22,455 nucleotides of DNA from positions 1 through 22,455 of IMG/VR virus record IMGVR_UViG_3300012928_000048, one strand, 5' to 3'. This document shows positions 1 through 22,455 of this stretch, piece by piece (the stretch's first letter is position 1; each line of letters opens with the position of its first letter). This DNA is from a virus. The notes beneath the pieces were generated by a model. That model searched no databases, had not been told where the DNA came from, and worked only from the letters and a program-made list of their open reading frames with translations. Both the position numbers and the translations under genes were made by a program.

Positions 1-239
1 CCCAGATAACCTACTGATTTAATTGGCTAAAGTTACGATATCCTAAAAATCGATTAACTATTTAGACTACAATTTGCGAGGGTACACGACTGCCACCCCC
101 ACCGTGTACGGGTGCGTATACAACCACGACATAATTTTGGAAATTTACAACAGTAAACCACTACAGTAATTTTTTAGAATTATAAAACTGTAAAGTTTCT
201 ATATGTAGTATTTAAATAGATTATTTACACAATGTAATG
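1..239. other. AT-rich non-coding region upstream of the first gene
   Basis: No convincing open reading frame exists on either strand before position 299. The stretch is AT-rich except for one GC-rich island near 80-115 that contains an inverted repeat (listed separately). A near-palindrome, AAACT-GTAA-AGTTT at 185-198, lies about 40 bases before the promoter at 240 and could be an operator, but nothing confirms that. Whether position 1 is a genome end or an arbitrary cut cannot be told from the sequence. Confidence 0.6.
82..109. repeat. GC-rich inverted repeat (stem-loop)
   Basis: GTACACG (82-88) and CGTGTAC (103-109) are perfect 7-base complements around a 14-base loop that holds a C-rich CCACCCCCAC. 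It stands out from the surrounding AT-rich DNA. No T-run follows, so it is not a typical intrinsic terminator. A role at a replication or packaging site, or as a terminator for an upstream transcript, is possible but unsupported. Confidence 0.5.
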
Positions 240-268
240 TTGACAGATATTATTTATTTTGATAAAGT
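240..268 (+). promoter_or_regulatory. Sigma70-type promoter driving the first genes
   Basis: A perfect -35 box TTGACA (240-245) is followed after 17 bases by TAAAGT (263-268), a 4/6 match to TATAAT, preceded by an extended -10 TG (TGA at 260-262). Transcription would start near 275, about 25 bases before the ATG at 299. This is the best -35 match I found in the window and suggests use of host RNA polymerase. Confidence 0.65.
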
Positions 269-298
269 ATGTACAAGATGTAGAACAGGGATAGGGAT

Positions 299-634
299 AT
301 GGCTGAAGATATTGGGCAAGACGCTAATATATTTCCTGACGGGTTACCTGTATTTATCTATACATTCTTAGAACACGATGATGATGGTGTCTTACAGCAT
401 GAGACTACTCTTTGTATAGAAGGAGAAGAAGACGTTATTGTTACCAAGGGGTTCTACGAGATTATAGATGATATAAAAGAGGAACACGCAGATAATAACG
501 ACTACAATGCACTATTTGAAATGGCTGCAGAGCTAAACAAAGAAGCTGAGAGGTTACGGGAAGAAGCGGAAAGAATAGAAAACAGTACCAGAAGTGTAGC
601 TGATCTATTTAACGCTAATGCACCAACAGCTTGA
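299..634 (+). CDS. Acidic hypothetical protein with C-terminal coiled coil
   Basis: I do not recognise this 111-residue protein. It is rich in Asp and Glu, with an N-terminal half that looks like mixed beta structure and a charged heptad-like helix at roughly residues 70-100 (Leu-Asn-Lys-Glu-Ala-Glu-Arg pattern) suggesting a coiled coil. It has no signal peptide or membrane segment. A purine-rich CAGGG eight bases before the ATG can serve as ribosome binding site. It is first in the transcript from the promoter at 240 and its end overlaps the endonuclease VII gene by 17 bases, so the two are probably translationally coupled. Small acidic proteins in first position are often early host-interaction factors, but that is only context. 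Confidence 0.7.
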   Translation: MAEDIGQDANIFPDGLPVFIYTFLEHDDDGVLQHETTLCIEGEEDVIVTKGFYEIIDDIKEEHADNNDYNALFEMAAELNKEAERLREEAERIENSTRSVADLFNANAPTA

Positions 635-1034
635 TTTATTTGGTTTTACAGACTTACCCCTTGAAGGGGATACTAAGGTTTGTATAAAGTGCAAGGAAGA
701 GAAACCCCTAGCAGCATTTGGCAATAGTTCTGGGGCTAACTATAAGAGGCCTGAGTGCAAGGAGTGCAATAGGGAGTTGTCTAGGATAAGAGATAATCTT
801 AGGGCTACCCACGGTATGCCAGACGAGGACTACAGGTGTCCTATCTGTTGCAGAGGGGCTGAAGAGGTAAAAGGCAAAGGGGGCAAGAACAATGGCCCTT
901 GGGTGCTAGACCACGACCACAAGACGAATGAATTTAGGGGATGGCTATGTCATACCTGTAATAGAGGGCTTGGGGCTTTTGAAGATGATCCCATGAGGAT
1001 GCTTAAAGCCGTAGCCTATGTGGAGAATACATAA
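618..1034 (+). CDS. Recombination endonuclease VII-like HNH nuclease
   Basis: This 138-residue protein matches the endonuclease VII family, which in T4 (gp49) cleaves Holliday junctions and other branched DNA before packaging. Visible landmarks are a first zinc-binding set C22-x2-C25 and C47-x2-C50, a second pair C74-x2-C77 with C111-x2-C114, and between them the nuclease core with D98, H99, D100, H101 (LDHDHKT), followed by the family signature FRGWLCHTCNRGLGAFEDD. The closing Asn (N115) after the last cysteine pair also fits. The ATG at 618 has no clear Shine-Dalgarno and overlaps the previous gene, so coupling is likely. The extra N-terminal CxxC pair is a common addition in phage versions. 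The family call is firm. The precise substrate is inferred from T4. Confidence 0.93.
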   Translation: MHQQLDLFGFTDLPLEGDTKVCIKCKEEKPLAAFGNSSGANYKRPECKECNRELSRIRDNLRATHGMPDEDYRCPICCRGAEEVKGKGGKNNGPWVLDHDHKTNEFRGWLCHTCNRGLGAFEDDPMRMLKAVAYVENT

Positions 1035-1068
1035 CGGGTATGGTTGGTCCTTACTACCTAGTTATGTA

Positions 1069-1112
1069 GCTCCTTGGTATAATGCTTAGAGTGTTTATCA
1101 AGGAGCATTATA
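1069..1112 (+). promoter_or_regulatory. Overlapping inverted repeats enclosing the DUF1127 promoter and Shine-Dalgarno
   Basis: GCTCCTTG (1069-1076) is the exact complement of CAAGGAGC (1099-1106), which contains the Shine-Dalgarno AAGGAG (1100-1105) of the next gene. TATAATGC (1078-1085) is the exact complement of GCATTATA (1105-1112), which ends right at the ATG. The two pairings are interleaved, so they would form alternative or pseudoknotted structures. Both left arms lie upstream of the predicted start of the promoter at 1075-1083. Only read-through RNA could therefore fold and hide the ribosome binding site. Confidence 0.65.
1075..1083 (+). promoter_or_regulatory. Extended -10 promoter for the DUF1127 gene
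   Basis: TGGTATAAT is a perfect extended -10 element (TGn plus TATAAT at 1078-1083). No good -35 is found at the usual distance, which is acceptable for extended -10 promoters. Transcription would begin near 1090, leaving a leader of about 23 bases that keeps the AAGGAG at 1100 accessible. The ten-base motif TGnTATAATG recurs at 1494, 2918 and 14042. Confidence 0.6.
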
Positions 1113-1265
1113 ATGTTAAGACGATTACTACATAGATGGGAAGAATATCAGAAGCGAAGAGTAGCTTACTGGCAACTACAGAACCTAACTGACCAAGAAC
1201 TTAATGATATCGGCATAAGCCGTGGGGATATATATAGGGTAGCATACAAAGACCCTATCCGATGA
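1113..1265 (+). CDS. DUF1127 (YjiS-like) small basic protein
   Basis: This 50-residue gene is preceded by AAGGAG seven bases before its ATG. The protein begins with a basic helix (MLRRLLHRWEEYQKRR) and continues with the DUF1127 signature: a helix ending in LQNLTDQELNDIGISRGDI, where Leu, Asp, Leu, Asp-Ile-Gly and Ser-Arg are the family's conserved positions, then an Arg-Val-Ala tail. DUF1127 proteins are usually about 45-70 residues, so this copy is full length. The family is widespread in alphaproteobacteria. One Rhodobacter member, CcaF1, has been reported to bind RNA and affect small-RNA maturation and stress responses. A role in altering host RNA metabolism is inferred from that. The gene has its own promoter and its stop overlaps the next ATG (ATGA). 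Confidence 0.85.
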   Translation: MLRRLLHRWEEYQKRRVAYWQLQNLTDQELNDIGISRGDIYRVAYKDPIR

Positions 1266-1384
1266 AATTACTCTCTCACCTGATTATTGTGATATTATTG
1301 CTTGGTTGGATAGATGGCGGCAGAGGGCTTAAAGTAATTTACTATAAGTATAGTACTACCTACTCCCATACTAGGGTGACTTAG
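1262..1384 (+). CDS. Small membrane peptide, 40 residues
   Basis: This reading frame starts in an ATGA overlap with the DUF1127 gene. It encodes 40 residues: a short N-terminal Met-Lys-Leu-Leu start, a hydrophobic stretch at residues 3-16 (LLSHLIIVILLLGW), then a Gly/Arg hinge and a Tyr/Thr-rich polar tail. It could be a one-span membrane protein or carry a signal anchor. I recognise no family. The overlap with an expressed gene and the clean hydrophobic-then-basic pattern support it, but a frame this short could be spurious. A role in lysis or envelope modification is possible and unproven. Confidence 0.5.
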   Translation: MKLLSHLIIVILLLGWIDGGRGLKVIYYKYSTTYSHTRVT

Positions 1385-1406
1385 GGGTTTACTATATAGT
1401 AGCCCT
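1383..1406 (+). terminator. Weak hairpin after the DUF1127 cassette
   Basis: AGGG (1383-1386) can pair with CCCT (1403-1406) and TACT (1390-1393) with AGTA (1398-1401), with an internal loop between. No T-run follows, so efficient factor-independent termination is doubtful. It sits right at the end of the 40-residue frame, before a new promoter. The rest of the interval to 1530 contains only a short GAAC-GCAA-GTTC hairpin near 1433-1444 and the promoter listed next. Confidence 0.3.
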
Positions 1407-1473
1407 CTCAACCGACAATTCATTATACCACTAGAACGCAAGTTCGTCAATATTAAATTCATTAATTAGGTGA

Positions 1474-1502
1474 TTGCCTTATCCTTTAACATCTGGTATA
1501 AT
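1474..1502 (+). promoter_or_regulatory. Promoter for the small-gene train
   Basis: TTGCCT (1474-1479, 4/6 match to TTGACA) is separated by 17 bases from a perfect TATAAT (1497-1502) preceded by TGG, an extended -10. A start near 1509 gives a leader of about 22 bases to the ATG at 1531, with AGGAAG at 1521-1526 as ribosome binding site. It would drive the run of small genes from 1531 and possibly the terminase genes. Confidence 0.68.
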
Positions 1503-1530
1503 GTATGGGTAGGCTTTCACAGGAAGTCCT

Positions 1531-1815
1531 ATGTCCCTTAATTTATATTATATCAGAGCCGCAATAGAAGATCGAACAGGACAGCGTTTGTCCTTTGATA
1601 AGATCAAACAATATCTTGTAGAAGAAAAGTTAATTACTCAGAAAGAGTTAGACGATAACCCAATGGCCCACGAGTTTGCAGGTTATGGTAGGTATTACTT
1701 CTACACCCCTGAAACCAAGAACGACTTTACTGTCGATGTACCCAATGACCCTAAGTCTTATTTAAACAGAGATGCTAGGGAATACTTTGTAGAGGAAGAA
1801 TTTGATGAAAGCTAA
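1531..1815 (+). CDS. Hypothetical protein, possible winged-helix/HTH fold
   Basis: This 94-residue protein is preceded by AGGAAG four bases before the ATG and by a good promoter. Residues 5-36 (starting LYYIRAAIEDRTGQ, with LSFDKIKQYLVEEKLI following) read as two or three short helices of the kind seen in small DNA-binding or adaptor domains of phages. The C-terminal half is rich in Tyr, Phe and acidic residues (EEEFDES at the end). I know no named family. It heads the train of small genes and its last codons overlap the next gene, so it is probably co-expressed with the basic proteins behind it. Confidence 0.72.
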   Translation: MSLNLYYIRAAIEDRTGQRLSFDKIKQYLVEEKLITQKELDDNPMAHEFAGYGRYYFYTPETKNDFTVDVPNDPKSYLNRDAREYFVEEEFDES

Positions 1816-2029
1816 AATGGCAAACTGTGGAGCTAGTGTTAAGCCTAACCGAAAGGCTAGAATGTATGGTGGCGGCATGGCTAAGAAGAAAATGGATATG
1901 TATGGGGGCGGTATGCCCATGAAGAAAAAGAAGAAGAAGTCTATGTCTTACAACATGGGTGGAATGCCTATGAAGAAGAAAGAAGATATGGGCATGGCTA
2001 AAGGAAACATGAGCATCAAGAACAGGTAG
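1805..2029 (+). CDS. Lys/Gly/Met-rich repeat protein
   Basis: This 74-residue, very basic, low-complexity protein is built from repeats of the form MYGGGM-x-KKK: Tyr-Gly-Gly-Gly-Met segments each followed by a lysine run, seen three times, the last degenerate (NMGGMPMKKK). An upstream TTG at 1802 is in frame, but ATG 1805 is better placed, six bases after GAGGAAG (1792-1798). The gene overlaps the previous one by 11 bases. It has no fold or catalytic motif. Such proteins occur repeatedly in marine phage genomes as unknowns. Nucleic-acid binding, DNA compaction, or a packaged core protein are plausible from charge alone. The GGMAKKK ending of the protein at 2925 looks related. Confidence 0.75.
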   Translation: MKAKMANCGASVKPNRKARMYGGGMAKKKMDMYGGGMPMKKKKKKSMSYNMGGMPMKKKEDMGMAKGNMSIKNR

Positions 2030-2065
2030 TTCTTATTGTTGCCAACTAAGACCAAGGACTAAAGT

Positions 2066-2515
2066 ATGTTAGCTGAACTTGCTGCCTGTAGCGCAGCATA
2101 CAGTACTATCAAGACTGCGATTCAGCAGGGCAGGGAGTTAGTGGATGTAGGTAAATCCATTGGAGCCTTTGTCTCTGCAGAGGAAGATTTAAAGGCCAAG
2201 GTTGAAAAAAAGAAGAATAGCGTATTTACTAAGGTCTTAGGTAAGGCAGGTGATGACTTTGAAGAGTTTCTTGCCTTAGATAAATTAAAGGAACAAAAGC
2301 GTGAGCTTGAGTCTCATATGAGGTTATATGCAAGACCCGGAATGTATGACGATTGGGTGGCGTATCAGGCCCAGATGAGGAGACAACGAAAGGAAGCTCT
2401 CAGGATAAAGCAAAAGGAACAGGAAGAGCTTCGTGAGATGCTTACTTGGGGTTTTATTATATTTGTTATCTGGGGCGGTATTGCAGGTATTGTGTATTGG
2501 TGGTTTTTTAGTTAA
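2066..2515 (+). CDS. Coiled-coil protein with C-terminal membrane anchor
   Basis: This 149-residue protein starts with an alanine-rich helix (residues 1-30, LAELAACSAAYSTIKTAI), continues as a long charged helix (about 40-125, rich in Lys, Glu, Arg), and ends with a hydrophobic span at residues 128-148 (GFIIFVIWGGIAGIVYWW). That architecture suggests a cytoplasmic rod anchored in the membrane by its C-terminus. A clear AAGGA (2054-2058) lies seven bases before the ATG. I recall proteins of this layout near terminase genes of marine phages, without a known role. A holin or spanin relation is possible but not shown, since holins normally have the span nearer the N-terminus. The stop overlaps the next start (TAATG). 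Confidence 0.8.
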   Translation: MLAELAACSAAYSTIKTAIQQGRELVDVGKSIGAFVSAEEDLKAKVEKKKNSVFTKVLGKAGDDFEEFLALDKLKEQKRELESHMRLYARPGMYDDWVAYQAQMRRQRKEALRIKQKEQEELREMLTWGFIIFVIWGGIAGIVYWWFFS

Positions 2516-2685
2516 TGTGGTTTTTAATCTGGTTACAATTTTTACACGGTGAGTTTGAATACTATCATATTGGGACTTATGGATCGGAAGAAAACTGTAA
2601 GGCTCAGTTAGAAAAATCTAAAGTCTTGATTACTAACTCTGCCAGTGCAGTAGAATGTTTTGAGGTAGATCGCGGTGGCAACTAG
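2515..2685 (+). CDS. Small exported-type protein with two cysteines
   Basis: This 56-residue gene overlaps the previous stop in a TAATG junction. The protein opens with a hydrophobic, Trp-rich segment (MWFLIWLQFL) that could act as signal or anchor. It then has a short Tyr-rich stretch and two cysteines, C28 and C48, separated by a helix. The pattern (hydrophobic start, E-x-C about 28-36, second Cys near the end) is shared with the genes at 3683 and 4039. A periplasmic disulfide-bonded microprotein is the simplest reading. The function is unknown. Support comes from the junction, the composition and the family resemblance. Confidence 0.62.
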   Translation: MWFLIWLQFLHGEFEYYHIGTYGSEENCKAQLEKSKVLITNSASAVECFEVDRGGN

Positions 2686-2920
2686 AATTAATAAGGCTAA
2701 GATGCCTTGTAACAAACCCCGTAGAACTTCTGGTGGGTCCAAAAAGTTTGTGGTCAAAGCCTGTAAGAATGGCAAAGAGAAGATAATTCGCTTCGGGGAC
2801 CCAAATATGAAAATTAAGAAGAGCAATCCTAAGAGGCGCAAGTCTTTCAGAGCTAGGCACAAGTGTGACACAGCCAAGGATAAATTTACAGCAAGATATT
2901 GGTCATGTAAGAAATGGTGA
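2675..2920 (+). CDS. Conserved basic phage protein with FGDPNM and RYWSCK motifs
   Basis: This 81-residue basic protein begins at a GTG (2675) eight bases after GAGGT (2662-2666). An ATG at 2702 is an alternative. It contains the block GDPNMKIKKSNPKRRKSF, then FRARHKCDTAKDK and ARYWSCKKW at the C-terminus. I recall this highly conserved block from many cyanophages and other marine phages, where it is found near capsid or packaging genes and left unnamed. Conserved His-63, Cys-64 and the late Cys, together with C12 and C30, could bind a metal. Charge and the RRKSFRARH core suggest contact with DNA or RNA. Recognition as a real conserved gene is strong. The function is not known. Confidence 0.85.
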   Translation: MATRINKAKMPCNKPRRTSGGSKKFVVKACKNGKEKIIRFGDPNMKIKKSNPKRRKSFRARHKCDTAKDKFTARYWSCKKW

Positions 2921-2926
2921 TATAAT
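2918..2926 (+). promoter_or_regulatory. Possible extended -10 element overlapping a start codon
   Basis: TGATATAAT (TGn plus a perfect TATAAT at 2921-2926) is the same motif as the promoters at 1075, 1494 and 14042, but it overlaps the ATG at 2925. A start near 2933 would lie inside the gene, so it could only serve the genes from 3154 on. The -35 region is poor (TTGGTC at 2899, 16-base spacer). It may be chance. Confidence 0.3.
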
Positions 2927-3152
2927 GGCAAAAACTAGTAAACATTACAAAAAAGATGGTACGCTATACACTGGGGGTATGCATAAAATGTCTGATGGGA
3001 CTTTGCATACTGGTAAAACTCATACAGCAAGTAGTCAAAAACTTTTTCACATGAAAGACCTTAGTGAAACAGCCAAGAAGAAAGCAAAAGCAAAGATGAG
3101 TGCTTATGTTGGCGGTATGGCTAAAAAGAAGAAAAAGAAGAAGAAGACCTAG
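2925..3152 (+). CDS. Basic protein with LHTG motif and poly-Lys tail
   Basis: This 75-residue protein has the start ATG 2925, five bases after the previous stop, with GGTGA at 2916-2920 as a weak ribosome binding site. An earlier in-frame start inside the previous gene (2865) is less likely. The N-terminus holds a duplicated small motif: KDGTLYTGGMHKM and SDGTLHTGKTHTA. Then come SSQKLFHMKDLS and an Ala/Lys helix, and it ends with GGMAKKKKKKKKT. The GGMAKKK ending echoes the protein at 1805. I recall the TG-(x)-H-K-M / LHTG / LFH pattern as a small conserved marine-phage family of unknown role. DNA contact is likely from charge. Confidence 0.78.
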   Translation: MAKTSKHYKKDGTLYTGGMHKMSDGTLHTGKTHTASSQKLFHMKDLSETAKKKAKAKMSAYVGGMAKKKKKKKKT

Positions 3153-3153
3153 T

Positions 3154-3345
3154 ATGGCTGCTAGAGTTAAGAAGAAGTCTACCCCTAAAAAGAAGGCAAC
3201 TAAGAAAGATGCCTGTTATCATAAGGTAAAGAGGGCGTACACCAAGAATGGTGGAACGTGGCCTTCAGCTTATGGTTCAGGGGCCTTAGTAAAGTGTAGG
3301 AAGGTAGGCGCTAAGAATTGGGGAAAGAAGAGTAGGGCAACTTAA
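3154..3345 (+). CDS. Basic protein with PSAYGSGALVKCRK motif
   Basis: This 63-residue protein starts at ATG 3154, directly after the previous stop and a purine-rich tract that can act as ribosome binding site. After a Lys-rich N-terminus it has DACYHKVKRAY, then WPSAYGSGALVKCRKVGAKNWGKK. The PSAY-x-SG-x-LV-x-C-R-K-x-GA-x-NWG block is a motif I know from small phage and giant-virus proteins, possibly filed under DUF5872 or a relative. I am not sure of the accession. Conserved Cys and Trp suggest a compact fold. The function is unknown. It is one of six consecutive basic proteins. Confidence 0.78.
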   Translation: MAARVKKKSTPKKKATKKDACYHKVKRAYTKNGGTWPSAYGSGALVKCRKVGAKNWGKKSRAT

Positions 3346-3346
3346 T

Positions 3347-3472
3347 ATGGCTAGATTAACTAAGAAGCAACAAAAGATTGCAAAAGTTGCACCACCTAAA
3401 AACAAGATAACTGGAGCAGACTTCAAAAAGCTAAGAAAGCGCAAGACCAATGGCGGCAAGAAAAAAGTCTAA
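3347..3472 (+). CDS. 41-residue basic protein with ITGADFKKLR motif
   Basis: The ATG at 3347 is one base after the previous stop, with AGGG (3334-3337) as a plausible ribosome binding site. The 41 residues begin MARLTKKQQKIAKVAPP, then KNKITGADFKKLRKRK and a Lys tail. I recall the pattern 'LT-x-KQ-x-KIA-x-VAPP-x-x-KITGADF-x-x-LR' as a small conserved protein of marine phages and cyanophages. This makes the gene credible despite its size. Its 3' end overlaps the next gene by 23 bases in another frame. The function is unknown. The composition fits nucleic-acid or scaffold contact. Confidence 0.78.
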   Translation: MARLTKKQQKIAKVAPPKNKITGADFKKLRKRKTNGGKKKV

Positions 3473-3683
3473 CAGTCTAAGGACTTGGTTTTCACAGAAT
3501 AACGGCAAAGGTTGGGTGGACTGCAAAACAGGTAAGCCCTGTGGACGTAAATCTAGAACCAAGAGTAAAAGGGGATACCCTGCCTGTAGGCCTACAATGG
3601 CTCAGTGTAAGACAGCTAAAGGTAAGGCAGCTACTCGTAAGAAAACTTCTTCTAAAAGAGTAAGTTGGAAAAAGAAGAAGTAA
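3450..3683 (+). CDS. Basic protein with WF...PCGR...YPACRP motif
   Basis: This 77-residue protein begins inside the previous gene (ATG 3450), so translation is probably coupled. The core is SLRTWFSQNNGKGWVDC, KTGKPCGRKSRTKSKRGYPACRP, then a further Cys and a Lys/Ser-rich tail. The series WF-x-W-x-D-C, PCGR and YP-x-CRP is a recognisable small domain of phages and large DNA viruses that I associate, uncertainly, with DUF5872. Four cysteines (C25, C31, C46, C53) may bind zinc. In some viruses I recall this motif near or fused to the PSAY motif found in the gene at 3154. Here they are separate. The function is unknown. Confidence 0.78.
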   Translation: MAARKKSNSLRTWFSQNNGKGWVDCKTGKPCGRKSRTKSKRGYPACRPTMAQCKTAKGKAATRKKTSSKRVSWKKKK

Positions 3684-3880
3684 TGGAAAATTTTTTATTA
3701 GTAATATCTTTATGGGGATATAACGGATTAGATTGGGAGTATATCGGCAACCAGTATGTATATAACATACCTATGTCTCAAGTTCAGTGTATTAATATTG
3801 CAGATGAAAGCTCTTGGACTAGATGGGAAAACAATAAGTTATATCGTATGTCCCTTGAATGTGTTAAAAAAGACAGCTAG
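3683..3880 (+). CDS. Small exported-type protein with two cysteines
   Basis: This 65-residue protein starts at ATG 3683 in a TAATG overlap with the previous stop. An in-frame TTG at 3665 would add six charged residues and lose the overlap, so it is less likely. The N-terminus (MENFLLVISLWGY) is hydrophobic. It is followed by DWEYIGNQYVYN, then C36 and C60 with a Trp/Tyr-rich segment (SSWTRWENNKLYRMSLEC). I recall close relatives in marine phages with the same Cys spacing. A secreted or periplasmic disulfide protein is the likely form. The frame stays open past the TAG into the next gene, which begins immediately with TTG. Confidence 0.75.
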   Translation: MENFLLVISLWGYNGLDWEYIGNQYVYNIPMSQVQCINIADESSWTRWENNKLYRMSLECVKKDS

Positions 3881-4042
3881 TTGAAAAAACAAATAAATAG
3901 TTATAAGATCATACAAAACAATAATGGAAAATATGTAGTGTATGATAATAAAGGAAAACTAGTAATAATGTCTGCAGCAAAAAACATTTGTAGAGAATTT
4001 GTTAAAGATAAATGCAGGGTCAGACAGAGGATAGATAGATGA
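3881..4042 (+). CDS. 53-residue hypothetical protein starting at TTG
   Basis: This frame follows the previous TAG stop with no gap and in the same phase. It starts TTG-AAA-AAA, encodes 53 residues (MKKQINSYKIIQNNNGKYVVYDNKGKL is the start region), then a helix with two cysteines (NICREF and DKCRVR) and ends in a basic tail. The first half looks like a small beta-hairpin with the pattern Y-x-VYD-x-KGK. It has no Shine-Dalgarno. Translation would need coupled re-initiation or read-through of the TAG. Its stop overlaps the next ATG (ATGA), which supports the frame being translated. I know no function. Confidence 0.6.
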   Translation: MKKQINSYKIIQNNNGKYVVYDNKGKLVIMSAAKNICREFVKDKCRVRQRIDR

Positions 4043-4236
4043 TTATCGGAATGATCTTAGCCTGTATAAACCCTATAGATGCATCTTCTTGTACGGTTGT
4101 TTTCTATGACCAGAAACAGTTTCCTACAATGCAAGAGTGTGACTCTCACATGGATGATTTTGCTAGGTATGCAGCTACAAACTATAAACTAATTACTAGG
4201 CCTTACTGTTTTCAGATAACCAACCAAACCATCTAA
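4039..4236 (+). CDS. Small exported-type cysteine protein
   Basis: This 65-residue protein begins in an ATGA overlap. The first ten residues (MIIGMILACI) are hydrophobic. Cysteines lie at 9, 18, 34 and 57, and the segments SSCTVVFYDQKQFPTMQEC and TRPYCFQI follow a pattern of strand, E-C helix, strand-C. I recall the same layout in small marine-phage proteins near terminase genes. The last two cysteines correspond to the pair in the genes at 2515 and 3683. It may be exported and disulfide bonded. The role is unknown. Exclusion of other phages or envelope modification is speculation. Confidence 0.72.
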   Translation: MIIGMILACINPIDASSCTVVFYDQKQFPTMQECDSHMDDFARYAATNYKLITRPYCFQITNQTI

Positions 4237-4247
4237 GGACCACGAAT

Positions 4248-4514
4248 ATGACCGAAGAAAGACTTACCCGTATTGAAAAGCATTTAGATAAAATGTCTGC
4301 AGCTATGGTTGACATGGCCCGTATGGAAGAGCGATTAGTATCTGCGTTTAAGAGGATGGATACCATTGTGGAGTTTCAAACCAAGATGGATTCCCGTTTG
4401 GACGAGATGGAAAAACAGGCCATAGCCAGAGGACAGAAGATAGCCTTTGCAGAGCGTATATTTTGGATGATTTGTACTGGCGCAGTCGGCCTTGCGTTTG
4501 TGTATTTAAGGTAA
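4248..4514 (+). CDS. Coiled-coil protein with C-terminal membrane span (XhlA/holin-like layout)
   Basis: This 88-residue protein has AAGGA (4235-4239) eight bases before the ATG. Residues 1-62 form a charged heptad helix (RLTRIEKHLDKM, RMEERLVSAFKRMD, SRLDEMEKQ) and residues 68-87 a membrane span (RIFWMICTGAVGLAFVYL). This is the layout of haemolysin XhlA and several holin-associated phage proteins: a coiled coil on the cytoplasmic side, tethered by one C-terminal helix. It lies just before the small terminase gene, a position where I recall similar proteins in related phages. No partner endolysin is present in the window, so the lysis role is only a suggestion. Confidence 0.75.
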   Translation: MTEERLTRIEKHLDKMSAAMVDMARMEERLVSAFKRMDTIVEFQTKMDSRLDEMEKQAIARGQKIAFAERIFWMICTGAVGLAFVYLR

Positions 4515-4518
4515 TAAA

Positions 4519-4920
4519 ATGGAAGATAAGAGAGAACTAACAGAGAAACAGGCTTTATTTCTAGAGCTTCTTATGGCCCCTGAGATACGGGGAGATATAA
4601 GACGGGCAATGAAAGAAGCAGGTTATGCCGACACCACCAGTATTAATTCTGTGGTAGGGCCTCTGCAAAAAGAAATCAACGAGAAGGCATCTATGTTACT
4701 AGCCATGAACGCGCCTAAAGCCGCTTGGGGTATGGTAGATGTTTTAAATGACCCTGCAGCTATGGGAGCCAGAAACTCTATAGCGGCAGCTTCTCAGATA
4801 CTAGACCGCACTGGGTTGATCAAGAAAGAGCAAATTGAGGTAAACAATACAGGCGGTGCGATGTTTATACTTCCACCGAAGAATGACAGTGACAATCTGG
4901 CTGAACAAGACGAGGCCTAA
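4519..4920 (+). CDS. Terminase small subunit
   Basis: This 133-residue protein starts four bases after the previous stop, with AAGG (4508-4511) seven bases before the ATG. Residues 6-50 (LTEKQALFLELL, then EIRGDIRRAMKEAGYAD) form the helix-turn-helix typical of small terminases that recognise the packaging site. A central helical oligomerisation region follows (NAPKAAWGMVDVLND, RNSIAAASQILDRTGLIKKEQIEV), and a C-terminal tail ending near GGAMFILPPK would contact the large subunit. The 3' end overlaps the large terminase gene by 38 bases, which fits stoichiometric coupling. Family placement rests on motif and position. The sequence is otherwise divergent. Confidence 0.88.
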   Translation: MEDKRELTEKQALFLELLMAPEIRGDIRRAMKEAGYADTTSINSVVGPLQKEINEKASMLLAMNAPKAAWGMVDVLNDPAAMGARNSIAAASQILDRTGLIKKEQIEVNNTGGAMFILPPKNDSDNLAEQDEA

Positions 4921-6763
4921 CAAAACTGCTAAGATACCTTATGCGTATAAGGCTTCAGAGGATGATCCACTAGTACTGGTTCCAGATGAAGAGAAGGCAG
5001 TATTAGTTGAAGAGGCGTTAGACTATCTGGAGAATGGACACTCTTCCAGAAAAGCTGCAGCGTGGTTAGCCTCTAAGACAGGGGACAAGATAAGCCACCA
5101 AGGTATTATACATATTTGGCGTGACCGTAGAGGTAAAGACTCAGACAACCCCTCTAAGGTATTGGCAGAGAGAGACAAGGCTAACCGTAAGCGTAAGCCT
5201 AAGACTGCTAAAGATAAGAAGATGGCTGCAGCCAAGCGTAAGCAGACAGACGCAAAGCGTAGGCTTACTATGGCTAAGAAAAAACTAGATGAGCTTACGC
5301 CTAAAGAAGAGACTGTCACAGAAGGTTTGGACTTCTCAGTAATTAAGTCTAAACAACAAGAACAAGAGGTAGTATTTTCTCCTAATGCAGGGCCACAGAC
5401 AGAGTTCCTTGCAGCGTCAGAAAGAGAAGTACTATACGGTGGAGCCGCAGGTGGTGGTAAGAGTTACGGTCTACTTGCTGATCCTATGCGTTATTTTGAT
5501 AATCCTAATTTCAATGGGCTTATTCTTAGACGGACTAACGATGAACTTAGGGAACTAATCTTTAAATCTCAGGGTCTATATCCCAGAGCATTTAAGGGGG
5601 CCAAGTGGCAGGAAAAGAAGTCTCAGTGGACGTTTCCCAGTGGGGCTAAATTATGGCTTACATATCTAGAGCGTGACCAAGACGTACTTCGTTATCAAGG
5701 TCAGTCATTTAGTTATATAGCTGTAGATGAGCTAACCCAGTATGCCACTAGCTTTGCGTGGAACTATTTAAGATCAAGGCTTCGTACAACGGACCCTGAC
5801 TTACCTATATACATGAGGGCTACTACTAACCCCGGAGGTATAGGACATGGATGGGTGAAGAGAACCTTCATTGATCCTGCCCCTGCAAACAGAAAGTTTG
5901 TGGCAACTAACATAGAAACGGGTGAGGAGTTAGTATACCCAGAGGGACACGACAAGGAAGGGGAGCCGCTATTCTACCGTAGGTTTATACCTGCTAGTTT
6001 GCAGGACAATCCCTACCTCATGGAAAGTGGTCAGTATGAAGCTAACCTGTTGTCTCTGCCAGAGATGCAGCGTAGGCAGTTATTAGAGGGTGATTGGGGA
6101 GTAGCAGATGGGGCGGCTTTTCCAGAGTTTAGGCAAAAAGATCACGTTATTGAACCATATGATATTCCGACTGATTGGACCAGATTCAGGTCATGTGATT
6201 ATGGCTATTCTAGTTTTAGCGCAGTTCATTGGTTTGCTATTGACCCTTCATATGACACCTTAATCTGCTATAGGGAACTATATGTATCTAAACACACGGG
6301 CAGAGATTTAGCTAGAGCCGTGATGGAAGCAGAGGGTAGTGAGAAGATACAGTACGGAGTACTGGATAGCTCTTGTTGGCATCAACGAGGGCAAATTGGT
6401 CCATCTATAGCAGAGGAAATGATATCTCAGGGCTGTAGGTGGAGGCCTAGTGATAGAAGCAGCGGAGCTAGGGTGGCAGGTAAGAACAGATTACATGAAG
6501 TTCTTAAAGTAGATGAAGTTACAGGAATGGCAGGAATACAGTTTTTTAATACCTGTAGACAAGTTATAGCAGATTTGCCTATAATTCCTTCGGACCCTAA
6601 AGGTGGTGATGATATTGACGCTAGAACTTCGCAGCAAAGACACACATACGACTCAATTCGGTATGCCGTTATGAGCCGACCAAAGGCATTTTCGCCTTTT
6701 GATATGGGCAATGGCGTACCTCAACAAAGTTGGCGACCTGCCGACTCAATTTTTGGATACTAA
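4883..6763 (+). CDS. Terminase large subunit with N-terminal recombinase-like extension
   Basis: This 626-residue ATPase/nuclease pumps DNA into the head and cuts it. I chose ATG 4883 because the nine residues before it (from 4856) look non-native and relatives I recall begin MTV. Walker A is GGAAGGGKS at residues 186-194. Walker B is YIAVDE, with D282 and E283. The nuclease carboxylates are probably D439 (CDYG), D495 (LDSS) and D590 (HTYDS). Unusual is the first 150 residues: PYAYK (19-23), LVPDEEKAVLVEEALDYL and a helix-turn-helix-like part to ISHQGIIHIW, resembling the linker/DNA-binding domain of large serine recombinases, then a Lys/Arg-rich helix (about 84-140). The usual terminase core starts near residue 165. 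Confidence 0.95.
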   Translation: MTVTIWLNKTRPNKTAKIPYAYKASEDDPLVLVPDEEKAVLVEEALDYLENGHSSRKAAAWLASKTGDKISHQGIIHIWRDRRGKDSDNPSKVLAERDKANRKRKPKTAKDKKMAAAKRKQTDAKRRLTMAKKKLDELTPKEETVTEGLDFSVIKSKQQEQEVVFSPNAGPQTEFLAASEREVLYGGAAGGGKSYGLLADPMRYFDNPNFNGLILRRTNDELRELIFKSQGLYPRAFKGAKWQEKKSQWTFPSGAKLWLTYLERDQDVLRYQGQSFSYIAVDELTQYATSFAWNYLRSRLRTTDPDLPIYMRATTNPGGIGHGWVKRTFIDPAPANRKFVATNIETGEELVYPEGHDKEGEPLFYRRFIPASLQDNPYLMESGQYEANLLSLPEMQRRQLLEGDWGVADGAAFPEFRQKDHVIEPYDIPTDWTRFRSCDYGYSSFSAVHWFAIDPSYDTLICYRELYVSKHTGRDLARAVMEAEGSEKIQYGVLDSSCWHQRGQIGPSIAEEMISQGCRWRPSDRSSGARVAGKNRLHEVLKVDEVTGMAGIQFFNTCRQVIADLPIIPSDPKGGDDIDARTSQQRHTYDSIRYAVMSRPKAFSPFDMGNGVPQQSWRPADSIFGY

Positions 6764-6765
6764 AT

Positions 6766-8877
6766 ATGGCATTAATGGACAAACCTTTACCTGAAGACGC
6801 AATAGACACTAGTTTAGCTATGTCTGTAGAAGAGGATGGTAACGCAGAAGAGCAAAACATAGAGCTTTCTAACACAGTTGCCTACATAAAAAGTCAGTAT
6901 GAACGTGCAAAAGACGCTAGATTGTCTGATGAAGACCGTTGGCTAGATGCATACAGGAATTATAGAGGCGTTTATAGCTCTGAAGTACAATTTACAGAGA
7001 CTGAGAAGTCTAAGGCGTTTATTAAAGTAACTAAAACTAAGGTTTTGGCAGCATATGCCCAAGTTGTAGATGTATTGTTTGCAGGATCAAAGTTTCCTAT
7101 TGGTATTGAGGCCCGAAAGTATCCAAATAACGTAGAAGATACTGTATCTTACAATCCAAATAGACTTACTGAGAAAAAAGTTAAAGATCAGACTAATTTA
7201 GACTACAAAATTCCTTTAAATATAAGCAGACCAGACATTGCTAAAGATTTAGGAGTATACAAAGATAAACTAACTCCTATTGCAGACGAATTAGAGGTAG
7301 ATACTTCTAATATACAAGGGTCAATGGTGTATGAACCTGCAAAGGTAGCTGCACAGCGCATGGAAAAGCTGATGCATGACCAATTAGACGAGTCTGAAGC
7401 CCCAAAACACCTACGATCTGTAGCCTTTGAAACTTGTTTGTTTGGTACAGGCGTAATGAAGGGTCCTTTTGCACAATCTAAAGAATATCCAAGGTGGAGC
7501 GAAGACGGGGAGTACGATCCTATAATGGAAACTATTCCAAAAATGGAGTATGTTTCTATTTGGGATTTTTATCCAGACCCTGATGCACGAAATATGTCTG
7601 AAGCTGAGTTTACTATTCAGAGACATAGGCTTAATCGTACACAGCTAAGAAATCTTAAAAAACGCCCACATTTTCGAGATGAGTCCATAGAATTAGCTAT
7701 CAGCTACGGGGCAGACTACTACCGTAACTACTGGGAAGATGCCTTAGAGGAAGACAGTGTATCTGAACAGATGGATCGCTTTGAGGTTTTAGAATATTGG
7801 GGAGTTCTTGATAACGAACTAGCTGAAGAAGCTGACCTAGAGTTACCAGATGAATTAGCAGATCAAGATCAGGTACAAGTAAATATATGGGTATGTAATG
7901 GACAGATACTGAGACTAGTATTAAATCCGTTTACTCCTAGTCGTATTCCATATCTAGCAGTACCGTATGAGTTAAATCCTTACTCATTCTTTGGTATTGG
8001 TGTAGCTGAAAACATGACAGATACTCAATTGCTTATGAATGGCTTTATGAGAATGGCTGTAGATAATGGAGCCTTATCTGGTAACCTACTTATCGAAGTA
8101 GATGAAACTAATTTAGTACCCGGCCAAGACCTACAAGTCTATCCGGGCAAAGTCTTTAGGAGACAGGCAGGAGCACCCGGACAAGCTATCTTTGGAACTA
8201 AATTTCCGAACGTAAGCCAAGAACTTTTGATGATGTTTGATAAGTCTAGGCAGTTAGCTGATGAGGCTACTGGTATACCTAGTTACTCGCATGGTTCTGG
8301 AGCCGTAGGTGGGGTAGGCAGAACCGCCAGTGGTATGTCTATGCTCATGGGGGCTGCAGCGCAAAATATTAAAGCAGTGGTACGAAACATTGATGACTAC
8401 CTTCTAGGTCCTTTAGGCAAAAGTCTATTTGCATTCAATATGCAGTTTAACTTTGATAAAGAATTTACTGGAGACTTGGACGTAAAAGCCAGAGGCACAG
8501 AAAGCCTGATGCGAAACGAAGTCCGAAGTCAGCGTCTACTACAGTTTATGCAAATGACCGCTAATCCACAGATGGCTCCGTTTGTTAAGTATGACTTTAT
8601 TCTAAGAGAACTAGCTTCCAGTATGGACCTAGATGAAGACAAGATACTTAATGATCCACGAGAAGCCGCAATACAACAGAAGATGATGGCTGAGATACAG
8701 GCAATGATGCCTCAACAGCCACAGCCGCCTACGCCACCAGTTCCAGAAGGCGCAGGTACACCACAAGCCCCTACACCTGATACTCAAGGATTTACTGGTT
8801 CAGGTGGTGGAGCCAATGGCGGTAATGCGCCACAGCCAGATCAACCCCCACCCACAGCAAATGAGGTAATTCAATGA
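6766..8877 (+). CDS. Portal protein
   Basis: This 703-residue protein starts three bases after the terminase stop. An in-frame ATG at 6730 inside the terminase gene is unlikely. It forms the ring at the packaging vertex. Typical features are the N-terminal helical region RWLDAYRNYRG, LAAYAQVVDVLFAG, a wing domain with FGTGVMKGPF (from residue 226) and SIWDFYPDPDARN, and the crown/stem part with PYELNPYSFFGIGVAENM, ADEATGIPSYSHGSG and GRTASGMSMLMGAAAQNIK, as in portals of P22-like and other podoviruses. The C-terminal 50 residues are a Pro/Gln/Gly-rich tail, probably disordered. Size and order (terminase, portal, scaffold, coat) agree. The stop overlaps a 23-residue gene. Confidence 0.92.
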   Translation: MALMDKPLPEDAIDTSLAMSVEEDGNAEEQNIELSNTVAYIKSQYERAKDARLSDEDRWLDAYRNYRGVYSSEVQFTETEKSKAFIKVTKTKVLAAYAQVVDVLFAGSKFPIGIEARKYPNNVEDTVSYNPNRLTEKKVKDQTNLDYKIPLNISRPDIAKDLGVYKDKLTPIADELEVDTSNIQGSMVYEPAKVAAQRMEKLMHDQLDESEAPKHLRSVAFETCLFGTGVMKGPFAQSKEYPRWSEDGEYDPIMETIPKMEYVSIWDFYPDPDARNMSEAEFTIQRHRLNRTQLRNLKKRPHFRDESIELAISYGADYYRNYWEDALEEDSVSEQMDRFEVLEYWGVLDNELAEEADLELPDELADQDQVQVNIWVCNGQILRLVLNPFTPSRIPYLAVPYELNPYSFFGIGVAENMTDTQLLMNGFMRMAVDNGALSGNLLIEVDETNLVPGQDLQVYPGKVFRRQAGAPGQAIFGTKFPNVSQELLMMFDKSRQLADEATGIPSYSHGSGAVGGVGRTASGMSMLMGAAAQNIKAVVRNIDDYLLGPLGKSLFAFNMQFNFDKEFTGDLDVKARGTESLMRNEVRSQRLLQFMQMTANPQMAPFVKYDFILRELASSMDLDEDKILNDPREAAIQQKMMAEIQAMMPQQPQPPTPPVPEGAGTPQAPTPDTQGFTGSGGGANGGNAPQPDQPPPTANEVIQ

Positions 8878-8945
8878 CGTATTGCAATCCCTGTAAAACA
8901 AACACAGACTGTAAGAAGGCAGGTAAGTGCTTAAAGAAAAAGTAA
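8874..8945 (+). CDS. 23-residue four-cysteine microprotein
   Basis: This mini-gene starts in an ATGA overlap with the portal gene and ends in a TAATG overlap with the next. It encodes YCNPC, then C13 and C19 in a Lys-rich tail (CKKAGKCLKKK), giving a spacing C-x2-C-x5-C-x5-C. That is enough to hold one zinc ion. I recall near-identical short sequences in this position in other marine phage genomes, which argues against chance. Both junctions fit a translated gene. It could be a metal-binding assembly factor or a leader peptide for the next gene. Its size makes the call tentative. Confidence 0.6.
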   Translation: MTYCNPCKTNTDCKKAGKCLKKK

Positions 8946-9160
8946 TGAATAAAGATTTCTATAGGTCCCTGTTACCTTTAGTAAATGACAAGGACCACTT
9001 TGATATTTTAGTGGGGTATGCAGACCAGAGGATTGAGGTTTTGCGTACTCTTCTAGAAACGTGCAAAGACCCTAACCGCATCCTAGAAATACAAGGCTCT
9101 ATAACGGAGCTTCGTAGGATAGCTACCCTTAGACATGAAACCCTAAAAGGTGCAGAATGA
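8945..9160 (+). CDS. Small helical protein between portal and internal protein
   Basis: This 71-residue protein starts at ATG 8945 in a TAATG junction. The GTG at 8927 would add six residues and overlap the four-cysteine frame, so it is less likely. It is all-helical by appearance: FYRSLLPLVNDKDHFDILVGYADQR, then a helix IEVLRTLLETC and a final one ITELRRIATLRHETLKGAE. The QG-x-x-x-ELRR-x-ATL-x-x-E pattern recurs, from memory, in unnamed podovirus proteins located just after the portal. A role as a portal-associated assembly factor is only inferred from position. The stop overlaps the ATG of the 930-residue gene (ATGA). Confidence 0.75.
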   Translation: MNKDFYRSLLPLVNDKDHFDILVGYADQRIEVLRTLLETCKDPNRILEIQGSITELRRIATLRHETLKGAE

Positions 9161-11949
9161 AGTTTACTGACCTTCTACAGCAATCTGATACCCCCGTTCA
9201 GGATGATCCTTTTATTATAGGGGATGGAGAGGATAATACTCCAAGTTATATTAGAGATCAAACTCCTATAAAAGGTAAAAGTACTGCAAACATTATTTCT
9301 GAAGGTATAGACCAGTTTGGAAAGGCTGTTGTTGAAGACCCAGTAGGTGTAGCCAAAGCTATCGGAACAGGTATATATGAAGGTGGCAAAGAGTTTGTGC
9401 AAAACCCTGTAGAAACTACTACTGAATTTGTTAGTGGAGTAGGTCAATCTATTGCAAATGTAGGAACTAAAAGTCTAGAGGATTATTTGCCTGAAGGAGT
9501 GACTGAAGATTCTGCTACTGCAGATCAAATGACACAAGCACGACAAGAAAGACTTAGTGATTATCTTAATGCTTCTATTGTAGTACCTGCAGCAAGTGGA
9601 GTAGTAAAAATAGGTACATCTTTATCAAAGGTTCTTCCTGAACTTGAAGTAGATGCTAATGCTTTAGGATCGATGGGTGGGAATATAAAAATTAAAAAAG
9701 ATAAGGTAAATGATTCTGACCTAAATGATGAAAACTTAGATACTCTTAACGAAGAGTTAATGTCTGTAGCCGCATATCAAGCAGCTAACATGGGTAAAAA
9801 TGGTGCTCCTCCTTTAAATTCTGTAAAAGGATATAAGTTATTTAGAATAAATAGAGAAACTGGTGAGTTATTTCCTTTATATGTAGATGCTAAAACTGCC
9901 ATTCCTTTAGATACATGGGTTCCTGCAATAGCAGGAGAATTAGCAAAATCTGGTAAAGTTAAATCTGAGATAGGTGAACTTGCATATCGCCCCGGATTTC
10001 ATGCTGCACAATTACCGTGGGTAAATCATATTGGCTCTAAATTTAAAATCTCAAAAGAAACTTACGATAAATTAAAAGCTGATGGCGCAAATAATTTAAT
10101 TGTAGAAAGAGAAAATATTTCAATAACTGAAGCTGAATATAATCAGTTGAAAGCTGCAGGAGAGGCTGTTTCAAGAAAGAAAAATAAAAAGGGAGAAATA
10201 AAATACACAAAAGCAGGAGAGACTAAGTACTTTGAGCGTTTACGCGATGAAGATACTGTCTGGGCAGAAATTGAATTACCTAATGATGTAGATTGGCAAT
10301 CAGAGGCAATTGCTAACGCTTCTATAAGGAAAGATGGTTCTATTGATCCTAAAACCGCCCATATAACAGATCAAATACCTGAAGGTGGTTTTTATTATTA
10401 TAATACTAAAGCAGGTAATCCTAATCAGTGGCTGATTGGTGGTTCTATGAAAATAAATAGAATACTTGATGATGCTGAAGTAGAACAAATCAATATGGAA
10501 GCAGGTGTGCTTGGTTCAGATATGCCAAGAAAACCATATAGTGAAAGTGGCACTGTACCTGCTACTGTAGTAGAACAAACAGAAGACCTTTTAGGTAATC
10601 GTATTTCTACTAGAGTTCCTATACAAGATACTAAAAAAACAGGAAAAGTTATTCTTCCTGAAACCTATAATAGAGACTTAGTAATTGATACTGATGTTAT
10701 GAGAGAGGCAGGTACTTTAGATAAAAACATAGATTTTCTTGCTGCCCGTAGAGATGGCTCCGCTGAGTATGATGGAGTAGATGCAGGTAGGTATTTTCCT
10801 GCATTTAAAGGCCTTGAAAACTTAGACCCTGAAGCAAGGCTCGAATATGTAAATGCTATGCAACAAAAAAATCTAGAATTTATTTTAGATAGATTGCCCA
10901 AACAATTTCAAGATAGAACTAAAGTTTGGTATGAGGGGGCCAATAGAATAGCAGGTGAATTAGCTGATAAGTATGGTGTGCCTCAATCTGCTATGTCGGC
11001 AACTATAGCTGCTTTATCTCCTCAGATGGATTGGTTTAGTAATGTATCTTTGGCAGAACGATTAGTAGATGTAGTTGTAAATAAAAGAAACATGGTTTTT
11101 ACTCCAGAAATGGAAGCGGCAGCTAAAAAATATCCTGTGTTTTTAAAAGATAAAAATAGACCTATTTTTGAAAGTATAAAAGGTAAGACATACGCAGAAT
11201 TAGAAACAGATATGCAAAAGGCTATGTGGATAAGGGCTTACGATCAAGCGTATAATCCTAGAACTCATAGATCACTTACGCCTGAAGGAGAAGTTGGAGA
11301 TATTATTCTTAATACAGATGGAAAACCAAAAGCTGTTTCATGGGGAAATTTTGGAGAAATAGCTAAAGCAGTAAAAGCAGTAGAAAGTAATGGAGATTTA
11401 AATATAATTTCTGATGCTTTAGGAGAACAACATAAAGTTAGAAATTTTTACAATAATATAGAAGTACCTTTTTCTGATTTTGGGGATGTAACTATAGACA
11501 CTCATGCTATTGCTGCAGGGTATATGAAACCTTTAGGTGGCTCTGATCCACTAGTTTCTCAAGGTCTAGGAACTGCAGGGTCTTCATCAAAAGGTTATGG
11601 TGCAAAAGGCATCTATGGAGTTACGGCTGATGTTTATAGAAATGTTGCAGACGATAGAGGATTACGTCCTAGAGAAACTCAATCTATTGTATGGGAAGCT
11701 ATAAGAACTTTATTTGATAAAGATAAGAAGAATTTACCTAATAAACAAAAGGTAAATCAAATATGGAATGCTTATGATAGAGGTGATCTTACTCAGGAAC
11801 AGGCACTTGGTCTTATAGAAGAGACATTTGGGAGCTTTCCTCAAAGAGTAATAGACCCTAACGAAAAACGCACCATAAAAGGTGGTGCTAGTACTATGTT
11901 TAACAAAGGCGGTTTAGTAACAGGCCTAATGTCACCAGAGGAAATGTAA
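9157..11949 (+). CDS. Large multidomain virion-associated protein (polyvalent-type) with glycosylase-like C-terminal half
   Basis: This protein of 930 residues starts in an ATGA overlap. Residues 1-190 are amphipathic and alanine-rich (EDPVGVAKAIGTGIYEG, FVSGVGQSIANVGTK) like internal virion proteins. Residues 225-437 hold a module I associate with phage 'polyvalent' proteins: GYKLFRINRETGELFPLYVDA, YRPGFHAAQLPWVNHIG (277-293), VWAEIELPNDVDW (from 368), and NQWLIGGSMKINRIL (423-437). Residues 575-880 form a second module: WYEGANRIAGELADKYG, SATIAALSPQMDWFSNVSLAERL (from 614), HKVRNFYNNI (from 759), VTIDTHA (778-784) and LRPRETQSIVWEAIR. This is close to an unnamed phage family (possibly DUF7178) and has landmarks resembling HhH-GPD DNA glycosylases. 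The tail ends MFNKGGLVTGLM. Codons look more AT-rich than in neighbours. Function is inferred. Confidence 0.82.
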   Translation: MKFTDLLQQSDTPVQDDPFIIGDGEDNTPSYIRDQTPIKGKSTANIISEGIDQFGKAVVEDPVGVAKAIGTGIYEGGKEFVQNPVETTTEFVSGVGQSIANVGTKSLEDYLPEGVTEDSATADQMTQARQERLSDYLNASIVVPAASGVVKIGTSLSKVLPELEVDANALGSMGGNIKIKKDKVNDSDLNDENLDTLNEELMSVAAYQAANMGKNGAPPLNSVKGYKLFRINRETGELFPLYVDAKTAIPLDTWVPAIAGELAKSGKVKSEIGELAYRPGFHAAQLPWVNHIGSKFKISKETYDKLKADGANNLIVERENISITEAEYNQLKAAGEAVSRKKNKKGEIKYTKAGETKYFERLRDEDTVWAEIELPNDVDWQSEAIANASIRKDGSIDPKTAHITDQIPEGGFYYYNTKAGNPNQWLIGGSMKINRILDDAEVEQINMEAGVLGSDMPRKPYSESGTVPATVVEQTEDLLGNRISTRVPIQDTKKTGKVILPETYNRDLVIDTDVMREAGTLDKNIDFLAARRDGSAEYDGVDAGRYFPAFKGLENLDPEARLEYVNAMQQKNLEFILDRLPKQFQDRTKVWYEGANRIAGELADKYGVPQSAMSATIAALSPQMDWFSNVSLAERLVDVVVNKRNMVFTPEMEAAAKKYPVFLKDKNRPIFESIKGKTYAELETDMQKAMWIRAYDQAYNPRTHRSLTPEGEVGDIILNTDGKPKAVSWGNFGEIAKAVKAVESNGDLNIISDALGEQHKVRNFYNNIEVPFSDFGDVTIDTHAIAAGYMKPLGGSDPLVSQGLGTAGSSSKGYGAKGIYGVTADVYRNVADDRGLRPRETQSIVWEAIRTLFDKDKKNLPNKQKVNQIWNAYDRGDLTQEQALGLIEETFGSFPQRVIDPNEKRTIKGGASTMFNKGGLVTGLMSPEEM

Positions 11950-13196
11950 TGGAACAAATGAAACCAAGACTAAGACCAGAGCAAGAAATAGATGTATCTC
12001 CTAGAGCAGAGGCAGGAGATCAATTCTTTGTACAACAGGCTGAGAGAGACAGAGAGTTACTAGAACAGTATCCATTGAAACCAATGCCAAGGCCAGAGCC
12101 AGAAGAGCGCCCAATGAGGCGAATGTTTAGTGACCCAGAGCCAAGTGTTCGTGAGTATATGCGTGAAGAGCAACAAACTGATGTGGTATCAGAAGAATAT
12201 ATGGTTGATGGACGTCCTGTACAACTTCCTGTTCTTGTATTTAAGGATGGTGGAAAAATTGCCTTCCAAAAAGCTTTGGACAATATAGTTGAAGCAGGAA
12301 ACGCAGGAGCAACTAATGTATATGGTATGTCTGGAGATAACAGTATGCCTTCTCTAGAGGATTTGTCTGATAGAGTAACAGATTTTATTAGACAGAATAA
12401 TCCTACCAGACAAGAGTTTGAAACTTTTTGGTATAACCCACAAGTGTTCGATGGAGGGTTTATAACAAAAGCAGATGGTATGAAAGGTCGATCAGAAGAA
12501 GATAAAGAAATTGCAGATGAGGTAGAACAAGTAGATGTTTCTGAAGCAGACAGAGATGAAGATGGATTTGTGTCTCCTTCAGAGCGTGAAATACAACTAG
12601 CTCTGCAAAAGAATGAATTAGTTGACGAGGAAGAGCTAGAGAAAATGAAGCCAGTAGAGGCTTATCATGGTGGTATGATGAGTTCTTGTGATGGTGGTCC
12701 TGATTGCACTTGCGGAATGGATGATCCAATGGTATCTGGATATGATGAAGTATCTGGTAACCCCATTCCAATTGGCTCCTCTGCAGAAAACGTGCGTGAT
12801 GATATTCCTGCTAATCTTAGCGAGGATGAATATGTACTTCCTGCCCATGTAGTGAAGTGGCATGGATTGAGACATATTATGGATTTGCAGAATGAAGCAG
12901 AAATGGGACTCATGGCTATGGAAATGAGTGGGCTTATCCATGAAGTATACGAAGAAGAACCCGATAGCGAAGGCGCTGATGACACCGAAGTTCAAGCCTC
13001 AGACGATACCAAACAAGAAGAGGCCGAAACGGAAGGAGAAACATCCGAAGAAATTCCATCCGAAATGATGGATGTAGAGGTCGCAGCCGTAGAGGTTGAT
13101 GACCATTTAGATGACGAGGAAGATGAAACACTCTATCCAATGTCGCAACCACTCCCTGCAATTATGAAGAAACAAAAAATAGTTTTTGCAGTTTAA
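11949..13196 (+). CDS. Acidic structural protein with EF-hand-like loop
   Basis: This 415-residue protein starts in a TAATG junction, with AGAGGA six bases before. It is rich in Pro, Glu, Asp and Met. Residues 201-212 (DRDEDGFVSPSE) fit a canonical EF-hand calcium loop. C247, C253 and C255 sit in a small Cys-rich knot. The best conserved block is residues 276-330 (ENVRDDIPANLSEDEYVLPAHVVKWHGL, then NEAEMGLMAMEMSGLI), which I recall from unnamed structural proteins of marine podoviruses encoded beside scaffold and coat. The C-terminal 80 residues are strongly acidic. A role as an internal or scaffold-associated head protein is inferred from position and composition. Confidence 0.8.
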   Translation: MEQMKPRLRPEQEIDVSPRAEAGDQFFVQQAERDRELLEQYPLKPMPRPEPEERPMRRMFSDPEPSVREYMREEQQTDVVSEEYMVDGRPVQLPVLVFKDGGKIAFQKALDNIVEAGNAGATNVYGMSGDNSMPSLEDLSDRVTDFIRQNNPTRQEFETFWYNPQVFDGGFITKADGMKGRSEEDKEIADEVEQVDVSEADRDEDGFVSPSEREIQLALQKNELVDEEELEKMKPVEAYHGGMMSSCDGGPDCTCGMDDPMVSGYDEVSGNPIPIGSSAENVRDDIPANLSEDEYVLPAHVVKWHGLRHIMDLQNEAEMGLMAMEMSGLIHEVYEEEPDSEGADDTEVQASDDTKQEEAETEGETSEEIPSEMMDVEVAAVEVDDHLDDEEDETLYPMSQPLPAIMKKQKIVFAV

Positions 13197-13237
13197 CAAA
13201 ATGGATACCCGATTAGTCGGACCCATAAGGAGCAATT

Positions 13238-14011
13238 ATGCAGAAGAAGCAAAAGTATAGCCGTATGCCTGAAGAAGATAATGAGTTGACCTACTCACAG
13301 GAAGTACTGGCAGAACAACAACCAACTGAGGAATTAAATGCTGAAGAGGAAAGTTATAAAAAACGCTATCAAGACATTCAGCGCCACATTCAAGAAGTAC
13401 GAAATCAAAAGGATCAAGAAGTTGCAAATATTAAAAAACAACTTGATGCAGCGACTAGGAAACAAATTAAGTTCCCTAAAACTGACGAAGAGGTTGAACA
13501 GTGGAGTAAAAAATATCCTGATGTTGCCAAAATCGTTGATACTATTGCTCAAAAACGCGCTAATGAAGCCCTACGAATTGGTGAAGAGCGTCTTGCTAAA
13601 GTTGAACAATTTGAGAAAAAAGTAAATAGACAATCTGCAGAACAGGCTCTTTCTCAAAGGCATCCAGACTTTATGGAAATAAAGAAAGACCCTAAGTTCC
13701 ATGAGTGGGTTGCTCTACAGCATAGCACTATTCAAGATTCTGTATATAAGAACAATACAGATGCATCATGGGCTGCAAGTACAATCGATCTCTACAAAGC
13801 TCAGATGGGTAAAAAGAAAAAATCTAATGGTGCGGCACAGTCTGTAGGAAGAACTTCTAGTACTGCCCCCAGTTCAGGACAGGGGATGAAGTTTTCTGAA
13901 AGTCTTGTACAGGCTATGTCTGACCGTGAATATGCTGCAAACGAAGAAGCCATAGAAGAAGCAATTCGGACAGGCAAATTTGCTTATGACATATCGGGGG
14001 CTGCAAGATAG
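13238..14011 (+). CDS. Head scaffolding protein
   Basis: This 257-residue protein is preceded by a strong AAGGAG (13227-13232), five bases before the ATG. It is highly charged and helical: a long coiled coil at about residues 35-75 (KKRYQDIQRHIQEVRNQKDQ), a second helical segment near 85-135, then RHPDFMEIKKDPKFHEWV and a Ser/Thr/Gly-rich linker, and a final helix (FSESLVQAMSDREYAANEEAIEEAIRTG). This composition and the position directly before the coat gene are those of podovirus scaffolds, which line the inside of the procapsid and are removed during packaging. Exact family membership is not established, but the role is well supported by context. Confidence 0.85.
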   Translation: MQKKQKYSRMPEEDNELTYSQEVLAEQQPTEELNAEEESYKKRYQDIQRHIQEVRNQKDQEVANIKKQLDAATRKQIKFPKTDEEVEQWSKKYPDVAKIVDTIAQKRANEALRIGEERLAKVEQFEKKVNRQSAEQALSQRHPDFMEIKKDPKFHEWVALQHSTIQDSVYKNNTDASWAASTIDLYKAQMGKKKKSNGAAQSVGRTSSTAPSSGQGMKFSESLVQAMSDREYAANEEAIEEAIRTGKFAYDISGAAR

Positions 14012-14021
14012 TAATTAACTA

Positions 14022-14050
14022 TTGTATAATAATTCCCACTGTGTTATAAT
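14022..14050 (+). promoter_or_regulatory. Promoter for the major capsid gene
   Basis: A perfect TATAAT (14045-14050) preceded by TGT (extended -10) lies 17 bases after TTGTAT (14022-14027, matching TTG of the -35). A second TATAAT occurs at 14025-14030. Transcription would begin near 14057, giving a leader of about 214 bases before the coat ATG. A dedicated promoter in front of the most abundant virion protein makes biological sense. Confidence 0.62.
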
Positions 14051-14056
14051 GTAGTT

Positions 14057-14270
14057 GTAATATGATTTGCAGGACACCACTCTGTAGTGGTATACCCTGC
14101 CCCTTCCAGATAAATATAACAAGGTATACCAGATCAAAGAGGACCACAAAGTTTCGTGATACCCTCAAGTAGTCTGCCACTAAGTTAGTCTTATCTGATC
14201 TAGCTACCTCTTCCTGTAAAGGACATAGGAGAGGTGTATTTAAAAGCCATTTCATATAGGAGAACAAACA
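14057..14270 (+). ncRNA. Structured 5' leader of the capsid mRNA
   Basis: This non-coding leader holds several complementary segments. GCAGG (14069-14073) pairs with CCTGC (14096-14100) around ACCACT/AGTGGT (14076-14081, 14086-14091). CAGATAA (14107-14113) pairs with TTATCTG (14191-14197) and encloses a hairpin GAGG/CCTC (14139-14142, 14163-14166). ACCTCT (14206-14211) pairs with AGAGGT (14230-14235), extended by CCT/AGG. AGATCA (14131-14136) competes for TGATCT (14196-14201). The palindrome GGTATACC occurs twice (14089-14096 and 14123-14130). The Shine-Dalgarno AGGAGA (14258-14263) stays outside the stems. It may stabilise or regulate the coat mRNA. No known riboswitch class is recognised. 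Confidence 0.5.
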
Positions 14271-15320
14271 ATGGCATTCGCAAAAGCATCGGGCTATACC
14301 AATCTTAACTCAGGTAACTTCAGCCCAGTAATCTATAGCAAAAAGGTCCAAAAGGCCTTTAGAACGGCATCTGTTGTAGATGCAGTAACTAACACAGATT
14401 ATTCCGGGGAAATAGCTAACTTCGGGGACTCTGTTAAAATAATTAAAGAGCCAGATATCACAATCACAACATATGAGCGTGGTACTACTCTAGCAACTCA
14501 AGACCTCACAGACGCTGACTTCACTATGGTCGTTAATCAGGCAAACTACTTCCAGTTCGCAATTGACGATATTGAAGAAGCACACAGCCACGTTTCTTTT
14601 GGTGACTTGGCTAGTGACCGTGCAGGTTATAAATTGCGTGATACATTTGACTCAGAAGTCTTGCATCATATGGCAGGTTTTACTGGGGCAGGTGCAAGAC
14701 GTACTTCACTTGAAACAGGAAGCACCAAAGCAGACAGCAATGCCGATAATGACGAATTGCTACCTGCTAACAAATTAGATATCACTGACTTCGGTGGTTC
14801 TGATATTGGTGGTGCAGCAGAAATCACATCTATCCCAATCGCTGCAGGTGGCGGTGCAGGTGGTATTACTTCACCACTAGCAATCCTAAACCGTATTGCA
14901 CGACAAATGGATCAGGCTGCAGTAGACACTGATTCAAGATGGTGTGTGGTTGACCCTGTGTTTGCAGAAGTATTAATGGATGAAGATTCAAAATTAATTA
15001 ATTCTGACTTCGGTGGTGGAGATGAGCTACGAAACGGACGTATGCCCGGACAACTTCGTGGGTTCACAATCTACAAATCCAACAACCTACCTGCACTAGG
15101 TACAGGGGCAGGAACTGCAGCATCAGCAGGTTCAGAAACTAACATGAGTTTCCTAGTGGCAGGGCATTCATCTGCAGTAGCAACAGCGGAACAGATCGCT
15201 AAAACAGAGACTTTCCGTTCACCTACAACCTTCGCAGATATTGTTCGTGGAATGCAGTTATATGGCCGAAAAATTCTTCGTCCAGAAGCTCTATTCACAG
15301 CCGCTTACAACTTAGCGTAA
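14271..15320 (+). CDS. Major capsid protein
   Basis: This 349-residue coat protein of HK97-type fold has AGGAGA seven bases before its ATG. Characteristic features are an N-terminal arm (ASGYTNLNSGNFSPVIYSKKVQKAF), the E-loop/P-domain region with GDSVKIIKEPDITITTYE and LTDADFTMVVNQANYFQFAID, the spine helix (DLASDRAGYKLRDTFDSEVL), and the A-domain part with RIARQMDQAAVDTDSRWCVVDPVF and LRGFTIYKSNNLP. The C-terminus has DIVRGMQLYGRKILRPEALFTA, as in coat proteins of many marine podoviruses. A Gly/Ala-rich insertion at roughly residues 175-205 may be an external loop. It follows the scaffold and has its own promoter and leader. Confidence 0.92.
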   Translation: MAFAKASGYTNLNSGNFSPVIYSKKVQKAFRTASVVDAVTNTDYSGEIANFGDSVKIIKEPDITITTYERGTTLATQDLTDADFTMVVNQANYFQFAIDDIEEAHSHVSFGDLASDRAGYKLRDTFDSEVLHHMAGFTGAGARRTSLETGSTKADSNADNDELLPANKLDITDFGGSDIGGAAEITSIPIAAGGGAGGITSPLAILNRIARQMDQAAVDTDSRWCVVDPVFAEVLMDEDSKLINSDFGGGDELRNGRMPGQLRGFTIYKSNNLPALGTGAGTAASAGSETNMSFLVAGHSSAVATAEQIAKTETFRSPTTFADIVRGMQLYGRKILRPEALFTAAYNLA

Positions 15321-15335
15321 GTTATACAGTATTAT

Positions 15336-15359
15336 GGGGGGCAGGTTAAGTCTTGCCCC
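15336..15359 (+). terminator. GC-rich hairpin after the capsid gene
   Basis: GGGGCA (15338-15343) is the exact complement of TGCCCC (15354-15359), with a ten-base loop. It lies 17 bases after the coat stop. No T-run follows, so it may act as a partial terminator or a 3' stabiliser that lets tail genes be transcribed at a lower level than coat. No new promoter is evident before 15387. Confidence 0.5.
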
Positions 15360-15386
15360 TCAACTATATGCATTTAGGAATTTTCT

Positions 15387-16076
15387 ATGCCCTCTACCTA
15401 TATAGACCTATCAAATAAAACTTTGCGAAGGCTGAATGAGGTAGAGATACCCGTTTCAGACTTTCTTACTGTGCGAGGGGTACAGGCATTAGTCAAAGAT
15501 GCAGTCAGGGCTGCAATTGCAAAAGTCAATCAGGCAGAATTTGAATGGCCTTTTAATGCTGCAGAGTTCACACAAACTTTAGTAGCAGGTCAATCAGAAT
15601 ATTCTTGGCCTACAGCTTTTAAAAAGGCTGATTGGAATACATTTCAGATTATAAAAGATGACTCCCTTAACACGGGATTTACTACTTTAAAATATATGGA
15701 TAGGGATGAGTGGTACGCCACTAGAAGAGATGCAGACTATGACGCAGGTAATGCAGGAGTAGGTGTACCAGAATATGTATTTGCTTCTCATGGTACAGGA
15801 TTTGGAGTAACCCCCTCTCCTAACGCAGCTTTTCAAGTAAGATTTAGATACTTTCTTAACTATACAGATTTAACTGCAGCTACTGATGTAACTAGAATAC
15901 CAGAAAGTTTTGACAATGTTATAGTAGATGGCGCACTTTATCATATGTATATGTTTAAAGATAATGTAGAGGCGGCTCAACTTGCGTTTCAAGCATTTAT
16001 GAGTGGTCTAAAAGATTTACAAACCTTATTTATCAATAACTATGAGTATGTACGGGATAGCAGGGTAAGGTTCTAA
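15387..16076 (+). CDS. Head-tail adaptor (tail tubular protein A-like)
   Basis: This 229-residue protein has AGGAA six bases before its ATG. The helical start (TYIDLSNKTLRRLNEVEIP, VQALVKDAVRAAIAKVNQAEFEWPF), the central beta-rich part (WNTFQIIKDD, FGVTPSPNAAFQVRFRYFLNYTDL) and the ending helices (IPESFDNVIVDGALYHMYMFKDN, MSGLKDLQTLFIN) match the layout of podovirus adaptors such as T7 gp11 and P22 gp4-type proteins, which bind below the portal. The position between coat and the propeller-type tail protein supports this. The stop overlaps the next ATG (TAATG). Confidence 0.82.
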   Translation: MPSTYIDLSNKTLRRLNEVEIPVSDFLTVRGVQALVKDAVRAAIAKVNQAEFEWPFNAAEFTQTLVAGQSEYSWPTAFKKADWNTFQIIKDDSLNTGFTTLKYMDRDEWYATRRDADYDAGNAGVGVPEYVFASHGTGFGVTPSPNAAFQVRFRYFLNYTDLTAATDVTRIPESFDNVIVDGALYHMYMFKDNVEAAQLAFQAFMSGLKDLQTLFINNYEYVRDSRVRF

Positions 16077-17737
16077 TGGCAGACCAGATACAGTCATACA
16101 AGCTAGTATGTTCTGGTGGCCTTAATAGTAATGAGAACCACTTAGAATTATCAGATAAGTTTTCAGGTTCTGCTACTAGACTTGTTAATTATGAGCCTTC
16201 TTTATATGGGGGATATCGTAGGGTAGAAGGATATGAGATACTAGGTGGTATTGACTCTACTGTAGGTGGCTCAAATGGAGAAGGCAAAGTATTAGGAGTA
16301 TTTGTTTATCAAAATGAACAACTTGGAAATCCTTATATTATTGCTGCAAGAAAAGACGCAGGAGCTAACACATACTCTTACTACAAGTTTTTAGATAATG
16401 TAGGATGGCAAGTATTTGTCACAGGGCTTACTCTAAGTCATACAGTAAGTAGCAGGTCTGTAGAAAAAGTAAGAGGAATAGGTTTCTCATTAGATAGCGT
16501 AAATTTTATGGCGTTTGCTGATGGGGTAAATAACGGAATACTATTTGATGGGACAAACTGGACTTTTGTAAGTCCCTCTAATACAGGACAATCTTTTGCT
16601 CAAGCAGGTGGAGCGCAGGTTGTAGCCGCACCAAGCCTAGTAGAGTTCTTTAACAATTCTCTCTGGTTTGCAGGAGACAGCGCATTTCCTACTAAAATAT
16701 CGGTTAGTGCAAAAGGTGGTGGAGGTAACATACTTGATTTTGCTACCACTAGTCCAAGTCAAAAAAATCTAGCTCAACAGTTTGAGGCCCCATTTAAAGT
16801 AGTTCAAATAAAGCCATTCAGAAATGATTTGTTTATATTTGGGGCTAACGCTATACAGAAAGCTTTTCAAGGTGAATTTTTATATGACACCGAAGACGTA
16901 ACTAAAAACGTAGGATGTATAGCAAGAGACAGTGTAGTTGAGATTGGTGGAGATTTATTATTTCTTGCACCAGATGGATTTAGACCAGTAGCAGGGACCT
17001 CTAGAATTGGAGATGTTGAGTTAGAGTCTGTAAGTAAACCAATACAAGTCTTGCTTAAAACTCTAATAGAAAGACAAACCTCAGATAATATTAGTTCTTG
17101 CGTTATAAGAAGTAAGTCTCAAGTAAGATTTTTTATTGGTGATCCTAATATAAATGTAGAAAACTCATTTGGTATTATTGGGGGCTTGTATGATAGAGAT
17201 GGATCAATTAAGTGGTCTTACGGAGAGCTTCTTGGCATTAGAGCTTCATGTGCTACAAGTGAATATATAAATACTATAGAACACGTTTTACATGGGGACT
17301 TTGACGGAAAAGTTTACAGACAAGAAAGAGGAACTAGTTTTAAAGGTTCCGATATTCTTAGTGTATATGAAACTCCGTTTTTAGATTTTGGAGATACTGA
17401 ACAAAGAAAAGTAATTAGAAAACTAAATACTTTTATTAGGGCAGAAGGTCCTGTAGAATTATTTTTAACACTCTCATATGATTGGGGAGATAACGCAACT
17501 TTGACTCCATCTACTTATTCACAAGAAAGTGAAGGTGGTCAGGTAGAATATGCAGGTCTTAATATAGACTATGGTGCAGCCAATGTTTTATATGGTGGTA
17601 ACTCAAAGCCTATTATGACCACAGATGTACAAGGAAGTGGGTTTGCCGTGAGCGCGACTTTTGTAACAATAGGACAATCAGAACCTTTCTCAATTCAAGG
17701 ATTGGTTTTTGAATTTAGTACCGCAGGGAGAAGATAA
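16076..17737 (+). CDS. Tail nozzle/packaged-DNA stabilisation protein (P22 gp10/T7 gp12-like propeller)
   Basis: This 553-residue beta-rich protein is the tail tube plug or nozzle that follows the adaptor. It starts with CSGGLNSNENHLELSD, a segment typical of these proteins (phage coordinates-and-labels style opening: genes of this family begin with a Gly-Leu motif and a list of surface residues), then LVNYEPSLYGGYRRVEGYE near residues 37-53. Blade-like repeats follow, such as EFFNNSLWFAGDSAFPT, PFRNDLFIFGANAIQKAFQG, GDLLFLAPDGFRPVAGTSR and GGLYDRDGSIKWSYGE. The C-terminal third (KLNTFIRAEGPVELFLTLSYDWGDN) forms a tip domain. Order after adaptor and before fibres agrees. The junctions on both sides are TAATG overlaps. 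Confidence 0.85.
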   Translation: MADQIQSYKLVCSGGLNSNENHLELSDKFSGSATRLVNYEPSLYGGYRRVEGYEILGGIDSTVGGSNGEGKVLGVFVYQNEQLGNPYIIAARKDAGANTYSYYKFLDNVGWQVFVTGLTLSHTVSSRSVEKVRGIGFSLDSVNFMAFADGVNNGILFDGTNWTFVSPSNTGQSFAQAGGAQVVAAPSLVEFFNNSLWFAGDSAFPTKISVSAKGGGGNILDFATTSPSQKNLAQQFEAPFKVVQIKPFRNDLFIFGANAIQKAFQGEFLYDTEDVTKNVGCIARDSVVEIGGDLLFLAPDGFRPVAGTSRIGDVELESVSKPIQVLLKTLIERQTSDNISSCVIRSKSQVRFFIGDPNINVENSFGIIGGLYDRDGSIKWSYGELLGIRASCATSEYINTIEHVLHGDFDGKVYRQERGTSFKGSDILSVYETPFLDFGDTEQRKVIRKLNTFIRAEGPVELFLTLSYDWGDNATLTPSTYSQESEGGQVEYAGLNIDYGAANVLYGGNSKPIMTTDVQGSGFAVSATFVTIGQSEPFSIQGLVFEFSTAGRR

Positions 17738-20313
17738 TGACAGGTTATACAAGACAATCCATAGCCAGTATTATCAATGGTAGTAATATTACTGCCCCAC
17801 CATTAAACGCAGAATTTGATCAATTATTAGCAGCCTTTCATGCTTCTACTGGACACACGCACGATGGCACTTCTGCAGGAGCAGGTCCTAAAATAAATTT
17901 AGCTACCTCTGTTTCTGGGTTACTTCCTGCAGTTAATGGTGGTTCTGGGGGTGCTAATAAATTAGATGCTACATCAAATCCAACTATAGCAAATGATATC
18001 AGTCAAAACTATGCAGTAGGCTCTGTTTGGATAAACGTAAGCACTGACAAGATATTTATTTGTGTAGATAGCACAAGCAATGCCGCACAGTGGAGACAGA
18101 TAGTAGCTAATGATGGTTTAAAGATTGTCCCTGAAACTACTAACACAATAGACATCGGCTCATCTAGCCTGAAATACAAAGACTTACACCTTGCAGGAAA
18201 TGCTAATGTTGCAGGTATTAGTACTTTAGCTCAATTAAACTCTACTACTTCTACTTTAGGTTCTGTTACAGTTGGTGGCTCTGGTAGCAACGGCTCAATA
18301 AACGGTGTCGTAATTGGTAGTACAAACCCAACCTCTATCGCAGGTACAACAGTCTCTGCCTCTAGCGGTTTTACTGGTGACCTTACTGGTAACGTAGCAG
18401 GTAATGTAACGGCATCTTCGGGTACATCTACTTTTAACAACTTAGCAATCAACGGAACGCTTACAGGTAATCTTACTGGCGGTATTACTGGTAACGTAAC
18501 CGCTACGACAGGCTCTAGCCAATTTAATGATGTCACTATCAATGGCACTTTGAACATGGATGCAGGTACGACAGGTACTATTACCAACCTGACTACCCCG
18601 ACTAATCCAAATGATGCTGCGACTAAGGGCTATGTTGATACCGAAGTATCAAATCTTGTAGCTTCTGCTCCTGCAGCATTAGATACACTAAACGAACTAG
18701 CGGCTGCATTGGGAGATGATGCAAATTTTTCCACTAATGTTACTAATAGTATAGCAGCTAAACTACCTCTGGCAGGTGGCACTATGACAGGTGCTATCGA
18801 CATGGGTAGCCAAAAGATTACGACTACCTATACGCCTACTAATACTGCAGACCTTACTAATAAATCTTATGTAGATACACAAAGAGATACTAGGGTAGCT
18901 AAAACAGGTGACACCATGTCTGGTGTCCTAAACATGAACAGTAACACTGTTTCAAATCTGCCTACCCCTAGTGCTACAGGAGATGCTGCAAACAAGGCTT
19001 ATGTAGATGCAGTGGCAGGTAGTGCTTCGGCAGCGGCAGGTTCAGCTACAGCGGCTGCAAACAGCGCGGCTGCAGCCCTCACTTCAGAGCAAAATGCGGC
19101 AACTCATGCCTCTACCGCCCAAACTTCGATTACAACAGCCCAACAATTTTTAGATACATACTTTGTAGGCTCTAGCGCACCATCTGGTTCAAATTTAACG
19201 ATTGGAGATTTGTGGTTTGATACAGCTAATAACCTGATGAAGGTGTACGGCTCTGGTGGTTTCCAAGCTGCAGGTTCTAGCGTAAACGGTACGGCTGAAA
19301 GAAAAGATTATACAGTAGGTACAAATAGTGGATCATATGGTGGTTCTACAACGGTATTTCCTGCTATATATGACCCCACTTTCGTGGATGTCTATTTAAA
19401 TGGTTTGCGTCTAGACCCATCAGACTTTACCGCTACAAACGGTACTTCTGTTACTTTAGGGAGTGCAGCAAATACAGGCGATACTCTTGCCATTGTCAGC
19501 TACGGAACTTTCAGCTTATCTACTCACTACACTAAAACACAGTCAGATGCCCGATACCCTGTCTTAGGTGCAGACGTAGACTTTGGTTCTAATAAGATAA
19601 AGTATGCTAACGTCTATTCTCAGTTATCAGACTTACCATCAGCGTCCACGTATCACGGAATGTTTGCTCATGTTCACGCTACTGGCAAAGGTTATTATGC
19701 TCACGCAGGTAACTGGGTTCCTTTAGTTAATGCTGACTCAAACGGTGATGTAGTTATAGATGGGTCACTTACTGTCAATGGCACTCAGACTATATTGAAC
19801 ACGGCAACTCTGACGGTAGATGATTTGAACATCACTGTGGCAGATGGTGCAGCTAATTCCGCAGCCGCTGATGGTGCAGGATTAACGGTAGCAGGGGCTA
19901 ATGCCACACTGACATATGCCAATACTGGTGATAAGTGGGCTTTCAATAAACCTATAGATGTTACAGGAAACATCATTGTTACAGGTACAGTCGATGGCAG
20001 AGATGTAGCAAACGATGGTGCAGAATTAGATAAACTAACTGGCTTTAGTATTCTGTCTTCAGCAACCACAGTAACAAAAAATACAAGAAATGCCTGTGAT
20101 GTTTCAAGTGCAGCATTCACCCTTACACTACCCTCTTCAGCAAGTACTGGAGACTTCGTTGAAATACGACAAATTGCAGGTGATTTTTCAGTAAACAATT
20201 TAACCGTTGCAGGTAATGGCAACAATATCAATGGCGATACTTCGCTGATCGTAGACGTAGCATACGCACAACTTGCGCTTGTCTACAACGGCACAGAATG
20301 GAGAGTTTCATAA
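17737..20313 (+). CDS. Tail fibre protein with repeats
   Basis: This 858-residue protein is preceded by GGGAG six bases before its ATG. The N-terminal 130 residues are a tail-attachment part containing GHTHDG (39-44). Then come two 30-residue repeats with TGNLTG and INGTL (213-272) and a shaft with three P2-like fibre motifs (ATKGYVDT, NKSYVDT, NKAYVDA). An alanine-rich coiled coil (SASAAAGSATAAANSAAA) and a domain with VYLNGLRLDPSDF follow. Further on is TQTILNTATLTVDDLNITV, a motif I know from marine phage fibres and often seen before a chaperone-like tip. It would trimerise and either bind the host or carry the adhesin encoded next. Confidence 0.88.
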   Translation: MTGYTRQSIASIINGSNITAPPLNAEFDQLLAAFHASTGHTHDGTSAGAGPKINLATSVSGLLPAVNGGSGGANKLDATSNPTIANDISQNYAVGSVWINVSTDKIFICVDSTSNAAQWRQIVANDGLKIVPETTNTIDIGSSSLKYKDLHLAGNANVAGISTLAQLNSTTSTLGSVTVGGSGSNGSINGVVIGSTNPTSIAGTTVSASSGFTGDLTGNVAGNVTASSGTSTFNNLAINGTLTGNLTGGITGNVTATTGSSQFNDVTINGTLNMDAGTTGTITNLTTPTNPNDAATKGYVDTEVSNLVASAPAALDTLNELAAALGDDANFSTNVTNSIAAKLPLAGGTMTGAIDMGSQKITTTYTPTNTADLTNKSYVDTQRDTRVAKTGDTMSGVLNMNSNTVSNLPTPSATGDAANKAYVDAVAGSASAAAGSATAAANSAAAALTSEQNAATHASTAQTSITTAQQFLDTYFVGSSAPSGSNLTIGDLWFDTANNLMKVYGSGGFQAAGSSVNGTAERKDYTVGTNSGSYGGSTTVFPAIYDPTFVDVYLNGLRLDPSDFTATNGTSVTLGSAANTGDTLAIVSYGTFSLSTHYTKTQSDARYPVLGADVDFGSNKIKYANVYSQLSDLPSASTYHGMFAHVHATGKGYYAHAGNWVPLVNADSNGDVVIDGSLTVNGTQTILNTATLTVDDLNITVADGAANSAAADGAGLTVAGANATLTYANTGDKWAFNKPIDVTGNIIVTGTVDGRDVANDGAELDKLTGFSILSSATTVTKNTRNACDVSSAAFTLTLPSSASTGDFVEIRQIAGDFSVNNLTVAGNGNNINGDTSLIVDVAYAQLALVYNGTEWRVS
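18373..18552 (+). repeat. Two tandem 90-base repeats inside the fibre gene
   Basis: Residues 213-242 and 243-272 of the fibre are two copies of a unit beginning TG(D/N)LTG and ending INGTL, with GNVTA and a Ser/Thr-rich loop between. The copies are diverged at DNA level. Such repeats let fibre length change by recombination. Confidence 0.7.
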
Positions 20314-21912
20314 ATGGCTACACTTTCAAGTTTAACAGGTGGATCAGGTGGAGGTGGAGGAGACCCTACAGGAAAATTCCAAGCAAGTGCTACTGTAGCT
20401 AATGGTGATTTAGTTATTCTTAATGATAACGGTACGGTTGCACCAGTTACTTCTACGGCTATAGCTTCCGACTTTGCAAAATCAGATAACGGTACAAAAT
20501 TATTTGCTGCTCAAACAACTGCAAATTTTGGTCAAACTGGTCATGCAGGTGTTTATAACCAAACTCATAATAAATATTTATTTTGGTATAGAGATAATAC
20601 TGGTAACGTATATGGGTATATTAAAAGTGCAGACTATGACGCTAGTACTGGAACTTTTACAAATATTTCTCAACGTATGCAAACATCTATGTATGCAGCT
20701 TGGTTGTCTCCAAAACGAAGCCCAAGTGAAGGGTATCTTTTAGCATATAGAGGCACTAACGGTTATGCTTATGTTAGAGGTTTAAGATGGAACGGATCTG
20801 ATTGGTCGCAAACAAGTGAAGGTACGTTTGGTACATCATCAATCTCATCGAGTTCTATGTACATATCTGCTAATGGTGAAGAAAGCGGCACTTTTGCTAT
20901 AGGTGCTTATACGAATGGAGAACTATCTCTTAGTCATGGTTCTTGGGATGGAAGTTCTAGCACACCTTCTTCGACACACGGCTCAAACGGTCTTTACAGT
21001 GAAAGACCTTCTAATACACCATCAGGTTCTAAGGGTACTTCGTGGGGTAATAATAGTTTAGTAGGAACGCACGTTCTAAATGACATTCATGTTATTGGTG
21101 GTGCAGATGGTTCTACTTTTAAAATGTTTGCCGCTAAAGTTGAAAGTTCTGGCACAACGTATGGAACTAAATTTTCTACTAACTATAATCATAATGGTTT
21201 TCCTGCCAGAATGATATATGATGAAGTTAATAATGTTGGTGTGGTAGCATTTTATAGTAACTCAGGCGCTCAAGGCGCAAGACAATATTATCATATTTTT
21301 AGCGTAAATCACGATACATTAGATATTACAAGTTATGGTCTTAAAAATATGCCTTCTGGTTTTAGTGGGTATTCTTCTGGTCTTGGTTGGAATCCATTTA
21401 TTAGGGTATGGTCTGCTGTTGACCATATTGGTGGAGAAATAGAGCATTGGAAAATAGCTAGTGATGGTACTGTTACAGACACTGGCACAGGTCAGTTTGC
21501 ACCAAACGCTCCAAATACAGGCAGTCTTAGACCACAGTTTAATCACCTTTTTCCTATTCATGGTACTGGCGGCATGGGAATGACATTTAACAATGACCAT
21601 GTTGTTGGCGGTAGTGGGGCAGGTTCTTATATGGATGCAACTAATCAATTATTTGCTACACGTTTTGATCTGCCATATGTAGATACAAATGTATCAAGTT
21701 ATTTTGGTGAAGCTAAAGAAGCTATTTCGTCAGGTGCGGCAGGTTCAGTAGCAATTTTAAATCGCACAAAAGATATACCGAATAGTACATTCCAAGAAGG
21801 GCAAAAGCTTTTTGCTAACCCATCAGGTACAGCCCTAGCAACATCAGGCACATATCGAGTTGGTCACGCGACTGACAAAGATACTGTATTAGTTTTAGGA
21901 GACCCAAGCTAA
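20314..21912 (+). CDS. Receptor-binding or tail adhesin with propeller-like centre
   Basis: This 532-residue protein starts right after the fibre stop. After a Gly-rich linker (residues 8-18) there is a short module (ATVANGDLVILNDNGTVAP, about 25-46). The long middle (about 65-455) has repeated strand-like units (HNKYLFWYRDNTGNVYG, EGYLLAYRGTNGYAYV, SGTFAIGAYTNGELSL, VGVVAFYSNSG, HWKIASDGTV), typical of a beta-propeller. The C-terminal 70 residues (FGEAKEAISSGAAGSVAIL to DTVLVLGD) are a module that I recall following the N-terminal one in other fibres. The propeller may thus be an insertion in a base domain. The host receptor cannot be told. The ATG of the next gene overlaps the stop. Confidence 0.78.
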   Translation: MATLSSLTGGSGGGGGDPTGKFQASATVANGDLVILNDNGTVAPVTSTAIASDFAKSDNGTKLFAAQTTANFGQTGHAGVYNQTHNKYLFWYRDNTGNVYGYIKSADYDASTGTFTNISQRMQTSMYAAWLSPKRSPSEGYLLAYRGTNGYAYVRGLRWNGSDWSQTSEGTFGTSSISSSSMYISANGEESGTFAIGAYTNGELSLSHGSWDGSSSTPSSTHGSNGLYSERPSNTPSGSKGTSWGNNSLVGTHVLNDIHVIGGADGSTFKMFAAKVESSGTTYGTKFSTNYNHNGFPARMIYDEVNNVGVVAFYSNSGAQGARQYYHIFSVNHDTLDITSYGLKNMPSGFSGYSSGLGWNPFIRVWSAVDHIGGEIEHWKIASDGTVTDTGTGQFAPNAPNTGSLRPQFNHLFPIHGTGGMGMTFNNDHVVGGSGAGSYMDATNQLFATRFDLPYVDTNVSSYFGEAKEAISSGAAGSVAILNRTKDIPNSTFQEGQKLFANPSGTALATSGTYRVGHATDKDTVLVLGDPS

Positions 21913-22307
21913 TGTCTAGAGCAAGAGATTTTGCAGATTTTATAAGCACTGGTCAAACACCTAGTGGTATCCTAGCTGACGGTGCAATTGCTACCACTGA
22001 AATAACAGGTGTCACGGTTTCTAACACTGAAATTAACCGACTAGCAGGGGTTACTTCAGATGTTCAAACTCAGATTAACACCAAGGCGGCTACTGCTAGT
22101 TTAGCGGCTGTAGCAACTAGTGGTGCTTACTCAGATGTAACTGGAACACCAACATTAGGAACAGCGGCTGCGCTGAATGTAGGAACTGGTGCAAACAATA
22201 TTCCGCAACTGGATTCTAACGGAAAATTAGGGGCTATAGATGGCTCTGCTCTGACAGGCATACAAGGATTTTCGTATGCATCAACATTAGCATTTGGAGA
22301 TTATTAA
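21912..22307 (+). CDS. Small tail-fibre-associated protein
   Basis: This 131-residue protein starts in a TAATG overlap, with GGAG nine bases before. It begins MSRARDFADFIS, a motif common at the N-terminus of marine phage fibre proteins. It continues with GVTVSNTEINRLAGVTSDVQTQINTK, the usual fibre shaft motif with heptad spacing, and ends in a Gly/Ala-rich segment with IPQLDSNGKLGAIDGSALTG. It is short compared with full fibres, so it may be a fibre attachment or a modular spacer. No truncation is visible: it has a regular stop. Confidence 0.8.
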   Translation: MSRARDFADFISTGQTPSGILADGAIATTEITGVTVSNTEINRLAGVTSDVQTQINTKAATASLAAVATSGAYSDVTGTPTLGTAAALNVGTGANNIPQLDSNGKLGAIDGSALTGIQGFSYASTLAFGDY

Positions 22308-22308
22308 T

Positions 22309-22455
22309 ATGGCTGACACACTCGCAGAAATTTATCGAAACACTTTAACATCAAGTGATTTTGATAGTAATGGAGAAGTTACGATTGTTACAACAAACAG
22401 TAGTACGTCTCATGTAATTAAAAATATTCAAGCAGTAGACACGGATACTAATATA
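22309..22455 (+). CDS. Tail-associated protein, N-terminal part only
   Basis: This is an open frame of at least 49 residues that runs off the window. It starts one base after the previous stop (ATG 22309) and has the pattern MADTLAEIYRNTL, then DFDSNGEVTIVTT and SSTSHVIKNIQAVD. I recall a similar opening in structural proteins placed after fibre genes in marine phages. No function can be given from this fragment. Confidence 0.65.
   Translation, partial: MADTLAEIYRNTLTSSDFDSNGEVTIVTTNSSTSHVIKNIQAVDTDTNI

Follow-up and report, generated by a model that had tools for sequence, protein, structure and literature searches.

The question raised by this locus is whether a promoter and one arm of an RNA hairpin can coincide in such a way that the Shine-Dalgarno (SD) sequence of the gene that follows is hidden in RNA entering from upstream genes and free in RNA begun at the promoter itself. 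HMO-2011-type roseophages are a very abundant marine group, and their hosts are Roseobacter-type bacteria. The window, by which we mean the whole stretch of DNA analyzed, is a 22,455-base virus record that carries packaging and structural genes (terminase, portal, capsid) and has relatives among the HMO-2011-type roseophages, CRP-738 and CRP-235 for example; the replication genes are missing from this 22-kb fragment, and its likeness to this type is read from the remaining part. The window and the CRP phages, of which CRP-1, CRP-2, and CRP-3 have been placed in the HMO-2011 type (PMC6918029), have in common a DUF1127 gene with its promoter module and the gene order DUF1127, small genes, terminase, portal, capsid. 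The small ORFs that precede the terminase gene in the window (1802-2029 and 2675-3683) are lysine-rich, several of them with GGGM and poly-lysine stretches.

Going beyond the original prediction, we identified the gene controlled as DUF1127, and its match to PF06568 scores 39.8 bits where the gathering cut-off is 23.3 (Table 1). The same gene is labeled merely "hypothetical protein" in most other CRP records and has no annotation in CRP-13 (L088), where its ORF lies at about 2459-2620. In the CRP genomes, small co-directional genes at the genome end lie on one side of DUF1127 and the terminase and structural genes on the other, a position that would form a natural border between early and late genes.

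Table 1. Positions of the features of the window, and hairpin arms of relatives (left arm/right arm)
Feature	Sequence	Position	Strand	Remark
Endonuclease VII gene		618..1034	+	Pfam PF02945 5.3e-15; PHROG endonuclease VII 1.8e-24
Upstream element	CATAACGGGTATGG	1030..1043	+	overlaps endonuclease VII stop codon; CGGG 43 nt before -10
Left (anti-Shine-Dalgarno) arm	GCTCCTTGGTA	1069..1079	+	also spacer and first part of local -10
Extended -10 box, local promoter P2	TGGTATAAT	1075..1083	+	from sequence; on left arm
Predicted transcription start, P2		1089..1091	+	7 nt after -10, sigma-70 spacing rule
Right arm	TATCAAGGAGC	1096..1106	+	contains SD AAGGAG 1100-1105
DUF1127 gene, 50 aa, gene controlled		1113..1265	+	Pfam PF06568 3.8e-10
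Convergent promoter, extended -10	TTGACG-17-TATAAT	1422..1450	-	11/12 consensus matches; points back at DUF1127
Arms, CRP-235	AAACTCTCCTTAGT/ACTAAGGAGAGTTT
Arms, CRP-207	ACTATCTCC/GGAGATAGT
Arms, CRP-9	CTACTCCT/AGGAGTAG
Arms, CRP-13	GTCTCCG/CGGAGAC
Arms, CRP-212	ATTACCT/AGGTAAT
Arms, CRP-603	CTATGTTCAT/ATGAACATGG			pairs with start codon
Arms, L145	TATATGTAC/GTACATATA

The original prediction held that a complement of the left arm covers the SD, and this is what we observe: GCTCCTTG (1069-1076) and CAAGGAGC (1099-1106) are exact complements over 8 bases, and the pairing extends to a full helix of 11 bp in which 1069-1079 meets 1096-1106 with one G-U. A 6-bp upper stem closes the loop, and the SD lies 7 nt ahead of the ATG at 1113. 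The fold of 1069-1115 reaches -20.0 kcal/mol; its shuffled versions average -7.5, and none of the 200 did as well (z -4.9). Folded alone, 1090-1140 gives -4.3 kcal/mol and a z of +0.37, which is no notable structure. When the ribosome-binding region was kept fixed and the sequence upstream of it was shuffled, an SD-overlapping helix score of at least 8 arose in 2.1% of shuffles. The computed energy needed to open the SD of the window falls from 12.3 kcal/mol in read-through RNA to 3.0 kcal/mol if the RNA starts at about 1090. An Rfam scan of the window gave no match at gathering score. The SD-covering hairpin in the window is confirmed as real.

A second pairing had also been put forward as a competing structure. 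The letters of TATAATGCT (1078-1086) do match those of AGCATTATA (1104-1112), but the match is not conserved, and the interleaved pairing of TATAATGC with GCATTATA, at -9.9 kcal/mol, is half as stable as the -20 kcal/mol stem and is disrupted in L002 and L004, two of four close relatives, both of which read GCATTAAA. Being both weaker and broken in relatives, it was rejected as a competing switch.

If the hairpin is to act on read-through RNA, such RNA must come from upstream. Two co-directional ORFs lead up to the hairpin, the stop codon of the endonuclease VII gene lies about 34-35 nt ahead of the left arm, and no terminator was predicted between that gene and 1069; nor is there an intrinsic terminator near the hairpin, where a T-run site is absent. 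The endonuclease VII gene region would be a likely source of read-through RNA. The promoter at 240, which had been proposed as this source, was rejected because relatives keep its TTGACA and not its -10 (TAAAGT becomes TAAAGG).

The local promoter P2 has its extended -10 box on the left side of the hairpin, as predicted, and no recognizable -35 in the window. Sigma-70 promoters start transcription about 7 nt downstream of the -10. Because the -10 sits on the left arm, RNA from P2, with its predicted +1 at about 1090, would lack that arm. A TATAAC, TATAAT, or close variant stands at the corresponding place in nearly all clusters of relatives, and TATAAC is made credible as a -10 by TTGACA-17-TATAACT ahead of other CRP-1 genes (gp20 and the coat gene). 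Relative to the -10, the left arm may abut it, overlap it, or come before it. Two arrangements occur (arm after the -10, or arm before the -10 as in the window), and in each of them the arm runs no further than the predicted start. Where the arm follows the -10, its last base or two coincide with the predicted start, so the proposed gate needs a start within 1-2 nt of the rule-of-thumb position.

The relatives in question were drawn from viral contigs and from the 11 named Roseobacter phages with a DUF1127 gene (CRP-1, 2, 3, 9, 13, 207, 212, 235, 345, 603, and 738); for genome contigs, a single protein served as the query. This gave 206 upstream regions from about 200 contigs, which fall into 52 clusters of upstream sequence. 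The layout is found ahead of DUF1127 in all 11 named carriers and in nearly all of the 52 clusters. The hairpin is clear in most of the named phages, with CRP-2 and CRP-603 pairing the start-codon region and not the SD, and one arm nearly always includes the SD or the start codon. The loops measure 6 to 41 nt and share no sequence that is evidently conserved; several of the large loops hold an extra small hairpin, e.g., GGTAGCAAAAGTTACC in CRP-1 (L092). Stems are weak in some clusters (L006, L058, and L121), and the SD is still harder to open there in read-through RNA. Another phage group (L069-L081 except L070) was left out of the covariation tests as not the same module: its DUF1127-like gene overlaps an Hsp20-like gene, its TCCTCGTAA/TTACGAGGA arms surround the SD inside coding sequence, and no promoter was seen. 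At a distant phage locus, L208 (upstream of 675), a peroxiredoxin-like gene lies upstream and a long SD hairpin surrounds a TATAAT.

We scored helices with G-U pairs admitted, as a strict Watson-Crick-only count overlooks stems that contain G-U. When left arms were swapped among clusters with the arm after the -10 (38 clusters, 26 distinct left arms), none of 20,000 permutations reached the observed pairing, the true-partner total being 199.5 and the permutations having a mean of 152.4 and a maximum of 178.5. Among the nine representatives of the window type, with the arm before the -10, 3 of 20,000 permutations were as good. Single pairs of modules tell the same: L130 and L298 differ at 2 of 48 positions, which together make one pair changed doubly from A-T to G-C, and L120 differs from L116 by two swapped pairs. 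Near neighbors among the 194 unique modules gave three double compensations, along with one-sided changes that kept the pairing in 20 cases and broke it in 25. Arm pairing is not absolute, as one-sided changes also occur; overall, the arms vary with compensation, and the covariation that the original prediction had looked for is present alongside one-sided and broken pairs. That the arms change letters together makes the device almost certainly real, as judged by sequence comparison.

The hairpin is restricted to DUF1127 within these phages when compared with the other genes tested. A helix score of at least 7 over the SD was found in 29 of 52 DUF1127 clusters and in 1 of 83 other SD-bearing genes of CRP-1, CRP-235, and CRP-738, and the same score was reached in 6% of shuffled upstream regions and in 1 of 19 bacterial chromosomal DUF1127 genes. 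The upstream regions of these 19 bacterial genes are without the phage layout, and a host-derived regulatory region was rejected. Opening the SD takes 7.28 kcal/mol in read-through RNA and 1.06 kcal/mol in local RNA for 48 DUF1127 representatives, compared with 1.77 and 1.71 kcal/mol for 75 control genes (p about 5e-19), and the difference between long and short RNA has a median of 6.26 kcal/mol for the DUF1127 representatives versus 0.00 for the controls (p about 1e-20); both p-values overstate independence because the clusters are related by descent, and the permutation and near-neighbor tests correct for shared ancestry only in part. The energy was greater in read-through RNA at all 188 of 188 loci.

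A further feature, also beyond the original prediction, is an element that lies at a fixed distance upstream of the promoter. In 46 of 49 clusters the ATAACGGG element, as CATAACGGGTAT or CATAACGGGGTTGCA, precedes the arm-side -10 by 42-45 nt, while the sequence between the element and the -10 is largely unalignable. Exact scans for the two versions across 2.9 million viral contigs matched at least 185 stretches. In 155 of the matches listed, DUF1127 lies within 450 nt and the -10 is correctly spaced; one further match combines DUF1127 with a variant -10 (156 with DUF1127 in all), three have a -10 where DUF1127 was not found, and 26 have neither, so that among these matches the element appears essentially private to DUF1127 promoters. 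The fixed distance to the -10 suggests an activator site, which the absence of a -35 in the families with a single -10-like copy fits, and we regard the element as a candidate site for a phage activator, with the promoter probably activated. The signature of ATAACGGG, about 43 nt, and TATAAY gives a handle for seeking this activator.

About a third of the clusters, counted by eye, have a second TATAACTA 15-17 nt upstream, often preceded by TTGCAT at 17 nt. This extra copy may be either a promoter or part of the activator site. RNA begun there would carry the left arm, which is a point against the gate. Whether or not a family has the extra copy, the element stands at the same distance from the arm-side -10, and in single-copy families the sole promoter-like site, which has no -35, is on or beside the arm.

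Taken together, we propose that HMO-2011-type roseophages carry a cis-acting translation gate that silences DUF1127 in read-through RNA, and we consider this reading likely. Transcripts entering from upstream genes would carry both arms and fold into the hairpin, so that the SD of DUF1127 would be hidden and the gene not translated. RNA from the promoter just ahead of DUF1127, whose -10 lies on or next to the left arm, would start no earlier than where that arm ends and leave the SD free. DUF1127 would then be made only once its own promoter, presumably a later one, is on, probably via the element about 55 nt before the start, and timing would be the presumed purpose of the gate. The original prediction, that the SD is hidden only in read-through RNA by the coincidence of promoter and left arm, is thus strongly supported by a layout conserved in dozens of diverged phages and by covarying arms, and the start on which the word "only" depends is a predicted one. 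In a fuller form, which we offer tentatively and with rather less confidence, a phage-activated promoter (element at about -55, no -35) and an anti-SD arm would be combined in the same 60 bp as one cis module; DUF1127 would be silent in RNA from upstream and would become active only once a switch, phage-made or phage-triggered, had been thrown.

The same arms could be read in other ways. The hairpin might be part of the normal DUF1127 mRNA and work as a switch in every transcript, with a protein, a small molecule, temperature, or DUF1127 protein itself, bound to its leader, to open it; the second upstream TATAACTA could start such RNAs, and some DUF1127 proteins are described as RNA-binding (CcaF1, PMC10253847). 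Against this, single-copy families have a promoter-like site only on or beside the arm, the constant spacing of the element refers to the arm-side -10 with or without the extra copy, and the loops are free in length with no conserved sequence apparent. A switch on all transcripts needs no coincidence of arm and promoter, so we favor the RNA gate and think such a switch unlikely. Still less probable, to our minds, is a reading of the inverted repeat as a repressor-bound DNA operator surrounding the promoter. The arms do flank the -10 and the start region, and the fixed-distance element indicates that proteins probably act at the locus, but arm letters diverge with compensation, one arm lies nearly always on the SD or start codon, which operator binding does not require, and an operator would not tolerate arm spacing as varied as that found here, whereas such loops fit RNA. 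A fixed-spacing operator was rejected on this variability.

Antisense control by the downstream convergent promoter, with the hairpin secondary, we rate as improbable as the operator. This promoter is conserved in L002-L005, L014-L017, L084 (CRP-738), and the CRP-235 group (L082), and it may give an antisense RNA over DUF1127 as a second layer of control, but it is present in some subgroups only, while the hairpin is present in nearly all, and it leaves the covarying arms unexplained. Back to back with it in the window lies TTGCCT-17-TATAAT with an extended -10 (1474-1502), largely conserved in L002-L007, which probably drives the ORF at 1531-1815. Least credible of all is a chance complementarity between the -10 box and the purine-rich SD. 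CT-rich and GA-rich stretches do pair readily, and a score of at least 6 arises in 17% of shuffles, but chance is disfavored by the arm permutations, the control genes, the bacterial DUF1127 genes, and the double changes between near neighbors.

If the translation gate is as proposed, DUF1127, a family of host-physiology regulators (PhoR partner, RNA-related), would be under an unrecognized cis module shared by abundant marine phages. That the layout is kept through extensive sequence turnover suggests strong selection for silence of DUF1127 until its own promoter fires. The phosphate sensor PhoR is bound by DUF1127 proteins (PMC12501420), which by analogy offers a possible reason for careful timing of DUF1127 in phages of nutrient-poor sea water. 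Cellular relatives of the phage protein act in phosphate sensing and RNA metabolism, and the gate would point to the stage at which the phages bring it into use. With CRP phages in culture together with their hosts, the gate is open to direct test. We found no account of such a gate for phage DUF1127 in the open literature, the scope of our search (subscription journals lay outside it), and the RCA-phage genome papers examined mention neither DUF1127 nor promoters nor hairpins.

To our knowledge, a few T4 genes and a single Bacillus gene are the known cases of gating by a promoter in a hairpin, and the marine phage group considered here, a very abundant one, appears to have evolved it on its own. 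The long early RNA of T4 gene e, soc, and I-TevI folds an SD-hiding hairpin whose 5′ arm DNA holds the promoter, and RNA from the late promoter is without the 5′ arm and is translated, as has been experimentally proven (PMC3014915). The likeness to gene e, which the original prediction had invoked, holds by analogy as a type of mechanism: here too a hairpin covers the SD or start codon, and the -10 overlaps, abuts, or lies just downstream of the 5′ arm, with the start being predicted. The promoters differ in class, those of T4 being late promoters (TATAAATA, gp55) and those of the roseophages sigma-70-like (TATAAT/TATAAC) with an element about 55 nt upstream, and the phage group and the gene are others, with no sequence relation seen. 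TATAAATA as a late promoter in the arm is absent from the window and the clusters; only the distant L208 has it, upstream of the left arm, and the logic of the gate may be reversed there. The roseophage module is thus not a member of the T4 late-promoter-controlled family (e, soc, I-TevI) and appears to have evolved separately. In Aeromonas phage Aeh1, the ribosome binding site of mobE, a homing endonuclease gene of this T4-like phage, is likewise concealed by an RNA hairpin (cited in PMC3014915). For Bacillus subtilis sigG, it is proposed that a large hairpin keeps read-through RNA of the operon upstream from being translated, a hairpin that RNA begun at the gene's own promoter cannot form (PMC5942855); this is the same gating logic in a cellular developmental gene with other sequence and other promoters. 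A Sinorhizobium meliloti DUF1127 gene is controlled by leader-RNA attenuation through translation of an upstream ORF and probably Rho-dependent termination (PMC12218461); thus DUF1127 is under leader-RNA control in that alphaproteobacterium and, as we propose, in these phages, where the control would take the form of a promoter-in-arm hairpin that the S. meliloti gene does not have.

What the first reader, a model, noticed from the sequence alone, without database searches (positions are those of the whole stretch)
10870..11700. C-terminal half of the 930-residue protein carries HhH-GPD glycosylase-like landmarks
The segment IAALSPQMDWFSNVSLAERL (residues 617-636) resembles the start of the endonuclease III fold, which reads IAVLLSAQATDVSVN with a following helix. 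Further on, HKVRNFYNNI (K760) and VTIDTHA (D781) resemble the region of endonuclease III that holds the catalytic Lys in the HhH motif and the catalytic Asp in VDTH. The spacing is 21 residues here against 18 there. If real, the phage packages or ejects a divergent DNA glycosylase/lyase-like enzyme fused to an effector-type domain. I associate the region with an unnamed phage family (DUF7178-like), and I know of no assigned activity for it.
Basis: partly seen in the sequence, partly recalled or inferred. Interest (0 to 1): 0.75.

Follow-up and report, generated by a model that had tools for sequence, protein, structure and literature searches.

The report
Phage-borne OGG-type DNA glycosylase domain
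The end of a large phage protein, encoded beside the capsid portal gene, is predicted to be a DNA-repair-type enzyme that cuts damaged or modified bases out of DNA, and the same unnamed module occurs in hundreds of phages, often next to virion genes or fused to other predicted injected effectors.

Summary
Residues ~566-890 of the 930-aa ORF (9157-11949) are a DUF7178 domain. K760 and D781 are invariant in every relative examined (61/61 in one alignment; 56/56 non-redundant in a second survey), together with F764, Q842 and W846. AlphaFold gives a confident all-helical model. The window domain's top PDB match is Pa-AGOG, but not significantly. A stand-alone 194-aa family member matches only 8-oxoguanine glycosylases at ranks 1-15 (Foldseek probability 1.00 for the OGG2 structures, TM up to 0.61). 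Profile-profile comparison links stand-alone members to OGG2 (85%, P 6e-6) with K, D, D-x-H and the base-contact pair in register. The best relative is therefore OGG2, not endonuclease III; for the window's own long form the sequence link is transitive. The gene lies between portal and major head genes, and elsewhere the domain is fused to portal, ADP-ribosyltransferase or zeta-toxin domains, the pattern of injected 'polyvalent' proteins. Most likely it is a bifunctional glycosylase/AP-lyase carried into the cell with phage DNA. Substrate unknown; the OGG2 C-terminal-lysine sensor appears missing. I found no published description of DUF7178 as a glycosylase, though some stand-alone members are annotated 'glycosylase'.

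The parts
9157..11949 (+). 930-aa ORF carrying the domain; lies between the portal gene (6730-8877) and the major head protein gene (14271-15320)
   Evidence: portal and major head assigned by Pfam/PHROGs
9310..9687 (+). N-terminal leader aa 52-177, shared with CRP-738 although the middle of that protein is different
   Evidence: BLASTP 40% identity over 128 aa, E 3e-18
9823..10182 (+). middle payload, aa 223-342 best stretch, PHROG 30118 (unknown function); the shared region with CRP-212 spans aa 146-460
   Evidence: E 5.5e-43
10852..11820 (+). DUF7178 / HhH-GPD-like catalytic domain, aa 566-888 (modelled as aa 549-906)
   Evidence: Pfam PF23802; AlphaFold pLDDT 93.9, pTM 0.91; Foldseek
11005..11064 (+).
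11077..11361 (+). approx. 95-aa insertion (aa ~641-735) present in long, fused forms and absent from stand-alone ~200-aa members
   Evidence: alignments
11398..11463 (+). helix-hairpin-helix equivalent (helix aa 748-755, turn, helix aa 759-769)
   Evidence: secondary structure of the model
11434..11436 (+). K760, predicted Schiff-base lysine
   Evidence: invariant; aligned with the HhH-GPD Lys of OGG2 through the stand-alone family
11497..11505 (+). D781-T-H783: predicted catalytic Asp and the D-x-H phosphate-contact position (D-x-W in actinophage members)
   Evidence: OGG residue roles from PMC3397491
11680..11706 (+). last catalytic-domain helix with Q842 / W846 / R850, equivalent to OGG2 Asp194/Trp198 and hOGG1 Gln315/Phe319 (i, i+4)
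   Evidence: roles
6730..8877 (+). SU10-type portal gene upstream (context)
   Evidence: Pfam SU10_portal E 7.4e-27
11949..13196 (+). 415-aa downstream gene (context); its homologue is fused to this protein in CRP-212
   Evidence: BLASTP 46.5% over 217 aa to CRP-212 gp38 aa 966-1171

Best explanation
The C-terminal domain is a divergent member of the HhH-GPD DNA glycosylase superfamily, closest to the OGG2/AGOG 8-oxoguanine glycosylases. It most likely flips a damaged or modified base out of duplex DNA, reads it with Q842 and W846, attacks C1' with K760 to form a Schiff base with D781 assisting, and then cleaves the strand by beta-lyase chemistry. It is one module of a virion-associated polyvalent protein (leader, swappable payload, glycosylase) made with the head genes, probably packaged and delivered with the DNA. 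My favoured role is to act on oxidised or otherwise modified purines in DNA met immediately after entry, either the phage's own weathered genome or host/rival DNA. Shown here: family, invariant residues, confident model, OGG-type fold of a stand-alone relative, gene context. Inferred: catalysis, substrate class, packaging, biological role.
For: Invariant K760, D781, F764, Q842, W846 across divergent members. AlphaFold model pLDDT 93.9 with K and D in the HhH-GPD slots; top PDB match of that model is Pa-AGOG. The stand-alone member's model hits MjOgg, TmOgg, SsOgg and OGG1 exclusively at ranks 1-15, probability 1.00 for OGG2 entries, TM up to 0.61. The stand-alone profile matches the OGG2 (PF22175) profile at 85%, P 6e-6, score 45.6 against a maximum of 26.9 in 100 column shuffles and 12.2 reversed. 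Long and stand-alone profiles match at 99.9%. BFVD's first hit bearing an enzyme name of this kind is an 'Endonuclease III' of Halogranum tailed virus 1. Portal-adjacent or structural-gene context in the window and in L031, L061, L081, L069, L048, L004, L055, L074; fusion to portal + ART-PolyVal + Zeta toxin in L065 and LPD22 + ART-PolyVal in zth2-2.
Against: No HMMER match to any HhH-GPD family. The window's own Foldseek hit is not significant (E 0.37). The long-form profile alone scores at shuffle level against OGG2. The canonical LPGxG hairpin is not present in the long form (LGEQHK), and the OGG2 C-terminal lysine that senses 8-oxoG has no visible counterpart in the stand-alone sequences, so 8-oxoG itself may not be the substrate. 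No virion proteomics and no biochemistry.
Confidence: 0.7

Rival explanations
1. Same fold, different chemistry: the domain is an HhH-GPD-derived enzyme used for DNA base modification or base exchange, or a pure AP lyase, rather than a lesion-excising glycosylase.
For: The 8-oxoG sensor of OGG2 appears missing. From my own knowledge, HhH-GPD-fold enzymes have been proposed in phage base-hypermodification pathways; I did not verify this here. Methyltransferase-like segments occur beside it in CRP-738 and MD07.
Against: The whole OGG catalytic and base-contact set is conserved in register. The window shows no recognisable base-modification operon, though only 22 kb is held. The CRP-738 methyltransferase call is itself weak (Pfam E 0.19).
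Confidence: 0.15
2. Offensive role: the glycosylase/lyase is a co-injected weapon that excises bases from host DNA, or from modified DNA of a competing phage, analogous in logic to Brig-type antiviral glycosylases.
For: Fusion partners elsewhere are effector or toxin domains (ART-PolyVal, Zeta toxin); Brig1 and Brig3 show that base excision can block phage replication.
Against: Brig enzymes belong to the unrelated uracil-glycosylase superfamily. Stand-alone members are ordinary non-structural phage genes with no linked immunity gene recognised.
Confidence: 0.25
3. The domain is a catalytically dead DNA-binding or structural relic that helps organise the packaged genome.
For: It is embedded in a large protein encoded among head genes.
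Against: Not one loss of K, D, Q or W among 56 non-redundant relatives; a structural relic would tolerate substitutions at catalytic positions. Stand-alone versions persist outside the structural module.
Confidence: 0.08
4. The resemblance is chance: an unrelated all-helical fold.
For: Sequence methods alone fail for the long form.
Against: Fifteen of the top fifteen PDB hits are one enzyme class; a profile match well beyond shuffles; matching catalytic residues and i/i+4 base-contact spacing.
Confidence: 0.05

Closest known systems
OGG2 8-oxoguanine DNA glycosylases (MjOgg 3FHF/3KNT, TmOgg 3N0U, SsOgg 3FHG; Pfam PF22175 Ogg-HhH)
   Same: Overall fold of the stand-alone member (TM up to 0.61); catalytic Lys and Asp; D-x-H; a Trp stacking position with a polar residue four before it; Arg four after it.
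   Different: Gln instead of Asp at the i-4 position; no C-terminal Lys sensor seen; degenerate hairpin; 20-22-residue K-D spacing and a ~95-aa insertion in the fused form; no HMMER-level similarity.
AGOG (Pa-AGOG, 1XQP)
   Same: Top PDB match of the window domain itself; longer linker between Lys and Asp helices, as in the long form; 'N-glycosylase/DNA lyase' is the annotation of two stand-alone relatives.
   Different: Match not significant (E 0.37); the AGOG Lys-Asp spacing is 32 (K140, D172); AGOG's own recognition residues were not tested.
Endonuclease III (Nth)
   Same: Same superfamily and Lys/Asp logic; K-D spacing 18 as in some stand-alone members; IAALSPQ resembles IAVLLSAQ.
   Different: Nth profiles do not match above background; no Fe-S cysteine loop in the domain sequence.
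Phage polyvalent proteins (Iyer et al. 2017, PMC5512222)
   Same: Multidomain architecture, portal adjacency or fusion, co-occurrence with ART-PolyVal, LPD22 and Zeta toxin in relatives.
   Different: The main text of that paper names no glycosylase domain; its supplements and figures were not read.
Brig1/Brig3 antiviral DNA glycosylases
   Same: Base excision used in phage-host conflict.
   Different: Uracil-DNA-glycosylase superfamily, bacterial defence rather than phage.

Membership tests
HhH-GPD superfamily | HhH-GPD helical fold | tested here: met
   Met for a stand-alone family member: Foldseek probability 1.00, TM up to 0.61 to OGG2. For the window's own model only a sub-threshold AGOG top hit.
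HhH-GPD superfamily | Catalytic Asp in the GPD region and, in bifunctional members, catalytic Lys after the hairpin | tested here: met
   Both invariant in all members examined; placed in the expected helix positions.
HhH-GPD superfamily | Canonical LPGxG-type hairpin | tested here: not met
   Stand-alone members have GPK or similar, long forms mostly GxxHK. The hairpin is degenerate; AGOG's hairpin is also non-canonical.
HhH-GPD superfamily (Pfam PF00730) | Detectable by the curated family model | tested here: not met
   Only DUF7178 matches.
OGG2 (PF22175) | Profile similarity | tested here: inconclusive
   Stand-alone profile 85%, P 6e-6; long-form profile at background; not matched by the Pfam model.
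OGG2 | Strictly conserved C-terminal lysine (8-oxoG sensor) | tested here: not met
   C-termini of stand-alone members end ...HGVA...GSAN...GKAE...NINR; role of the lysine from PMC3397491.
OGG2/OGG1 | Base-contact pair (Asp194/Trp198 or Gln315/Phe319, i and i+4) | tested here: met
   Q842/W846 invariant, aligned with OGG2 D..W.
OGG2/AGOG/OGG1 | 8-oxoguanine excision and AP-lyase activity | not testable with these tools
   Needs biochemistry.
Endonuclease III | Sequence-profile similarity to Nth | tested here: not met
   Scores equal to reversed and shuffled controls.
Polyvalent proteins | Several unrelated enzymatic or LPD domains in one polypeptide | tested here: met
   For relatives: L065 portal+ART-PolyVal+DUF7178+Zeta; zth2-2 LPD22+ART-PolyVal+DUF7178. 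The window protein has DUF7178 plus one domain of unknown activity.
Polyvalent proteins | Packaged and injected with DNA | not testable with these tools
   Inferred from portal-to-head-gene location and portal fusion in L065.

The most novel reading that the evidence does not exclude
DUF7178 is a virus-specific clade of OGG-like glycosylase/lyases delivered from the virion inside polyvalent proteins: base excision used as an early-infection weapon or counter-defence, on a substrate other than 8-oxoguanine.
Probability: 0.3. Interest if true: 0.85.

Novelty: new variant of a known kind. Interest (0 to 1): 0.6.

Why it matters
It gives a testable enzymatic assignment to a family of unknown function. 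Two scans of a viral collection each found more than 330 encoding stretches (332 and 353), against two matches in 84,980 bacterial and archaeal species genomes scanned with one pattern. It would add base excision to the activities that phages appear to build into portal-associated, probably injected polyvalent proteins. The candidate catalytic residues are named, and small stand-alone members offer easy material for assay and structure.

Tried and rejected
HMMER searches against PDB with the protein and with two family profiles: nothing. Pfam and NCBIfam at loose cut-offs: only DUF7178 and chance hits. Home-made Nth, MutY, MagIII-like, AlkA and OGG1-like profiles against DUF7178: at reversed-control level, so the endonuclease III reading was dropped in favour of OGG2. 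Long-form profile with and without its insertion against OGG2: at shuffle level, so the sequence argument for the window is transitive. Membership in the Brig family was rejected because those are uracil-glycosylase superfamily. The N-terminal payload (PHROG 30118) gave no Pfam or PDB relative. Literature: no paper mentions DUF7178, and none combines N-glycosylase, DNA lyase and phage genome; the library is open-access only. Scripted comparisons used small hand-gathered alignments (11 OGG2 sequences), so the probabilities are indicative.

Full report
What is there. The window holds a 930-aa ORF at 9157-11949 (+), two genes' width downstream of an SU10-type portal gene and upstream of the major head gene. 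The quoted residues are at the stated positions. Pfam assigns DUF7178 (E 1.3e-23, two stretches split by an insertion) and PHROGs assigns family 3842 to the same region, both without known function.

Relatives. In annotated phage records the domain occurs in large proteins of CRP-738, zth2-2, MD07 and Rctr197k (two tandem copies) and in stand-alone ~200-aa proteins of cyanophages, actinophages and roseophages. Several stand-alone proteins are annotated 'glycosylase' or 'N-glycosylase/DNA lyase' by their depositors, so the idea is not wholly new; I do not know how those names were reached. Scans of viral contigs found 332 and 353 encoding stretches in two passes, against two loci among 84,980 species genomes in one pattern scan. 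One of those two is not obviously a prophage: its neighbours include genes that PHROGs lists under cellular-type functions.

Conservation. In a 61-sequence alignment (61 distinct inputs, 21-67% identity to the window) W591, Y592, A618, L620, S621, P622, W626, N629, K760, F764, D781, H783, Q842 and W846 are invariant. In a second survey of 56 non-redundant members K, F, D, H, Q and W are at 56/56 (that survey is mostly long forms because stand-alone hits were split and filtered by length). Actinophage stand-alone members have D-x-W where the others have D-x-H. The scan patterns lay in the IAALSP motif, so conservation there is partly selected, but conservation at K, D, Q and W is not.

Structure. 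The window domain folds confidently (pLDDT 93.9, pTM 0.91). Secondary structure puts K760 at the start of helix 759-769 after a short helix and turn, and D781 just before helix 782-789. Foldseek against PDB gives no significant hit for this model, but rank 1 is Pa-AGOG (E 0.37, probability 0.51; the next hits, terpene synthases, have probability about 0.1). The model of a stand-alone member (194 aa, pLDDT 93.8), which lacks the ~95-aa insertion, gives 8-oxoguanine glycosylases at ranks 1-15, with probability 1.00 for the OGG2 entries and TM up to 0.61, although the E-values (0.013 at best) do not reach 0.001. In the viral library the family members themselves come first, and an annotated endonuclease III of Halogranum tailed virus 1 appears with probability 0.98.

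Sequence-profile test. Bacterial HhH-GPD profiles (Nth, MutY, AlkA and others) do not match. Eleven OGG2-type proteins found with PF22175 in bacterial genomes give a profile that matches the stand-alone DUF7178 profile at 85% (score 45.6, P 6e-6), against a maximum of 26.9 in 100 column shuffles (mean 13.7) and 12.2 for the reversed profile. The alignment pairs K with K, D with D, D-x-H with D-x-H, Q with the OGG2 Asp, and W with W, with the following R also in register. The review PMC3397491 gives the roles: OGG2 His148 contacts the phosphate (Trp in the bacterial OGG1 CacOGG1), and Asp194/Trp198 (Gln315/Phe319 in human OGG1) contact the base. I compared several templates and two profile versions; a smaller DUF7178 set gave 62%. 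The long-form profile alone does not reach OGG2; it matches the stand-alone profile at 99.9%.

What it is not. [quoted passage not shown] It is not a Brig-type enzyme.

Context and role. The long form sits directly downstream of portal genes in several unrelated phages (L031, L061, L081, L069, L048), beside terminase (L004), an internal-virion-protein-like gene (L055) or a tape-measure gene (L074), and in L065 it is fused to portal, ART-PolyVal and Zeta toxin domains. The window protein is modular: a leader (aa 52-177) shared with CRP-738, a middle payload that differs between them, and the C-terminal domain. The polyvalent-protein paper describes this architecture as packaged and injected, with Alt and MuF as prototypes, and its main text mentions no glycosylase. 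I therefore infer, without direct evidence, that the domain is delivered into the cell and acts on DNA there.

Confidence. Fold and superfamily about 0.9; lysine-dependent glycosylase/lyase chemistry about 0.75; OGG-type (purine) substrate about 0.5; delivery from the virion for the window protein about 0.65; repair of the phage's own genome versus attack on other DNA is open.

Noticed in passing
window 9592-10536 (aa 146-460): Middle domain (PHROG 30118) of unknown function, shared with CRP-212 gp38; CRP-738 has a different segment at this place that aligns with MD07 (record annotated 'methyltransferase'). No Pfam or PDB relative found.
   Followed up: partly
L018 3188-6799 (CRP-212 gp38) and window 11949-13196: CRP-212 carries the DUF7178-like protein fused to the homologue of the window's next gene (46.5% over 217 aa), suggesting that the two products work together.
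   Followed up: partly
L003 3202-5967: A relative 85% identical to the window protein over aa 52-930 starts with a different N-terminus that resembles CRP-738 (51% over 173 aa), suggesting exchange of leaders.
   Followed up: partly
L065 3244-9258: Single 2005-aa ORF with portal, ART-PolyVal (below Pfam cut-off), DUF7178 and Zeta-toxin domains.
   Followed up: no
L010 611-6730: Virus Rctr197k protein with two tandem DUF7178 copies plus a 2'-5' RNA ligase / LigT-type domain.
   Followed up: no
L012, L013, L014: A SprT-like protease gene lies within a few kb of the stand-alone DUF7178 gene in three actinophages; may be coincidence of early-region gene content.
   Followed up: no
window 618-1034: Endonuclease VII-like (HNH-type) gene, PHROG 2633, E 1.8e-24.
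   Followed up: no
L180: Porticoccaceae MAG contig with a stand-alone DUF7178 gene whose neighbours match PHROGs named porphyrin biosynthesis and peptidase; may be phage or chromosomal.
   Followed up: partly
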